From Sphaerisporangium siamense (GTDB lineage: Bacteria > Actinomycetota > Actinomycetes > Streptosporangiales > Streptosporangiaceae): a stretch of 64,000 bases of DNA. The notes beneath the pieces are model-generated. The model did not search any database and was not told the origin of the DNA. It saw nothing but the letters and a program-made list of their open reading frames with translations. The stretch covers positions 8,370,001 to 8,434,000 of the forward strand of contig NZ_JACHND010000001.1 in the NCBI RefSeq assembly GCF_014205275.1. The letters run 5' to 3'. The translations under genes and the position numbers were made by a program. This document shows positions 1 to 64,000 of this stretch, piece by piece; position 1 is the first letter of the stretch; each line of letters starts with the position of its first letter.

Positions 1-1314
1 GTCGGAGACCATCCAGACCAGGCTCGGCCCGAGCGCGTCCGAGCCGTGCAGGTTGGCCACGACCCCGGGATAGTGCATGCGCACGGCGGGATCGCCCGGG
101 ACGGCGCGCCGGGTGATCTTCGACCGCATGGCGAGCTCTTCCAGCACCCCGGCGACGCGGCCGAGGTCGACGTCGGAGGCCCGGCTGCCGACGTCGTTCA
201 CCAGGCTCTGCACCACGATGGCGGACACCAGGAGGCTGTAGTAGTCCGATTCCTTCTCGTCGGTCGTCCTCCAGGGGATGTCCTCCAAAGGCCAGGTGCC
301 GCGGCCGAACATGGCGATCGTGCGCCAGTAGAGGCGGGTCAGGTCCCAGCGGCGCTGGATGTACTGGGCGAGGGTGAGCTGGTCGTCGTTCAGCAGGCCG
401 AGGGTACGGGTGCGCTGGGAGAACAGGTCGGCGATGCCGACGAGGGCGTTCACCGTGAAGTACAGGCGCGGGGCGTCGATGGCGACACCCTTGGGCTGGG
501 GGCCGATGTTGAGCGGGGTCGGGATGTCCGGCGCGTCCTTGACGATGCCCCAGGACCACCCGCACTCGAACAGCAGGTTCTCGTTGTCCAGGTCCACCTG
601 GCTGCCGGAGCCGATGGTGAGGTCGCGCAGGCCCGCGCGGACCGGCTCCAGTTCGCGGCGCAGCTCTTCCAGCGCGCGGCGGGTGGGCGCCTCGGTCTGG
701 TTGGCGGTCCTGAGCAGCGCGCGCCCCGCCGTCGAGTTCGGGTCGAAGGCGTTGACCGTGAAGCTGCGCAGCAGTCCCACCATGGCGGCCGACAGCCGCT
801 TGCTGGCCTCCTTCTCGATCGTCGCGATCTCGGCGAGGATCGCCTCCCTGCGCACGCTCTGCCGGAAGACCTTGAGGAAGCCGAGCGTGCCGAGCATGAG
901 GGTGACGGACATGGAGAACGAGTCCACCACGTCAAGCTGGAGCTGGTCGGGGGTGATCTCGGCGTTCTCGTCCGCGGTGCGGAAGTAGCTTCCCCCGGAG
1001 AAGATCGGCCGGCCGTCCTCGGCGGTGTAGGTGCGGATGTACTCGCCGACCACCTTCAGCAGCAGTTTGGGAATCTCGACGGCGTCCCCGAAATCGGACA
1101 ACGCGGTGAGGACATCGTCCGCGGTCTGATTCGGCGTGTCGAGCCGGAAACCGGGAAGTTCCGCCGCCGGATATACGAAGCACAGCAACTGTTCCGCGTC
1201 GGAAATGGAGTTCGACCCACCGCGCCCGCTCCACGCCCACGTGCCGCCGCGGTACGACGTGCGGGCGGCGGCCTCCCAGAGTTCCAGAAGCTGCTGGCGG
1301 GGCTGCAGTCTCAT
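1..1314 (-). CDS. SCO2524-type actinobacterial protein, 3' end off window
   Basis: An open frame of 438 codons runs from ATG at 1314 to the left edge without a stop, so the C-terminus is missing. The start has GGAGAGG six bases upstream; a GTG two codons earlier (1320) is possible. The N-terminus begins MRLQPRQQLLELWEAAAR, followed by SISDAEQLLCFVYPAAELPG and a DVVDSFSMSVTL segment. From memory this matches the SCO2524 family of actinobacteria, which has no known biochemical role and usually sits with SCO2521-2525 homologues; those genes would lie to the left. No signal peptide or membrane segment is seen. Several small open frames on both strands here are shadows. The family name is from recall and only moderately sure; that this is the coding frame is well supported. 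It is divergent from the gene at 1558 across 243 bp, which holds an AT-rich patch with a TAGAAT hexamer at 1441-1446 that could be a -10 for the rightward gene. Confidence 0.6.
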   Translation of the reverse strand, partial: MRLQPRQQLLELWEAAARTSYRGGTWAWSGRGGSNSISDAEQLLCFVYPAAELPGFRLDTPNQTADDVLTALSDFGDAVEIPKLLLKVVGEYIRTYTAEDGRPIFSGGSYFRTADENAEITPDQLQLDVVDSFSMSVTLMLGTLGFLKVFRQSVRREAILAEIATIEKEASKRLSAAMVGLLRSFTVNAFDPNSTAGRALLRTANQTEAPTRRALEELRRELEPVRAGLRDLTIGSGSQVDLDNENLLFECGWSWGIVKDAPDIPTPLNIGPQPKGVAIDAPRLYFTVNALVGIADLFSQRTRTLGLLNDDQLTLAQYIQRRWDLTRLYWRTIAMFGRGTWPLEDIPWRTTDEKESDYYSLLVSAIVVQSLVNDVGSRASDVDLGRVAGVLEELAMRSKITRRAVPGDPAVRMHYPGVVANLHGSDALGPSLVWMVSD

Positions 1315-1557
1315 GTGCACCCTCTCCGTACTAGAGGCATGTACACGTAGTCGGGTGAAGGTGTGGCACCCCTATCGGCCCACTCTTGAGTTCCGCTTTA
1401 AACTTAGATGAAGACGGAACCACCAAGACCCTTATACCATTAGAATCCAACCTCGTCGCCAGGACCACGAGGAGATTTCGCCCCCCGCACATTTACCTGT
1501 GGCACCGAGAGGTACGACGAAACGGACATTTAGCGCCTAAGGCCGAGAGGCTGAACC

Positions 1558-2694
1558 ATGCCCCAAGAAGCGGCGCCCACGGACGACCGTCCCGCGGCCC
1601 GGCACATGCCCGCAGACGGACGCGCGCTCGGGGGCGACAAGGTCCTGGTCACCGGCTCGGGCGTCGACATGAGGCTCCTGGAGCCGCTCCGGCGGCGTGG
1701 CCTGGAGCCGTGGCGGCCGGACCGGCACCTCTCGGAGCGCGAGCTCGCACGGGAGCTCAGGGGCGTGGTGGCCTATCTGCACGGCGGCGAGGAGCGCGCC
1801 ACCGAGACCGCCCTGAGGAGCGCCGAAGGCACGCTGCGGGTGGTGGCGTTCCTCGGCGTGGGCTACGAGAACTTCGTCGACGTGGCCGCCGCGAACGATC
1901 TCGGCATCGTCGTGACCAACACGCCCGGCGCCGCCACCACCTCGGTCGCCACCTTCGCGATCGGCCAGATCGTCAACGCCAACTGGCGTATCACCCGCCA
2001 CCTGGGCAGCCTGGTGCCCGACTGGGCCGACGGCGAGGAACTGCCGTACGAGCTCGGCGCACGGAAGATCGGCATCGTCGGCCTGGGGTCGATCGGCACG
2101 CGCATCGCGCATATCCTCAAACACGCTTTCGGCGCGAATCTCGCGTATTTCAGCCGCACCAGAAAGCAGCACCTCGAAGCATCTCTGGACATGCCGTATA
2201 AGCCTCTTCACGAGCTGGCGGAGTTCAGCGACATCCTGGTGGTCATGGTGCCGGGCACCGGCAAGACCATCTCGATGATCGATTCATCGGTGATCAGCCG
2301 GCTCGGCCAGGGCTCCGTATTGGTGAACATCGCGCGCCCGGCCATCGTGGACGCGGAGGCCCTGTACAACGGCATGAAAGAAGATCGCATCGCGGTCGCG
2401 GTCTTCGACGGCTTCTACGGCGGCGACTCCGATTTCGGCCTGCGGATTCGCGAGGACTTCCCGGACCGGCTCCTGGTCACCGGCCATATCGCCTCGCACA
2501 CGCGCCAGGCCATGGATCGAATGGTGCGTCAGGCGGTCAAATCCATTGAGAACGTGCTCGATCACGGCGTGGACGAACACGCGGTCGGCACGTTCACGGA
2601 TCCGGAACCGTATGCGGAACCGTATCGGAAAGTCGCGGGCCCGCACCGGCTTACTTCGGACACACCACAAAAGGCGGGGTGCGGCACGCACTAA
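1558..2694 (+). CDS. D-2-hydroxyacid dehydrogenase-like NAD(P) protein with altered catalytic triad
   Basis: The protein has 378 residues and the two-domain fold pattern of the D-isomer-specific 2-hydroxyacid dehydrogenases (reversible 2-ketoacid reduction with NAD(P)H). The nucleotide motif GLGSIG is at residues 175-180. The substrate-binding Arg is R260 in NIARPAIVD and the proton-relay His is H310 in TGHIASHT. The third catalytic residue, the Glu normally in the DVFxxEP motif, is not there: the aligned stretch reads FDGFYGGD (283-290), with Gly at the Glu position and Asp next to it. The first 26 or so residues are polar and extra. The ATG at 1558 has GAGAGG seven bases upstream. It precedes a ThDP enzyme 86 bp downstream on the same strand, so a shared pathway on a 2-oxo or 2-hydroxy acid is possible, but no substrate can be named. 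Confidence 0.75.
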   Translation: MPQEAAPTDDRPAARHMPADGRALGGDKVLVTGSGVDMRLLEPLRRRGLEPWRPDRHLSERELARELRGVVAYLHGGEERATETALRSAEGTLRVVAFLGVGYENFVDVAAANDLGIVVTNTPGAATTSVATFAIGQIVNANWRITRHLGSLVPDWADGEELPYELGARKIGIVGLGSIGTRIAHILKHAFGANLAYFSRTRKQHLEASLDMPYKPLHELAEFSDILVVMVPGTGKTISMIDSSVISRLGQGSVLVNIARPAIVDAEALYNGMKEDRIAVAVFDGFYGGDSDFGLRIREDFPDRLLVTGHIASHTRQAMDRMVRQAVKSIENVLDHGVDEHAVGTFTDPEPYAEPYRKVAGPHRLTSDTPQKAGCGTH

Positions 2695-2780
2695 TATCCG
2701 GAACGGGAAAGGCGTGTGGCGATAACGGGAACGATGCCCGTACCCTACGAGAAATTTTCCCGAGCCCATGGATGTGACGC

Positions 2781-4427
2781 GTGGCGGCTGACGAATCGAT
2801 CCCGACGGCGGGAGGAAAAGGGCTAACGGGAGCGGGGGCGCTCGTCGCCGGGCTCCGGTCGCACGGCGTCGACACGGTGTTCGGGATCCCGGGGCTGCAC
2901 AACCTCGCCGTCTACGCGGAGCTGGACCGCGCGGGGATCCGCTGTGTGACGCCCCGCCACGAGCAGGGCGCCGGGTACGCCGCCGACGGGTACGCGCGGG
3001 TCACCGGCCGGCCCGGGATCGTCCTCACCACGACCGGGCCGGGGGTCACGAACGCGGCCACCGCGCTCGGCGAGGCGTACTCCGACTCCTCGCCCGTGCT
3101 GCTGATCTCGCCGGGCGTCCCCACCGACCATCCGCGCGGCGGGCGCGGGTACCTGCACGAGAGCAAGGACCAGTCGCGGGCCATCGAGGCCCTGTGCGCG
3201 TGGAGCCACCGCGTGACCTCCGTGCGCGAGATCCCGGCGGCCGTGGCCCGCGCGTTCGCGGCGTTCACCGAAGGACGGCCGCGGCCGGTGCACATCGAGA
3301 TCCCCGCCGATCTGCTGGACTCCAGGACCGAGGTGCACGTCGCCCCGCCGTACCGGGTCATGCCGCGCGTGCCGGACCCGGCCGCGCTGCACAGGGCCGC
3401 CGAGCTGCTGAGCCGGGCGCGCCGGCCGGCGTTCGTCCTCGGCGGCGGCACCCACCGGCCCGCCGAGGACCCGAGGCCGCCGGGCGAGCCGATCATGCGG
3501 CTCGCCGAGCGGGTCGGCGCCCGCGTGGTCACCACCGCCAGTGGCAAGGGCGTGGTGCCGGAGAGCCATCCGCTCTGCCTGGGCGCGACCCTGCACCTGG
3601 AGACGGTGCGCCGCTGGCTCGCCACCTGCGACGTCGTGCTCGCCATCGGCACCGAGCTCGGCCCCGCGGACCTGTGGGAGGAACACTTCGCCCTCACCGG
3701 CACGCTGATCCGCGTGGACGTGGACCCCGCCCAGATGTACGGCGACCACGTGGCCGACGTGGCGATCGTGGCCGACGCCGCGCTCGCCGTCCAGGGGCTC
3801 GGCGAGCAGCTCCGTGACGTCGCGGGCCCGGTGCCACGGGAACGGCCGGGGTGCGACTACCGCGCCGAGCTGGAGACGCTGACCGGGCGCTGGATCGAAT
3901 ACCTGCGCGCGCTCGGCCGGGCGCTGCCCGGGGACGCGATCATCGTCGGCGACAACTCGATGGTCGTCTACCACGGCGCCCTGGTCGGCATGGTCATCGA
4001 CCCGCCGGGGCGGTTCCTGTTCCCCGCCGGGTTCGGCACGCTCGGCTTCGCGCTGCCCGCGGGGATCGGTGCGAAGCTCGGACGGCCGGACCGGCCCGTC
4101 GCGGTGCTGGCCGGCGACGGGGCGCTGCAGTTCAGCCTCCAGGAGCTGGCGATGGCCGTGGAGCTGCGCCTGAGCCTGCCCGTGGTCGTCGCGCTGAACG
4201 GGGGGTTCGGCGAGATCAGGGAGGAGATGGTGCGCAAGGGCATGAGCCCGGTGGCCGTCGACCTGCACGGCCCGGACTTCCCCGCGCTCGCCGAGGCGTA
4301 CGGCGCGCACGGCCGCGCGGTGAAGTCGCCCGAGGGGCTGCGCGAGGCCGTGGAGGAGGCCCTGCGGACCCCCGTCCCCACCGTGATCACCTTCACCGAG
4401 CCGTGCGGCGGCGACGGCCCCGCGTGA
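2781..4427 (+). CDS. Thiamine-diphosphate-dependent enzyme (acetolactate synthase / AruI-like)
   Basis: The 548-residue product has the three-domain plan of ThDP decarboxylases and synthases. The N-terminal Pyr domain has the catalytic Glu (E61) in PRHEQGAGYAADGYAR, followed by TGPGVTNAATALGEAYSD. The C-terminal PP domain has the ThDP/Mg motif starting GDGALQ near residue 446 and ending ALNGG about 30 residues later, where many relatives have NN. The RHEQGAGY-ADGYAR wording and the family length resemble 5-guanidino-2-oxopentanoate decarboxylase (AruI) and related proteins more than biosynthetic IlvB, and no ilvN-like small subunit follows. GTG at 2781 is the only usable start, because an in-frame TGA lies at 2775. 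It follows the dehydrogenase-like gene and ends 13 bp from the convergent folD stop. Class is sure, substrate is not. Confidence 0.8.
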   Translation: MAADESIPTAGGKGLTGAGALVAGLRSHGVDTVFGIPGLHNLAVYAELDRAGIRCVTPRHEQGAGYAADGYARVTGRPGIVLTTTGPGVTNAATALGEAYSDSSPVLLISPGVPTDHPRGGRGYLHESKDQSRAIEALCAWSHRVTSVREIPAAVARAFAAFTEGRPRPVHIEIPADLLDSRTEVHVAPPYRVMPRVPDPAALHRAAELLSRARRPAFVLGGGTHRPAEDPRPPGEPIMRLAERVGARVVTTASGKGVVPESHPLCLGATLHLETVRRWLATCDVVLAIGTELGPADLWEEHFALTGTLIRVDVDPAQMYGDHVADVAIVADAALAVQGLGEQLRDVAGPVPRERPGCDYRAELETLTGRWIEYLRALGRALPGDAIIVGDNSMVVYHGALVGMVIDPPGRFLFPAGFGTLGFALPAGIGAKLGRPDRPVAVLAGDGALQFSLQELAMAVELRLSLPVVVALNGGFGEIREEMVRKGMSPVAVDLHGPDFPALAEAYGAHGRAVKSPEGLREAVEEALRTPVPTVITFTEPCGGDGPA

Positions 4428-4440
4428 CCGGGGAGGACGG

Positions 4441-5292
4441 TCAGCGGGCGCGGCGTTCCGCGGACTCGACGACGTTGGTGAGGAGCATCGCGCGGGTCAT
4501 CGGGCCCACGCCCCCGGGGTTCGGCGAGAAGAACCCCGCGACCTCCTTGACCTCCAGGGCCACGTCGCCGGCGAGCTTGCCGTCGAGGCGCGAGACCCCG
4601 ACGTCCAGGACGGCCGCGCCGGGCTTGACCATGTCGCGCGTGATCAGGCCGGGCACCCCGGCGGCGGCCACGACGATGTCGGCCCCGCGCACGTGGGCGG
4701 CGAGGTCCTGCGTGCCGGTGTGGCAGAGGGTGACGGTGGCGTTCTCGGTGCGCCGGGTGAGCAGCAGGCCGAGCGGCCGGCCGACGGTGATGCCGCGGCC
4801 GATGACGGCGACCTCGGCGCCCTTGATCGGCACGCCGTACTCCTGCAGCAGGGCCACGATGCCGCGCGGGGTGCAGGGCAGCGGGGCGTCGACCATGTGG
4901 ACCAGACGGCCCAGGTTCACCGGGTGCAGGCCGTCGGCGTCCTTGGACGGCTCCATGCGCTCGATCAGCGCCTGGGCGTCGAGGTGGCGGGGCAGCGGGA
5001 GCTGGACGATGTAGCCCGTGCAGGCGGGGTCGGCGTTGAGCTCGTCGATCGCGGCCTCGACCTCGGCCTGCGTGGCGGTCTCGGGGAGGTCCTTGCGGAT
5101 CGAGGCGATGCCGACCTCGGCGCAGTCGCGGTGCTTGCCGGCGACGTAGATCTGGCTGCCGGGGTCGTCCCCGACGAGGACCGTGCCGAGACCGGGCGTG
5201 ACACCCTCGGCGGTCAGCCGGGCGACGCGCCGCGCGAGGTCGGACTTGATCTTGGCCGCGGTGGCCTTGCCATCGAGAATCTGCGCGCTCAC
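4441..5292 (-). CDS. folD: Bifunctional methylenetetrahydrofolate dehydrogenase/cyclohydrolase FolD
   Basis: FolD interconverts 5,10-methylene-THF, 5,10-methenyl-THF and 10-formyl-THF in the cytoplasm and supplies the formyl donor used by PurN and PurH, encoded nearby. The 283-residue frame has the family signatures: [14 protein letters not shown] with the catalytic Lys of the YxxxK motif, [13 protein letters not shown], the dinucleotide loop [16 protein letters not shown], and the C-terminal [16 protein letters not shown] start it at GTG 5292, which has GGAAGGA nine bases upstream and gives the normal family length; an in-frame ATG at 5310 and another at 5328 would add extra residues. folD normally follows purH in actinobacteria; here a secreted beta-helix gene on the other strand separates them. 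Confidence 0.95.
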
Positions 5293-5457
5293 AACTCGCC
5301 ATCCTTCCATGCCGCCCGCGCCGGCCACGCGCCGACCGGTCCGGTCGGGCGGAGGGTTCTCCCGGGCCGCTCACCCGCTCGACGGCGGGGAGGATTTCTC
5401 GCGCCCGGCGCCGGTACGGCCCCGCCGCGGGACGGCTCCCCGCGTGGCGGGCGAACC

Positions 5458-5485
5458 ATCATACGTGGCGATCGGCGGATGTGAA
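5458..5485 (-). promoter_or_regulatory. Candidate folD promoter
   Basis: On the minus strand TTCACA (5480-5485) and TATGAT (5458-5463) are separated by 16 bp, close to the housekeeping sigma consensus. This would start a transcript near 5450 and leave a GC-rich leader of roughly 160 nt before folD, with no small reading frame that I would defend. Confidence 0.5.
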
Positions 5486-5778
5486 GGCGTGCGCGACGTC
5501 GCAAACAGGCGGCCGAAGTCTCTCGTCAATCTCAGATCACTTAGTTCATAATAGCCGCGTTGTCCCTCATATCCGGAGGAACTCCTCGTCAGCATAACGA
5601 CACGCTTATCCGATTCGGCTGACCACAATCTTCGTGGCCATAAGCCCGTTACGGCGGATGCGTGTCCATTGAGCGATCTCGCGATTCCTTCGTCCGATCG
5701 ATCGGGGGGGCCGGTTATGGAACGTGCCATCACCGGCTTCCCTTTCGAGGCCCATCAACGGCACAGGAAAGGACAAAA
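5486..5778. other. Intergenic region between folD promoter and beta-helix gene
   Basis: This divergent spacer is visibly richer in A and T than the flanking genes, above all between 5505 and 5660. It should carry the promoter of the rightward beta-helix gene; TATA-like words such as CATAAT occur near 5552, but I cannot fix a -35/-10 pair. The short frames crossing it have no codon bias and I see no gene in it. Confidence 0.5.
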
Positions 5779-7116
5779 GTGCTGCCACACCAGAAGAGGC
5801 GGGCGAGAGATCTCCCTTGGCCTGCAGCGTGGTCGGCGGGGTGGTCGGCGGGGTGGCGCAGAGCGGGTTCGGCCGTCTTCCTGCTCGCCGCGCTGCTCGG
5901 TACGGCACTCGGGCAGATCCCCGCGAGCGCGGCCACCTTGAGCGGGGGCGCCGCCATCGCGCCGCCCGGCCCGGTCGCCGACCCCGCGCCGCCGTTCTCC
6001 CTGTCGGAGATCACCATCACCCCCAGACCGTCCCTCTTCGCCCCTCCGCCGACCGGGTTCGGCTGCGGGAAGCTGCTGCTCGCCAGCGTCACCCTGACCG
6101 AGGACCTCACCTGCGAGGGCGACGGCCCGATCATCGGCGCGGCCAACGTCACGATCAACCTCAACGGGCACACGATCTCCGGGTCGGGCACGGGATACGG
6201 CGTCAGCGTCGGCAACGCCACCACCGGCTACTGGCCGGGCGCCGTCATCCGCAACGGCACGATCGACGGCTTCGCCGTCGCGGTGTACCTGGAGCGCTCG
6301 ACCGGCGCGCGGCTCGTGAACGTGACCAACTCCGGAGGCCGCGTCCAGGCGCTGCTCGGGTCGAGCCTCGCGATCAGCGGCTCGCGGGGCAGGTGCGTCA
6401 TCGAAGGCCTGTACATCCAGGATTCCGCGCTGACCGTCGACCACTGCACGATTCACGGCGACAACGGCCTGAACCGGGGCAACGGATTCTCTTTCACGTC
6501 GAGCCGGTTCACCGGCGGGGGCCTCAGCATCGGCCAGTCGGACAACGGCGTCATCACCCGCAGCGTTCTCGACGACTGGTCCCTGTCCGTCTACGCCGAG
6601 AGCCGCGGCAACAGAATCCACGACAACGTGTTCAAGAACTCCGAGACCGCGCTGTGGCTCGGTGACACGTCGGTGCCGACCGTGGTCGAGAACAATGCGT
6701 TCAGGGACAACTCCGTCGCCATCGAGGGATACAACTTCAGCGGCATCGTGAAGAACAACGAATTCGTCCGCAACGCGACGGCCGGCATCTATCTGCGTAA
6801 CGCCCAGGGAGTGGTGGGCCAGATCTCCGGCAACACCTTCGCGCGAAACGGCCGGGCCCCCAGCGGGCGCACGGACCCGGACGGCAACCCGGTGCGGGGG
6901 GACATCCACATCGGCTGGAAGGACGACCCCAAGCCGATCACCGTGAGCGGCAACACCGGCAAGAGGACCACCGGGTGGTTCATCTGGGCCCCGCACGACT
7001 CCGTGACCGACGGAGGCGGCAACCACGGCGCCCCCTGCGGCCCGCCGCCCTACGAACAGCACACCCCCGGCGGGGGGCCCACGGTCGTCATCGACCCGGC
7101 GGTGACCTGTAGCTGA
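5779..7116 (+). CDS. Secreted right-handed parallel beta-helix protein
   Basis: The start is taken at GTG 5779, with AGGAAAGGA seven bases upstream; the frame is open further up (to 5662) but without signal. The 445-residue product opens with a basic n-region and a hydrophobic core (VFLLAALLGTALG) ending at a probable Sec cleavage site after PASA. Within the n-region a 12-bp tandem duplication encodes WSAGWSAGW. The mature part carries repeated short beta-strand turns with Asn ladders (NNAFRDNSVAIEGYN, NNEFVRNATAGIYLRN, SGNTFARNGR), typical of NosD/pectate-lyase-like right-handed beta-helices; a NGHTISGSGTGYGV turn begins the helix. Such folds are carbohydrate-active or structural; no catalytic Asp/Lys set is clear enough to name a reaction. 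It interrupts the usual purH-folD order. Confidence 0.8.
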   Translation: MLPHQKRRARDLPWPAAWSAGWSAGWRRAGSAVFLLAALLGTALGQIPASAATLSGGAAIAPPGPVADPAPPFSLSEITITPRPSLFAPPPTGFGCGKLLLASVTLTEDLTCEGDGPIIGAANVTINLNGHTISGSGTGYGVSVGNATTGYWPGAVIRNGTIDGFAVAVYLERSTGARLVNVTNSGGRVQALLGSSLAISGSRGRCVIEGLYIQDSALTVDHCTIHGDNGLNRGNGFSFTSSRFTGGGLSIGQSDNGVITRSVLDDWSLSVYAESRGNRIHDNVFKNSETALWLGDTSVPTVVENNAFRDNSVAIEGYNFSGIVKNNEFVRNATAGIYLRNAQGVVGQISGNTFARNGRAPSGRTDPDGNPVRGDIHIGWKDDPKPITVSGNTGKRTTGWFIWAPHDSVTDGGGNHGAPCGPPPYEQHTPGGGPTVVIDPAVTCS

Positions 7117-7189
7117 TCCGGCATCGGCGGCAGGGCACTTCGCCTCCGGGCGTCCTTCCCGGCGCCCGGCGGCGGAACAGGAACGCGTC

Positions 7190-7224
7190 CGGCGGCCGGG
7201 CGCGGCGTGCGCGCCCGGCCGCCG
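7190..7224 (-). terminator. Hairpin terminator downstream of purH
   Basis: A perfect 14-bp inverted repeat (7190-7203 with 7211-7224, 7-nt loop) lies 5 bp beyond the purH stop. It lacks a T-run, as is common in actinobacteria, and could also stop readthrough from the beta-helix gene ending at 7116. Confidence 0.7.
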
Positions 7225-7229
7225 CGTGG

Positions 7230-8774
7230 TCAGTGGAAGAAGTGGCGTGTGCCGGTGAAGTACAAGGTGATGCCGGCCTTGGTGGCGGCCTCGATCACCT
7301 CTTCGTCGCGGATCGACCCGCCCGGCTCGACCACGGCCTTCACCCCGGCGTCGATGAGCACCTGAAGGCCGTCGGGGAACGGGAAGTAGGCGTCCGAGGC
7401 GCCCACCGCGCCCGCGGCCCGCTCCCCCGCCCGGGACACGGCCAGGCGCGCGGAGTCGACCCGGTTGACCTGGCCCATGCCGACCCCGACCGTCGCGCCG
7501 TCCGCGGCGAGCAGGATCGCGTTGGACTTCACCGACCGGCAGGACTTCCACGCGAAGGCCAGGTCGGCCAGCACCTCGGGCGACGCCGGAGCGCCGGCCT
7601 TCAGCTCCCAGGTGGCGGGGTCGTCGCCGGGGGCGTTCACGCGGTCGACCGTCTGGACGAGCAGCCCGCCGTCGACGCGGCGGAACTCGGCGGTGTTGGA
7701 CGGCCCGGACGGGCAGCGCAGCAGCCGGATGTTCTTCTTGGTCGTCAGTACCGCCAGGGCCTCCTGGCTGAACTCGGGAGCGACCACGACCTCGGTGAAG
7801 ATCGGCGCGATCTGCTCGGCGAGCGCGCCGGTGACCTCGCGGTTGACGGCGATCACCCCGCCGTACGCCGACAGCGGGTCACAGTCGTGCGCCTTGCGGT
7901 GCGCCTCGACGACGTCGGCGCCGACGGCCAGCCCGCAGGGGTTGGCGTGCTTGATGACCGCGACGGCCGGCTCGGGGAAGTCCCACACCGCGCGCCAGGC
8001 GGCGTCGGCGTCCAGGTAGTTGTTGTAGGACATCTCCTTGCCGTGCAACTGCTCGGCGTTCGCCAGGCCGTCCTCCGAGCCCGAGTACAGCGCGGCCCCC
8101 TGGTGCGGGTTCTCGCCGTAGCGCAGGACGGCGCGCCGCTGCCAGGCCGCGCCCATGAACGTGGGCCAGCCCTCGTCCTCGGGGGCGTAGACGTCGCCGA
8201 ACCACGAGGCGACGGCGGTGTCGTAGGCGGCGGTGTGGGCGTACGCCCGGGCGGCGAGGCGGCGGCGCTGCGGCTCGGTGAAACCGCCCTCCTCGATCGC
8301 CCGCAGCACGTCGCCGTACCCGCGCGGGTCCACGACGACCGCGACCGTGCCGTGGTTCTTGGCCGCCGCGCGGATCATCGCGGGCCCGCCGATGTCGATC
8401 TGCTCGACGCACTCCTCGGGCGAGGCGCCGGAGGCCACCGTCTGCTGGAACGGGTACAGGTTGACCACGACAAGCTGGAACGGCTCGATCTCCAGCTCTT
8501 CGAGCTGCTTGACGTGAGAGGGGTTGTTCCCGTCGGCCAGCAGGCCGGCGTGAACCCGCGGGTGCAGGGTCTTGACCCGGCCGCCCAGGCACTCGGGGAA
8601 GCCGGTCAGCGACTCGACCGGGGTGACCGGCACGCCGAAGGACGCGATCTTCGAGGCCGTGCCGCCCGTGGACACGATCTCGACGCCGGCGGCGTCCAGC
8701 GCCCGGACCAGCTCCTCCAGCCCGGACTTGTCATATACGGTGATCAGCGCGCGCCGGATGGCGATGCGGGTCAC
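7230..8774 (-). CDS. purH: Bifunctional AICAR transformylase / IMP cyclohydrolase PurH
   Basis: PurH carries out the last two steps of de novo IMP synthesis: formylation of AICAR with 10-formyl-THF, then ring closure. The 514 residues begin with the MGS-like cyclohydrolase domain ([74 protein letters not shown]). They continue with the transformylase domain ([53 protein letters not shown]). The length is normal. GTG 8774 has GGAGG eight bases upstream. It lies 114 bp after purN on the same strand and is probably co-transcribed with it, with FolD providing cofactor. Confidence 0.97.
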
Positions 8775-8888
8775 TTCGTGCTCCTCCCTGTGTCCGGGCG
8801 GCCCGGCGCACCGGGCGGCCCGGAGGTTGCCACTGGCGGGACGTCACGCGCCGGGGCCTCCCGGGTCGCGCCCCTCCCCGCCCTCCCA

Positions 8889-9512
8889 CTACTGTCCGCC
8901 GTCGCCCGCCGGTACGCCAAGGCGGACGTGACGACCGGTGAGCGTCCAGCCGTGCCTGGCCATGCGGCCGACGACGTCGACGAGCAGGCGGCGCTCGACG
9001 ACCTTGATGCGCTCGTGGAGGGACCGCTCGTCGTCCCCATCCTCCACGGTCACGGGCTCCTGCGCGATCACCGGGCCGGTGTCCACGCCCGCGTCCACCA
9101 GATGCACCGTGCAGCCGGTGACGCGCACCCCGTACGCCAGTGCCTGCGGCACCGCGTGGGCGCCGGGGAACGCGGGCAGCAGGGCCGGGTGGGTGTTGAC
9201 GACGGTGAACGCCCGGAGCACGCGCGGGCCGAGGATCTTCATGAACCCGGCGGACACCACCAGATCGGGCCGGTGCTCGGCGATGCGCGCGCACAGGGCC
9301 TCGTCCCAGTCCTCCCGGGTCGGGTGGTCGGCCACCTTGACTACGAAGGTGGGCAGGCCCGCACGACGCGCGCGGGCCAGGCCCTCGATGTCGTCGCGGT
9401 CGGCGCCGACCGCGACGACGCGGGCGCCATAGCCTTCGTCAGCGGCGGCGTCCATGATGGCCTGTAGGTTGGTCCCTGAACCGGAGACGAGGACCACGAG
9501 CCGAGCCGACAG
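8889..9512 (-). CDS. purN: Phosphoribosylglycinamide formyltransferase PurN
   Basis: PurN transfers a formyl group from 10-formyl-THF to GAR, step three of purine synthesis. Signatures are VVLVSGSGTNLQAIMDA, the catalytic stretch SAGFMKILGP with VNTHPALLPAFPGAHA, and the late loop HLVDAGVDTGPVIAQEPV. The nearest conventional start is GTG 9497, which would begin at VLVSGSG with no Shine-Dalgarno and cut off the first beta-strand. In frame upstream, CTG at 9512 is preceded by AAGGAG with a 7-base gap and gives the family-like N-terminus MSARLVVLVSGSGTN, so I extend to 9512 and treat CTG initiation as likely rather than proven. It is divergent from the small membrane-protein gene at 9596. Confidence 0.9.
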   Translation of the reverse strand: MSARLVVLVSGSGTNLQAIMDAAADEGYGARVVAVGADRDDIEGLARARRAGLPTFVVKVADHPTREDWDEALCARIAEHRPDLVVSAGFMKILGPRVLRAFTVVNTHPALLPAFPGAHAVPQALAYGVRVTGCTVHLVDAGVDTGPVIAQEPVTVEDGDDERSLHERIKVVERRLLVDVVGRMARHGWTLTGRHVRLGVPAGDGGQ

Positions 9513-9595
9513 GGCTGCACTCCTTCGGGGCGACGTTGACGGGTACGGCAGTCAGCGTATCGGCCCGCCACGCTCTCCAACGCAGAGGAGGTCAG

Positions 9596-10006
9596 GTGCT
9601 TCACCAACCCGCGGACACCTCGGGGGTCGAGATCGGGCGCCGGGCGCTGCTGCTGTCCATCGGCGCGCTGGCGTTGACGCTCATGTTCCCGGTGCTGGGC
9701 CTGGCTCTGGGCGTCTTCTCGATCGTCGTCAGCGTGCGCGGCTGGCAGGCGCTGGCGCGCAAGAAGAGGTCCGTGCTGATGCCCGTGCTCGGGTCGCTGA
9801 TCTCGTCGGCGTCGATCGTGCTGGCCGCCCTGATGGCCTGGTTCCAGACGTATTTCGGCAACGAGCTGAGCGCCTACACCGAGTGCATGAAGGGCGCCGG
9901 CACCACCACCGCCCAGCAGATCTGCGCCACCCAGCTCCAGCGTGACATGGAGCGCAGGCTCCCCTTCCTGCCGGAAGGCAGCCTGCGGTTCTCCCTGCCC
10001 TCGTGA
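9596..10006 (+). CDS. Small membrane protein with two transmembrane helices
   Basis: GTG 9596 with GAGGAGG four bases upstream gives a 136-residue protein. After a short polar N-terminus (HQPADTSGVEIGRR) there is a long hydrophobic segment at about residues 16-45 and a second at about 60-82, joined by a basic loop (RGWQALARKKR). The C-terminal 50 residues are polar with two cysteines (ECMKGAGTTTAQQIC) and probably lie on the outer face. This is the layout of DUF4190-like actinobacterial membrane proteins, but I cannot assign a function. A weak promoter-like pair, TTGACG at 9536 and TATCGG at 9558, lies upstream. Confidence 0.75.
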   Translation: MLHQPADTSGVEIGRRALLLSIGALALTLMFPVLGLALGVFSIVVSVRGWQALARKKRSVLMPVLGSLISSASIVLAALMAWFQTYFGNELSAYTECMKGAGTTTAQQICATQLQRDMERRLPFLPEGSLRFSLPS

Positions 10007-10150
10007 GCCGGACCCCCTGATCCGGCGGCGTCCCGGGTACACCGCACGTAGACCTGACCTGGTGCGGGCGAGATCCGGTCGTGCCGGTCCCAGGGAGCCG
10101 GGAGGCCGGTACAGTGCGGTGGCGGTGCCGTTCCCAACCGAGGAGAAGCC

Positions 10151-10447
10151 GTGAGCGTCTGCACACACCTCGAACTGCTGCGCGACGTCGAGCCGCGCAC
10201 CGACCTCGGCTGCGAGGACTGCCTGGCCAGCGGGGGCCGCTGGGTCCACCTGCGGACCTGCCTCACCTGCGGTCACGTCGGCTGCTGCGACTCCTCGCCG
10301 AACCGCCACGCCTCCCGGCACGCCGCCGGAGTGGGCCACCCCATCGCCGAGTCCTTCGAGCCCGGCGAGGACTGGGCGTGGTGCTTCGCCGACCAGGTGC
10401 TCTTCGAGCCCTCCCCCAGCGGCAAGGGCATCCGCGCGCACGTGTAG
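10151..10447 (+). CDS. UBP-type zinc-finger domain protein
   Basis: This 98-residue protein is essentially one zf-UBP domain. Cys/His ligands are spaced as CTHL near residue 4, CEDC (21-24), CLTCGHVGCCD (37-46) and HASRHAAGVGHPI, the last matching the His-rich end of the domain known from ubiquitin-specific proteases. Bacteria of this group lack ubiquitin proper, so the ligand is unknown; a C-terminal-peptide or small-molecule binding role is possible. GTG 10151 has GAGGAG upstream. It converges on the DUF6350 gene with 10 bp between the stops. Confidence 0.85.
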   Translation: MSVCTHLELLRDVEPRTDLGCEDCLASGGRWVHLRTCLTCGHVGCCDSSPNRHASRHAAGVGHPIAESFEPGEDWAWCFADQVLFEPSPSGKGIRAHV

Positions 10448-10457
10448 GACCGCCCGG

Positions 10458-12041
10458 CTAGGCGTCGCGGTCCCAGGCGTAGGGGTCCACGTAGATGACG
10501 TGGCCGCCGCGGTCGTCCGACTCGTCGACGATGTCACGGCGCTGGGTCCTGCCGGCGGCGGGTGTGGTGGTGGCGCCGTGCTCGTCGGTCCAGTCGGCGC
10601 GGATGGCCGGGATGGGCGCGGTGTCGGCCTCGGTGGCGTCCATCCAGTGGCCGGACGGCTCGGGCGCGGCCGGTCTGACGCGGCTCGCCACGCTCGCCAC
10701 CTTGGCGATCACCTCGCCCGCCTTGCGGACGGGCACGGGTTCAAGGCCGCGGTGGTAGGTCAGCCACCAGTTGGTCAGCCCGGCCGAGATGCCGGACGCC
10801 ACGCCGACCTCCAGCGTGGCCGACAGCGCGACCTCCCAGGCGGACGGCCCGACGGCGGACAGGCGCGCACCGCCGAGCGGGCCGCCGGCGAGGGCCGCGA
10901 GCAGCCCCGCCGACAGGCCCGTGGCCAGACCGCAGGCGAACCCCCACAACGGGGCCGACTCCAGCTGGGGGGTCGGGGCGATGCGCGCCATGACGACCCC
11001 GGCGACCGCGCCCGCGAGGAACGGCACCGCGAGCACACTCATCGTCCACGGGGAGGTGACCCCGGAGCCGGGGAGCGCGCCGAGGACCGGCAGGGCGGGC
11101 ACGTCGCCGAGCTGCACGCCCGTGGGCGCGACCAGGGTGCCCGTGCCGAGCGCGAACCCCGGGCCGCTGAGGTAGGCCATGCCCCAGATGACGAAGTTGA
11201 ACAGGTAGAGCACCTGCACCAGCAGCAGGAGCAGGCCGCCGACGAAGCCCGGCGCCAGCAGGGACGACAGCCGCTGGACCTCGCCGAAGTTGAGGACTAC
11301 CGCCGCCAGCGCCAGCACGAGCCCGGCGGCCAGCATCGTGGACAGGGCGACGGCCGTGCCGGCCACCACCGACCGCGCGCGCACGGGGAGCAGCCGCAGC
11401 ATCGACCGCCATGGCCCGATGGTGCGCGCGGTGGCCAGCGACCCGGCCAGGAAGGCCAGCAGGAAGTGGCTGAGCAGCGCCTCGCCGACGAACGGCTGGG
11501 TCACGTTGTTGTGGGCCACCAGAGCGATCACGCCCGCCAGCAGCGCGTACGGCGCGGCCAGTGAGATGCCCGCCTGGGCGATGAGCAGGAGCTGCGCGCG
11601 GCGGCGCGCGTTGGACAGGTCCTTGGCGCTGCCCTTGGGCAGACGGGCCGGCAGGCGCAGCCGCAGGTCGGCGTCGCGGGCCATCCACAGGGCGGCGCGG
11701 TAGAGCAGGACCGCGGGCAGGAGCATCAGGCCGAGCGGGAGCAGGCCGATCCGTCCGCCGGGGATCGCGAAGCCGGCGTGGTGCGCGGCGAGCCAGACCT
11801 GGCAGGCGGCGCGGAAGACGCCGGGGAGTCCCTGCCCGAAGGCGCCGCGCGGGGCGGCGATCCACCCGATGAGGGTGAGGGTGGTCAGAACGGCGAGGCC
11901 GGCGCCGAGGGTGGAGGCGGCGGCGAGCATGCCGGAGACGGGCAACGGGCGGCGCGTCTCGTCGTCGTCGCCCCCGCTCCCGGGGATACGCCCGAGTACG
12001 GCGCGGGGAGCCGCCCGGAGCTGGTCGAAGAGGGCCGTCAC
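10458..12041 (-). CDS. DUF6350 polytopic membrane protein
   Basis: From GTG 12041 the product has 527 residues starting MTALFDQLRAAPRAV. It contains about ten to eleven hydrophobic helices, for example LGAGLAVLTTLTLIGWIAAP, LLPLGLMLLPAVLLYRAALW and FVGGLLLLLVQVLYLFNFVI, with a conserved-looking GMAYLSGPGFALGTGT loop. The hydrophilic acidic tail ends in YVDPYAWDRDA. DUF6350 proteins sit between purN and sucD in many actinobacteria, exactly as here; their role is unknown and transport is only a guess. The frame continues open to 12413, but those extra residues are basic, low in hydrophobicity and overlap the intergenic region, so I exclude them. The ribosome-binding signal at 12041 is weak. Confidence 0.8.
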   Translation of the reverse strand: MTALFDQLRAAPRAVLGRIPGSGGDDDETRRPLPVSGMLAAASTLGAGLAVLTTLTLIGWIAAPRGAFGQGLPGVFRAACQVWLAAHHAGFAIPGGRIGLLPLGLMLLPAVLLYRAALWMARDADLRLRLPARLPKGSAKDLSNARRRAQLLLIAQAGISLAAPYALLAGVIALVAHNNVTQPFVGEALLSHFLLAFLAGSLATARTIGPWRSMLRLLPVRARSVVAGTAVALSTMLAAGLVLALAAVVLNFGEVQRLSSLLAPGFVGGLLLLLVQVLYLFNFVIWGMAYLSGPGFALGTGTLVAPTGVQLGDVPALPVLGALPGSGVTSPWTMSVLAVPFLAGAVAGVVMARIAPTPQLESAPLWGFACGLATGLSAGLLAALAGGPLGGARLSAVGPSAWEVALSATLEVGVASGISAGLTNWWLTYHRGLEPVPVRKAGEVIAKVASVASRVRPAAPEPSGHWMDATEADTAPIPAIRADWTDEHGATTTPAAGRTQRRDIVDESDDRGGHVIYVDPYAWDRDA

Positions 12042-12460
12042 AGTAGTCGATGCTCTCAGGCCGGACGGTGCGGGCGAACGTAGGCACCCCGCGTGTCGCC
12101 CCGTTTGTCCCCTGGACGCCCGGTGCCCGCGTGCTCTTGGCCCCCCGATGGCCAGGCGTCCCGGCACCGAGATATCCGTTCGAGGCGAAATGTCGATGTT
12201 TTTTCGCGGGAGTCGCGGTCTTTTCCTCGGGGACCAGATACGGGCGGATGTCCGCATCCTGCAACGTGCCGTTTCCCGGTCGGGCGCGGGGGCAGCCGGG
12301 GCGCGGCTGACCTGGGACGACACGTGATTGCGCGCCGGTGCGCGACAGTCCTGGGACGGCTGACAGGAAACGGTCACGGCCGTGCAACTTGCTGCCGCGC
12401 CCTCGTCTGTCACGGGGCAGGTGAATCCCGCAAAGTTGTGAGTGAGAGAACGGACGTACC
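12042..12460. other. Intergenic region upstream of DUF6350 and GTTWD-peptide genes
   Basis: This 419-bp divergent spacer should hold both promoters. I see no convincing -35/-10 pair. The word CCTGGGAC, part of the DNA word for the TWD core repeated in the next gene, occurs at 12310-12317 and again at 12349-12356, where plus-strand translation would give LTWDD and QSWDG just before stops. These could be degraded repeats or chance. A T-rich run lies near 12197. Confidence 0.5.
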
Positions 12461-12790
12461 GTGAAGGAAGCGAGAAAGAGAATGTCGAGCATCACCGCCC
12501 ACCCGAACTCCGGTCTGGTCTCCCGGATTTCCACCGCGGTCGTCTCGGCCGCCGTCGCGCTCGGAATCGCCGCCGCCGGGTACACCGCCCTGAACTCCGG
12601 CACCACCTGGGACTCCCGCGCGCACGTCGCGGCCCTCGGCACCACCTGGGACACCCCGCCCGCGGACGACGACGGCACCACCTGGGACGTCACCCCGGCC
12701 GGGACGACCTGGGACAGCGCGCCCGCCCACGGCTCCGGCACCACCTGGGACTCCGCGCCCGCGCGCACCAACGGCACGACCTGGGACTGA
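12461..12790 (+). CDS. Small secreted or membrane-anchored protein with six GTTWD repeats
   Basis: The frame encodes 109 residues from GTG 12461, or 102 from ATG 12482, which follows a GAAAGAGA purine run. The N-terminal half has basic residues (KEARKR, SRIS) and a hydrophobic stretch at about residues 21-42 (AVVSAAVALGIAAAGYTA) that looks like a Sec signal or single anchor. Everything after it is six copies of GTTWD (residues 47, 60, 72, 81, 93 and 105 onward) joined by 4-8 residue Pro/Ala/Ser/Asp-rich linkers, and the protein stops right after the last copy. There is no Cys and the repeat part is net acidic. I know no family with this repeat. Tandem Trp-Asp units suggest an extracellular binding or adhesive peptide, or a multi-core precursor, but no modifying enzyme is encoded nearby. 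A second small ORF follows after 15 bp. Confidence 0.7.
   Translation: MKEARKRMSSITAHPNSGLVSRISTAVVSAAVALGIAAAGYTALNSGTTWDSRAHVAALGTTWDTPPADDDGTTWDVTPAGTTWDSAPAHGSGTTWDSAPARTNGTTWD
12599..12787 (+). repeat. Six irregularly spaced 15-bp GTTWD-coding repeats
   Basis: The copies start at 12599, 12638, 12674, 12701, 12737 and 12773. Four are the identical word GGCACCACCTGGGAC and two differ only at codon third positions. Spacing is 39, 36, 27, 36 and 36 bp, so the unit is close to 36 bp (12 residues) with one shorter linker. Copies share protein sequence more strictly than the linkers between them, which argues for selection on the pentapeptide. Confidence 0.9.
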
Positions 12791-12805
12791 GAAAAGCCGG
12801 GCGAA

Positions 12806-13066
12806 ATGCAGGCCGAGATCAGACTGCACCGCACGAATCCGCCGGGCACCGGCAATTCACAGATGGACGCGATAAGAATACTGGGCCTGCTGCCGCGGGA
12901 ATGGACGCGGCATCTCAGTCAGGCCGACGGGGACATGGTCCTCCGCGTGGACACGGCGGACGAGACGACCCCAGCGCAGATCCTGGCCGCCGCAGCCGCC
13001 GCTCTCGCCGACCCGGCCGTCGCCCACTGGCGATTGAGCGCCTGTGAGCCCCTCGCCTCCCTCTGA
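12806..13066 (+). CDS. Small hypothetical protein paired with the GTTWD peptide
   Basis: An 86-residue frame begins 15 bp after the GTTWD gene and on the same strand, so the two are probably one transcript. The predicted shape is a helical first part (MDAIRILGLLPREWTRHLSQ), a short strand (DMVLRVDTADE), an Ala-rich helix (TPAQILAAAAAALADPAVAH) and a terminal strand (WRLSACEPL), suggesting a compact alpha/beta domain. No signal peptide or membrane helix is seen, so it is likely cytoplasmic. ATG 12863 is an alternative start that would remove 19 residues; neither start has a strong Shine-Dalgarno. I do not recognise a family. A hairpin terminator lies 149 bp downstream. Confidence 0.55.
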   Translation: MQAEIRLHRTNPPGTGNSQMDAIRILGLLPREWTRHLSQADGDMVLRVDTADETTPAQILAAAAAALADPAVAHWRLSACEPLASL

Positions 13067-13214
13067 GTCTCTAGAAGCACTCCCCGCCTCCAGGAGCCCG
13101 TCCGCCGGCCCCGCGGGCCGGCGAACCTCCCCGCCTCGGACTTCCCTGCCAGGCACGTCCCCGCACCCCCTGCCGTCCCGGTGCGCCGTCGCGGCCGATC
13201 GGCTGCGGGAACGC

Positions 13215-13245
13215 GGAAGCGCCCGGCGGGTGGCCGGGCGCTTCC
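13215..13245. terminator. Hairpin terminator between the small-ORF unit and sucD
   Basis: A perfect 13-bp stem (13215-13227 with 13233-13245) and a 5-nt loop sit 50 bp past the sucD stop and 149 bp past the rightward small gene. With no T-run on either side it can serve both convergent units. Confidence 0.75.
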
Positions 13246-13295
13246 GAGGTGGTCACCGGGTGGACGGTGAGCCGGTGCGGCGTTCCTGAGCGCGT

Positions 13296-14182
<887 letters not shown>

Positions 14183-14183
<1 letters not shown>

Positions 14184-15361
14184 TACGCACCTACCGCGGC
14201 GAGCTCGGCGGCACGCTTGGCCGCGTCGTCCATCGTGTCAACGAGTTCGACCCGGGGCAGGCCCGCGTCGGACAGGATCTGCCGCCCGAGGGCGGCGTTG
14301 TTGCCGTCCAGCCGGACGACGAGCGGGTGCGTCACGGCCTCGCCGCGGTCACCGAGCAGTTTGAAGGCCGAGACGATGCCGTTGGCGACCGCGTCGCAGG
14401 CGGTGATGCCGCCGAAGACGTTCACGAACACCGACTTGACGCTCGGGTCGGACAGGACGATCTCCAGGCCGTTGGCCATGACCTCGGCGGACGCGCCGCC
14501 GCCGATGTCGAGGAAGTTCGCCGGGCGCTGGCCGCCGAACTGCTCGCCCGCGTAGGCCACGACGTCGAGGGTGGACATGACCAGGCCCGCGCCGTTGCCG
14601 ATGATGCCGACCGAGCCGTCGAGCTTGACGTAGTTGAGGTCCTTGGCCTTGGCCTTGGCCTCCAGCGGGTCCTCCGCGGCCTTGTCGGCGTACGCCTCGT
14701 GCTCGGGCTGGCGGAAGGAGGCGTTGTCGTCGAGGGTGACCTTGCCGTCCAGCGCCTTCACCTGGCCGTCCTTGGTCAGGATCATGGGGTTGACCTCGAC
14801 GAGCGTGGCGTCCTCGTCGAGGAAGACGGCCCACAGCTTCTCGATGATCTCGGCGGCGCCGTCGAGCGCGGCCTCCGGCAGGCCGCCGGCCTGGGCGATC
14901 TCGCGCCCGCGCGCGCGGTCCACGCCGGTCAGCGGGGAGACCGGGATCTGGGCGACCTTCTCGGGGGTCGTGTGCGCGACCTCTTCGATGTCCATGCCGC
15001 CCGACGCGGAGCAGATGGCGAGGAAGGTGCGGTTCGCGCGGTCGAGCAGGAAGGAGAAGTAGTACTCCTCCGCGATCGCGCTGGCCTCTTCGACGAGCAC
15101 CTTGTGAACCGTGTGCCCCTTGATGTCCATGCCGAGGATGTCGGTGGCCTTGCGCTCGGCGTCGGCGACGTCGTCGGCGACCTTGACGCCTCCCGCCTTA
15201 CCGCGGCCCCCGGTCTTGACCTGGGCTTTGACGACGACGCGGCCGGTCAGCTGCTCCGCTGCCGCGCGCGCCTCCTCCACGGTGCGCGCGACGACGCCGC
15301 GCGGCACCGGGATGCCATACTCCGCGAAGAGCTCCTTCGCCTGATGTTCGAACAGGTCCAC
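14183..15361 (-). CDS. sucC: Succinyl-CoA synthetase beta subunit SucC
   Basis: The beta subunit binds nucleotide through an ATP-grasp domain and docks with SucD. The 392 residues begin [20 protein letters not shown] and contain [38 protein letters not shown], the metal-site region [13 protein letters not shown], the loop [16 protein letters not shown] and [19 protein letters not shown]. Length is normal. GTG 15361 has an AAGGA-type signal about nine bases upstream. The gene leads the sucCD operon and faces a divergent secreted-protein gene. Confidence 0.97.
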
Positions 15362-15790
15362 GAGGGTCCGTCCTTGCTTGTCCGGCTGACTTCTTCTCTA
15401 CGTTGAGGACCAGACCCCGGGGCACCCGCGAACTACCGGGAAGCCTGGCCTCAGAAGCCTAGCCTCCGTGGAGACGTGGAGCGCCCGCCGGGGGGCCTTT
15501 GCCGCCGCATGACAAGTAATGCGATACGGCAAGTTTCCCCAAATTTCGCGAAACCGCGGCCCGTGACCCTGCCCGCCGCCCGGCCGCACCGGGGCGCACG
15601 GACGGTGACGGAGGGTCACGTACCCCATCGGCACCGACACCACATATGCCGATATATCCCTCGACTGCTGCTATTTGCGCCAAAGGGCCTCTCTACCTGG
15701 CGATCCGTGATATCAAGCTGATCTTGCACGGCATGGACGCCGGGACCCTCGACGACGGATAGAGGGTCTTACGACGGGAGGAACCCCTTA
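15362..15790. other. Divergent intergenic region sucC / secreted protein
   Basis: This 429-bp region must contain the sucCD promoter and that of the rightward gene. AT-rich patches lie at about 15510-15550 (around AGTTTCCCCAAATTTCGCG) and 15643-15680 (CATATGCCGATATATCC). I cannot assign a promoter pair with confidence and see no gene or stable long hairpin. Confidence 0.5.
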
Positions 15791-16648
15791 ATGAGGCGAT
15801 TGATCGCCCTGACCGCGACCGCCCTGCTCGCCCCCGCCCTGGCACTGGCCGCGTCGGCCACCGCGCACGCCGCCCCGAAGCCCACCGCGGCCGGCCCGGC
15901 CGACGCCCTGCGGCAGCAACTGGTCAAGCGGACCACCGTACGCATCGACGAGCGCAACGAGTTCCGGCTCGGCAAGACCGCCCTGCGGTACCGGGAGACC
16001 GGCGTCGTGCGGTTCGGCAGGTCCGGGCCCGACGCGGGTGACACCAAGCTGACGATCAGCTCCGGCGCGTCCAAGAGCACCGGCCACATCATCGCGCTCG
16101 GTGGCAAGGTGTACGTGAAGAGCCCGGTGTACGACGACGCCCTGCCCGCCGGCAAGACCTGGGTGCGGTTCACCGGCCCGGCGCGCACGACCCTGCTCGT
16201 CGACGTGCTGCGGCCCCGGACGCTCGGCGCGCTGGTCGCCCACACCAAGAGCAAGGCCCCCGGCGGCACGGTCAACGGCGCCAGGACCACTCTGCTGCGC
16301 GGTGCCATCACGCTGGGCGAGCTGGCCAAGGTGTCGCCGGACGGCGGCCTGCGCGGCCTGAGCGGCAAGGAGAAGAAGATCGCGGTGCCGTGGAAGCTGT
16401 GGGTCGGCGGCGACCAGCTTCCCCGGCGGTTCCAGGCGGCGGTGGTCCTGCCGGGACCGGCCCCGCTCGGTGACCTGAAGCTGTCGAGCGACGCGCGCTA
16501 CGCCGGCTGGGGCGGGCACGTGGCCATCCAGGCTCCGCCGGCCGACCTGGTCGTCGACCAGAAGGACCTGGAGACCGACGAGGACCTGCCCGAGGCACGG
16601 CCCGACCTCATCACCACCATCACCGGCAGGGCGGCCGCCAAGAGCTGA
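15791..16648 (+). CDS. Secreted LppX/LprAFG-like protein without lipobox
   Basis: The 285-residue product has a clear Sec signal (RRLIALTATALLAPALALAASATAHA) cut before APKP, with no cysteine at the site, so it should be released rather than lipidated. The mature part alternates beta-strands (TTVRIDERNEFRLGKTALRY, TKLTISS, HIIALGGKVYVKSP) in the order seen in the actinobacterial LppX/LprG-like fold that shields lipids or glycolipids; this assignment is by pattern only. The start has GGGAGGA eight bases upstream. It is a single gene ended by a strong hairpin. Confidence 0.7.
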   Translation: MRRLIALTATALLAPALALAASATAHAAPKPTAAGPADALRQQLVKRTTVRIDERNEFRLGKTALRYRETGVVRFGRSGPDAGDTKLTISSGASKSTGHIIALGGKVYVKSPVYDDALPAGKTWVRFTGPARTTLLVDVLRPRTLGALVAHTKSKAPGGTVNGARTTLLRGAITLGELAKVSPDGGLRGLSGKEKKIAVPWKLWVGGDQLPRRFQAAVVLPGPAPLGDLKLSSDARYAGWGGHVAIQAPPADLVVDQKDLETDEDLPEARPDLITTITGRAAAKS

Positions 16649-16681
16649 CCACCACGCGCCGCCGTCCGCGACGGCCGCGCA

Positions 16682-16718
16682 CCGACGGCCCGGTAAGGCT
16701 TCCTTACCGGGCCGTCGG
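16682..16718. terminator. Strong bidirectional hairpin terminator
   Basis: A perfect 17-bp stem (16682-16698 with 16702-16718) with a 3-nt loop lies between the convergent secreted-protein gene (stop 16648) and pcrA (stop 16801). Confidence 0.8.
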
Positions 16719-16800
16719 CTTACCGGGACATCTTCCTCCGGCCGGACGAGCCGGAAGACAGAACCCCTGGTGCGGACGGCGTGCGATCCGATCCGCGCGG

Positions 16801-19062
16801 CTAGAGCTTCTCGATCGGGGCGTACGCCAGCAGCAAGGTCTTCTCGCCGCCGGAGCCGAAGTCGATCTTCACCTTGGCCTTCTCCGCGACGCCCTCGACC
16901 GTGACCACGGTGCCGAGCCCGAAGGCGTCGTGCGTGACGCGGTCGCCCGGGCTGAGGTTCGGGATCGACCGGCCGCCGCCGCGCGACGGCGCCGCGGCAG
17001 CGCGCGTCTCGCGGACGGTCGCCGCCGTCCACGCCGACTTCTGCGGGTCGCTGCGCCAGTCGAGCAGGTCGGACGGCACCTCGGCCAGGAACCGGGACGC
17101 GGGGTTGAACGCGGGGGACCCCCACGAGCTGCGCACGGCCGCGCGCGAGACGTACAGCCGCTGCTGGGCGCGGGTGATGCCGACGTAGGCGAGGCGGCGT
17201 TCCTCCTCCAGCTCGCGGGGCTCGCCGAGGGACCTCATGTGGGGGAAGACGCCGTCCTCCAGGCCGGTGAGGAACACGACCGGGAACTCCAGGCCCTTGG
17301 CGGTGTGCAGCGTCATCAGCGTGACGACGCCCTGGTGGTCCTCCCCTTCGGGGATCTGGTCGGCGTCGGCGACCAGCGAGACCTGCTCCAGGAAGTCGAC
17401 GAGCGTGCCCTCGGGGTTGGCCTCCTCGAACTCCTGGGCCACGGAGATCAGCTCGTTGAGGTTCTCCAGCCGGCTCTCGTCCTGCGGGTCGCCGGAGGTC
17501 TCCAGCTCGGTGCGGTAGCCGGTGCTCGCCAGGACCTCTTCGGCCAGCTCGGACAGCGGCAGTTCCTTGCCCCGCAGGTCTTCGAGCAGGGCGACGAACT
17601 CTTTGATGGCGTTGAGCGAGCGCGTGGCCAGCCCGGGAGCCTCCTCCGCCCGGCGCAGGCCCTCCCAGAAGCTGACGCGCTCGCGGGCGGCGAACGCCTC
17701 GACCATGGCCTCGGCGCGCTCGCCGATGCCCCGCTTGGGGACGTTGATGACGCGGCGCAGCGAGACGGTGTCGTTGGGGTTGGCGAGCACCCGCAGGTAG
17801 GCGAGCAGGTCGCGGACCTCGCGGCGCTCGTAGAACCGCACGCCGCCGACGACCTTGTACGGCAGGCCGGTGCGGATGAAGATCTCTTCGAAGACACGGG
17901 AGGCGGCGTTGGTGCGGTAGAAGACGGCGACCTGGCCGGGCGTGACGTCCTCGTCGTCGGCGAGACGGTCGACCTCCTGGGCGACGAACATGGCCTCGTC
18001 GTGCTCGTTGTCGGCCACATAACCGATGATCTTGGGCCCTGCGCCCTGGTCGGACCAGAGGTTCTTGGGCTTGCGGCTCTCGTTGCGCGAGATCACGGCG
18101 TTGGCCGCGGACAGGATCGTCTGGGTGGAGCGGTAGTTCTGCTCCAGGAGGATCGTGCGCGCCTGCGGGTAGTCGCGCTCGAACTCCAGGATGTTGCGGA
18201 TCGTCGCGCCGCGGAAGGCGTAGATCGACTGGTCGGCGTCGCCCACCACGCACAGCTCGGCGGGCTCCACGCCCCCGCCCTCCACGACCGGCTCGCCGTC
18301 CGCCGTGAGGCGGTCCGGCAGGCCGACCAGCTCTCTGATCAGCATGTACTGGGCGTGGTTGGTGTCCTGGTACTCGTCGACCATGACGTGGCGGAAGCGG
18401 CGGCGGTAGTGCTCGGCGACGTCGGGGAAGAGCTGGAACAACGTGACCGTCAGCATGATCAGGTCGTCGAAGTCCATGGCGTCGGCCTCGGTGAGCCGCG
18501 CCTGGTAGGTGGCGTACGCCTGGGCGAGCGTGCGCTCCAGGTGGGTCTGCGCCTTGTCCTTGGCGGTGTCGTAGTCGATCAGCTCGTTCTTGAGGTTGCT
18601 GACCTGCGCGGAGAACGAGCGCGGCGGGTAGCGCTTGGGGTCGAGGTCGAGCTCGCGGCAGACCATCGCCATCAGCCGCTGGGAGTCGGCCTGGTCGTAG
18701 ATCGAGAAGCTGGAGGAGAAGCCCAGCCGCTTGGCCTCACGGCGCAGGATGCGGACGCAGGCGCTGTGGAAGGTCATCACCCACATGGCCCGGGAGCGGG
18801 GACCGATGAGGCGGTCCACCCGCTCCTTCATCTCTTTGGCGGCCTTGTTGGTGAAGGTGATCGCCAGGACCTCCTGCGGCTGGACGTGCCGCTCGGACAA
18901 CAGGTAGGCGATGCGGTGGGTGAGCACCCGCGTCTTGCCCGAGCCGGCCCCGGCGACGATCAGGAGGGGGCTTCCCTGGTGGACGACGGCGTCGCGCTGC
19001 TGCGGGTTGAGCCCGTCCAGCAGGGGATGGTCAACGGCGGGATTCGCGGCACGGGTGGACAC
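16801..19062 (-). CDS. pcrA: ATP-dependent DNA helicase PcrA/UvrD
   Basis: This is an SF1A 3'-5' helicase of excision repair and replication-fork clearance. In the 753 residues the motifs appear in order: Q motif and LNPQQRDAV, Walker A GAGSGKT, ITFTNKAAKEM, TFHSACVRILRRE, Walker B DEYQDTN, GDADQSIYAFRGA, LEQNYRST, VAVFYRTNAASR, TLHTAKGLEFPVVFLTG and YVGITRAQQRL. A basic linker and a C-terminal Tudor-like segment (GDRVTHDAFGLGTVVTVEG) finish it, as in mycobacterial UvrD1/PcrA. The GTG start has no spaced Shine-Dalgarno but lies 8 nt after a near-consensus -10, which suggests a leaderless message. Confidence 0.97.
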   Translation of the reverse strand: MSTRAANPAVDHPLLDGLNPQQRDAVVHQGSPLLIVAGAGSGKTRVLTHRIAYLLSERHVQPQEVLAITFTNKAAKEMKERVDRLIGPRSRAMWVMTFHSACVRILRREAKRLGFSSSFSIYDQADSQRLMAMVCRELDLDPKRYPPRSFSAQVSNLKNELIDYDTAKDKAQTHLERTLAQAYATYQARLTEADAMDFDDLIMLTVTLFQLFPDVAEHYRRRFRHVMVDEYQDTNHAQYMLIRELVGLPDRLTADGEPVVEGGGVEPAELCVVGDADQSIYAFRGATIRNILEFERDYPQARTILLEQNYRSTQTILSAANAVISRNESRKPKNLWSDQGAGPKIIGYVADNEHDEAMFVAQEVDRLADDEDVTPGQVAVFYRTNAASRVFEEIFIRTGLPYKVVGGVRFYERREVRDLLAYLRVLANPNDTVSLRRVINVPKRGIGERAEAMVEAFAARERVSFWEGLRRAEEAPGLATRSLNAIKEFVALLEDLRGKELPLSELAEEVLASTGYRTELETSGDPQDESRLENLNELISVAQEFEEANPEGTLVDFLEQVSLVADADQIPEGEDHQGVVTLMTLHTAKGLEFPVVFLTGLEDGVFPHMRSLGEPRELEEERRLAYVGITRAQQRLYVSRAAVRSSWGSPAFNPASRFLAEVPSDLLDWRSDPQKSAWTAATVRETRAAAAPSRGGGRSIPNLSPGDRVTHDAFGLGTVVTVEGVAEKAKVKIDFGSGGEKTLLLAYAPIEKL

Positions 19063-19070
19063 CCCCCTAG

Positions 19071-19076
19071 ATTATG
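19071..19076 (-). promoter_or_regulatory. Candidate -10 of a leaderless pcrA transcript
   Basis: CATAAT on the minus strand ends 8 nt before the pcrA GTG, the distance expected between a -10 and a transcription start. I find no good -35 in the 17 bp upstream window. Confidence 0.4.
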
Positions 19077-19227
19077 GCGACTCACCGACAGTGGACGCCT
19101 CTTCGCCCCCCATCCCGCCCCTGTTTCCGCGTCCGATGCGGCCGATCGGCTCAGCACTCCGGCAAGTCACTGGAAATATCAAGTTGCCGTGGTTTGTTCA
19201 TGGCGCAGTGGACCGAGGAGGAACAGC

Positions 19228-19956
19228 GTGACCCCACTTGACGACGCCGACGTGAGCACCGTTCTGGTGGTGACCGCGCACCCCGACGACGTGGACTTCG
19301 GCGCGGCCGGGTCGGTGGCCCTGCTCACCGACAAGGGAATCCGTGTCGTGTACTGCGTGGTCACCGACGGCGACGCCGGAGGCTTCGATCGCGAGCTCGA
19401 CAACGGCGGCATGGCGCAGTTGCGGCGCGCCGAGCAGACCGAGGCGGCCAAACGGGTGGGCGTGACCGACCTGCGTTTCCTGGGGTACCAGGACGGGACG
19501 GTGGAGCCGACCCTGGGCCTGCGCCGCGACATCTCGCGGGTGATCCGGCAGGTGCGGCCGGACCGCGTGATCACCTCCTCGCCCGAGCGCAACTACGTCC
19601 GCATCCAGCCGAGCCACCCGGACCACCGGGCCGTGGGCGGCGCGACCCTGGACGCGGTCTACCCCGACGCGCGCAACCCCTACGCCTTCCCCGAGCTGCT
19701 GGCCGACGAGGGTCTTGAGGCGTGGGCGGTCAGGGAGGTGTGGCTGACGGGCGGCCAGGCCAACAACCACTGGGTGGACATCACGGCGACCGTCGACCGC
19801 AAGGTGTCCGCGCTGAGGGCGCACGTCAGCCAGATCGCGCACATCGCCGACGGCATGGAGCAGTTCGTGCGCGGCTTCCTCGCGGCCAACGCCAAGACGG
19901 CGGGCCTGCCGGAGGGCAGCTACGCCGAGGGCTTCCAGGTCGTTCAGACCGCCTGA
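19228..19956 (+). CDS. PIG-L family deacetylase
   Basis: These zinc enzymes remove N-acetyl groups from GlcNAc-type substrates; relatives include MshB, Mca and BshB. The 242-residue protein has the metal motif HPDD in VTAHPDDVDFGAAGSV and the later SHPDHRAVGGA with the third ligand. There is no signal peptide, so it is cytoplasmic. A very long overlapping frame starts at 16930, but it crosses pcrA antisense; the true start is GTG 19228 with GAGGAGG upstream. It is a lone gene next to pcrA and the acetylated substrate cannot be named from context. Confidence 0.88.
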   Translation: MTPLDDADVSTVLVVTAHPDDVDFGAAGSVALLTDKGIRVVYCVVTDGDAGGFDRELDNGGMAQLRRAEQTEAAKRVGVTDLRFLGYQDGTVEPTLGLRRDISRVIRQVRPDRVITSSPERNYVRIQPSHPDHRAVGGATLDAVYPDARNPYAFPELLADEGLEAWAVREVWLTGGQANNHWVDITATVDRKVSALRAHVSQIAHIADGMEQFVRGFLAANAKTAGLPEGSYAEGFQVVQTA

Positions 19957-19987
19957 CCGGTCGCGCGGACCGCTTCAACGTTCATGT

Positions 19988-20755
19988 TCACCGGTCATGC
20001 TGACCGCCGGGCCGCCCCGCGCGCCGTTCGAGCCGGCGCGCGGCCCGCGCGGCGAAGTAGCCGAGCGTGTTGGTGGCCAGGTGCAGCAGGGACGGCGCCG
20101 CCAGCCCGCCGCGCCGCCGCAGCTCATGGAAGGCGGCCCCGGCCAGGGCGGTGGTGACCACCGTGCCCGCGACGACCCGGACCGGGCCCTCCGCGGGGCC
20201 GTCCTGCGGCTCGCCCGAGGCCAGGCGGCTGAAGGAGGGGTTGGTGGCGGCCATGTCGAGCGCGGGCAGGATGTGCCACAGCCCGAACAGCGCCGAGGCG
20301 CCCGCGACCGCCGCCACCGGGCCGTGCGAGCGGCGCAGCGCGGCGGGCAGCACGCCGCGGAAGGCGACCTCCTCCAGCAGGACGGTGCCCAGCGGCACCT
20401 GGACCAGGGCCTCCTCCAGCAGGCGGGCCCGCGACACCCCGAGGGCGCGCTCGTCCAGGAACAGCGGGCGGGTGCGCGGCGTGAGCACGCCCGCGGTGTA
20501 GACGGCGGCGACGGCGGCGGCCAGGGCCCCGCCGATCACGGCCCCCCGGCGCGGAGTGGTGAAGCCCATCTCGGGCCAGGACAGGCCCGCACGCCGGCCC
20601 AGCGCCACCAGCGCCCCGGCCGCCACGGCGGAGGTCACCGGCGCCAGCCGCCGCGCGACACGGTTGTTCAGCACATTGGCCACCACGAGCACCCCCACGG
20701 CCGGTGCCACGACCCCGGCGACGACCCGCCCGGAGGGGGACTCGGGGGTGCTCAT
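19988..20755 (-). CDS. CPBP-family intramembrane metalloprotease
   Basis: The 255-residue protein has about six to seven hydrophobic helices and the three CPBP (Abi/CAAX) motifs: EEVAFRG (EExxxR) near residue 126, FGLWHILPALD (FxxxH) near 160 and HLATNTLG (HxxxN) near 232. Bacterial members act as membrane proteases or in bacteriocin self-protection. The ATG overlaps the stop of the upstream whiB gene in the arrangement ATGA, so the two are translationally coupled. The long frame starting at 21124 runs through whiB out of frame and is not the start. Confidence 0.85.
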   Translation of the reverse strand: MSTPESPSGRVVAGVVAPAVGVLVVANVLNNRVARRLAPVTSAVAAGALVALGRRAGLSWPEMGFTTPRRGAVIGGALAAAVAAVYTAGVLTPRTRPLFLDERALGVSRARLLEEALVQVPLGTVLLEEVAFRGVLPAALRRSHGPVAAVAGASALFGLWHILPALDMAATNPSFSRLASGEPQDGPAEGPVRVVAGTVVTTALAGAAFHELRRRGGLAAPSLLHLATNTLGYFAARAARRLERRAGRPGGQHDR

Positions 20756-21018
20756 GAGGCGGCCCGGCGGCCCCAGCCCGGGGGGAATCGGAGGCGGCGG
20801 CGTTCGGCGGTGGTCAGGCCGCCCCAGATGCCCTCGCGCTCCCCCGCCCGGACCGCGTACGCCCGGCACTCCAGGATGACGGGGCAGGCGGCGCAGACGG
20901 CCTTGGCCCTGGCCTCCTGTTCGGGGAAGGGCGCCTCGGGGAAGAAAAGCTCGGGATCGGCGCCGCGGCAGGCCCCCCTGCTCGCCCAGCCCGCTTCGCG
21001 AACGGCCCGCGTCCCCAT
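20752..21018 (-). CDS. WhiB-family [4Fe-4S] transcription factor
   Basis: The 88-residue protein carries the WhiB cysteine set (C in RGACRGAD, then AVCAACPVILEC giving CxxC and Cx5C), the GIWGG turn, and a basic C-terminus (TTAERRRLRF) for DNA contact. WhiB proteins act with sigma region 4 and respond to redox or NO in actinobacteria. The short N-terminus before the first Cys resembles WblE/WhiB1-like forms, but I would not assign a number. ATG 21018 has GGGAGG seven bases upstream. It is followed directly by the overlapping CPBP protease gene. Confidence 0.93.
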   Translation of the reverse strand: MGTRAVREAGWASRGACRGADPELFFPEAPFPEQEARAKAVCAACPVILECRAYAVRAGEREGIWGGLTTAERRRLRFPPGWGRRAAS

Positions 21019-21176
21019 GGTGCACCTCCCGGCCGCGCGGCCCCCGCGCGTCATGACCGCGCGCGCCGGCCCGTCCGGCCGCGCTCCAGAACGCCAGGTT
21101 ACGGGCCCGCCACGGGTGCCACATCCGCCCACGGGCGTATCCGCGCTCCCCTTCACGGCGTAGTCCGCGCGGGCCT

Positions 21177-21896
21177 TCAGCACGCGTCGGCGCCGCTGTC
21201 GTAGCCGCCCGCGAACGCCTGCTGGCGCTGGGCCGGGGTGCCGTGCGCGTCCGGGCGCAGCCACTCGTCGGTGGGGTCGCCGGCCGCGGCGAGGTTGGCG
21301 AGCAGTTCCTCGTCGTCGCCCGCCTCGGCCTCGATGGAGCCGGAGTCGATCATGCCGCGCAGCGCGGCGCCCGCGTAGCAGTCGGCCTGCAGCTCGCGCT
21401 GGACGTTGAGGCCGAAGTCGCTCATGAGCTGCGCCTGCACGGCGTGCCCCAGCTCGTGCGGGATGATCACGTACACGGCGCCGTCGCCGCCGTTCTCGTA
21501 CAGCTTGCGCATCCACGCCTCGTCGTAGGCGACGAAGTGCCCGAGCGGGCAGTAGAAGGCGTTCTCGGGCACAGCAGGCTGCTCGCCGCAGGCCGGGCCG
21601 CCCTCACCGGAATACGCCTGGAAGCCCTGGATCGGGCGGTAGGCCCGGCCCGCGGCCTCGAACCTCTGCTGCCAGAAACGTTCGCTGAGCGTGCGGGCGA
21701 GCTCGACGTCCTCCTCGAACTTCTGGCCGAAGGACCGGGGCGAGGCGGAGGCGCTCCCGTCCGAACCCGTGTGGTCGGGGTACCTGCGGGGGAATTCGGA
21801 GGAGCAGGCCGCCGCCAGAAGCACGACCAGCACAGCGGACAGGACGGACAGGAACGGGCGGACGTGCGACGTGCGGCGAGGGGTCACACGTCCCAT
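21177..21896 (-). CDS. Neutral zinc metallopeptidase lipoprotein (YpfJ-type)
   Basis: The 239-residue protein has a lipoprotein signal with a hydrophobic core (LSVLSAVLVVLLAAAC) and lipobox Cys near residue 31. It then has a peptidase domain with HELGH (HExxH) and the ELQADCYAGAAL stretch that supplies the third zinc ligand in this family, plus FYCPLGHFVAYDEAW just before the active site. The location is the outer face of the membrane; the substrate is unknown. ATG 21896 or GTG 21887 could start it. It is the last gene of a minus-strand run after the two-component pair, 31 bp away. Confidence 0.85.
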   Translation of the reverse strand: MGRVTPRRTSHVRPFLSVLSAVLVVLLAAACSSEFPRRYPDHTGSDGSASASPRSFGQKFEEDVELARTLSERFWQQRFEAAGRAYRPIQGFQAYSGEGGPACGEQPAVPENAFYCPLGHFVAYDEAWMRKLYENGGDGAVYVIIPHELGHAVQAQLMSDFGLNVQRELQADCYAGAALRGMIDSGSIEAEAGDDEELLANLAAAGDPTDEWLRPDAHGTPAQRQQAFAGGYDSGADAC

Positions 21897-21927
21897 CCTG
21901 TCGGAATCATCCTGCCGGTGCGGCGGC

Positions 21928-22560
21928 TCACACCAGACGGCGCGCGGTCGCCCAGCGGGACAGTTCGTGACGGTTGGAGAGCTGAAGTTTGCGCAGGACC
22001 GACGAGACGTGCGTCTCGACCGTCTTCACCGAGATGAACAGCTCCTTGGCGATCTCTTTATAGGCGTACCCGCGGGCGATCAGGCGCAGCACCTCGCGCT
22101 CCCGCGACGTCAGCGAGTCCAGCTCGGGGTCGATGGACGGCGCCTCGGTGGAGGCGAAGGCGTCCAGCACGAACCCGGCCAGCCGCGGCGAGAAGACCGC
22201 GTCCCCCTCCGAGACCCGGACGATCGCGTCGGTCAGCTCCCTGCCGCTGATGGTCTTGGTGACGTAGCCGCGCGCGCCGCCGCGGATCACGCCGATGACG
22301 TCCTCGGCGGCGTCGGACACCGACAGGGCGAGGAAGCGCACCTGCGAGCCGGAGCCGAGCACCCGGCGCAGCACCTCCTGCCCGCCGCCCCCGGGCATGT
22401 GCACGTCGAGCAGCACGACGTCGGGCTTGAGCTCCTCGATGGCGCCGACCGCGGTGTCGACGTCCTCGGCCTCGCCGATCACCTCGATCTGCGGCCCCAG
22501 CTCGGCGCGGACGCCGGACCGGAAGAGCCGGTGGTCGTCCACGATCAGTACCTTGACCAT
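21928..22560 (-). CDS. NarL/LuxR-family response regulator
   Basis: This is the partner of the PspC histidine kinase encoded 37 bp upstream. The 210 residues have a receiver domain (VLIVDDHRLFRSGV, phospho-acceptor Asp in DVVLLDVHMPG, LALSVSD, Lys in GYVTKTIS) and a C-terminal LuxR helix-turn-helix (LTSREREVLRLIARGYAYKE, VKTVETHVSSVLRKL). I choose ATG 22560, eight bases after GGGAG; GTG 22566 is too close to it. Targets probably include the divergent PspC/LiaF-like gene, by analogy with LiaRS-type envelope-stress systems; that link is inference. Confidence 0.93.
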   Translation of the reverse strand: MVKVLIVDDHRLFRSGVRAELGPQIEVIGEAEDVDTAVGAIEELKPDVVLLDVHMPGGGGQEVLRRVLGSGSQVRFLALSVSDAAEDVIGVIRGGARGYVTKTISGRELTDAIVRVSEGDAVFSPRLAGFVLDAFASTEAPSIDPELDSLTSREREVLRLIARGYAYKEIAKELFISVKTVETHVSSVLRKLQLSNRHELSRWATARRLV

Positions 22561-22597
22561 CGTCACAGCTCCCTCACGCGCCGGTTGTGCTCGCGGA

Positions 22598-23818
22598 TCA
22601 CGCCTGCTCCCGCTTCATCGTCAGCATTACCTCGGTTCCGTCGCCCGGTTCGGTCCGCACCCGGGCGCTGCCGCCGTGCCGCTCCATGCGGCCGATGATC
22701 GACTGACGGATGCCCATGCGGTCGTCGGGGACCTCCTCCATGGTGAACCCCTTGCCGCGATCCCTGACGAACACCGTGACCTCCTCGGGCTCCACCTCCG
22801 CGTAGACGGAGATGACCGGAGCCTCAGCGTATTTGGCCGCGTTGACCATCGCCTGCCGGGCCGCCTGCAGCATCGCGCGCAGGCCGTCGTCCAGGTCGCA
22901 GTCACCCACGCAGACGATCTCGATGGGCACGCCGTGCTCGTCCTCGATCTCGGCGGCCACCCGGCGGACGGCCGCCGCCATGGTCGCGTCGGCGTCGGAC
23001 TTCGGCTGGTACAGCCAGTTGCGCAGCTCGCGCTCCTGCGAGCGGGCGAGGCGGGTGACCTCGAAGGGGTCCTGGGCGCTGCGCTGGATCAGCGTCAGGG
23101 TGTGCAGGACCGAGTCGTGCACGTGCGCGGCCATCTCGGCGCGCTCCTCCTGGCGGATGCGCTCCCTGCGCTCCTTCTGCAGTTCCTTCCACAGGCCGGT
23201 CAGCCAGGGGGCGGCGATGAGGCCGATGCCGCCGACGACGACGCCCGTGAACGCCAGGCCGGGCCGGGCCTCGGCCAGCTTGCCCTGGGCGGCCAGGAAG
23301 CCGATCGCGCCGATGACGACCAGGACCAGGCCGATGCCGGTGCGGATCCACGACCGGCGGACCTGGCGGACCGCGTCGGTCATCCAGCGCGCGCGCCGCC
23401 CGGGGTCGGCCTGCTGCCACAGGATCAGCGTGCCGATGCCGCCCACGGCGATCGACCAGGTGCCGACGCCGCCGGTGGAGGCGCCGGTGAGCCATCCGAA
23501 GGAGGTCAGCGCGACGCCGAGCACTCCGTAGGCGGTGGCCTGTCCCCAGTCGCGGGGCGGCGCCTCGCCGGGTTCGCGCGGGGTGAACATCCACAGCGCC
23601 GCGTACGCGAGGACGCCCAGGCCGTCCAGGACGCTGAGCAGCACGAAGGCGAGCCGCAGCACCACGGGGTCCAGCCTGAGCTGGGCGGCGGCCCCTTGGG
23701 CGACGCCCGCGACGAGCCGGCCTTTCAGCGGCCGGATCAGGCGCGGGTACGCCTCGGGAAGGGTGGGGGTCTCTGACATCTCCTGAGCATCGTCACATGT
23801 GAGAGGGCGGGAACGCAT
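22598..23818 (-). CDS. PspC-domain sensor histidine kinase
   Basis: The 406-residue membrane kinase begins with a PspC domain (RLIRPLKGRLVAGVAQGAAAQLRLDP, then a hydrophobic helix LAFVLLSVLDGLGVLAYAAL). Further membrane segments at about residues 90-130 and 160-205 follow, then a HisKA_3 dimerisation helix with the phospho-His in AAHVHDSVLHTL and an HATPase domain (QAMVNAAKYA, FVRDRGKGF, GSARVRTEPGDGTEVML). It should sense the envelope and phosphorylate the neighbouring LuxR-type regulator. ATG 23818 has GGGAG eight bases upstream; ATG 23779 (MSETPTLPEAYP) is an alternative. It is divergent from another PspC-domain gene across 94 bp. Confidence 0.9.
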   Translation of the reverse strand: MRSRPLTCDDAQEMSETPTLPEAYPRLIRPLKGRLVAGVAQGAAAQLRLDPVVLRLAFVLLSVLDGLGVLAYAALWMFTPREPGEAPPRDWGQATAYGVLGVALTSFGWLTGASTGGVGTWSIAVGGIGTLILWQQADPGRRARWMTDAVRQVRRSWIRTGIGLVLVVIGAIGFLAAQGKLAEARPGLAFTGVVVGGIGLIAAPWLTGLWKELQKERRERIRQEERAEMAAHVHDSVLHTLTLIQRSAQDPFEVTRLARSQERELRNWLYQPKSDADATMAAAVRRVAAEIEDEHGVPIEIVCVGDCDLDDGLRAMLQAARQAMVNAAKYAEAPVISVYAEVEPEEVTVFVRDRGKGFTMEEVPDDRMGIRQSIIGRMERHGGSARVRTEPGDGTEVMLTMKREQA

Positions 23819-23912
23819 CAGGGCGCTCCCTGACTCCTGCCCTGAGGGCTCGGGGACGAGTCAGGGGTTCCCCGGATGGTGAGGCGGCCCCCCGACCGGC
23901 CACGATGGTTTC

Positions 23913-25487
23913 ATGACCGAACCAGGCGGTGCCGGCACGGCGCGGGACACGGGCGCCGACCCGGGCGAGCGGCGCGTCCTCCAGCGTAGCGACGAGGGAC
24001 GCATGCTCACGGGCGTGTGCGCCGGGCTCGGCCGCGCCACCGGGATGGACCCCGTGATCTTCCGGGTGGGCTTCGCCGTCCTCGTCGTGGGCTCGGGCAT
24101 CGGCATCATGCTGTACGTCGCGGCGTTCCTTCTCATGCGGAGCGCGAACGGCGGCCCCGGGTACGTCGAGCAGTGGAGCCGCAGGTCCTTCGACACCGAG
24201 ACCGTGATGGCGCTGCTGGCCGCGATCTTCGCGCTCGGCCTGGTGATCAACCTGGCGGCCGACGGCATCGGCACCGCCACCGTCGTCGTGGGCACGCTGC
24301 TCGCCATCGCGCTCCTCGCGGCGCACGCGCGCGGCGTGGACCTGCTGGCCCTGGCCAAGAGCCTGCCCGAGCGGGTGAGGCGGCGGGGCGAAGAGCCGGT
24401 CGGCGACTTCCAGCTCAGCGGCTCCCTGCTGGGCCGGCCGTTCGGGCAGGCCTCCACGGCCGGGTTCGCCCAGGCCGCCGCTCCGGCGGACGCCCCCGGC
24501 GCGCCCCCCTCGGACGCCCCGCGCCCGTACACGCCCCCCTCGGACGCACCCGTCCGGGACGCGTCCCTTTCGGACGCGCCCGTCGCGGACGCGCCCCTTC
24601 AGGACGCGCCGCCGCCCGGCCAAGGGCCGAGGACGCCGGGAGACTTCCGGCAGGCGGCGCCCGGCGCGGCGCCCCGTCCGGCGTACGAGCGGCCCGCCCC
24701 GGAGTACCGCCGCCTGTCCGACCTCGCGCGGGAGGCCCGCCCCGGCGGGTTCGACTCCTCCGGCGAGCCTTTCGCCCCGCACGGCCCGTACGGCTTCCGG
24801 GGCCCCAACCTGCCGTACGAGCCGCACGACTGGGCTCACGGCGGGCGCGCCCCCGCCGCGCCGGCGCGGCCCAAGCGCCCGAAGTCGTTCATCGGCGGCA
24901 TAACGATGCTCGCCGCGTTCGTGGTCGGAGGAATCATGGTCGCAACGCAGTCGCCCGCGGGCACGCTGAACTTCCCCGTCGTCGGGGCCTCCGTCCTGAT
25001 CACCATCGGCGCGGGGCTGCTGGTCGCGGCCTGGTTCGGCAGGGGCGTGGGCCTCGTGGCGACCGGCACGCTGATGGCGGTCGTCCTGGTCGCCGGGTCG
25101 ACGGTGAACAGCATCCCGAAGAGGATCGGCAGCTACACCTGGCAGCCCACCGACGCCGCCGTGGCCGTGCGCGCCTACGACGTGGGCATCGGCGACGGCA
25201 CCCTGGACCTGCGCGACACCAAGTTCGCGCCAGGGTCACGGACGCGCTTCGACGCCTCGGTGGGCATCGGCGAGATGAAGGTGATCGTGCCGCCGACGGC
25301 CCGGGTGGAGGTGTTCGGCCGCACCAGGCTCGGCGACGTGAAGATCGAGCACGTGGTGCAGGGCGGGACGGACGTCCGGCACGACAAGGTCCTGGAGCCG
25401 GACGTCACGCCGCCGGGCAGCCCCGCGGTCATCGAGCTGCACGTCAAGGCGGGCATCGGCGACGTGGAGGTGCGCCGTGCGGCATAA
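23913..25487 (+). CDS. PspC / LiaF-like membrane protein with Ala-Pro-Asp linker
   Basis: The 524 residues comprise an N-terminal PspC domain (residues 20-75, GRMLTGVCAGLGRATGMDP) and hydrophobic helices near 50-72, 95-115 and 120-135. A disordered linker at about 185-320 includes repeated SDAP/DAP units (seven or more between 195 and 235). Two or three further helices (330-420) follow, and a C-terminal LiaF/YvqF-type beta domain (VGIGDGTLDLRDTKF, FDASVGIGEMKVIVPP, KAGIGDVEVR). LiaF proteins inhibit LiaRS-type kinases, and here the gene is divergent from a PspC kinase-regulator pair, so it may be both target and modulator. ATG 23913 has no strong ribosome site. Confidence 0.85.
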   Translation: MTEPGGAGTARDTGADPGERRVLQRSDEGRMLTGVCAGLGRATGMDPVIFRVGFAVLVVGSGIGIMLYVAAFLLMRSANGGPGYVEQWSRRSFDTETVMALLAAIFALGLVINLAADGIGTATVVVGTLLAIALLAAHARGVDLLALAKSLPERVRRRGEEPVGDFQLSGSLLGRPFGQASTAGFAQAAAPADAPGAPPSDAPRPYTPPSDAPVRDASLSDAPVADAPLQDAPPPGQGPRTPGDFRQAAPGAAPRPAYERPAPEYRRLSDLAREARPGGFDSSGEPFAPHGPYGFRGPNLPYEPHDWAHGGRAPAAPARPKRPKSFIGGITMLAAFVVGGIMVATQSPAGTLNFPVVGASVLITIGAGLLVAAWFGRGVGLVATGTLMAVVLVAGSTVNSIPKRIGSYTWQPTDAAVAVRAYDVGIGDGTLDLRDTKFAPGSRTRFDASVGIGEMKVIVPPTARVEVFGRTRLGDVKIEHVVQGGTDVRHDKVLEPDVTPPGSPAVIELHVKAGIGDVEVRRAA

Positions 25488-25653
25488 GACGGACTGGCTT
25501 TCGCTGCTGTGCGGCCTGCTGTTCATCGGCCTCGGCGTCCGCTACCTCACCCGTCCCGCGCCCGACACGGCGCTCATGGGTCTGATCCTCGTGGCCGGCC
25601 TGGGCTTCGCCGGGTTCGTCGCGGTGATCGCCAAGGCCGCGCGCAAGCGCTGA
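25477..25653 (+). CDS. 58-residue two-helix membrane protein
   Basis: A short frame starting at GTG 25477 overlaps the PspC/LiaF-like gene by 11 bp. It encodes DWLSLLCGLLFIGLGVRYL and LMGLILVAGLGFAGFVAVI, two hydrophobic helices separated by TRPAPDTA, and ends in a basic KAARKR tail. The overlap, matching codon bias and clean two-helix pattern make it a real gene coupled to its neighbour. Its role is unknown; a small accessory of the PspC/Lia membrane-stress unit is a reasonable inference. Confidence 0.75.
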   Translation: MRHKTDWLSLLCGLLFIGLGVRYLTRPAPDTALMGLILVAGLGFAGFVAVIAKAARKR

Positions 25654-25731
25654 CCCGGCGGCGGCGCCCGTTCGCGGCGGGCCCGCGCGTGGGTATGCCC
25701 AGGCGAGGGCCCACCTGACCGGGGAGCCGCC

Positions 25732-26187
25732 GTGACGACGTCGTTGAGGCCGCCGTTCACCGAGGAGACCGCGCGCGCGAAGGTCCAGGCCGCCGAGGAC
25801 GCCTGGAACACCCGCGACCCGCGCCGCGTCGCCCTCGCGTACACGCCCGGCTCGGTGTGGCGCAACCGGTCGGAGTTCGTGACCGGCCGGGAGGAGATCA
25901 TCCGGTTCCTCACCGCGAAGTGGGCCAGGGAGCTCGACTACGCGCTGCGCAAGGAGCTGTGGGCGTTCACCGATGACCGTATCGCCGTGCGCTTCCAGTA
26001 CGAATGCCGCGACGCGGCCGGCCAGTGGTGGCGCAGCTACGGCAACGAGCTGTGGGAGTTCGACGCGGACGGGCTGATGCGGCGGCGCGAGGCCAGCATC
26101 AACGACGTCCCGATCGGGGAGGCGGACCGGCGCGTCTTCGGGTCCAGGCCCTCGGCGGAGCTGGGACGCCCGTTTCCCCTCCGGTGA
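25732..26187 (+). CDS. DUF1348 / NTF2-like (SnoaL-fold) protein
   Basis: The 151 residues match the DUF1348 family throughout: [71 protein letters not shown] and [20 protein letters not shown]. This is a small cone-shaped NTF2-like fold used by enzymes and binding proteins; no activity is established for the family to my knowledge. There is no signal peptide. GTG 25732 has GGGGAG five bases upstream. It lies alone between the PspC unit and the cox operon. Confidence 0.88.
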
Positions 26188-26263
26188 ACGCGCCACGGCG
26201 GTCCGGAATGGGCGGGGCTGGGGAGACGCGGGGCAACGGCGGCGTGTCCTGGGCCCTGGGGGG

Positions 26264-26291
26264 TTGACCTCGCACGTCAGGGGCGTACGTT
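26264..26291 (+). promoter_or_regulatory. Candidate promoter of the cox-type operon
   Basis: TTGACC (26264-26269) and TACGTT (26286-26291) are 16 bp apart, fitting a housekeeping-type promoter about 95 bp before the coxS-like ATG. The start codon itself has GGAGG four bases upstream. Confidence 0.5.
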
Positions 26292-26387
26292 CACAATGTC
26301 GGCTCCCGCCCCGGCGAGTGCCCGCGGGGGCGCGCACGATGCCGCGCACGGCGACGGAAGCACACGGCCACCTGTCCTGGAGGTCCA

Positions 26388-26870
26388 ATGACCCGTATCA
26401 CCGTCACGGTCGACGGCGTCGCCTACGAGGAGGAGGTGGAGCCCCGCCTGCTCCTCGTCCACTTCCTGCGCGACCGGCTCGGCAAGGTGGGCACGCCCAT
26501 CGGCTGTGACACGAGCAACTGCGGCGCGTGCACGGTCCTGCTGGACGGCAGGAGCGCCAAGAGCTGCGCGGTCCTCGCCGTGCAGGCCGACGGCGGCGAC
26601 GTCCTCACCATCGAAGGGCTCGCGGACGGCGACACCTGGCACCCCATGCAGCGGGCCTTCCACGAGGAGCACGGGCTGCAGTGCGGCTACTGCACGCCCG
26701 GCATGATCATGGCCGCCCTCGACCTGCTCAAGGACGACCCCGACCCCTCCGAGGAGGCGATCCGCTCGGGCCTGGAGGGCAACCTGTGCCGGTGCACCGG
26801 CTACACCAACATCGTCAGGTCCGTGCGCCGCGGCGCCCGGGACATGAGCGGCCGTGAGGTGACGCCGTGA
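26388..26870 (+). CDS. Molybdenum hydroxylase small [2Fe-2S] subunit (CoxS-like)
   Basis: This is the electron-transfer subunit of a xanthine-oxidase-family enzyme. The 160 residues have the plant-type [2Fe-2S] ligands C40, C45, C48 and C60 ([16 protein letters not shown]). The second, helical cluster has C99 and C102 (QCGYCTPGM) and C134 and C136 (CRCTGY), complete for the family. It should pass electrons from the molybdenum site of the large subunit to FAD of the medium subunit. It is the first gene of an S-L-M operon and overlaps the large-subunit gene by 4 bp. Confidence 0.92.
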
Positions 26871-29305
26871 CCGAGCTCGACGCCGGGGTGATCGCCCGGC
26901 ACGTCGCCGAGAGCGGCGACCTCGGCGAGCCCGCGCGCGGCGGGCCGGAGATCGGCGCGGCGCGCAGGCGCAAGGAGGACGCCCGGCTGGTGACCGGGCG
27001 CACGCGCTGGACCGACAACATCCAGCTCCCCGGCATGCTGCACGTCGCGTTCCTGCGCAGCCCGCTCGCCCACGCCCGCGTCCTGCGCGCCGACGCCTCC
27101 CCCGCCCTGGGCAGGCCCGGGGTCGTCGCCGCCTTCACCGGCCGCGACCTGGCGGGGGAACTGGGCGGCCTGCCGTGCGCCTGGCCGGTCACCGAGGACA
27201 TCGTCATGCCCGACCACCCCCCGATGGCGGCGGACGAGGTCAGGTACGCGGGCGAGGCGGTGGCCTGCGTGATCGCCACCGACCGGTACAAGGCCCACGA
27301 CGCGCTGGAGTACATCGAGATCGACTACGACCCCCTGCCGGCCGTCGTGGACCTGACCGCCGCCCTCGCCGAGGGCTCCCCCACCGTCCACGACGCCGGC
27401 AACCGGGCGTACGTGTGGAAGTTCAGCGCCGGCGACACCGAGGCCGCGTTCCGCGACGCGCCCGTGGTGATCGAACGCGCCTACCTCCAGCAGCGGCTGA
27501 TCCCCGCCGCCATGGAGCCCCGCGCAGTCGTCGCGCAGACCGACGGCGAGACCTTCACGCTGTACTCCTCCACGCAGATCCCGCACGTCCTGCGCGTGAT
27601 GCTGGCCCAGGTCACCGGCATCCCCGAGCACAGGCTGCGCGTCATCGCGCCCGACGTCGGCGGCGGCTTCGGCTCCAAGCTGCAGGTCACGGCGGAGGAG
27701 GCGCTGGCGCTCCTGCTCACCCGCAGGCTCGGCAAGCCGGTGAAGTGGACCGAGTCCCGCACCGAGGGCAACCTGTCCGTCCACCACGGCCGCGGCCAGC
27801 TCCAGCGCGTCGCGATCGCCGCGGAGGCCGACGGGCGCCTCAGAGGGCTGCGCGTCGACCTGCTGGCCGACCTCGGTGCCTACCTCATGCTGATCACGCC
27901 CGGCGTGCCCGTGCTCGGCGGGTTCATGTACCCGGGCATCTACAAGATGGACGCCTACGACTTCACCTGCACCGGCGTGTTCACGACCAAGATGCCGACC
28001 GACGCCTACCGGGGCGCGGGCCGTCCCGAGGCCACGTTCGCCATCGAACGGCTCATGGACGAGCTGGCCGCCGAACTGGGCCTGGACCCCGTCGAGGTGC
28101 GGCGGCGCAACTGGATCGCCCACGAGGAGTTCCCGCACACCACGATCGCCGGCATGACGTACGACAGCGGCAACTACGAGGCCGCGACCGAGAAGGCGCT
28201 CACGCTGTTCGGATACGACGCGCTGCGGGCCGAGCAGGCCCGCCGCCGCGACCGCGGCGACCCCGTGCAGCTCGGCATCGGCGTGTCCACGTTCACCGAG
28301 ATGTGCGGCCTGGCCCCGAGCCGGGTGCTCGGCTCGCTCAGCTTCGGCGCCGGAGGGTGGGAGCACGCCGCCGTCCGCATGCTGCCCACCGGCAAGGTCG
28401 AGGTCGTGACCGGCACCAGCCCGCACGGCCAGGGGCACGTGACCGCCTGGAGCCAGATCGTCGCCGACGCGCTCGGCGTGCCGTTCGAGGACGTGTCCGT
28501 CCTGCACGGCGACACCGCCGTCGCCCCCAAGGGCATGGACACCTACGGCTCCCGTTCGCTCGCGATCGGCGGGGTGGCGCTGCTCCAGGCGTGCGACAAG
28601 GTCAAGGAGAAGGCCCGGCACGTCGCCGCCCACATGCTGGAGGCGTCCGCCGACGACATCGAGTTCTCCCAGGGCGTGTTCCGGGTGCGCGGCACCGGGT
28701 CGGGCACGACGATCCAGGAGGTCGCGCTCGCGGTGTTCGGCGCGCACGACCTGCCCGACGGCGCCGAGCCGAGCCTGGACTCCGACGCGACCTACGACCC
28801 GGTGAACTTCTCCTTCCCGCACGGCACCCACCTGTGCGCGGTGGAGGTCGACACCGAGACCGGCGCCACCACGATCAGGTCGTACGTCGCCGTGGACGAC
28901 GTCGGCAAGGTGATCAACCCGCTGATCGTCGAAGGGCAGGTCCACGGCGGCCTCGCCCAGGGCATCGCGCAGGCCCTGTTCGAGGAGGCCGTCTACGACG
29001 CCGAGGGCAACCTGCTCACCGCCACGCTGGCCGACTACCTGGTGCCGTCCGCCGCCGACCTGCCCGGCTTCGTCACCGCCAGGACCGAGACGCCCGCCAC
29101 CAGCAACCCGCTCGGCGTCAAGGGCGTCGGCGAGGCGGGCACGATCGCCTCCACGCCCGCCGTGGTCAACGCCGTCGTGGACGCGCTGCGGCCCTACGGC
29201 GTCCACGACGTCCCCATGCCGTGCACTCCCGAACGGGTATGGCGCGCCCTCCAGGGCGGAACCGGCGCGGCCCACCGAACCACTGTCCCGGAGGGTGGCT
29301 CATGA
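26867..29305 (+). CDS. Molybdenum hydroxylase large subunit, form II CoxL-like
   Basis: The 812-residue catalytic subunit binds molybdopterin cytosine dinucleotide. It has VGGGFGSK, QIPHVLRVMLAQ, the active-site loop AYRGAGR at about residues 382-388 and the catalytic Glu in GVKGVGEAGT near residue 753. True CO dehydrogenases (form I) carry AYRCSFR with the copper-binding Cys; this protein has the form II loop, so CO oxidation is not supported and another aldehyde or heterocycle substrate is likely. The first 30 residues before GAARRRKEDARLVTGR are extra. It overlaps both neighbours (ATG/GTG-TGA overlaps), giving coupled translation of S, L and M. Confidence 0.9.
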   Translation: MTELDAGVIARHVAESGDLGEPARGGPEIGAARRRKEDARLVTGRTRWTDNIQLPGMLHVAFLRSPLAHARVLRADASPALGRPGVVAAFTGRDLAGELGGLPCAWPVTEDIVMPDHPPMAADEVRYAGEAVACVIATDRYKAHDALEYIEIDYDPLPAVVDLTAALAEGSPTVHDAGNRAYVWKFSAGDTEAAFRDAPVVIERAYLQQRLIPAAMEPRAVVAQTDGETFTLYSSTQIPHVLRVMLAQVTGIPEHRLRVIAPDVGGGFGSKLQVTAEEALALLLTRRLGKPVKWTESRTEGNLSVHHGRGQLQRVAIAAEADGRLRGLRVDLLADLGAYLMLITPGVPVLGGFMYPGIYKMDAYDFTCTGVFTTKMPTDAYRGAGRPEATFAIERLMDELAAELGLDPVEVRRRNWIAHEEFPHTTIAGMTYDSGNYEAATEKALTLFGYDALRAEQARRRDRGDPVQLGIGVSTFTEMCGLAPSRVLGSLSFGAGGWEHAAVRMLPTGKVEVVTGTSPHGQGHVTAWSQIVADALGVPFEDVSVLHGDTAVAPKGMDTYGSRSLAIGGVALLQACDKVKEKARHVAAHMLEASADDIEFSQGVFRVRGTGSGTTIQEVALAVFGAHDLPDGAEPSLDSDATYDPVNFSFPHGTHLCAVEVDTETGATTIRSYVAVDDVGKVINPLIVEGQVHGGLAQGIAQALFEEAVYDAEGNLLTATLADYLVPSAADLPGFVTARTETPATSNPLGVKGVGEAGTIASTPAVVNAVVDALRPYGVHDVPMPCTPERVWRALQGGTGAAHRTTVPEGGS

Positions 29306-30270
29306 TCCCCGCGGCCTTCGATTACGTGCGCCCGTCCTCACTGGAGGAGGCCGTCGAGGTGCTGGAGGACGCCGGCGACGAGGGCAAGGTGCTGTCCGGC
29401 GGGCAGTCCCTGCTGCCCTTGCTGCGGCTGCGCCTGGCCTACCCGAGCGTGCTCGTCGACATCGGCCGGCTGCCCGGGCTGAGCGGCGTCCACGACGAGG
29501 GCGGCCACGTCCACATCGGCGCCACCACCACGCACGACGAGATCGTCCGCTCGCCGGTCGTCAACGCCGCGTGCCCGCTGGTCGCGCTGGCCACCGCGAC
29601 CGTCGCCGACCCCGCCGTACGGCACCGGGGAACGTTCGGCGGGTCCATGGCCCACGCCGACCCCGCCGGAGACCTTCCCGCCGTCGCCCTGGCCCTCGAC
29701 ATGGAGTTCGTGCTCCGGTCCGGCTCGGGCGAGCGGGTCGTCGCCGCCCGGGACTTCTTCACCGACTACCTGGAGACCGCGCTCGAACCCGGCGAGATCC
29801 TCACCGGCGTCCGCGTGCCCAAGCTGGGCGAGGGCTGGGGGTTCCACTACGAGAAGTTCCACCGTACGGCCCAGGCGTGGGCGATCGTCGGCGTGGCGGC
29901 GGCGGTCCGGGTCTCGGGCGACGGGCCACGCGTCGAGGAGGCCCGCGTGGCCCTCACCAACATGGGGCCCACGCCCATACGCGCCACCGCCGTCGAATCC
30001 GCCGCCCGCGGCGCCGCCCTCACCACCTCCTCCGCCCTGAACGGCTTCACCCCGGCGAACCCGGGCGCCGCACGTGATCCGGGCGCTCCGGGCGCGTCCA
30101 ACGGGCTGCGCGACGCGCTGCGCGAGGCGGCCTCCCACGCCGACGAGGGCACCTCCCCCACCGCCGACCTGCACGCCACCCCCGACTACCGGCGGCACCT
30201 GGCCCGCGTCCTGACCTACCGCGCCCTGAGATCCGCCGCCACGGCCGCCCGGCGGCTCCCGCCTTCCTGA
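29302..30270 (+). CDS. Molybdenum hydroxylase FAD subunit (CoxM-like)
   Basis: The 322-residue medium subunit carries the two FAD motifs of the family: SGGQSLLPLLRLR near residue 33 and TVADPAVRHRGTFGGSMAHADP near 100-120. The C-terminal CO_deh_flav_C domain follows (RVPKLGEGWGFHYEKF, ALTNMGPTPIRATA). After that comes an unusual low-complexity stretch of about 45 residues (Ala/Pro/Gly/Ser, around 235-285) before the usual final helix (YRRHLARVLTYRALRSA). Its ATG overlaps the large-subunit stop (ATGA). Confidence 0.9.
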   Translation: MIPAAFDYVRPSSLEEAVEVLEDAGDEGKVLSGGQSLLPLLRLRLAYPSVLVDIGRLPGLSGVHDEGGHVHIGATTTHDEIVRSPVVNAACPLVALATATVADPAVRHRGTFGGSMAHADPAGDLPAVALALDMEFVLRSGSGERVVAARDFFTDYLETALEPGEILTGVRVPKLGEGWGFHYEKFHRTAQAWAIVGVAAAVRVSGDGPRVEEARVALTNMGPTPIRATAVESAARGAALTTSSALNGFTPANPGAARDPGAPGASNGLRDALREAASHADEGTSPTADLHATPDYRRHLARVLTYRALRSAATAARRLPPS

Positions 30271-30293
30271 CGCGACGGCGGGCGAGGGCCGGG

Positions 30294-31601
30294 TCAGGAA
30301 GGCTGGCTCCAGCCGAGGCCGGTGGTGGCTCTGAGGGCCAGCTTCCGCGCTCCGGCGCGCCCGCCGCCGGGCAGGACCTCCAGCGCCCCCGCGCCGTACA
30401 CGCCGGGAAGCCCTGCGATCAGGTCGGCGCGGGCGTCGCCGACCACGTCGGCCAGGCGCAGGCTCGTGCCGTACCTGGTCTCGTAGGCGTCGTGCGCGTA
30501 CGTCCGGACCGGCCGCGCTGTCACGCCGGTGGAGGTGCCCGCGTGCAGGACGGCCCGGTCGTGGTCGCCTTCGCCCGCGACATGGACGGCCAGGTCGGCG
30601 CGCCCGTCCCCGGTGACGTCGCCGAGCGCGACGCCGGCCGGGTGGTCGTCCCCGTACGCCAGTGCCTGGGCGGGCCCGAACCCGGTGCCCGTGCCGAGCT
30701 GGACGATCACCCGGAACGCCGGGTTCGCCGCGTCGGCGGAGGTGACGCGGACCAGGTCGGCCCTGCGGTCGCCGTTGACGTCCCCCACGGCGAGGGCGCG
30801 GGCGGCCCGCTCCGCCGGAGTGATCGACCAGGCCCTCTTCAGCGACAGCCCGGACCTGGACCCGGGCACGACGGTGATCCGCTGCGGCCCCACCGGGTCG
30901 GGAGGGGCCGGACGCCGCTCGGTCGCCACGAGATCGGCGAGCCCGTCGCCGGTCACGTCCCCGGCCGTGAGGTGCGCGCCGAACCGCTGGGCGCCGTTGG
31001 CGAGACCGGCCATGCGCAGGCCTCTTTTGCCGCCACGCAGCACGACGATCCGCTCGTCCCCGGTGACGGCCGCGTCCCCGTACCCGTCGCCGTCGAAGTC
31101 GGCGGCGGCCATGGCGGGCTCGGCGACCGGCCACGGGATCACCAGCGCGGGCTTCCCGCGCAGCCCGCCCTCAGAGCCCCGGAAGAGCACCAGCCTCCTC
31201 CGCGCGGACGCCAGAACGTCGGCATACCCGTCCCTGTCGAAGTCCGCCGTCACGAGCACCCGCCCGAGGTTCTCCTTCGCGACGGGATCCCCCACCGTGA
31301 CGACCCGCGCCCTGGAGGAAACCGCCTTCGCTCCCCCGAGGTAGACGACCACGCCCCCGGCGTCGCTCTTCCCCTTCACCTTCAGCAGATGAACCCCGGC
31401 GATCACGTCACTCCGCCCGTCCCCGTTGACGTCCCCCGCCCGCGCACCCGCCGCCGACGCGCCCCCGGACGTCCCGAGGACCGGCCGGAGCGCCGCCGCC
31501 TCAGCGGGGACGAGCCCGCCCGGCCAGACGAGCCCCGCCACGACGACCGCCGCGAGCCCGCCCTTCCCCATCCCCGTGATCCCCTTGTCGCTGACACGCA
31601 T
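30294..31601 (-). CDS. Secreted FG-GAP / VCBS-repeat beta-propeller protein
   Basis: ATG 31601 follows AAGGAG by seven bases and gives 435 residues; an ORF start at 31637 is open but lacks a signal. A Sec signal (GGLAAVVVAGLVWPGGLVPAEA) is followed by seven calcium-loop repeats (DVNGDGRSD, DFDRDGYAD, DFDGDGYGD, DVTGDGLAD, DVNGDRRAD, DVTGDGRAD, DVVGDARAD), predicting a seven-bladed integrin-like propeller. The last loop has lost acidic positions. Such proteins are extracellular binding scaffolds. It is transcribed against the cox genes and separates coxG from the S-L-M operon. Confidence 0.88.
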   Translation of the reverse strand: MRVSDKGITGMGKGGLAAVVVAGLVWPGGLVPAEAAALRPVLGTSGGASAAGARAGDVNGDGRSDVIAGVHLLKVKGKSDAGGVVVYLGGAKAVSSRARVVTVGDPVAKENLGRVLVTADFDRDGYADVLASARRRLVLFRGSEGGLRGKPALVIPWPVAEPAMAAADFDGDGYGDAAVTGDERIVVLRGGKRGLRMAGLANGAQRFGAHLTAGDVTGDGLADLVATERRPAPPDPVGPQRITVVPGSRSGLSLKRAWSITPAERAARALAVGDVNGDRRADLVRVTSADAANPAFRVIVQLGTGTGFGPAQALAYGDDHPAGVALGDVTGDGRADLAVHVAGEGDHDRAVLHAGTSTGVTARPVRTYAHDAYETRYGTSLRLADVVGDARADLIAGLPGVYGAGALEVLPGGGRAGARKLALRATTGLGWSQPS

Positions 31602-31884
31602 GACCGGCTCCTTCGGCGTAGACGACCAGTCCGCCACCGCCAGTCAGACACCGCCCCGGACCGCGAAGCCGGCGAAGCCCGAAGAATTCACCTCCCGACC
31701 ACCGGATGGCAACCGGCGCCGAAGCGGTCGGCGACGCGCCCCCTTGCCCATGGCCTCCCGGAGAAGCGTGACCGCGGTATGAGGGGTAGCAAGGTACTGG
31801 GAGGAGTTGGGCGGTCATAATGGCGCGAGGGCGACAACGGCCGTTCAGTCGTTCTTCGGCTGGTACTCATACAGGAGCGGCGCG

Positions 31885-32799
31885 ATGGCGATGCGGTTCG
31901 AGCACGACTTCACGGTTCCCGTGCCGGTCGAGCAGGCGTGGTCGGTGCTCCTCGACGTGGAGCGGGTGGCCTCGTGCCTGCCGGGGGCGACGCTGGACGG
32001 CGTGGAGGGTGACGTCTTCACCGGGCGGATGAAGGTGAAGGTGGGGCCGATCACCGTCACCTACCGCGGGGAGGCGTCGTTCACGTCGGTGGACAAGGAC
32101 GCGCACACGCTCAGCCTCAAGGCGTCCGGCAAGGAGGCGAGGGGCACCGGCACCGCCGGCGCGGTGGTCACCGCGACGCTGGCGGGTGAGGGCCCGCGCA
32201 CGCGGGTCACGGTCGAGACGTCGTTCACCGTCACCGGACGTCCCGCGCAGTTCGGGCGGGGGGTCATGGCCGAGGTCGGCGCCAAGCTGATCGACCGGTT
32301 CGCCGAGAACCTCGCCGCCCTGCTCCGCGAGGCGCCCGAGGAGGCGGGGACCGAGACCACGGCGGCCGACGCCGCCACGGCCGGGATCGCCGCGGCGGCC
32401 GAAGTACGCGAGGGTGAGATCGCCGAGGTCGCCGAGAGTGAGGTCGCCGCGCCCGGCACCACCCCGTTCAACGCGCCGGCCGTGCCGTCCTCAGCCGAGC
32501 CGTCCGGTCCCGGGCCCGAGGAGGTCCCCGTTCCGGGGTCCGAGGGCAGGGAGGCGGGGCAGCGGCATCTCACCGCCGTTCCGGATTCCTATGGGGAGGC
32601 GCGTTCCGGGGAGGCGGCGTCCTGGGAGGCGCACCCGGCGGGGACGACCCGGACGTCCCGCACCGCCGAGGAGGAGGCGCTGGACCTGCTGCGCATCGCC
32701 GGCGTGCCGATGCTCAAGCGCGTGGCCCCGCTGGTCGCGGCCCTGACCGCCGTGGCGGTCCTGGCCTGGCTGGTGCGCCGGGGCCTCAAGCGCCGCTGA
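31885..32799 (+). CDS. CoxG-like SRPBCC protein with C-terminal membrane anchor
   Basis: The 304-residue product begins MAMRFEHDFTVPVPVEQAW and continues with the CoxG/SRPBCC pattern VLLDVERVASCLPGA, GRMKVKVGPITVTYRGEASF and FGRGVMAEVGAKLIDRFAENL (to about residue 150). A low-complexity Ala/Glu/Pro segment and a single C-terminal helix (VAPLVAALTAVAVLAWLV) with basic end follow. CoxG in Oligotropha recruits CO dehydrogenase to the membrane, and this layout fits that role for the S-L-M enzyme encoded just upstream. I start at ATG 31885, seven bases after AGGAG, not at the upstream in-frame start 31807. Confidence 0.85.
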   Translation: MAMRFEHDFTVPVPVEQAWSVLLDVERVASCLPGATLDGVEGDVFTGRMKVKVGPITVTYRGEASFTSVDKDAHTLSLKASGKEARGTGTAGAVVTATLAGEGPRTRVTVETSFTVTGRPAQFGRGVMAEVGAKLIDRFAENLAALLREAPEEAGTETTAADAATAGIAAAAEVREGEIAEVAESEVAAPGTTPFNAPAVPSSAEPSGPGPEEVPVPGSEGREAGQRHLTAVPDSYGEARSGEAASWEAHPAGTTRTSRTAEEEALDLLRIAGVPMLKRVAPLVAALTAVAVLAWLVRRGLKRR

Positions 32800-33008
32800 C
32801 GCCGACACCATCCGCCGAGGCGATCCGGCGTCGGCCATGCCCCCTTGCCGGCCGCGATTCCGTCTGCCGCGCCTGGTGGGCGCAGCTCGCCGGCTACTTC
32901 GGTAAAAGTCGGAAATGAGCTGGTCAGCAGTCCTCTTTGCGGGGCAGAGCGGGGGATTGCGGGGGAATACACCCGGGCAGCGTCGGTGCGGACTCGGGGG
33001 AACGAACC

Positions 33009-35684
33009 ATGCAGCCGGATGTCAGCGTTGTCCTTGTCACGTGCGACGACCCGGCCGGCCTGCGGCGCGCGATCGACTCGGTTCTCGGCCAGTCCCTGCG
33101 CGACCTCGAACTGATCGTCGTGGACGACGCGAGCGCCGGCGACACGCCCCGCGTGGTCGCCCGCTTCGACGACCCGCGCGTGCGTTACCTGCGCAGGCAG
33201 GCGCCCGGCGACGGCCAGGGCGCGTCGCGCAACAGCGGCGCGGACGCGGCCCGCGCCCCGTACGTGATGTTCCTCGACGGCGGCGACGAGCTGCCCCGGC
33301 ACGCGTGCAAGAGCCTGCTGGAGGAGATCGAGCGCACGGACGCCGAGTTCGTGGCGGGCCAGCTCTCGCGGGTCCTGACGGCGACCGGCCCCGCGCGGGG
33401 CGACCGGCGCGCGCGGGGCGCGGCGCGCACGCAGCGGTACCGGCCCGCCCTGTACGGCCCGCGGCGGGTGGTCGAGGGCATCCGGGCCGAGCCGGGGTTC
33501 TTCCTCGACGGGTTCGCGACGAACAAGCTGTACCGGGCGGACTTCCTGCGCGAGCACGCGCTGAGGTTCGAGGAGGGCGTCCGGTACGAGGACCACGTCT
33601 TCACCGCCGCCGTGTACTGCGCGGCGCGCCGGTTCGCCGTGGTGCCCTGGGTGGTCTACCTGTGGCGCGGCCTGCCGGGGACGGCGTCCGGGGACGAGAT
33701 CGACGACGTGCGGGCCCGGGTGCGGGCGGCGCAGCTCGGCGACGCGGTCCTGCGCGAGCGCGGGCACGCCGACCTGGTCGGGGCGCGCCAGGACCGTTTC
33801 CTGCGGCAGGACCTGCGCGTCCACCTGGAACGGCTCCCCGGGCGCCCGGCGGTGCGGGTGAAGGAGTTCGCCGCGGTGACGCGGCCCTACCTGGACGAGC
33901 TGGAGCCGGGCGTGGCCGACCGGGCCGACCCGCTGGTGCGGGTGTGCTGCCATCTGATCCGCACCGGCCGCCCGGAGGACCTGGTGGTCGCGGCGCGGTC
34001 GCTGACCGGCCCGAAGGCGGCCCCCCGGCACGCGCTGCGCGTGGACGGCCGCACGTACTGGGGGACGCGCGCCGATCCGGCGATGGACATCACCGCGCTG
34101 CGGCTGGGAGAGCTGCCGTTCTCGGCGGCGCGGATCCGGCACGAGGTGACGGAGGTGTCGTGCGCGGGGACGGTGGTGTCGCTGACGGTCCGCACCTATG
34201 ACCCGTTCGCGGTGCTGCGGCGCTGGAAGACGCGGGCCGAGCTGGTGGTCAAGGGCCTGCGGGTGCCGCTGGAGCCGGCGCGGCAGTCGGACGGCAGCTA
34301 CCTGACGCGGGTGGAGCTCGACCTGGCCCGGGTCAGGCCGGGCAGGGGCCGCCGCGATCCCCGCGTGTCGTACGTCCGCGCGGACGGGCACCGCACGAGC
34401 GACCGGCTGCTGGTGGACCCGGCCACGGCGCCGCTGACGTGCGCCGTGGCCGGGCACGAGGTGACGGTGGGCCCGGTGGGCGACGCCGCGGTGCTGGCGG
34501 TGACCTGGCGGCCGGCGCCGCGCCGGGTCTCGCGGCTGCGCGCGGCGGCGTCGGGCGCGGACCTGAAGCTGTGGGCGTACCGGTGGCTGGTCCGCGTGGT
34601 GCCGCGCCGCCGCGACCTGGCGTTGTTCGAGTCGGAGAACGGCGCGGCGTACACGGGCAACCCGCGGTACGTCTACGAGGAGATCCGCGGCAGGGGCATG
34701 CCGGTGCGGGTGTGGTGGTCGGTGCGCGGCGACGCGTCCGGTTTCCCGGCGGACGTGCCGCTGGTGCCCCGGATGAGCTGGCGGCACGTCTGGATCATGG
34801 CCCGGGCGGCGTACTGGGTGGACAGCCACGGTTTCCCCGAGGGCTTCCCCAAGCCGAAGGGCACGCGCTACCTGCAGACCTGGCACGGGCAGGCGCTCAA
34901 GACGGTCGGGTTCGACTCCCCCGCCCTGCGCGGCGACCTGCCCGGGCCGCGCGAGCGGTGGCGCGCGTCCGTGGCGCGGTGGGACGCGCTGGTGAGCCCG
35001 GGCGCGGAGTTCGAGCGGGTCTTCGTGCCGTCCAACGAATACGCGGGCACCGTGCTGCGTTTCGGCTCGCCGCGGTGCGACGTGCTGGTGAACGGCGACC
35101 CGTCGGCCGAGGCGCGGGTGCGCGAGGCCCTGGAGATCCCGGCGGACCGCAGGATCCTGCTGTACGCGCCGACGTACCGCGAGGGGGCGATCGGCGCGTC
35201 GGTGCGGGCGGACCTCGACGCGCTCGGCGAGGCCCTGGCCGACGAGTGGGTCGTGGTGCTGCGCCCGCACCCGGCCGAGCGGTTCCGCGTGCCCGAGCGG
35301 GTGCGCCACTTCGTCCGGGCCGCGGGCTCGTACCCGGAGGTGAACGACCTGATCCTCGCCTCGGACGCGCTGCTGAGCGACTATTCCTCGATCATCTGCG
35401 ACTACGCGTGCACCGGCCGCCCGATCCTGCTCTACGCCGACGACTACGACGCCTACGCGCGGGTGGAGCGGGGGCTGAACTACGACCTGCGCGAGATCGG
35501 GCCCGGCCCGGTGCTCGCCACCACCGAGGAGCTGGTGGCCGCGCTGCGTGACCTGCCGGCCGTCGCCGCCGAGCACGCGGGCCGGTACGCCGACTTCGTC
35601 GCCCTGTTCTGCGCCGAGGAGACGGGGAAGGCCGCGCCGCGGGTGGTGGACGCCTTCTTCCACGGGACCGGGCCGCGGCCATGA
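33009..35684 (+). CDS. Bifunctional GT2 glycosyltransferase / TagF-like glycerophosphotransferase
   Basis: The 891-residue protein joins two enzymes. Residues 1 to about 280 form a GT-A GT2 domain (DVSVVLVTCDDPAGLRRAID, LIVVDDASAGDT, acidic metal motif FLDGGDELP in place of the usual DSDD). A linking beta-rich region (about 330-520) follows. From about 530 to the end lies a CDP-glycerol glycerophosphotransferase domain (NPRYVYEEIRGRG, LQTWHGQALKTVG, LYAPTYREG, LRPHPAERF, SDALLSDYSSIICDYA). The combination adds a sugar and then polyol-phosphate units to a cell-wall glycopolymer of teichoic-acid type. Start ATG 33009 has GGGGGA seven bases upstream. The GT4 gene overlaps its stop. Confidence 0.88.
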   Translation: MQPDVSVVLVTCDDPAGLRRAIDSVLGQSLRDLELIVVDDASAGDTPRVVARFDDPRVRYLRRQAPGDGQGASRNSGADAARAPYVMFLDGGDELPRHACKSLLEEIERTDAEFVAGQLSRVLTATGPARGDRRARGAARTQRYRPALYGPRRVVEGIRAEPGFFLDGFATNKLYRADFLREHALRFEEGVRYEDHVFTAAVYCAARRFAVVPWVVYLWRGLPGTASGDEIDDVRARVRAAQLGDAVLRERGHADLVGARQDRFLRQDLRVHLERLPGRPAVRVKEFAAVTRPYLDELEPGVADRADPLVRVCCHLIRTGRPEDLVVAARSLTGPKAAPRHALRVDGRTYWGTRADPAMDITALRLGELPFSAARIRHEVTEVSCAGTVVSLTVRTYDPFAVLRRWKTRAELVVKGLRVPLEPARQSDGSYLTRVELDLARVRPGRGRRDPRVSYVRADGHRTSDRLLVDPATAPLTCAVAGHEVTVGPVGDAAVLAVTWRPAPRRVSRLRAAASGADLKLWAYRWLVRVVPRRRDLALFESENGAAYTGNPRYVYEEIRGRGMPVRVWWSVRGDASGFPADVPLVPRMSWRHVWIMARAAYWVDSHGFPEGFPKPKGTRYLQTWHGQALKTVGFDSPALRGDLPGPRERWRASVARWDALVSPGAEFERVFVPSNEYAGTVLRFGSPRCDVLVNGDPSAEARVREALEIPADRRILLYAPTYREGAIGASVRADLDALGEALADEWVVVLRPHPAERFRVPERVRHFVRAAGSYPEVNDLILASDALLSDYSSIICDYACTGRPILLYADDYDAYARVERGLNYDLREIGPGPVLATTEELVAALRDLPAVAAEHAGRYADFVALFCAEETGKAAPRVVDAFFHGTGPRP

Positions 35685-36787
35685 CGTCCCGGGCCGCGGC
35701 GTCCGGGCGTGGACAGGCGGTGGTGTTCGCCTGCATGGACGCCGACACGCTGGGCGGGGTGCAGCAGGTGACGCACACCGTCGCCCAAGGGCTGGCCCTG
35801 CGCGGCCATGACGTGCACGTGGTGGGCCTGCACCGCTCGCCCGACCCGTTCCGCTTCGTCGAACGCCCGTTGTACGAGCGGCACGTGGTGCAGCGGCGGC
35901 CGCTCGGCGCGGGGCGGGTCTGGGCGGCGCGGGGACGGGTGTCCCGGCTGCTGTCCTCGCTCGGGCAGGGGTACGCGGTGCTCACCTCGCCCGCGGTGGT
36001 GTCGTGGCTGGCGGGCGCGCTGCCGTCCCGGTTCCCGGCGATCGGCCAGTACCACGGGTCGTACGAGCACGCCCGGGGCACGTGGCACTTCGCCTCGGTG
36101 CGCCGCCACTACGGCGACCTGGCCCGGTCGGTGTTCCTCAGCCCTGAGGACGCGGCGCGGTTCGCCGAGCAGGCGCTGCTGCCGAACGCCGACGACGTGC
36201 CGAACCCGCTGCGGGCCTGGCCGGAGGCGCCGTCGTTCCTGGACGTGCCGCGCGTGCTCGGCGTCGGCAGGCTGGCCTGGGTGAAGCGCTTCGACCGGCT
36301 GATCACGGCGTTCGCCCGGGCGGCGCGCACGCGGCAGGACTGGCAGCTCCACCTGGTCGGCGAGGGCCCGGAGCTGCCGCGCCTGCGCGCGCACGCGGCG
36401 TCGCTGGGCATGGCGGGCCGCGTGGTGTTCCGGGGCAGGGTGCCCGCGGCGGAGATCGGCCGCGAGTACCTCAACGGGGCCGTCCTCGGCCTCACCAGCG
36501 AGCACGAAGGGTTCCCGCTGGTGGTGGCCGAGGCGGCCTCGTACGGCATGCCCGCGGTGGCGTTCGACGTCTCCGGAGGGGTGCGCGCGCTGGTCCGGCA
36601 CGGCACGACGGGCGTGCTCGTGCCGCCCGCGGACCTGGACGCGCTGACCGGCGCGCTGGCGGGCCTGATGGCCGACCACGCGCGGCGGCGGCGGCTCGGC
36701 GCGGCGGCGCGGGCCCACGCCGAGGCGTTCCGGCTGGAGCGGGTGCTGGACCGCTGGGAGGAGGTCTTCGCGCGGATCAGCCGGTGA
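35681..36787 (+). CDS. GT4-family glycosyltransferase
   Basis: The 368-residue GT-B enzyme has LGGVQQVTHTVAQGLALRGHDVHVVG at the N-terminus. The C-terminal nucleotide-sugar domain has VLGVGRLAWVKRFDRLITAF, LHLVGEGPELPRLRAHA and the EHEGFPLVVAEAASYG motif (E-x7-E). It is cytoplasmic, retaining and uses an unknown NDP-sugar. ATG 35681 overlaps the TagF-fusion stop by four bases (ATGA), so both act in one pathway, most likely assembly of a surface glycopolymer. It ends 6 bp from the convergent sulfotransferase gene. Confidence 0.92.
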   Translation: MTSRAAASGRGQAVVFACMDADTLGGVQQVTHTVAQGLALRGHDVHVVGLHRSPDPFRFVERPLYERHVVQRRPLGAGRVWAARGRVSRLLSSLGQGYAVLTSPAVVSWLAGALPSRFPAIGQYHGSYEHARGTWHFASVRRHYGDLARSVFLSPEDAARFAEQALLPNADDVPNPLRAWPEAPSFLDVPRVLGVGRLAWVKRFDRLITAFARAARTRQDWQLHLVGEGPELPRLRAHAASLGMAGRVVFRGRVPAAEIGREYLNGAVLGLTSEHEGFPLVVAEAASYGMPAVAFDVSGGVRALVRHGTTGVLVPPADLDALTGALAGLMADHARRRRLGAAARAHAEAFRLERVLDRWEEVFARISR

Positions 36788-36793
36788 GGACGG

Positions 36794-37840
36794 TCAGCGG
36801 TCGACGAGCCGGCTTGAGGCGGCACGGGGGCGGGGGACGCCGACGTGGGAGAGCTGCCCGGAGGTGAGCATCGCGGCGAGGGGGCCGGGCTCGCGCATGC
36901 GGTTGACCCGGTCGCGTGCCACCTGCTCGGCCCGGGACAGCGCGCGCCGCGCGGCGGTCCTGCGGTAGGCGAGCAGGTGCCGGACGGACGCCCCGGAGCC
37001 GCCCGGGACGTCGTAGCCGTAGGCCCGCAGGCGGCGGCCGAGCACCTCCTCGCACAGCGCGATCTCCCACGGCGCCAGGCGGGTGCTCCAGGTGCCGACC
37101 CGGGCCTGGGTGACGGCGTGGTGGGTGTTGCTGTGCCAGACCTTGCGCGCGGGCACCGCGACCCGCGCGACGCGGCTCGGCTCGCACATGGCGGGGTCGT
37201 AGTCCTCGCCGAGGAACGCGCAGACCTTGGCCAGCTCGGTCGCCGGGTCGGCGGTGAGGTCCTCGTAGCGCAGCTCGTGGTAGGCGTCGGCGGGCAGCCG
37301 CGCGGCGTGGCGGCGGCCGTGGTCGATGGTGGCCGCCCAGATGGCGATGGCGTGGTAGACGTCCAGCGTGAACCAGGGCATCTCCTTCAGCGAGGCGACG
37401 CAGTCGCGCCCGTCCCTGATCAGGTGGATGAACTGGGCGTCGGGGAACAGGCGCAGCACGACGTCCACGTGCTTGGAGTAGCTCGGCCGCTTGTCGCCCC
37501 AGCGGGGCTTGCGGAAGCGCTCGGCGTACCCGCGGAACACCTCGCCGATCACCGAGCCGAGCGAGCCGGGGCCGTCGGCGGCCTTGCGGATGTAGGCGTC
37601 GCGGTCGACGCCGAGCTCGCGGAACTTGGTGCTCTTGTCGGTGGCGATCCACTCGGCGAGCGCCCGCCGGTTGCCGGGCACGCGCATGTCCCCGTGGATC
37701 CGCCGGTGGTAGTAGGCCTGGAGCAGGAAGCGCGTCTCGGGCGGCACGGCGATGCGCGGGTGCGCGTGCAGCATGAGCTGCAGCATCGTCGTGCCGGAGC
37801 GCGGGCAGCCGATGATGAAGACGGGCCGGTCTGAGCGCAT
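36794..37840 (-). CDS. PAPS-dependent sulfotransferase
   Basis: The 348 residues from ATG 37840 contain the 5'-phosphosulfate loop CPRSGTTMLQLMLHAHP (residues 11-27) and the 3'-phosphate region HLIRDGRDCVASLKEM, plus RYEDLTADPATEL, all typical of bacterial sulfotransferases that modify glycolipids or polysaccharides. No signal peptide is present. An open extension to 37957 overlaps the upstream gene and is not used. It lies 4 bp after a CDP-alcohol phosphotransferase gene and is surely in the same operon, so the sulfate acceptor may be a lipid or polymer made from that product. STF0/Sulfotransfer_3 subtype is not resolved. Confidence 0.88.
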   Translation of the reverse strand: MRSDRPVFIIGCPRSGTTMLQLMLHAHPRIAVPPETRFLLQAYYHRRIHGDMRVPGNRRALAEWIATDKSTKFRELGVDRDAYIRKAADGPGSLGSVIGEVFRGYAERFRKPRWGDKRPSYSKHVDVVLRLFPDAQFIHLIRDGRDCVASLKEMPWFTLDVYHAIAIWAATIDHGRRHAARLPADAYHELRYEDLTADPATELAKVCAFLGEDYDPAMCEPSRVARVAVPARKVWHSNTHHAVTQARVGTWSTRLAPWEIALCEEVLGRRLRAYGYDVPGGSGASVRHLLAYRRTAARRALSRAEQVARDRVNRMREPGPLAAMLTSGQLSHVGVPRPRAASSRLVDR

Positions 37841-37844
37841 CGAT

Positions 37845-39122
37845 CTACACCCCCGTGAAGAAAGGATCGGTCCGCACGTGCCGCTGGTCGTCCTCGCCGG
37901 AGGCGCCCGGCGCGGCCTTTCCGAGCGCCCGGGTGGACTGCCACATGCGGTAGACAAGAAAGATCTCGTTGGCGACGAGCAGGCCGCCCGCGAGCGCGGT
38001 GACGGGAAGCAGCGCGGCCGGGCCGATGACCGGCGCCACGACGAACACGGCGGCGTGGAACTCGATGCCGCTCATCAGGTGGGTGCGCACCCGGTGCCGG
38101 GCCAGGAAGTGGCCGACGCGCCGCCGCGGGCCCACCGGCCCCTCGCCCTCCCCCGGCGGCTGGGGCGGCGCCTGGTCGTACCCTTCCGCCTCGTACCTGC
38201 GGACGTACTCGGGCAGGTCGCCGGCCATGTCCGACTCCTGGTCGTACACCTCGTCGCGGGGCGGGGGCGGAAGGATGCGGGGCATGGGCGCGGGAACGGG
38301 CCCGGGAATGGGCCCAAGAATGGGCGCGGTGGCGGCGAGGGAGTCCGGGGAGCCGGACGCCTGCCGGGGAATGGCCGGGCCGTCCCAGGCGGCGCCGGGG
38401 GCCTGGGCACGCGGCGCCGGCGCCTCGCCGTCGAGGCAGGGGTCGGGGGCGGGCGGGTAGTCCAGCGGGCCGTGCGGTGGAAGCGGGTAGTCGTGGAACT
38501 CCTCGGCGGTCGCGGCGTGGTCGTCGTAGGCGACCACGGCCCTGGCGTCGCCGGGGTCCCGGGCGAGCGAGTCGACGGCCATCGCCTCGCGCACCGCGGT
38601 CAGTTCGTCGCGGCGGGCGGCGCGGCGCCTGGCCTTGACGGTCTGGCGTACTCGTTTCATCTGCGGGGCGTTGACGTAGCGGAACAGGTCCAGGATCGCG
38701 ATGCCGGCGCCGAGCAGGACGAAGGCGAGGCGGCCGGTGGCGGCGTACTGCCCGTAGGCGATGCCGGCGGCGCAGCAGACGACGCGGATGCGGTCGCCGA
38801 CGTAGTCGAGCCAGAGCCCGAACGGCGTGCCGGTGCCCTTGAGCCGCGCGATCTTGCCGTCCACACAGTCGATCATGAAGCTGACGTAGAAGAGCGCCGC
38901 GCCGAGGACGAGCCGGTTCGCGGCGAAGCAGGCCGCCGAGGCCATGCCGAGGATCAGGGAGAGGCGGGTCAGGGCGTTGGGCGTGATCTCGGTGCGATTC
39001 GCTACGAACAGTGCCACCCGGCACGCGACCGGGTCGACCATGAACACCGTCCACCATGAGTCTCTGCGTTTGCGCGTCGCGAGCACGTCATCCAGCGAAT
39101 AGGACCTCATGGCTGCCAGCAT
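37845..39122 (-). CDS. CDP-alcohol phosphotransferase with long disordered insert
   Basis: The enzyme family exchanges CMP of a CDP-alcohol for another alcohol in the membrane. The full active-site signature is present at residues 85-110 (D85, D88-G89, A92-R93, G102, D106, D110). Hydrophobic helices flank it (about 52-83 and 112-150). After a basic segment (RRRAARRDE) comes a Pro/Ala-rich linker of some 150 residues (about 190-345), then two more helices (about 365-405). The linker is unusual for this family. The CDP-alcohol is unknown; linkage to a sulfotransferase and a TagF-like enzyme points to a surface polymer or lipid. ATG 39110 is an alternative start. Confidence 0.85.
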   Translation of the reverse strand: MLAAMRSYSLDDVLATRKRRDSWWTVFMVDPVACRVALFVANRTEITPNALTRLSLILGMASAACFAANRLVLGAALFYVSFMIDCVDGKIARLKGTGTPFGLWLDYVGDRIRVVCCAAGIAYGQYAATGRLAFVLLGAGIAILDLFRYVNAPQMKRVRQTVKARRRAARRDELTAVREAMAVDSLARDPGDARAVVAYDDHAATAEEFHDYPLPPHGPLDYPPAPDPCLDGEAPAPRAQAPGAAWDGPAIPRQASGSPDSLAATAPILGPIPGPVPAPMPRILPPPPRDEVYDQESDMAGDLPEYVRRYEAEGYDQAPPQPPGEGEGPVGPRRRVGHFLARHRVRTHLMSGIEFHAAVFVVAPVIGPAALLPVTALAGGLLVANEIFLVYRMWQSTRALGKAAPGASGEDDQRHVRTDPFFTGV

Positions 39123-39299
39123 GGCGACGTGAAGCCACCGAAATCCGACCGTCTGTAACTAACATGAGATCTCTAGATGGTTTCTTGACCGCCCCCGGCG
39201 ACTGCCCCCGGCGGCTTGACCTCCCGCCACACGATCGCTTCCCGCGCGCTCGACCGCGCGCCCGTTCCTGGAACGTTTAATGCTGATTTGGTGTGATTT

Positions 39300-39328
39300 T
39301 TACGGTCCATTGGAAAGCGGAGTAGGGT
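39300..39328 (+). promoter_or_regulatory. Candidate promoter for the polysaccharide deacetylase gene
   Basis: TTACGG (39300-39305) and TAGGGT (39323-39328) are separated by 17 bp in an AT-rich stretch, 29 bp before the deacetylase ATG. Only moderate match to consensus. Confidence 0.35.
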
Positions 39329-39357
39329 TTGCGCGGCGTCGGCGAAGGAGGAGGACC

Positions 39358-40104
39358 ATGGGCCCCGCACAGCGAGCTCGGCGGATGATGCGACGGTTCG
39401 TCCCGATCGCCGCGGCGACCGCCCTGATGGCGGCGGCGCTGCCCGCCTCGGCCGAGGAGCCCGCGTCCGCGCGTGCCAAGGGCGTCGACTGCGCCCGGGT
39501 GAAGTGCATCGCGCTGACCTTCGACGACGGCCCCGGCCCCTACACCGCCAAGCTGCTGGACATCCTGCGCGCCCACCGCACCAAGGTCACGTTCTTCCTC
39601 ATCGGCGGGCGCGTCGAGAAGGACCCGAGGACGGCGCGCGCGATCGCGCGGCAGGGTCACCAGGTCGGCAACCACACCTACGACCACCCGCACCTCACCA
39701 CCCTGTTCGACGACGAGATCCGCGACGAGATCGCCCGCGCCCAGGACGCCATCCAGGCGGCCACCGGACGGCGGCCCGACATCCTGCGGCCCCCGTACGG
39801 CGACACCGACGCGCGGGTGGGCGCCATCGCCGCCGAGTTCGGCCTGTCGCAGATCGTGTGGAACGGCAGCTCGCGCGACTGGGAGCTCCAGAACGCCGTG
39901 GCGATCCGCGAGAAGGTGCTGGGCCTGGCCAAGCGCGACCGCGTGGTGCTGATGCACGACATCCAGCCCGCGACGGTCACGGCCATGCCGAAGATCCTCA
40001 CCGCGTTGGAGAAGAAGGGCTACCACGTGGTGACCGTCGAGAAGCTGCTGCGCGGCCGGCGGCTGAACGCCGGCGAGACCTTCCCCGTCGGCGGCTGGAA
40101 CTGA
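39358..40104 (+). CDS. Secreted polysaccharide deacetylase (NodB domain)
   Basis: The 248-residue protein has a Sec signal (RRFVPIAAATALMAAALPASA) and a carbohydrate esterase 4 domain with all motifs. TFDDGPGPYT gives the catalytic base and metal Asp, NHTYDHPHLT the two His ligands, RPPYGDTD the third motif, and LMHDIQP the catalytic His. These remove N-acetyl groups from peptidoglycan, chitin or related surface glycans. ATG 39358 follows GGAGGAGG; the in-frame start at 39280 would bury the signal peptide. It lies among envelope genes. Confidence 0.92.
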   Translation: MGPAQRARRMMRRFVPIAAATALMAAALPASAEEPASARAKGVDCARVKCIALTFDDGPGPYTAKLLDILRAHRTKVTFFLIGGRVEKDPRTARAIARQGHQVGNHTYDHPHLTTLFDDEIRDEIARAQDAIQAATGRRPDILRPPYGDTDARVGAIAAEFGLSQIVWNGSSRDWELQNAVAIREKVLGLAKRDRVVLMHDIQPATVTAMPKILTALEKKGYHVVTVEKLLRGRRLNAGETFPVGGWN

Positions 40105-40254
40105 CGATCGGCGGAATCGCTTGCGCCGCCGCCCCGCGCCGGTCTTAAGGTGGGACGAGGCCGCGGCCAGGCGCGACATCGCCTGGATTCCGGCGGCGTC
40201 TTCCCCGATCCGTCATGGCCGTTTCCCGGCCGTCACACGAGGAGACCACGAGCG

Positions 40255-40485
40255 ATGAGCGACGTACAGCAGAAGGCCGAGCTCTACGCCATGGACATCT
40301 CGGACGCGACCTGGCTGAGCGCCCCCGGGAGCACCTCCGAGGACCGTATCGAGATCGCCTACCTGCCCGGCGGCGCGGTCGCCATGCGCAACCCGTCCGA
40401 CCCCGCGGGCACCGTCCTGCGCTACACGGCCGCCGAGTGGAACGCCTTCGTCCTCGGCGTCCGCGACGGCGAGTTCGACGACTGA
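40255..40485 (+). CDS. DUF397 small protein
   Basis: The 76-residue protein contains the DUF397 pattern ATWLSAPGSTSEDRIEIAYLPGGAVAMRNPSDPAGTVLRYTAAEW (read here in parts: WLSAPGS, EIAYLPG, VAMRNPSDP, LRYTAAEWNAF). DUF397 proteins are abundant in morphologically complex actinomycetes and are usually paired with an XRE/BldB-associated regulator; no such helix-turn-helix gene is adjacent. ATG 40255 has GAGGAG ten bases upstream. The stop is 9 bp from the convergent acyltransferase stop. Confidence 0.88.
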   Translation: MSDVQQKAELYAMDISDATWLSAPGSTSEDRIEIAYLPGGAVAMRNPSDPAGTVLRYTAAEWNAFVLGVRDGEFDD

Positions 40486-40494
40486 CCCGCCGCC

Positions 40495-41691
40495 TCAGGG
40501 CCCGGCGGCATCGGAGCGCCCGCGCGCGCCGCTCAGGCGGCGCGCCGGGCGCTCCACGTACCGGTAGGTCAGCGCGCTCACGCCGAGCACGACGGCGACG
40601 AAGGCGAGGGCGAGCAGGGCCTGCACGAGCAGCGGGCGCCCGCCCGGGTCGCCGAAGAGGGCCACGAACAGCTTCAGCAGCGGGACGTGCACCAGGTACA
40701 CCGAGTAGCTGATCAGCCCGAGCCAGGCGAGCGGGCGAGGCACGGCGCGGTGGCGCAGGGCCATGCCGGCGGCGAACGTCGCCCCGGCGAGCGCGACCGT
40801 GGTCATCCAGACGTGCGGGTACGCCCACCATCCCGTCCGGTAGGCGAAGAACGGCACGATCAGGAGCAGCGCCGTCACCACCGCGACCGCGCCCGTGGCG
40901 GACGCCTGCCCACGCTCCCAGCGGTACAGGACGGTGCCGGTGAACATCACCGCGAGGATCCCGGGGCCGAGCCACGGCGTCCGGCCGCCGAGCAGCAGCA
41001 GCGTCACGCCGAGCGCCCCGAGCGCGAGCGCGCCCGCCGTGCGCGCCCGGCCCCGGCCCGCGAACACGCACCAGAACCCGGCCGCGAAGACGGCCAGCGA
41101 GACGAAGGCCGCCGGACCGCGGGGCAGCACGGGGCCCGCCAGCAGCAGCCCCACGACGACCGCGACGCCCGCGAAGACCACGGCCCACAGGGCGCTGCGC
41201 CGGTGCAGCCCGGTCGCGAACAGCGCGGTGACGACCAGGTAGAAGACCATCTCGTAGGACAGCGTCCACATCGGCTCGGTGACCCCGCCGGACCCGACCA
41301 CGTCCAGGAGCATGGTGACGTGCGCGGCGACGGTGGCCAGGTCCGGCGTGACCTCGGCGCGGATCGGCACGATCGGCGCCAGCGCGAGCACCAGGCAGAC
41401 GACCACGATGTACAGCGGGTAGAGCCGGAGGAACCTGCCCACCCAGAACGCGCGCACGTCGCCGTGCCGCTCCAGCGACGCGGGGATGATGTAGCCGCTG
41501 ACCAGGAAGAACACCAGCACGCCGTACATGCCGAGGCTGAACCAGCGGGGGCTGAGCCCGGGCGTGAAGCGGTACAGCATGTGCTCCAGGAGCACGGCGG
41601 TGGCGCCCAGGCCCCGAAGGGCGTCCAGCCACGCCAGCCTGGAGCTCCTCTGGGCGGCGCTGTGCGGCGCGCCCGTCCCGGCCGTAAGCAT
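40495..41691 (-). CDS. Membrane acyltransferase 3 family protein (OafA/YrhL-like)
   Basis: The 398-residue protein has the start RLAWLDALRGLGATAVLLEHM, with the conserved Arg and the His used for catalysis in this family. Then come FFLVSGYIIPASLER, FWVGRFLRLYPLYIVV and about ten transmembrane helices, ending in YRYVERPARRL. Members O-acylate surface polysaccharides, peptidoglycan, lipids or antibiotics using acyl donor from the cytoplasm. It fits the envelope-modifying neighbourhood but has no operon partner. It follows guaA on the same strand with 94 bp between. Confidence 0.88.
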   Translation of the reverse strand: MLTAGTGAPHSAAQRSSRLAWLDALRGLGATAVLLEHMLYRFTPGLSPRWFSLGMYGVLVFFLVSGYIIPASLERHGDVRAFWVGRFLRLYPLYIVVVCLVLALAPIVPIRAEVTPDLATVAAHVTMLLDVVGSGGVTEPMWTLSYEMVFYLVVTALFATGLHRRSALWAVVFAGVAVVVGLLLAGPVLPRGPAAFVSLAVFAAGFWCVFAGRGRARTAGALALGALGVTLLLLGGRTPWLGPGILAVMFTGTVLYRWERGQASATGAVAVVTALLLIVPFFAYRTGWWAYPHVWMTTVALAGATFAAGMALRHRAVPRPLAWLGLISYSVYLVHVPLLKLFVALFGDPGGRPLLVQALLALAFVAVVLGVSALTYRYVERPARRLSGARGRSDAAGP

Positions 41692-41785
41692 TGGACGGAA
41701 TTTACCGGAGCATGAACCCGCCCGGCCGTATCACGGACCTTTGTCCTGTGCAGTCCGATTGGGCGGGTTCACGTCCTGCCGGGGG

Positions 41786-43336
41786 TCACTCCCACTCGAT
41801 GGTGCCCGGCGGCTTGCTCGTGACGTCCAGGACCACGCGGTTGATCTCGCGGACCTCGTTGGTGACGCGGGTGGAGATGCGGGCCAGCACGTCGTACGGG
41901 ACGCGGGACCAGTCGGCCGTCATGGCGTCCTCGCTGGTGACCGGGCGCAGCACGACCGGGTGGCCGTAGGTGCGGCCGTCGCCCTGGACGCCGACGGAGC
42001 GGACGTCGGCGAGCAGCACGACCGGGCACTGCCAGATGTCCCGGTCGAGACCGGCGCGCGACAGCTCCTCGCGGGCGATGGCGTCGGCCTCGCGCAGCAC
42101 GTCCAGGCGGTCCTGGGTGACCTCGCCGATGATGCGGATGCCGAGCCCCGGGCCGGGGAACGGCTGGCGCCACACCATGGCCGGGGGCAGGCCCAGCTCT
42201 TCGCCCGCGCGGCGCACCTCGTCCTTGAAGAGCGTGCGCAGCGGCTCGACCAGGGAGAACCGCAGGTCGTCCGGGAGGCCGCCGACGTTGTGGTGGGACT
42301 TGATGTTGGCCGTGCCGGTGCCGCCGCCGGACTCGACGACGTCGGGGTAGAGCGTGCCCTGGACCAGGAAGTCGACCGGGCCGTCGGCGATGATGGCGCG
42401 CTGCTCGTCCTCGAAGACGCGGATGAACTCACGCCCGATGATCTTGCGCTTCTCCTCCGGGTCGGTCACCCCGGCCAGCGCCTTCAGGAAGCGCTCCTGG
42501 GCGTCCACGACGCGGAGCCTGACGCCGGTGGCGGCGACGAAGTCGCGCTCGACCTGCTCGGCCTCGCCCTTGCGCAGCAGACCGTGGTCGACGAAGACGC
42601 ACGTGAGACGGTCGCCGATGGCCCGCTGGACGATCGCGGCGGCCACCGCCGAGTCGACGCCGCCGGACAGGGCGCAGATCGCGCGGCCCTCGGGGCCGAT
42701 CTGGGCGCGGACGGCCTCGACGGCGTCCTCGACGATGTTGAGCATGGTCCAGGTGGGACGGCACCCGGCCGCGTCCAGGAAGTGCTTCATGACGGCCTGG
42801 CCGTGCTCGGAGTGCAGCACCTCGGGGTGGAACTGCACGCCGTACAGCCCCTTGCCGGGGTGCTCCATGGCGGCGACCGGCGTGTCGGGCGTCCAGGCCG
42901 TGACCGCGAAGCCCTCGGGGGCCGCGACGACGCTGTCGCCGTGCGACATCCACACCGACTGGGCCGCGGGCAGGCCGGCGAACAGCACGCCCTCGGCGCC
43001 GACGGTGAGCCGCGTGCCGCCGTACTCGGCGATGCCGGTCTGCGCGACCTGGCCGCCGAGCGCCCGGGCCATCTCCTGGAAGCCGTAGCAGATGCCGAAG
43101 GTCGGGACCCCGGTCTCGAACAGCCCCTCGGGGGCGGCGGGCGCCCCCTCGGCGTAGACGGACGAGGGCCCGCCGGAGAGGATGATCGCCTTGGGCTTCT
43201 TGGCGAGCATGTCGGACACCGGCATCGTCGAGGGGACGATCTCGGAGTACACGTGGCACTCACGGACCCGTCGTGCGATCAGCTGCGCGTACTGCGCGCC
43301 GAAATCTACGACGAGGACCGTGTCGAACTCAGACAC
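41786..43336 (-). CDS. guaA: GMP synthase (glutamine-hydrolysing) GuaA
   Basis: GuaA aminates XMP to GMP, following the IMP dehydrogenase encoded 12 kb away. The 516 residues from GTG 43336 have the class I glutaminase ([19 protein letters not shown], nucleophile C83 in [16 protein letters not shown] with the His/Glu pair). The ATP-pyrophosphatase follows ([25 protein letters not shown]) and the dimerisation domain ends in the family-typical [10 protein letters not shown]. The frame is open to 43729 but that part is proline-rich shadow antisense to the beta-propeller gene. Start spacing to GGGGGG is about nine bases. Confidence 0.97.
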
Positions 43337-43448
43337 CGGAAAGACCCCCCAAAAGACGCCGCGGTCCTCACAGTTTAGCGACGCCCGGAGATGCCGACGC
43401 TGCCGGTGATCTACCTCGCGCCGACCCGGCCCTGAACCGGGCCCGGGC

Positions 43449-45644
43449 GTGATGCGTCGTAGGGGCATGAGGACTTCGATCGGTACGGCAGCGGCCGCCG
43501 CGCTGGCCTGCGGGCTCCTGACGGCGGCGTGCACGGGCGGCGGGGCCGCGAAGCCCTCCGCCGCCCCGCCCGTCACCCTGGGGGGGATCAAGCTCGTCTC
43601 GTACTCCGGGTGCGACGACATGCTGGAGGGCCTGCGCGGCGCCGCGGCGAAGAACGTGGGCCCCTGGGGATTCGGCGGCAACATGATCATGTTCGCCACC
43701 GGGGAGGTCACCGCGAGCCGGGACGCCAAGGCCGCCCCGGCCTACTCCACCACCAACGTGCACGAGGCCGGCGTCGACGAGCCGGACATGGTGAAGACCG
43801 ACGGCGAGCGGATCATCAGCTACGCCGCCGGGGTGCTGCGCGTCGTGGACGTGGCGACCAGGAAGGAGACCGGCACGCTGCGCCTGGTGCCAGAAGAGCA
43901 GCGCTGGGCGCCCGGCGAGCTGCTCGTCCACGGCGACCGCGCGCTGGTGATCTTCAGTGCGGGCGACGTGGTGCCCTTCGGCGCGACGGCCAAGCGGGCC
44001 GCCGTGTCCGGCCCCCGGTACGTGCTGGTCGACCTGAAGGACATGAAGCCGCTCGGGACGATCACGCCGAAGGGGTCGCACGTCGACGCCCGGATGACCG
44101 GCTCCACCGTCCGCCTGGTGGTCAGGTCGCAGCCGGACATCACCTTCCCCGAGTCGCGCCCGAACCAGAGCGAGGACGATCTCACCCGGCGCAACCAGGA
44201 CATCGTGCGCAAGGCGCCCATCGACGCCTGGCTGCCCACCTACGAGGTGTCGGCGGCCGGGCAGCCGGCCCGCACGGAGAAGCTGAAGTGCGAGCAGGTC
44301 AGCCACCCGGACGACTACACCGGCACCTCGCTGCTGAGCGTGCACACCATCGACCTGGAGGCCGGGCTCGCCTCCGGCGACCCGATCGCCGTGGCCGCCG
44401 ACGGCGACACGGTGTACGCGACGCCGACGAGCCTGTACGTCACGAGCAACCCGCGGTACTGGTGGCCGCGCCCGATCGACGCGCGCCCGATCGAGGACAC
44501 GCCCCCCGTGGAGGCCACCCCCGCGCCGGCGACCCCCGCCCCCGTCTCGCCGGGGGCCGCGCCGGCGGATTCCCCGACGGTCGTCGCGCCGCGCGACCCG
44601 GTCACCTCGCCGCCCGCCGAGAAGGTGGAGCCGTCCGCCGATCCCTCGATGCCGACCCTGCTCCCCGAGCCGACCCCGTCGCCCTCGGCCCCTGAGTCCC
44701 CCACCGCCACGCCGACCGCGGTGACGCCGTCGCCGGACAAGAGCGGGTCCCCAGAGGACGAGGCGCCGCCGGACCGGACCGAGGTGCACCGCTTCGACAT
44801 CAGCGGCGCCGGCGCGCCCCGCTACGTCGCCTCCGGGGCCGTCCCCGGGCGGCTGCTCAACCAGTACTCGCTGTCGGACTTCGACGGGCACCTGCGGGTG
44901 GCCACCACGATCGACGCCCCCATGGGCGGCGCGAACGCGTCGGCCGCTTCCAGCGGGGTATACGTGCTGAAGGCGGACACGCTCGCCCAGGTCGGGCAGG
45001 TCACCGGCCTCGGCAAGGGCGAGCGCATCTACTCCGTGCGCTTCATCGGCCCGGTGGGCTACGTGGTGACGTTCAAGCAGGTGGACCCGCTGTACACGCT
45101 CGACCTGCGCGACCCGGCGCGGCCCGCGGTGCGCGGCGAGCTGAAGATCACCGGCTACTCGGCCTACCTGCACCCCGCCGGCGACGGGCGGCTGCTCGGC
45201 ATAGGCCAGGAGGCGAGCACGCAGGGCAGGACGCTCGGCATGCAGGTCTCGCTGTTCGACGTCGGCGACCCGGCCGCGCCCAAGCGGTTGTCGCGGTTCC
45301 ACCAGAAGGAGTCCGCGTCCGAGGCCGAGTGGGACCCGCACGCGTTCCTGTACTGGCCCGAGTCCGGGCTGGCCGTGCTGCCGGTGAGCAGCTGGGGCGG
45401 GAGCGAGGCCGGGGAGTCCGACATGGCGGCCATGGTGCTGAAGGTCGGCGACGACGCGATCACCCAGGCCGGGCTGGTCAGGCACCCGAAGCCCGCCAAG
45501 AGCCAGGACCCGGTCCAGTTCGACGCCCGGATCCAGCGCTGCCTGATCATCGGCGACACCCTGTGGACGCTGTCCGGCGCGGGTCTCAAGGCGAGCGACG
45601 CGACCAGCCTGGCCGACCAGGCGTGGATTCCCTTCCGGGTATAA
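43449..45644 (+). CDS. Beta-propeller domain lipoprotein (DUF2057/PF09826-type)
   Basis: The 731-residue protein has a lipoprotein signal ([21 protein letters not shown]) with the lipobox Cys near residue 28. It then has the secreted beta-propeller family pattern: [95 protein letters not shown] and [20 protein letters not shown] Pro/Ala/Thr/Ser-rich insert of about 90 residues (about 350-440) splits the propeller. It is surface-anchored and of unknown function. GTG 43449, ATG 43452 or ATG 43467 could start it; none has a clear Shine-Dalgarno. Confidence 0.85.
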
Positions 45645-45667
45645 CGTTTCCAGGGGCTTTTCCGGCT

Positions 45668-45697
45668 TCCGGGCCGTATCGCGCAGTACGGCCCGGA
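45668..45697. terminator. Hairpin between beta-propeller gene and glpD
   Basis: An 11-bp perfect stem (45668-45678 with 45687-45697) and 8-nt loop lie in the 120-bp convergent gap; it may stop both transcripts. Confidence 0.6.
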
Positions 45698-45764
45698 GCG
45701 CCCCGGCCGCGCGGCCCGTGCTTCCCGGTGACGGGGCCGGCGCCGCGCGGCCGAGCGGCGAACG

Positions 45765-47615
45765 TCAGCTCCTCTTGGCCGCCGGCCGCCTCGCGGTCGT
45801 CTCGCCGACCGGGACGATCTCGGGGGCGCCCAGGCGGATCGCGTCGGCCTCCTGGTCGGTGTCCTGCTCCTGGGAGGCCCGCTCGGCCTCGACCCGCTTG
45901 GTGTAGTACTCGACCTCGCGCTTGACCTGCTCGTCGTCCCATCCGAGCGGCCCGGCCATCAGCTCGGCGGCCTCCTGCGCGACGGCGGTGCCCCGGTGGA
46001 AGGTCTCGATCGAGATGCGCGTGCGGCGGGTGAGGACGTCGTTCAGGTGGCGCGCGCCCTCGTGGGTGGCCGCGTACACGACCTCGGCCCTCAGGTAGTC
46101 GTCGGCGCCCGACAGCGGGCGGCCCAGCGAGGGGTCCTCCCGGACCAGGTCGAGCACCTCGTCGATCATTGAGCCGTACCGCTGCAGGAGGTGCTCGATG
46201 CGGGCGACGTGCAGGCCGGAGGCGCGCGCCAGCCGGTGGCGCTGGTTCCACAGCGCCTGGTACCCCTCGCCGCCGAGCAGCGGGACCGCGTCGGTGCAGG
46301 ACGGCGGCACCCGCTGGTCCAGGCCGTGCGCGACCGCGTCCACGGCGTCCTTGGCCATGACCCGGTACGTCGTGTACTTGCCGCCCGCGATCATCACCAG
46401 GCCCGGGACCGGGTGGGTGACGACGTGCTCGCGCGACAGCTTGGAGGTCTCCTCGGACTCGCCGGCGAGCAGGGGGCGCAGGCCCGCGTACACGCCTTCG
46501 ACGTCGTCGCGGGTGAGCGGCACCGAGAGCACGGCGTTGACGTGGTCGAGCACGTAGTCGATGTCCTGGCGGGAGGCCGCGGGGTGGACCTTGTCGAGGG
46601 ACCAGTGGGTGTCGGTGGTGCCGACGATCCAGTGCCGGCCCCACGGAATCACGAAGAGCACCGATTTCTCGGTGCGAAGGATGATTCCGGTGAGCGAGTG
46701 GATCCGGTCCCGCGGGACCACCAGGTGCACGCCCTTGGAGGCCCGCACGTGGATCTGGCCCCGCCCGCCCACCATCTCCTGGATCTCGTCGGTCCACACG
46801 CCGGTCGCGTTGACCACCTGCCGGGCGCGGATGTCGTACTCCGCGGTGCTCTCCAGGTCGCGGACCCGCACGCCCGTGACGCGCTCGCCCTCCCGCAGGA
46901 AGCCGATGACCTGCGTGCGCGAGACGACGTGCGCGCCGTAGGAGGCGGCGGTGCGCAGCATGGTGGCGACGTAGCGGGCGTCGTCCACCTGGGCGTCCCA
47001 GTACTGCACGGCGCCGGTGAGCGCCGACCTGCGCAGCGCGGGCGCCAGGCGCAGGGCGCGGCGGCGCGACAGGTGGCGGTGGCCGGGCATGCCCCGGGTG
47101 AGGCCCGTCGAGAAGCCGAGCGTGTCGTAGAGGGTGAGGCCCGCGCCCACGTACGGCCGCTCCCACACGTGGTGGGTGAGCGGGAACAGGAAGGGCACCG
47201 GGCGCACCAGATGGGGGGCGATCCGCTGGAGCAGCAGCGCGCGTTCCTGCAGCGCCTCGCGCACGAGGTCGAAGTTGAGCTGTTCGAGGTAGCGCAGCCC
47301 GCCGTGGATCAGCTTGGACGAGCGCGAGGAGGTGCCGGACGCGAAGTCGCGGGCCTCGACCAGGCCCACCGACAGCCCGCGGGTGACGGCGTCCAGAGCG
47401 ACGCCGGACCCGACCACGCCGCCGCCGACCACGATGAGGTCGAGCTCGTGCGCGGGGTCGGCCATGCGGGCCAGCGCGGCCGCTCTCTCCGCCGGCCCGA
47501 GCCGGGCGGAGTGCGTGCCGCCGCCCTCCCTGGCCAGGGGATGGGAGTCCGCGCGCCGGGCGCCGGCCTCCCCCTCCCGCGCCGCCCGTTCCCTCGCACC
47601 GTCCTGGCTGTCCAT
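45765..47615 (-). CDS. glpD: FAD-dependent glycerol-3-phosphate dehydrogenase GlpD
   Basis: GlpD oxidises glycerol-3-phosphate to dihydroxyacetone phosphate at the membrane and feeds electrons to quinone. The 616 residues show the FAD motif DLIVVGGGVVGSGVALDA, the SGTSSRSSKLIHGGLRYLEQ signature, VVNATGVWTDEI, IPWGRHWIVGTTDT, GGKYTTYRVMAKD and the C-terminal helical domain (RAEVVYAATHEGARHLNDVLTRRTR, read in parts). An N-terminal extension of about 55 polar residues precedes the FAD motif. ATG 47615 has GGGGGAG upstream. No glpF or glpK is adjacent. Confidence 0.95.
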   Translation of the reverse strand: MDSQDGARERAAREGEAGARRADSHPLAREGGGTHSARLGPAERAAALARMADPAHELDLIVVGGGVVGSGVALDAVTRGLSVGLVEARDFASGTSSRSSKLIHGGLRYLEQLNFDLVREALQERALLLQRIAPHLVRPVPFLFPLTHHVWERPYVGAGLTLYDTLGFSTGLTRGMPGHRHLSRRRALRLAPALRRSALTGAVQYWDAQVDDARYVATMLRTAASYGAHVVSRTQVIGFLREGERVTGVRVRDLESTAEYDIRARQVVNATGVWTDEIQEMVGGRGQIHVRASKGVHLVVPRDRIHSLTGIILRTEKSVLFVIPWGRHWIVGTTDTHWSLDKVHPAASRQDIDYVLDHVNAVLSVPLTRDDVEGVYAGLRPLLAGESEETSKLSREHVVTHPVPGLVMIAGGKYTTYRVMAKDAVDAVAHGLDQRVPPSCTDAVPLLGGEGYQALWNQRHRLARASGLHVARIEHLLQRYGSMIDEVLDLVREDPSLGRPLSGADDYLRAEVVYAATHEGARHLNDVLTRRTRISIETFHRGTAVAQEAAELMAGPLGWDDEQVKREVEYYTKRVEAERASQEQDTDQEADAIRLGAPEIVPVGETTARRPAAKRS

Positions 47616-47879
47616 CGCGCTCCCCCTGGGGTGCGGCCGTCGCGCCTGCGTCCCGTTCCTACCCGAGAGTAGATACCTGCATGCCCGGGCGGGCCTCCGG
47701 CGGGCACGACGCCTCTCGCGGGCGTGGACCGCCGACGACCTGCCTTCTCCTCGTCAACGAGGGGTCGGCTCACCGCCATCCCCTCGCCGGTAGATCTTTC
47801 CGCTCCCGGTGGGCGGGACACGATTCCCGACGGCCTGTGTGATCTCCGGCCGCGGAGACGATTCCCGGTCAGGCGGAGG

Positions 47880-48650
47880 TCACACCCGCAGGACCTCAAC
47901 ACCCCTGTCGGTGAACGCGGCGACGGCGGCGTCCGAGAGTCCGGCGTCGGTGATCAGCGTGTGGATCCGGTCGATGCCGCAGATGCGCGCGAAGGCCCGG
48001 CGGCCGATCTTGGAGGCGTCCGCCACCGCCACGACGCGCCCGGCCCGTCCGATCATCAGGTTGTTGACGCTGGCCTCGCCCTCGTGGTGCGCGGAGGCGC
48101 CCGCCTCGGCGTCGATGCCGTCCACGCCGAGGAAGGCGATGTCCAGCGTCACCTGCTCCAGCACCCCCGAGGCCAGCGGGCCGATCAGCTCGTACGACTG
48201 CGGCCTGGCCACCCCGCCCGTGACGACGATCTTGACGTGCTGCCGCACGGTCAGCTCGGCGGCGATGTTCAGCGCGTTGGTCACGACGGTGAGGCGCGCG
48301 CCGGGGTCGGCGCGGGCGGCGAGGGTTCTGGCGACTTCGGAGGTCGTGGTGCCGCCGTTCAGCCCGACGACGCCGCCCGGCTGCACCATCTCGGCCGCCG
48401 CCTCGGCGATGCGCTGCTTCTCTCCCTCGTGCCGGGCCGTCTTGTACCGCAGGGGGAGGTCGTAGCTGACGCTCTGCGCGACGGCGCCGCCGCGCGTGCG
48501 CATGAGCATCTGCTGCTGGGCGAGCTCGTCGAAGTCGCGCCGGATCGTCGCCGTGGAGACGTCGAGCGTCTCCGCGGCCTCCTCGACCGTCAGACGCCCC
48601 TGCTGGGCGAGGAGCTCCAGGAGCGAGTTCCAGCGTTCGTAACGGCTCAT
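47880..48650 (-). CDS. DeoR/GlpR-family transcriptional regulator of the amino-sugar operon
   Basis: The 256 residues from ATG 48650 have an N-terminal winged helix (RYERWNSLLELLAQQGRLTV, EEAAETLDVSTATIRRDFDEL) and the C-terminal DeoR sensor domain. The latter is a sugar-phosphate-binding SIS-like fold with GLNGGTTTSEVAR, VVTNALNIAAEL, FLGVDGIDAEAG and VVAVADASKIGRRAF. Such proteins repress sugar operons until bound by a phosphorylated intermediate. Position divergent from the agaS-nagA-kinase-aldolase genes makes it an AgaR-like regulator by inference. The open extension up to 48914 is upstream DNA overlapping the divergent gene. Confidence 0.92.
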   Translation of the reverse strand: MSRYERWNSLLELLAQQGRLTVEEAAETLDVSTATIRRDFDELAQQQMLMRTRGGAVAQSVSYDLPLRYKTARHEGEKQRIAEAAAEMVQPGGVVGLNGGTTTSEVARTLAARADPGARLTVVTNALNIAAELTVRQHVKIVVTGGVARPQSYELIGPLASGVLEQVTLDIAFLGVDGIDAEAGASAHHEGEASVNNLMIGRAGRVVAVADASKIGRRAFARICGIDRIHTLITDAGLSDAAVAAFTDRGVEVLRV

Positions 48651-48652
48651 GA

Positions 48653-48720
48653 GCACAAAGCGTGGCACAAGAACGCCGCGTGTCACGGCACCACCGGAGT
48701 CCCGGTCTGGCACTGCACAA
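48653..48720. promoter_or_regulatory. Three GCACAA direct repeats, candidate DeoR operator region
   Basis: GCACAA occurs at 48653-48658, 48665-48670 and 48715-48720 in the 121-127 bp divergent spacer. The first two are 12 bp apart start to start, and the third overlaps the -35 of the candidate rightward promoter. DeoR-family proteins often bind short direct repeats; the assignment is inference. Confidence 0.35.
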
Positions 48721-48742
48721 TCTTGCTCATTAGTGCTATAAA
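48714..48742 (+). promoter_or_regulatory. Candidate promoter of the amino-sugar operon
   Basis: TGCACA (48714-48719) and TATAAA (48737-48742) have a 17-bp spacer, the most AT-rich site in the spacer. The transcript would start about 25-30 nt before the first gene, which has GGAGG at 48765-48769. Confidence 0.55.
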
Positions 48743-48777
48743 AAATGCAGAAGATGACATAACTGGAGGCTATGAGC

Positions 48778-49668
48778 ATGACGGCGTACACCGAAAGTGA
48801 GATCGCCTCACAACCCGCCTGCTGGCGCCGCGCCGTCGAGCTGGCGGCGGCCGCCCCCCTGCCCCGGCCCGGTGAGCGCGTCGCCGTCGTCGGCTGCGGC
48901 ACCTCCTGGTTCATCGCCCAGTCCTACGCCGCGCTCCGCGAGCGCGCCGGCCACGGCGAGACCGACGCCTTCCCCGCCTCCGAGGCCCCCCTCGGCCTCC
49001 CGCACTCGACGCGGCGCTACGACCGCGTGCTCGCGCTCACGCGGTCCGGGACGACGACCGAGGTCCTCGACCTGCTGCGGCGGCTCGACGGCACCCCCGC
49101 CACCGCCATCACCGCCGACCCCGCCACCCCCGTCATGGACCTGGCCGGCGACGTCGTCGTCCTGGACTTCGCCGACGAGAGATCCGTCGTCCAGACCCGG
49201 TTCGCCACCACCCAGCTCGCGCTGCTGCGCGCCCACCTCGGCGAGGACCTCGCCCCCGCCGTCGCCGACGCCGAGAAGGCGCTCGCAGAACCGCTGCCGT
49301 CCGCGCCGGTCGAGGCCGAGCAGATCGCCTTCCTCGGCTCCGGATGGGTGTACGGCCTGGCCCAGGAGGCCGCGCTCAAGATGCGCGAGGCCGCCCGCGC
49401 CTGGACCGAGGCCTACCCCGCGATGGAGTACCGCCACGGCCCGATCAGCATCGCCGGACCCGGCCGGGTCACCTGGATGCTCGGCCCCCCACCCGACGGC
49501 CTCGCCGGCGACGTACGGCGGGCGGGCGGCGCCTTCTTCCACCGCGACGCCGACCCGATGGCCGAGCTGGTGCTGGCGCAGCGGGTCGCGGTGGCGCGGG
49601 CGCACGCCCGCGGACTGGACCCCGACCAGCCGATGCACCTGACCCGATCTGTGATCCTGTCCTCATGA
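48778..49668 (+). CDS. SIS-domain aldose-ketose isomerase/deaminase (AgaS-like)
   Basis: This protein has two SIS domains: VAVVGCGTSWFIAQSYAALR with LALTRSGTTTEVLDLLRRL, then IAFLGSGWVYGLAQEAALKM with YPAMEYRHGPISIAGPG. The arrangement is that of AgaS/GlmS-isomerase-like proteins that turn galactosamine-6-phosphate into tagatose-6-phosphate plus ammonia. I favour ATG 48778 (MTAYTESEIASQPACW), eight bases after GGAGG; ATG 48772 is only two bases away from it but in frame. The product is 296 residues. The stop overlaps the nagA start (ATGA). Choice of galactosamine over glucosamine rests on the operon partners. Confidence 0.88.
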   Translation: MTAYTESEIASQPACWRRAVELAAAAPLPRPGERVAVVGCGTSWFIAQSYAALRERAGHGETDAFPASEAPLGLPHSTRRYDRVLALTRSGTTTEVLDLLRRLDGTPATAITADPATPVMDLAGDVVVLDFADERSVVQTRFATTQLALLRAHLGEDLAPAVADAEKALAEPLPSAPVEAEQIAFLGSGWVYGLAQEAALKMREAARAWTEAYPAMEYRHGPISIAGPGRVTWMLGPPPDGLAGDVRRAGGAFFHRDADPMAELVLAQRVAVARAHARGLDPDQPMHLTRSVILSS

Positions 49669-50798
49669 GCATCACACTCGCCGACGCCCGCGTCGTCACC
49701 CCCGGCGGCGTGCACGAGGGCTGGATCACCATCGAGGACGGCCGCTTCACCCACATCGGGCACGGGACGGCCCCCAGGGACGGCCTCGGCCTGGGCGGAC
49801 GGTACGTCGTCCCCGGGTTCGTCGACATCCACAACCACGGCGGGGCGGGAGGCTCGTTCCCCTCCGGGGACCCCGAGGAGGCGCGGCGCATCGCCGCGTT
49901 CCACGCCCGGCACGGCACCACGACGATGATCGCCAGCCTCGTCACCGCCGCGCTCCCCGACCTCGCCCGCGCCACCTCCGCGCTCGCCGACCTGTGCGAC
50001 GACGGCCTGCTGGCCGGCATCCACTTCGAGGGGCCGTACATCGCGAGGTCCCGCTGCGGCGCGCACGACCCCGCGCTGCTGCGCGAGCCCTCCACGGCGG
50101 AGCTGTCCGAACTGTTCAAGGCGGGGCGCGGTCACGTGCGCATGCTCACCATCGCCGCCGAACTGCCCGGCGGCATGGACGCGGTGCGCGCGGCGGTCTC
50201 CGAAGGGGTGATCGCCGCCCTCGGGCACAGCGACGCCACCTACGAGCAGGCCCTGGAGGCCATCGACGAGGGGTGCACGGTCGCCACCCACCTGTACAAC
50301 GCGATGCGGCCGCTGCACCACCGCGACCCCGGGCCCATCGCCGCGCTGCTGCAGGACGAGCGCATCACGGTCGAGCTCGTCAACGACGGCGTGCACCTCC
50401 ACCCGGCGATGGTCCGGCTGGCCCACACGGCCGCAGGGACGAGCCGCACGGCGCTCATCACCGACGCCATGGGCGCGGCCGGCATGGGCGACGGCGTCTA
50501 CCGCCTCGGCTCCATGGACGTCGAGGTCTCCGGCGGCGCGGCGCGCCTGGTCGAGGGCCGCGCCATCGCGGGCAGCACGCTCACCATGGACGTCGCCCTG
50601 CGCCGCACGGTCGAGCAGGTCGGCCTCACCCTCACCGAGGCCTCGATCATGGCCTCCCTCACCCCCGCCCGCGTCCTCGGCCTCGACGACCGCGTCGGCT
50701 CCATCACCGTCGGCAAGAACGCCGACCTGGTCGTCCTCAACGACGACCTGACCGTCCACTCCGTCATGCACCAAGGCGCTTGGCTCCCCAGCTCATGA
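49665..50798 (+). CDS. nagA: N-acetyl-hexosamine-6-phosphate deacetylase
   Basis: The 377-residue amidohydrolase removes the acetyl group from GlcNAc-6-P or GalNAc-6-P. Signatures are PGFVDIHNHGGAGG (HxH), HFEGPYIARSRCGAHDP with the metal Glu, ALGHSDATYEQA and ATHLYNAMRPLHHRDPG with metal His residues, NDGVHLHP, and the catalytic Asp in LITDAMGAAGMGDG. Length is normal. Overlap with agaS-like gene (ATGA) couples them. In this operon it would be the AgaA-type enzyme, although sequence alone does not separate NagA from AgaA. Confidence 0.93.
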   Translation: MSITLADARVVTPGGVHEGWITIEDGRFTHIGHGTAPRDGLGLGGRYVVPGFVDIHNHGGAGGSFPSGDPEEARRIAAFHARHGTTTMIASLVTAALPDLARATSALADLCDDGLLAGIHFEGPYIARSRCGAHDPALLREPSTAELSELFKAGRGHVRMLTIAAELPGGMDAVRAAVSEGVIAALGHSDATYEQALEAIDEGCTVATHLYNAMRPLHHRDPGPIAALLQDERITVELVNDGVHLHPAMVRLAHTAAGTSRTALITDAMGAAGMGDGVYRLGSMDVEVSGGAARLVEGRAIAGSTLTMDVALRRTVEQVGLTLTEASIMASLTPARVLGLDDRVGSITVGKNADLVVLNDDLTVHSVMHQGAWLPSS

Positions 50799-50871
50799 CC
50801 CCGCCTCCCCCCGCCCGCCCGCGCCTCACTCCCGCGCCCGGCGACCCCGGCGCGGTCCGTGGAGTGCCGGC

Positions 50872-52002
50872 GTGATCCTGACCGTGACGCCGAACACGGC
50901 GCTGGACGTGACGTACACGGTGGACGGGGTGGACTGGGACGGGGTCAACCGTGTCCGGGTCGTGCACCGGCGGGCCGGGGGCAAGGGCGTGAACGTCGCA
51001 CGCGTGCTGGCGGCCCTCGGCGAGGACGTCGTCGTCGCGGGATTCGGCGGAGGCCTCACCGGCGCGGCCATCGAGGCCGACCTGTCCGCCGCCGCGCTCC
51101 CCACCGCACTGACCCGCATACGCGACGAATCCCGCACCACCGTCGCCATCACCACCGCCCCTCAGACGCCCCCTACCACGGCCGGACCACCTTCCCCCGG
51201 TCCCGGGGAGGCACCCGCTTCCCTCGGTCCCGGAGAAACGCGTGCGTCACCCCGCCCTGGGGAGGCGCACGGTTCACCCGGTCCGGAACGGTCGCACGCT
51301 TCACCCGGTCCCGGGGAGGCGCGCGGATCGCGGGACACGCCCGCTCCGGCGCCGCGAACGGCGCTGTTCAATGAGCCTGGGCCGGAGGTGACGCCAGAGG
51401 AGCTTGGTCGATTTATGGCCACTTTTCAGGATTTAGCGGCGCGGGCGGACGCCGTCGTCCTCGCGGGAAGCCTGCCGCGCGGCGTTCCCCTCGACCTCTA
51501 CGCCACGCTCGCCCAGGGCGCCCGCGACCTCGGCGTCCCGGTGATCGTGGACTGCGACGGCGCCCCGCTGCGGCTCGCCCCCGCGGGACGCCCGTCGATC
51601 CTCAAGCCCAACGCCGCAGAACTCGCCGGCGCCCTCTCCCCCGGCTCCCCGCCGTCCGGCGGCGTCGCCGCGGCGCTCGCGGGCGCCGAAGCCCTGCGAA
51701 GGGCCGGCGGCGAGGCCGTGGTCGTGTCGATGGGGCAGGACGGCCTCGTCGCCGTCACCGGCGAGGGCTCCTGGCGGGCCCGGATGCCGTACGCGGTGCC
51801 GGGCAACCCGACCGGCGCGGGAGACGCCCTGGTCGCCGGGCTCGCCCGCGGCCTCGTCAGACAGACGCCATGGCCGGAGCGGCTGCGCGCGGCCGCCGCG
51901 CTCGGCGCCGCCGCCGCGGCGACCCCCGTCGCCGGGGACGTCGACCTGCGGATCTACCGGGCGGTTCGCGATGAGATCGGAGTGGAACCATGCCCCTCGT
52001 GA
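50872..52002 (+). CDS. PfkB-family tagatose-6-phosphate / fructose-phosphate kinase with repeat insert
   Basis: The 376-residue kinase belongs to the LacC/FruK branch: MILTVTPNTALDVTYTV, RAGGKGVNVARVLAALGEDV, the lid strand DESRTTVAITT, FNEPGPEVTPEEL, VVLAGSLPRGVPLDLY, ILKPNAAELAGAL and the anion hole/base GNPTGAGDAL near residue 318. Together with the aldolase it should convert tagatose-6-P to the 1,6-bisphosphate. Between the two lid strands (residues 97-162) an extra 65 residues are inserted, of which 45 are five tandem 9-residue repeats. Family members run near 310 residues, so the insert explains the extra length. GTG 50872 has GGAG seven bases upstream. The stop overlaps the aldolase start by 13 bp. 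Confidence 0.88.
   Translation: MILTVTPNTALDVTYTVDGVDWDGVNRVRVVHRRAGGKGVNVARVLAALGEDVVVAGFGGGLTGAAIEADLSAAALPTALTRIRDESRTTVAITTAPQTPPTTAGPPSPGPGEAPASLGPGETRASPRPGEAHGSPGPERSHASPGPGEARGSRDTPAPAPRTALFNEPGPEVTPEELGRFMATFQDLAARADAVVLAGSLPRGVPLDLYATLAQGARDLGVPVIVDCDGAPLRLAPAGRPSILKPNAAELAGALSPGSPPSGGVAAALAGAEALRRAGGEAVVVSMGQDGLVAVTGEGSWRARMPYAVPGNPTGAGDALVAGLARGLVRQTPWPERLRAAAALGAAAAATPVAGDVDLRIYRAVRDEIGVEPCPS
51193..51327 (+). repeat. Five in-frame 27-bp tandem repeats in the kinase gene
   Basis: Residues 108-152 are five back-to-back 9-residue units with pattern S-P-G-P-G-E-A-x-A/G (SPGPGEAPA, SLGPGETRA, SPRPGEAHG, SPGPERSHA, SPGPGEARG). The DNA unit is exactly 27 bp with core TCACCCGGTCCCGGGGAGGC; copies 1 and 5 are the most alike and copy 4 the most diverged. 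This is a minisatellite inside a folded enzyme. Confidence 0.92.
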
Positions 52003-52814
52003 GGACCGGAGACATCATGGCCACGGCGCCCGCGGGCGTCGGCGCCTTCAACGTGATCCAGCTGGAGCACGCCGAGGCGATCGTCTCCGGCGCGGAGGCC
52101 GCGGGCGCGCCCGTGGTGCTGCAGATCAGCGAGAACTGCGTCCGCTACCACCAAGCGCTCAAGCCGATCGCCCTCGCCTGCCTGGCCGTCGCGGAGTCCT
52201 CGGCCGCGCCCGTCGCCGTCCACCTCGACCACGCGACCGACCGGGCGCTGGTCGAGGAGGCCGTGCGGCTGGGCGTCGGCTCGGTGATGTACGACGCCTC
52301 CGCCCTCCCGGACGCGGCGAACGTGGCCGCGACGGCGGAGGTGGCGGCCTGGTGCCACCAGCGCGGCGCGTGGATCGAGGCCGAGCTGGGCGAGATCGGC
52401 GGCAAGGACGGCGTGCACGCGCCGGGCGCGCGCACCGACCCCGGGAAGGCCGCGTCCTACGTGGCCGCGACCGGGGTGGACGCCCTCGCGGTGGCGGTCG
52501 GCACCTCCCACGCCATGACCTCCAAGGACGCCGTGCTCGACCTGGCGCTGATCGCCGAGCTGCACCGGGCCGTGCCGGTCCCGCTCGTGTTGCACGGCTC
52601 CTCGGGCGTCCCCGACGCGTCGCTGCGCGAGGCGGTGCGGCACGGCATGAAGAAGATCAACATCGCGACCCACCTCAACCGCGCGTTCACCGGCGCCGTC
52701 CGCGACCACCTGACCGCCGACGCCACGGTGGTCGACTCCCGCAAGTACCTCGCCCGCGCCAGAACCGCCGTGACCCAAGAGGTCACCCACCTCCTGACCC
52801 TCCTCACCACCTGA
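51990..52814 (+). CDS. Class II fructose/tagatose-bisphosphate aldolase (KbaY/GatY-like)
   Basis: The 274-residue zinc aldolase cleaves a ketose-1,6-bisphosphate to dihydroxyacetone phosphate and glyceraldehyde-3-phosphate. Metal and substrate motifs are VAVHLDHATD (first His ligand and catalytic Asp), EAELGEIGGKDGVH, AVAVGTSHAM and VLHGSSGVPD with the other His ligands, and KKINIATHLNRAF for phosphate binding. Start at ATG 51990 overlaps the kinase by 13 bp. As the fourth gene after AgaS-, NagA- and LacC-like genes it completes an N-acetylgalactosamine-type route to triose phosphates. A terminator lies about 95 bp downstream. Confidence 0.92.
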   Translation: MPLVRTGDIMATAPAGVGAFNVIQLEHAEAIVSGAEAAGAPVVLQISENCVRYHQALKPIALACLAVAESSAAPVAVHLDHATDRALVEEAVRLGVGSVMYDASALPDAANVAATAEVAAWCHQRGAWIEAELGEIGGKDGVHAPGARTDPGKAASYVAATGVDALAVAVGTSHAMTSKDAVLDLALIAELHRAVPVPLVLHGSSGVPDASLREAVRHGMKKINIATHLNRAFTGAVRDHLTADATVVDSRKYLARARTAVTQEVTHLLTLLTT

Positions 52815-52909
52815 CCCAGAACCCCACCACCCCACCCGTCCATTACGGGGTGGATAGGAAGCGGCGGCGGATGAGCCGGGGCGAGGTCGCCTCGATGGGC
52901 CTGCGGCTG

Positions 52910-52939
52910 ACCCGGGCACGTCGTGGGGCGTGCCCGGGT
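52910..52939. terminator. Hairpin terminator between aldolase and guaB3
   Basis: An 11-bp perfect stem (52910-52920 with 52929-52939) and an 8-nt loop lie 14 bp beyond the guaB3 stop and 95 bp past the aldolase; suited to both. Confidence 0.7.
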
Positions 52940-52952
52940 GGTGGGAGTGGGG

Positions 52953-54071
52953 TCAGTGGAGCTGGGGGGCGACGACTACCTCGACGCGCTGGAATTCCTT
53001 CAGGTCGGAGTAGCCCGCGGTGGCCATGGTGCGGCGCAGGGCGCCCATGAGGTTCATCGAACCGTCCGCGACGGTGGACGGGCCGTGGAGGATCTCCGCC
53101 ATCGTGCCGATGGTGCCGACCTCCACCCGCGCGCCGCGCGGCAGCTCGCCGTGGTGGGCCTCCGAGCCCCAGTGGTGCCCGCGCCCCGGCGCCTCGGCCG
53201 CCCGGGCGAGCGGCGAGCCGACCATGACGGCGTCCGAGCCGCACGCGATGGCCTTGGCGATGTCGCCGGAGCTGGTCATGCCGCCGTCGGCGATGACGTG
53301 GACGTACCGGCCGCCGGACTCGTCGAGGTAGTCGCGGCGGGCGGCGGCGACGTCGCCGATCGCGGTCGCCATCGGGACGGCCACGCCGAGCACGGTGCGG
53401 GTGGTGTGCCCGGAGCCGCCGCCGAAGCCCACGAGGACGCCCGCGGCGCCGGTGCGCATCAGGTGCAGGGCGGCGGTGTAGGTGGCGCAGCCGCCGACGA
53501 TCACGGGCACGTCGAGCTCGTAGATGAACTGCTTGAGGTTCAGCGGCTCGGCCCGGCCGGAGACGTGCTCGGCCGAGACCGTGGTGCCGCGGATGACGAA
53601 GATGTCGACCCCGGCGTCGATCACGGCCTTGTGGTGCTGCGCGGTGCGCTGTGGCGACAGGCGGGCGGCGGTGGTGACGCCGGCGGACCTGATCTCTTCG
53701 ATGCGGCGCCCGATGAGCTCGTCGCTGATCGGCGCGGCGTAGATCTCCTGCAGGCGCTTGGTCGCCGCCTCGCCGCGCATCTCGGCGACCTCGGACAGCA
53801 GCGACGCGGGGTCCTCGTAGCGCGTCCAGAGACCTTCGAGGTCGAGCACGGCGAGCCCGCCGAGCCGTCCGATCTCGATGGCGGTCTTCGGCGACACGAC
53901 GCTGTCCATCGGGCTCACCACGACCGGCAGCTCGAAGCGGTAGGCGTCGATCTGCCAGGAGATCGAGACCTCTTCGGGGTCGCGCGTACGCCGTGAGGGC
54001 ACGATGCCGATCTCGTCCAGCGCGTAACCCCGGCGCCCGCTCTTGCCGCGCCCGATTTCAACCTGAGTCAT
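52953..54071 (-). CDS. guaB3: GuaB3-family IMP dehydrogenase-related protein
   Basis: The 372-residue TIM-barrel protein has the IMPDH/GMPR fold without CBS domains: RRGYALDEIGIVPSRRTRDP, FELPVVVSPMDSVVS, VPVIVGGCATYTAALHLM, VHVIADGGMTSSGDIAKAIACG and DAVMVGSPLARA. In GuaB the nucleophile lies in GSICTTR; here the matching loop is GSGHTTR (219-225), with His at the Cys position, so the classical covalent IMPDH mechanism is not supported. Actinobacterial GuaB3 proteins may act on guanine nucleotides in another way. It follows guaB on the same strand with 255 bp between, as in mycobacteria. Confidence 0.92.
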   Translation of the reverse strand: MTQVEIGRGKSGRRGYALDEIGIVPSRRTRDPEEVSISWQIDAYRFELPVVVSPMDSVVSPKTAIEIGRLGGLAVLDLEGLWTRYEDPASLLSEVAEMRGEAATKRLQEIYAAPISDELIGRRIEEIRSAGVTTAARLSPQRTAQHHKAVIDAGVDIFVIRGTTVSAEHVSGRAEPLNLKQFIYELDVPVIVGGCATYTAALHLMRTGAAGVLVGFGGGSGHTTRTVLGVAVPMATAIGDVAAARRDYLDESGGRYVHVIADGGMTSSGDIAKAIACGSDAVMVGSPLARAAEAPGRGHHWGSEAHHGELPRGARVEVGTIGTMAEILHGPSTVADGSMNLMGALRRTMATAGYSDLKEFQRVEVVVAPQLH

Positions 54072-54326
54072 GCTGTCGCCGTTCCCGTCTCGGAAAACCC
54101 GTTGTGCTTGAGAAGCTTACGAACCCGCCCCAACCCCACCTTTGGCCCCCGCCCTATCGGCCCCGTGGGACCGCCCCGGCTCGGCTCACATCACGAGCAG
54201 GCGGCAGGACCACGGCGCCATTGCCGTTGTTCCCGTCGCCGGGCCGGCCACCCGCGAGGGCGCCACCCGACGTCGCGGACAAGCCCGTGGCGCGCGCGGG
54301 GTGGCGGGGACGTCGTGGCGAGCGGG

Positions 54327-55862
<1,536 letters not shown>

Positions 55863-55948
55863 TCAGTTTAGTGGCCCGCTGGTGACGGCCTCGGCGTCCT
55901 GTGGATAACCTGAGCGCGACCGCATGGTCACCGCTTGCCTACAGGCGC

Positions 55949-56007
55949 CCCTCATCAGGGTAGGTCGTATCACTGCTACGCCACCACTTGCCCTCATCAG
56001 GGTAGGT
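55949..56007. repeat. Two exact 17-bp direct repeats 42 bp apart
   Basis: CCCTCATCAGGGTAGGT occurs at 55949-55965 and 55991-56007. Each copy contains CCCT-CATC-AGGG, an imperfect palindrome. The start-to-start distance of 42 bp equals four helical turns, placing both copies on the same DNA face between guaB and the DUF5319 gene. This looks like a dimeric regulator site; the second copy also supplies AGGTGG near the DUF5319 start. Confidence 0.75.
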
Positions 56008-56019
56008 GGGGGTCATAAG

Positions 56020-56406
56020 GTGGAAAGCGTGCTGGAAGACGTCCCCCGCGACCCATTCGCGGACGATCCGAACGACCCCGCCGCGGCGATGGGCGAACTC
56101 GACGACTCCGAGCCGCTGACCTTGGCCGAGCGGGACGAGGCGCTGACCGACCTCGCCGACGTGGAGGTCTTCCGTTCCCTCCTGGAGCCGCAGGGCGTGC
56201 TCGGGCTCGTGCTCGACTGCCCCGAGTGTGGCGAGCAGCACTACTTCGACTGGGACCTGCTGCGCGGCAACCTGCGGCAGATGATCGACCACGGCCGTCC
56301 ACAGGTGCACGAGCCGGCGTTCGAGCCCGACCCGGCCCACTACGTGAGCTGGGAGTACGCCCGCGGCTACGTGGACGGCGTGATCGACACCGAGGAGAGC
56401 CGCTGA
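56020..56406 (+). CDS. DUF5319 protein
   Basis: The 128-residue acidic cytoplasmic protein starts VESVLEDVPRDPFADDPNDPAAAM. It includes LTLAERDEALTDLADVEVFRSLLEPQG and a CPECGEQHYFDW segment (CxxC) followed by [16 protein letters not shown], as in the actinobacterial DUF5319 family (M. tuberculosis Rv3412 is the syntenic gene, from memory). Function is unknown; the CxxC could bind a metal. GTG 56020 or GTG 56029 are both preceded by AGGTGG-like signals; upstream ATG-like starts at 55924 are unsupported. Its 3' end overlaps the rsdA-like gene on the other strand by 40 bp. Confidence 0.88.
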   Translation: MESVLEDVPRDPFADDPNDPAAAMGELDDSEPLTLAERDEALTDLADVEVFRSLLEPQGVLGLVLDCPECGEQHYFDWDLLRGNLRQMIDHGRPQVHEPAFEPDPAHYVSWEYARGYVDGVIDTEESR

Positions 56407-56573
56407 TCGACGTCCTCGGTGAGGGCGCGGAGCAGGCTCACGACGATGTCGTCCTGCTCGCCGGCCGGCTCCCGGCGCGCGAGCGCGTCGATGATCGCGT
56501 CCGTCCCGAGAACCTGGGGGTCGGTCTCGGCCCCACGTTGTCGCAGTGAACGCGCCGGATGGACGGCGGTCAA
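56367..56573 (-). CDS. Short RsdA-like anti-sigma-D factor, sigma-binding part only
   Basis: The 68-residue frame begins at TTG 56573, which overlaps the sigD stop (TTGA), so it would be translated by coupling with sigD. Its core, [16 protein letters not shown] followed by [15 protein letters not shown], lines up with the N-terminal region of mycobacterial RsdA that grips sigma-D region 4 (there TDLLLDALAEREE and LAALLGQWRDDLR, from memory). RsdA proteins of mycobacteria are near 300 residues and have a transmembrane helix; this one stops before any membrane segment, so it would be soluble. The stop lies inside the antisense 3' end of the DUF5319 gene. Either a minimal anti-sigma factor or a truncated remnant. 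Confidence 0.6.
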
Positions 56574-57196
56574 GCTATCGACTCCATGTCGGCCATCGCC
56601 CGAAGCCTTGCCAGCGCCCGATGCTGGGCCACGCGAACCGCACCTGGTGACATACCGAGTACGTTACCCGTCTCTTCGGCGGACAGTCCCGACACGACCC
56701 GGAGGATGATCAGCTCGCGCTGGTTCTCGGGAAGGCGTGACAGCAGCTCGCGGGCGTGCGCGGCCTCGATGTACCGCACGACGGTCTCCTCCGGCCCGGG
56801 GCCCTGGTCGGGGCCGTCGGGGAGGTCCTGGGTGGGCACGGCCGAGCGCACGGAGCTGCGCAGGGCGTCGGCGACCTTGTGAGAGGCGATGCCGAAGACG
56901 AACGAGGCGAAGGGCCGGCCCATGTCCCGGTAGCGCGGCAGGGCGGCGAGCACCGCGATGCACACTTCCTGGGCCACGTCGTCGGCGATGTGGTAATGAC
57001 CGGAGACCCGGCCCAATCGAGCACGGCAATAGCGCACCACCATCGGGCGCAACTGCCCCAGCAATGATTCGATCGCGGTGCGATCCCCCTGGACGGCAAG
57101 GCTCGTCAGATCCCTGAGGTCGGACTCATCCGATCTCGTCGCAAGCCTTACCCCAGTCTTGGCGTCGGCGACGCATCCCTCGGTCACGTTAGGCAT
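56570..57196 (-). CDS. sigD: ECF RNA polymerase sigma factor SigD
   Basis: The protein has sigma region 2 ([48 protein letters not shown]) and region 4 ([41 protein letters not shown], read in parts). Gene order (groEL, sigD, rsdA, DUF5319, guaB, guaB3) matches M. tuberculosis sigD, and Streptomyces ShbA, an ECF factor for the principal sigma gene, sits in the comparable place. ATG 57196 with a GGCGGG signal gives 208 residues; starts at 57226 and GTG 57286 are open but have no ribosome site. Activity is probably set by the overlapping RsdA-like product. Confidence 0.92.
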
Positions 57197-57438
57197 GATG
57201 CCCGCCACGATCGCGCATGTCGTCATGGTGAACGGATACGGATTGGTCACATTGACGCGACGATAACCCTGCGTAATCGAACGCACACAGTAGCGTTTGC
57301 GTATTTCCCCCGCGCCCCGAATTCGAGTGATATTCGCCCGATGTCGCGGCAGCTCGCGGGCCCGCCGACGCCCCGGCGCCGCGATCGGTTTACCGCCGCC
57401 TCAAATCGGCCGAAGTGAAAATCGATTCAACCCAAAAA
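57197..57438. other. sigD upstream region
   Basis: This stretch between the sigD start and the groEL terminator should hold the sigD promoter. On the minus strand a TACTGT hexamer lies at 57288-57293 but I find no matching -35. Two alternative sigD start codons lie inside it. No other gene is seen. Confidence 0.4.
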
Positions 57439-57474
57439 GCACGGCCCGCGTCCCGGGCGGGACGCGGGCCGTGC
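57439..57474 (-). terminator. Intrinsic terminator of groEL with T-run
   Basis: A perfect 16-bp GC-rich stem (57439-57454 with 57459-57474) with a 4-nt loop is followed, in the groEL direction, by TTTTTGGG. It begins 29 bp past the groEL stop. It is the only hairpin in the window with a true T-run. Confidence 0.9.
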
Positions 57475-57502
57475 GCGGCGCGGAAGCCGGCCGGTGGCCG
57501 GA

Positions 57503-59125
<1,623 letters not shown>

Positions 59126-59234
59126 TTAAGGTCCTCTCAGCGTCAGAGGCCCCGGGGCCTAGGGACAGGCCCCGGGGCGTGACACGCAAAATTCGTAAGG
59201 CTCCGGACTGGTGGTCGCTGGCGCGCTCCGGGAC

Positions 59235-59546
59235 TTACTTCTCGATGATCGCGAGAACGTCACGGGCGGAGAGCACGAGGTACTCCTCGCCGCCGTACTT
59301 GACCTCGGTGCCGCCGTACTTGCTGTAGAGGACGACGTCCCCTTCCTTGACGTCGAGCGGGATGCGCTTCTCGCCGTCCTCGTCCCAGTTGCCGGGGCCC
59401 ACCGCGAGGACCTTGCCCTCCTGCGGCTTCTCCTTGGCGGTGTCCGGGATCACCAGACCGGAAGCGGTCGTCTGCTCGGCCTCAAGCGGCTGGACCACGA
59501 TGCGGTCGCCGAGCGGCTTAACGGGAACCTTGGTGGCGGTCGTCAC
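59235..59546 (-). CDS. groES: 10 kDa co-chaperonin GroES
   Basis: The 103-residue lid subunit has the family pattern [34 protein letters not shown] (mobile loop, read in parts), [33 protein letters not shown] and [18 protein letters not shown] 59546 follows GGAGG by about seven bases and is the usual start. A longer open frame to 60185 is antisense to the methyltransferase gene and is not real. First gene of the groES-groEL operon. Confidence 0.97.
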
Positions 59547-59640
59547 GTCGGACCTCCCCTTCAGATATTCGATGATTGCTGAAGAGGCGACCAGCGGCCT
59601 GCCGTCGCGGGTGTCAGACCTGCCTCGTCGCATTTTCGTC

Positions 59641-59667
59641 TTGGCACTCTCAATAGGCGAGTGCCAA
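59641..59667 (-). promoter_or_regulatory. CIRCE element (HrcA operator) of groES-groEL
   Basis: TTGGCACTC (59641-59649), a 9-bp spacer and GAGTGCCAA (59659-59667) form a perfect 9-bp inverted repeat. It is the actinobacterial form of CIRCE, differing from TTAGCACTC by one base per arm. It lies at the predicted transcription start, where bound HrcA would block polymerase. Confidence 0.95.
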
Positions 59668-59673
59668 CACTGA

Positions 59674-59702
59674 ACAGTATGCAAGGCCGCCGACTCAGTC
59701 AA
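59674..59702 (-). promoter_or_regulatory. groES-groEL promoter
   Basis: On the minus strand TTGACT (59697-59702) and TACTGT (59674-59679) are spaced by 17 bp. The start site would fall at about 59667, the first base of the CIRCE element, leaving a 5' leader near 120 nt. Confidence 0.8.
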
Positions 59703-59784
59703 CACGAGGTGTACCAGTGGCGCGTAAGAGGTCTCCGAGGGCGTCGGACCAGGCCGCGCCCGGAGGGCGGTAGCGTCGGGCGGC

Positions 59785-60969
59785 GTGGATGTCGATGCCT
59801 TTCGTGAGCTGCTGACGCCGGACGGGCAGGAGGCGTTGCGGCGGGCCGCGGCGGGGCTGGCTGCCGGCGAGGAGGGCCTGCGGGTCGTGACCGGGCTGCG
59901 CAGGTCGTTCGGGCCGGGGCTCAGCGGGGCGGCGCTCACGCAGGCGACGCTGCGGGCGCGCGGGGCCGCCAAGTTCGGCGCGGACGCGGCCGTCATGTAC
60001 TTCACCGGCGACGGCCTGGAGCAGGCGACCCGCGCCGAGGTGGCCGCGCACCGCGCCCGCCGCTTCGCCGAGGGGGCCGCCGAGGTGACCACGGTGGCGG
60101 ACGTCTGCTGCGGCATCGGCGGGGACATGATCGCGCTGGCCCGCGAGGGCCGCCGGGTGGACGCGGTGGACGCCGACCCGCTCACGGCCGAGGTCGCGCG
60201 GGCGAACGCGGCGGCTCTGGGCCTAGCCGGGCTGGTGACCGTGCGGGTGGGCGAGGCGTCCCTGGTCGAGCCGGAGGGGTACGACGCGCTGTTCGCCGAC
60301 CCGGCGCGGCGCTCGACCGGCCGGCGGGTCTTCGACCCGATGGCCTATTCGCCGCCCTGGCCGCGGGTCGTCGCCCTCGCGGCGCGGGCGCGCGCGGCCT
60401 GCCTGAAGGTCGCGCCCGGCCTCCCGTACGAGCTGATCCCCGAGGACGCCGAGGCCGAGTGGGTGTCCTACCGGGGCGAGGTCAAGGAGGCCGTCCTGTG
60501 GACGGGCGCCTTCGCCGCGCGCCCGGGCCGCCGCGCGACCATGCTGCCCTCCGGCGAGACGCTGACCGCCGATCCTTCCCTCGGGCCCGCGCCGCACGGG
60601 CCGATCGCCCGGTACCTGTACGAGCCCGACGGCGCGGCCGTGCGCGCCCACCTGGTGGCCGAGGTCGCCGCGCTGCTGGGCGGCCACCTGGTCGACCCGC
60701 ACATCGCCTACATCACGGCCGGCTCCCCGGCGTCCACTCCGTGGGCCGCGCGGTACGAGGTGCTGGAGGCGCTGCCCTTCTCGCTGAAACGCCTGCGGGC
60801 GGCGTTGCGGGAACGCGGGATCGGCACGGTGACGCTGAAGAAACGCGGCTCGGCGATCGATCTGGAGCGCTTGAGGAAGGATCTCCGCCTTTCCGGTGAT
60901 AAATCGTGCGTCGTGGTGCTCACCCGCATCGGCACGGACCCGTTCGCGTTCATCTGCCGGCCATCCTGA
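59785..60969 (+). CDS. THUMP-like-domain SAM-dependent methyltransferase
   Basis: The 394-residue protein has a helical N-terminus ([21 protein letters not shown]), then a class I SAM fold with the glycine loop [16 protein letters not shown] near residue 110, the acidic [14 protein letters not shown], and an [14 protein letters not shown] stretch. A C-terminal THUMP-like segment ends with [20 protein letters not shown] and VVVLTRIG. Actinobacteria carry this gene near groES; an RNA substrate is likely from the domain but unproven. The GTG start has no clear Shine-Dalgarno and is divergent from groES. Confidence 0.85.
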
Positions 60970-61185
60970 CCTGCCCGAACGCGATAATCCCCCCAAACCC
61001 ACCGCAATCACGAAGTTTTAAAGTCGGCCCCGAAAACGTTCCGCCGAGCCACTACAGTTGGCCAGCGCGGGATTTTGGGCTGATCAATGGCCGACCCGCC
61101 TTATTCGCCGCGTATTCGTCCCCGCGACGACTCAGGACCCACCCCACCGCCGTGCGGCGACCGCCCGCGAGTCAAGGAGCTTCCG

Positions 61186-62667
61186 GTGGATCACTCCAAC
61201 CACGCCCTCCTCCAGGCGGGCGGCCAGACCGCCATCTCCGACCGGATGCGCGATCTCCTCGCCCGAGCGGCCCAGGACCACGTCTACGAGCAGCGCACGC
61301 AAGGCGCGGTCCTCGACGAGATACGCCAGCGCCTCGAAGGCATGGAATGGCTGCTGCGCGAGGTGCGCGAACGCGAACTGGGCGGCCTCAACGGCGCGCT
61401 GGAGGGGATGAACGGCCGGCTGGGCGAGCTGGCCACCCGGCCGCCCGCCTGGGCCGAGGGCCTGGCCCAGCACGTGGAGGCCCTGCGCGACCGGGTGGAC
61501 CTCGTGGGCGACCGGGTGGCGGGGCTCGGCGACCGCGTCGAGGCCGTGGGCGACCGGGTGAAGCCCATCACCGAGCTCTCCGGCCTGTGGACCGACCTCG
61601 GCGCCGTACGGGAGGGGGTCGCCGAGGCCCTCAAGCGCCTCCAGGCCGTCCTGGAGAGCGGCCAGGCGCTCCCCGAGCGCATGGCCGAGTTCGCGCGCCG
61701 CCTGGAGCACCTGGCGTCCGGCATGGAGGCCGCCGCGGGCCGGTTCACCCGCGTCGACAAGGCCCTGCACGACCTCACCCAGCGCACCGAGCGGCTGGAA
61801 GGCGGCGTCCTCGACCTCAGCGAGGGCCTGGACGAGATGCTGCCCTCGGCCGTCGAACGCCTCAACGGCTCGGTCGAGCGGCTCACCGAGAGGCTGGAGG
61901 GCATGGCCACCCGGCTGGCCGAGGCCGAGACACGGCTCGGCGACCGTCTCGACGGCCTGGACGGGCGGGTCGCCGGCGTCGAGGGCACTCTGTCCACCGT
62001 GTCCACCATCCCGGGCCGGTTCGACGACGTGGACAGCCACCTGGGGGCCGTCCAGGGTCGCCTGGACACCGTGGACGTCCGGCTCCAGAGCCTGCACGAC
62101 CGGGTCGAGACCGCCGGGGCCGGCCTCGCCGCGCTGGACGGCCTCGACGGGCGGTTCACCGAGGTGGACGACGCCCTGACCGGCCTCGACGGCCGCCTGA
62201 CCGGCGTCGACCAGCGGCTCACGGGCATCGACGGCGCGCTGTCCCGGCACGACGAGCGGTTCACCGCGATCGGCGCGAGCTTCGAGGACGTCAGCGAGCG
62301 GCTCGAAATGGTGGACGACCGCGTGGAGGCCGTCAACCAGCGCGTCGGCCAGCTCCCCGGCCTGCTGGAGGTCGGCGAGGTGCACAAGCGGGTGGGCGAG
62401 CTCATCGACGCCCAGGGGGGCGCGCAGGGCAAGCGGTTCGACGAGATCGACCGCCGGCTGTCCGAGACCGTCGCGTCCCTGCCGCCGCTGGCCGAGCTGC
62501 TGGAGCTGGTGCGGGCGCGGCCCGACCGCGGCCAGCTCTCCGAGACCGTCGGCGAGGTGATCCAGCCCGCGCACGACGACCTCACCCGCAGGCTGAGCGC
62601 CCTGGAGGAGACGATGCTCGCCCTCGCCGAGGCGCTCCTGCGCCCGGCGCGCCCCGTCAAGGACTGA
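61186..62667 (+). CDS. Long coiled-coil protein of unknown function
   Basis: GTG 61186, six bases after AAGGAG, gives 493 residues; the frame is open to 61087 but without a signal. Apart from a short N-terminus (HSNHALLQAGGQTA) the whole chain is heptad-like. Seven-residue units such as VGDRVAG-LGDRVEA-VGDRVKP, LDGRLTG-VDQRLTG-IDGALSR and DERF-TAIG repeat with aliphatic a/d positions and Asp-Arg pairs. This predicts a long rod, probably di- or trimeric, with no signal peptide or membrane helix, so it is cytoplasmic or structural. It resembles DUF1640-like or filament-forming coiled coils, but I do not recognise the family. It converges on tsaD with 12 bp between. Confidence 0.75.
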   Translation: MDHSNHALLQAGGQTAISDRMRDLLARAAQDHVYEQRTQGAVLDEIRQRLEGMEWLLREVRERELGGLNGALEGMNGRLGELATRPPAWAEGLAQHVEALRDRVDLVGDRVAGLGDRVEAVGDRVKPITELSGLWTDLGAVREGVAEALKRLQAVLESGQALPERMAEFARRLEHLASGMEAAAGRFTRVDKALHDLTQRTERLEGGVLDLSEGLDEMLPSAVERLNGSVERLTERLEGMATRLAEAETRLGDRLDGLDGRVAGVEGTLSTVSTIPGRFDDVDSHLGAVQGRLDTVDVRLQSLHDRVETAGAGLAALDGLDGRFTEVDDALTGLDGRLTGVDQRLTGIDGALSRHDERFTAIGASFEDVSERLEMVDDRVEAVNQRVGQLPGLLEVGEVHKRVGELIDAQGGAQGKRFDEIDRRLSETVASLPPLAELLELVRARPDRGQLSETVGEVIQPAHDDLTRRLSALEETMLALAEALLRPARPVKD

Positions 62668-62679
62668 CGCCGCCCGGCC

Positions 62680-63711
62680 TCACACGTGGACGGTGGTGAT
62701 CGGCAGCGAGGAGTCGGCCGGGATGTCCAGGGCGGAGGGCCCGATGCCCGAGGCCACCAGCTCCGACCCCAGCGCCGCGATCATGGCCCCGTTGTCGGTG
62801 CACAGCCCCGGCCTCGGGACGCGCAGCCGCACCCCCGCCGCGTCGCACCGCTCCTGAGCCAGCGCCCGCAGCCGCGAGTTCGCCGCGACGCCGCCGCCGA
62901 TCAGCAGGTCCTGGACGCCGTACTGCCGGCACGCCTGCAGGGCCTTGCGGGTGAGCACGTCCACCACGGCCTCCTGGAAGGACGCGGCGACGTCCGCCAC
63001 CGGCACGGACCCGCCCTCGCGCTCCTTGGCCTCGACCCAGCGGGCCACCGCGGTCTTCAGGCCGGAGAACGAGAAGTCCAGCGTGCCGTCGTCGTACTTG
63101 CCGCGCGGGAAGGCGACCGCCGTCCCCGACCCCTGCGTGGCGGCCCTGTCGATGTGCGGCCCGCCGGGGAAGGGCAGCCCGAGCACCCGCGCCACCTTGT
63201 CGAACGCCTCGCCCGCCGCGTCGTCCACCGTGGAGCCGAGCGAGATCACGTCCTTGGCGACGTCGGGCACCAGCAGCAGCGATGAGTGCCCTCCTGAGAC
63301 CAGCAGGGCGATGGTGGGCTTGGGCAGCGGCCCGTGCTCCAACTGGTCCACCGCGACGTGCGCGGCGAGGTGGTTGACGCCGTACAGCGGCACGCCGAGC
63401 CCCATGGCGTACGCCTTGGCCGCGGCGACGCCGACGAGCAGCGCGCCCGCCAGGCCCGGCCCGGCGGTCACGGCGACGGCGTCGATGTCGGAGAACCGCA
63501 CCCCCGCCTGCTCCAGGGCGCGCTCGACGGTCGGCGTCATGGCCTCCAGGTGGGCGCGCGAGGCGACCTCGGGCACGACGCCGCCGAACCTGGCGTGCTC
63601 CTCGACGCTGGAGGCGATGGCGTTGGCGAGCAACGTGCTGCCGCGGACCAGGCCCACGCCGGTCTCGTCACACGAGGTCTCGATGCCCAGCACCAACGGC
63701 TCGTCAGCCAT
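62680..63711 (-). CDS. tsaD: tRNA threonylcarbamoyladenosine transferase TsaD
   Basis: TsaD transfers the threonylcarbamoyl group from TC-AMP to A37 of ANN-decoding tRNAs, with TsaB and TsaE. The 343 residues have the ASKHA start [25 protein letters not shown], the metal motif HLAAH (H114 and H118), [41 protein letters not shown] and [12 protein letters not shown]. Its start overlaps the stop of rimI by 8 bp, the common actinobacterial order rimI-tsaD. Confidence 0.97.
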
Positions 63712-64000
63712 CTCGATCGCCTCCCTGACCGTTCAGCGACCGCATCATCATGATCGCGTCGGTTCCGTCGTCGTAGTAGTCGCGGCGCAGGCCGATGCGC
63801 TCGAACCCGAACCTCTCGTACATCGCCTGCGCGGGCGGGTTGTCGGCCCGGACCTCCAGGAACACCGCGGTCGCGCCCCGGCGTACGGCCTCGGCGAGCA
63901 GCTCGGAGAGCATGGCGCTGCCGATGCCGGCGCGCTGGCTGGCCGTGCGCACCGCGATGGTCTGCACGTCGGCCTGGTCGCCGGCCGCCGCGAGACCGGC
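63704..64000 (-). CDS. rimI: Ribosomal-protein alanine N-acetyltransferase RimI, 5' end off window
   Basis: The frame enters from the right edge and encodes the last 98 residues. The first visible codons give [17 protein letters not shown], followed by the acetyl-CoA loop [14 protein letters not shown] (RxxGxG/A), [20 protein letters not shown] and [16 protein letters not shown], all standard for RimI (N-terminal acetylation of S18). An in-frame GTG at 63967 is internal. It overlaps tsaD by 8 bp. Confidence 0.92.

Follow-up and report, generated by a model that had tools for sequence, protein, structure and literature searches.

The window, the 64,000-nucleotide stretch of Sphaerisporangium siamense DNA analysed here, carries a small gene whose product contains six GTTWD pentapeptides and closes on the last of them, followed 15 bp after its stop codon by a second small open reading frame (Table 1). 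Both features had been reported in the initial annotation and were confirmed. The repeat frame spans 12461-12790 on the forward strand and encodes 109 aa when read from GTG 12461, but ATG 12482 is the more likely start because it lines up with the start of the orthologue in a sister species (genome G007, locus L031). A helix-like hydrophobic stretch is present ahead of the repeats as annotated, and its best 19-residue Kyte-Doolittle mean is 1.87. The linkers had been described as acidic and rich in Pro and Ala; the second part holds (14 of 33 residues), but the first does not, with D or E at only 3 of 33 residues. When the coding pattern of the pentapeptide, GGNACNACNTGGGAY, was searched in the window, all six matches lay inside the repeat gene, against a mean of 0.02 in shuffled sequences. 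In the whole genome the pattern matches nine times, namely these six and three more at 4.36-4.37 Mb, and the reversed control does not match. The view that no known family has this repeat is in line with our searches, as neither the peptide nor the partner matched a Pfam or NCBIfam model at its cut-off. The sole Pfam model listed for the peptide up to an E value of 10 was an unrelated one (E 3.4), the chaplin domain was not found, and the best match of the partner was DUF317 (E 0.0013, 19.1 bits versus a cut-off of 25). Rfam at gathering thresholds gave no match over 12100-13300.

Table 1. Features of the GTTWD-repeat locus in window coordinates
Feature	Position	Strand	Remark
Promoter box GACAGGAA-N14-GCAACTTGCTGCC	12362..12396	+	One mismatch to the family pattern GGCAGGAA-N14-GCARCTTGCTG
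Leader, from box to likely start	12397..12481	+	Pieces resemble other leaders by eye (GCAAAGTTGTGAGTGAGAG here; GCAGAGTTG..TGCGAG in others)
GTTWD-repeat peptide gene	12482..12790	+	Probably 102 aa
Hydrophobic helix AVVSAAVALGIAAAGYTAL	12536..12592	+	Kyte-Doolittle
GTTWD unit 1	12599..12613	+	Coding-pattern match
GTTWD unit 2	12638..12652	+	Coding-pattern match
GTTWD unit 3	12674..12688	+	Coding-pattern match
GTTWD unit 4	12701..12715	+	Coding-pattern match
GTTWD unit 5	12737..12751	+	Coding-pattern match
GTTWD unit 6, C-terminal	12773..12787	+	Coding-pattern match
Partner gene	12806..13066	+	86 aa; fold predicted to be ferredoxin-like; family with multiple copies in the genus

To compare repeats with linkers, we aligned the gene with its G007 orthologue. 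The 25 aligned GTTWD codons show no amino-acid change and two silent changes, whereas the 26 linker codons show six amino-acid changes and no silent one. The resulting values, from one species pair with few changes, are a dN of 0 and a dS of 0.13 for the core, and 0.119 and 0.091 for the linkers. The claim that the pentapeptide is kept while the linkers vary was thereby borne out, including in terms of dN/dS, and this one species pair supports selection on the GTTWD core.

The gene belongs to a family that is spread over the genus. We found 59 sites at which GTTWD directly precedes a stop codon (GTTWD-stop) in 10 of 11 Sphaerisporangium genomes, with 1-13 dispersed or tandem sites in each and none in the reversed control, and the eleventh genome, S. 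album, has a GNTWP peptide in place of GTTWD. The copies are single, partnered or orphan, and four stretches each hold a cluster, with six copies in L085, five in L086 and four each in L087 and L088. Orphans are often peptides of 42 aa with three units and no hydrophobic helix, while the longer forms carry the helix. The short paralogues are the main form in several genomes, and both of the two that were tested lack a hydrophobic helix. In the taxonomic family, 7 of 120 genomes have GTTWD-stop, comprising three Sphaerisporangium and four single matches in other genera that we treated as chance, the reversed control having matched in two genomes. A reading of the many Trp codons as an attenuator was set aside because most orphan copies have no clear gene directly downstream. 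By eye, the sequence 3' of the GTTWD stops in L085 and L086 looks A/C-rich for high-GC genomes, and in L085 the copies resemble each other less after the stops than within the promoter-plus-ORF block.

One genome contains five dispersed copies (L096-L100) in which a block of about 420 bp, from promoter box to stop codon, is 96-99% identical. Outside the block the likeness was either weak, with two alignments continuing for some 200 bp (84-87% overall), or undetected. Such a pattern would be expected if the block were mainly a self-spreading DNA cassette and the peptide had little function. We consider this highly improbable, as the core codons are conserved with silent changes while the linkers change, different genera retain the unit at one conserved locus, and no terminal repeats or target duplications were seen by eye at the block edges.

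Relatives of the partner were detected in 14 of 60 sampled genomes, including all 11 of Sphaerisporangium, and the anticipated co-occurrence of the 86-residue frame with the repeat therefore holds at the level of genomes. A model built from an alignment of 36 relatives (pLDDT 88) shows the β-α-β-β-α-β order of a ferredoxin-like fold. Its matches in the PDB, which include EF-1 beta (Z 9.6), ribosomal S6 and the ACT domain, are generic, and therefore no function could be deduced from them. An acyl-CoA carboxylase epsilon subunit had been considered because a partner homologue sits near a carboxyltransferase, but this assignment was set aside, with no Pfam support and a ferredoxin-like model instead. 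Many partner genes have a short frame ending in GTTWD or GITWD directly upstream, and several have none; conversely, many GTTWD copies have no partner-like frame behind them. In G007 the matching place has no start codon and some conserved residues are lost, so that the partner in the sister species looks decayed. Therefore peptide and partner are not an obligate pair at the window locus, and the idea of a fixed pair was given up. In loci L032, L035 and L044 of other genomes, partner genes adjoin a small gene that matches window 40255-40482 (DUF397-like by eye), and a GTTWD peptide is also present beside the partner in L032 and L035. In the window itself, the gene caller reported no pair of this kind at 40101-40255.

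The short paralogues without a helix raise the question of where the peptide acts. GTTWD units might be linear motifs of an intracellular regulatory peptide that bind and titrate the LuxR-like, YcaO-like or partner protein and thus provide feedback on the regulon. The prevalence of helix-less forms agrees with this, as do two genomes in which a partner paralogue is fused in frame behind a GTTWD unit (L040 8871-9269, reverse strand; L106), and gene amplification would raise the dosage of such a peptide. On the other hand, helix-bearing forms stand at the conserved locus described below (five peptides of other genera were measured) and point to the membrane or the outside, and in the sister species the peptide persists while the partner seems to have been lost. 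We regard the intracellular peptide as improbable, although it is a serious rival.

The promoter box upstream of the gene, which the initial annotation did not list, is common to GTTWD/NTWP peptide genes and other members of a regulon, and a block starting GGCAGGAAG...GCARCTTGCTGCC lies upstream of the peptide genes. The exact core GCARCTTGCTGCC was found 100-480 bp upstream of 44 of the 59 GTTWD-stop genes. The core alone is unspecific: it matches 76 times in the genus and its reversed control 41 times, and 32 of the 76 matches have no GTTWD-stop nearby. When 20 further core matches were inspected, seven of those with the whole block lay ahead of GTTWD-unit peptides, two ahead of prephenate dehydrogenase genes and one ahead of an AHSA1/SRPBCC-type gene; one was close to a contig end, and the nine without the block look like chance. 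With up to two mismatches, the full box pattern matches in 59 of 120 family genomes, and the reversed control also matches in many. Because of these chance matches, only exact full boxes were counted, which gave 29 places in 14 of the 120 genomes. All 14 are among the 15 genomes that have an orthologue of a LuxR-like protein at E ≤ 3.1e-134 (Fisher p 2e-17, uncorrected for phylogeny; the LuxR threshold was set post hoc). At 1e-30, LuxR matches were found in 33 of 120 genomes, and the next value below the 3.1e-134 group, 4.4e-98, belongs to a genome that lacks an exact box. In this sample, the common box is restricted to genomes with the LuxR orthologue. Judged from this association, the LuxR-like regulator of the conserved locus is the most likely reader of the box.

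The exact box precedes W-repeat peptides at 16 of the 29 places and partner genes at two, and two places have no assignment. The others are three tryptophan 2,3-dioxygenase genes (two by Pfam, one by eye), two DhbA-like dehydrogenase genes (one by model, one by eye), and one gene each for a LanB-like dehydratase, an AHSA1/SRPBCC-type protein, a carboxymuconolactone-decarboxylase-like protein (by eye) and an FAD/NAD protein. In genome G103, one-mismatch boxes precede a DAHP synthase gene and a benzoate-CoA-ligase-family gene, and the genome of the window has a two-mismatch box upstream of tryptophan dioxygenase (L310 6224-9015; G000:C1:4306000-4318000). The tryptophan dioxygenase gene of L310 is accompanied by a divergent AMP-ligase gene and by a gene that looks kynureninase-like by eye. 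In L131, a small secreted-looking frame on the reverse strand (923-1108) ends in RGNTPWG and lies close to an AHSA1/SRPBCC-type gene that carries the box.

Chaplins are multi-gene small secreted proteins of filamentous actinobacteria, and the signal-like helix, the Trp-bearing repeats and the multi-copy families would also suit loosely chaplin-like peptides with a structural or adhesive role on the surface of the spore or sporangium. Unlike chaplins, the peptides match no chaplin or other Pfam model above cut-off and have a core that changes with the clade of the LuxR-like regulator. Considering also that some forms lack the helix and that genes for tryptophan dioxygenase, prephenate dehydrogenase and DAHP synthase follow the box or its one-mismatch form, a surface role appears very unlikely.

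The regulator, which is encoded at 7845-8855 of L040 and has a weak LuxR (GerE) match at its C-terminus, belongs to a conserved locus. We compared 17 loci that were picked for the LuxR-like gene or the partner, some of them cut by contig ends. All 17 contain the LuxR-like gene and 16 a carboxyltransferase; an alpha/beta hydrolase was counted in 14, a partner homologue and a PPTase in 13 each, and a YcaO-like gene in 11. Several genera encode a repeat peptide between the LuxR and carboxyltransferase genes, and TW-repeat peptides lie within or close to the LuxR locus in several genera. In two genomes (L040 7112-7240; L168 12137, reverse strand), a different small frame with a single internal AGTTWD or PGTTWD stands between the MarR genes of the locus, of which there are two. 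Modifying enzymes for the window gene had been expected elsewhere in the genome, and the YcaO-fold protein, a candidate for this role, is indeed encoded some 4 Mb from the gene, at a locus where the peptide gene carries this box as well. The YcaO-fold protein shares the LuxR locus with a precursor in several genera and does not adjoin the window gene. Among the called genes of L040, 10 of 20 were scanned with Pfam, and no exporter, peptidase, E1-like or TfuA partner and no ATP-grasp ligase was recognised among them. In reading the gene lists by eye, we noticed no TPR regulator.

Only one of the YcaO-like proteins scanned gave a Pfam YcaO match, which was sub-threshold (E 0.0025), and a genus paralogue found with the YcaO-like profile is a Pfam YcaO at 7.8e-28. 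Searching the PDB by sequence, both with the profile and with this Pfam-positive paralogue, yielded no matches. The structural model has a mean pLDDT of 60, with low confidence in the N-terminal part, and all 13 of its Foldseek matches at E ≤ 0.001 are YcaO or heterocyclase proteins. VIA-align placed McbD first (Z 15.1), and the Z score fell from 10.1 to 6.7 after 14 YcaO/heterocyclase entries. Eight of the 11 copies have a C-terminal PCPVP. In the alignment with the Pfam-positive YcaO, E is changed to A or other residues at some of the positions that we take to be Mg/ATP ligands, and the active site may therefore be dead. The YcaO-like gene is present in 11 of the 15 LuxR-positive family genomes and absent from four. 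Peptides with at least two units were found in all 11 genomes with the gene versus one of the four without it (p 0.009; in two of these four, G066 and G094, only selected stretches were read for peptides). The YcaO-like protein is linked to the repeat peptides, and the ferredoxin-like partner, judging from its model, could fill the role of an E1-like or TfuA partner.

A LanB-like gene with the same box is a further candidate for a modifying enzyme, found in the window's genome and in its sister G007 (L313). In the window's genome it lies in L309 (G000:C1:4222000-4241500; box at 11987, reverse strand), together with two TldD/PmbA-type genes and, nearby, a second gene that has a LanB-type stretch. 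We rejected it as the general modifying enzyme, and with it a class I lanthipeptide of this LanB type, as a homologue occurs in four of 11 genus genomes versus GTTWD-stop in 10 of 11. None of the four genomes richest in GTTWD-stop genes has a homologue, and no box was seen near those of G006 and G009.

These enzymes bear on whether the gene encodes the precursor of a YcaO-type RiPP that serves as an antibiotic or another effector and not as a signal, the box merely co-regulating it with specialised metabolism. The fold nearest to McbD and the heterocyclases, the PCPVP terminus, the few or missing repeats where the YcaO-like gene is absent and the box-bearing LanB-like gene in two sister genomes agree with such a product. 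The partly replaced YcaO ligand positions, the patchy LanB distribution and the many precursor genes that stand alone, outside the conserved locus, do not. We consider the effector rather unlikely, but as a RiPP without a signalling role it is a serious rival.

When the cores of the family were compared, GTTWD was found in Sphaerisporangium, two Microbispora and Streptosporangium minutum (a name that was inferred). GNTWP or NTWP occurs in S. album, Planobispora, Planomonospora and Nonomuraea, and GNTWG in two Streptosporangium and two Microbispora. Streptosporangium sp. KLBMP 9127 has GTTWP, Planotetraspora has GNGWG, and one outlier ends in NGQWG. We mapped the residue after Trp on a tree of the LuxR-like proteins, which includes 26 of 33 extracted sequences, the seven without an assigned core (L190, L192, L169, L203, L206, L207 and L177) being omitted. 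The residue needs two changes, which is the minimum, against a mean of 12.2 for shuffled labels and seven changes for genus labels (three genera plus 'other'), with indirect assignment of the genus of L167 and of some of the core labels. The group with P has support of 100/99 and that with D has moderate support of 87/72, and the rows with G do not form one group. Sphaerisporangium, Streptosporangium and Microbispora each have more than one core type. The residue after Trp thus tracks the LuxR clade rather than the genus, and the peptide type therefore appears to travel with the regulator locus. This co-variation is a linkage that fits co-adaptation of core and regulator and is not proof of recognition; it could instead reflect shared descent of one locus.

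Multi-core precursors of YcaO-dependent RiPPs are known from cyanobactins and thiovarsolins. The present family resembles them in having a small precursor with repeated cores in spacers and, at a linked locus, a YcaO-fold protein that is structurally nearest to McbD. It differs in the replaced glutamates at expected Mg/ATP-ligand positions, and in precursors encoded by up to 13 genes per genome; in addition, the scanned genes included no recognisable E1-like or TfuA partner. With the Gram-positive peptide pheromone systems of the RRNPP and Phr/PapR types it shares short peptides, a lineage-specific core, linkage to a regulator and a common promoter box. In contrast to those, the regulator is LuxR-like instead of being built of TPR repeats, and each precursor has several identical cores. 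Graspetides of the microviridin type likewise have multi-core precursors with Thr and Asp. The family departs from the proposed graspetide type in that lineages with other cores have Pro or Gly in place of the acidic residue, and no ATP-grasp ligase was recognised in the scanned part of L040. In the literature search no paper contained GNTWP, and the two with the letters GTTWD deal, judging by their titles, with unrelated subjects (insect receptors; Weissella safety). Combining LuxR, peptide signal, YcaO and RiPP with the family names gave, among the matches listed, no description of such peptides. Each single element has a known analogue, we found none for the combination, and the GTTWD repeat peptides are apparently an undescribed family.

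Taken together, we tentatively propose, at somewhat less than an even chance, that the GTTWD gene encodes a multi-core precursor that is matured with the aid of the YcaO-like protein into a short, lineage-specific autoinducing signal for aromatic/tryptophan-linked specialised metabolism. The repeated G-[NT]-[TG]-W-[DPG] would be the functional core and the linkers would be spacers. The common box would switch on the precursor genes, its most likely reader being the LuxR-like regulator encoded at the conserved locus. The YcaO-fold protein of that locus would help to mature the cores, as a maturation enzyme or a peptide-binding protein, and the ferredoxin-like partner would perhaps present them. 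The short peptides, once released, would feed back as a lineage-specific signal on the aromatic/tryptophan-linked regulon. The reader of the box, the modification, the export and the signalling are steps that we infer, and the absence of an identified exporter, protease or receptor, the short forms without a helix and the possibly dead YcaO site speak against this proposal.

Streptosporangiaceae make many specialised metabolites. On a wider scale, the family may represent a new class of actinobacterial cell-cell signal, in which short peptides with Trp are cut from multi-copy, multi-core precursors, a diverged YcaO matures or senses them, a LuxR-type regulator takes part, and the residue after Trp defines the signalling group. 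Such a signal would induce specialised metabolism derived from aromatic amino acids across Streptosporangiaceae; we think this broader picture doubtful, if possible. According to one review, quorum sensing has been reported in only 25 of 342 actinobacterial genera (PMC4748050). If the product is a RiPP instead, the finding would be a multi-core family whose YcaO has diverged strongly and which has a ferredoxin-fold partner of an unusual kind. As a signal, a short, defined peptide that tracks its regulator, with the box lying before biosynthetic genes, could wake silent pathways.
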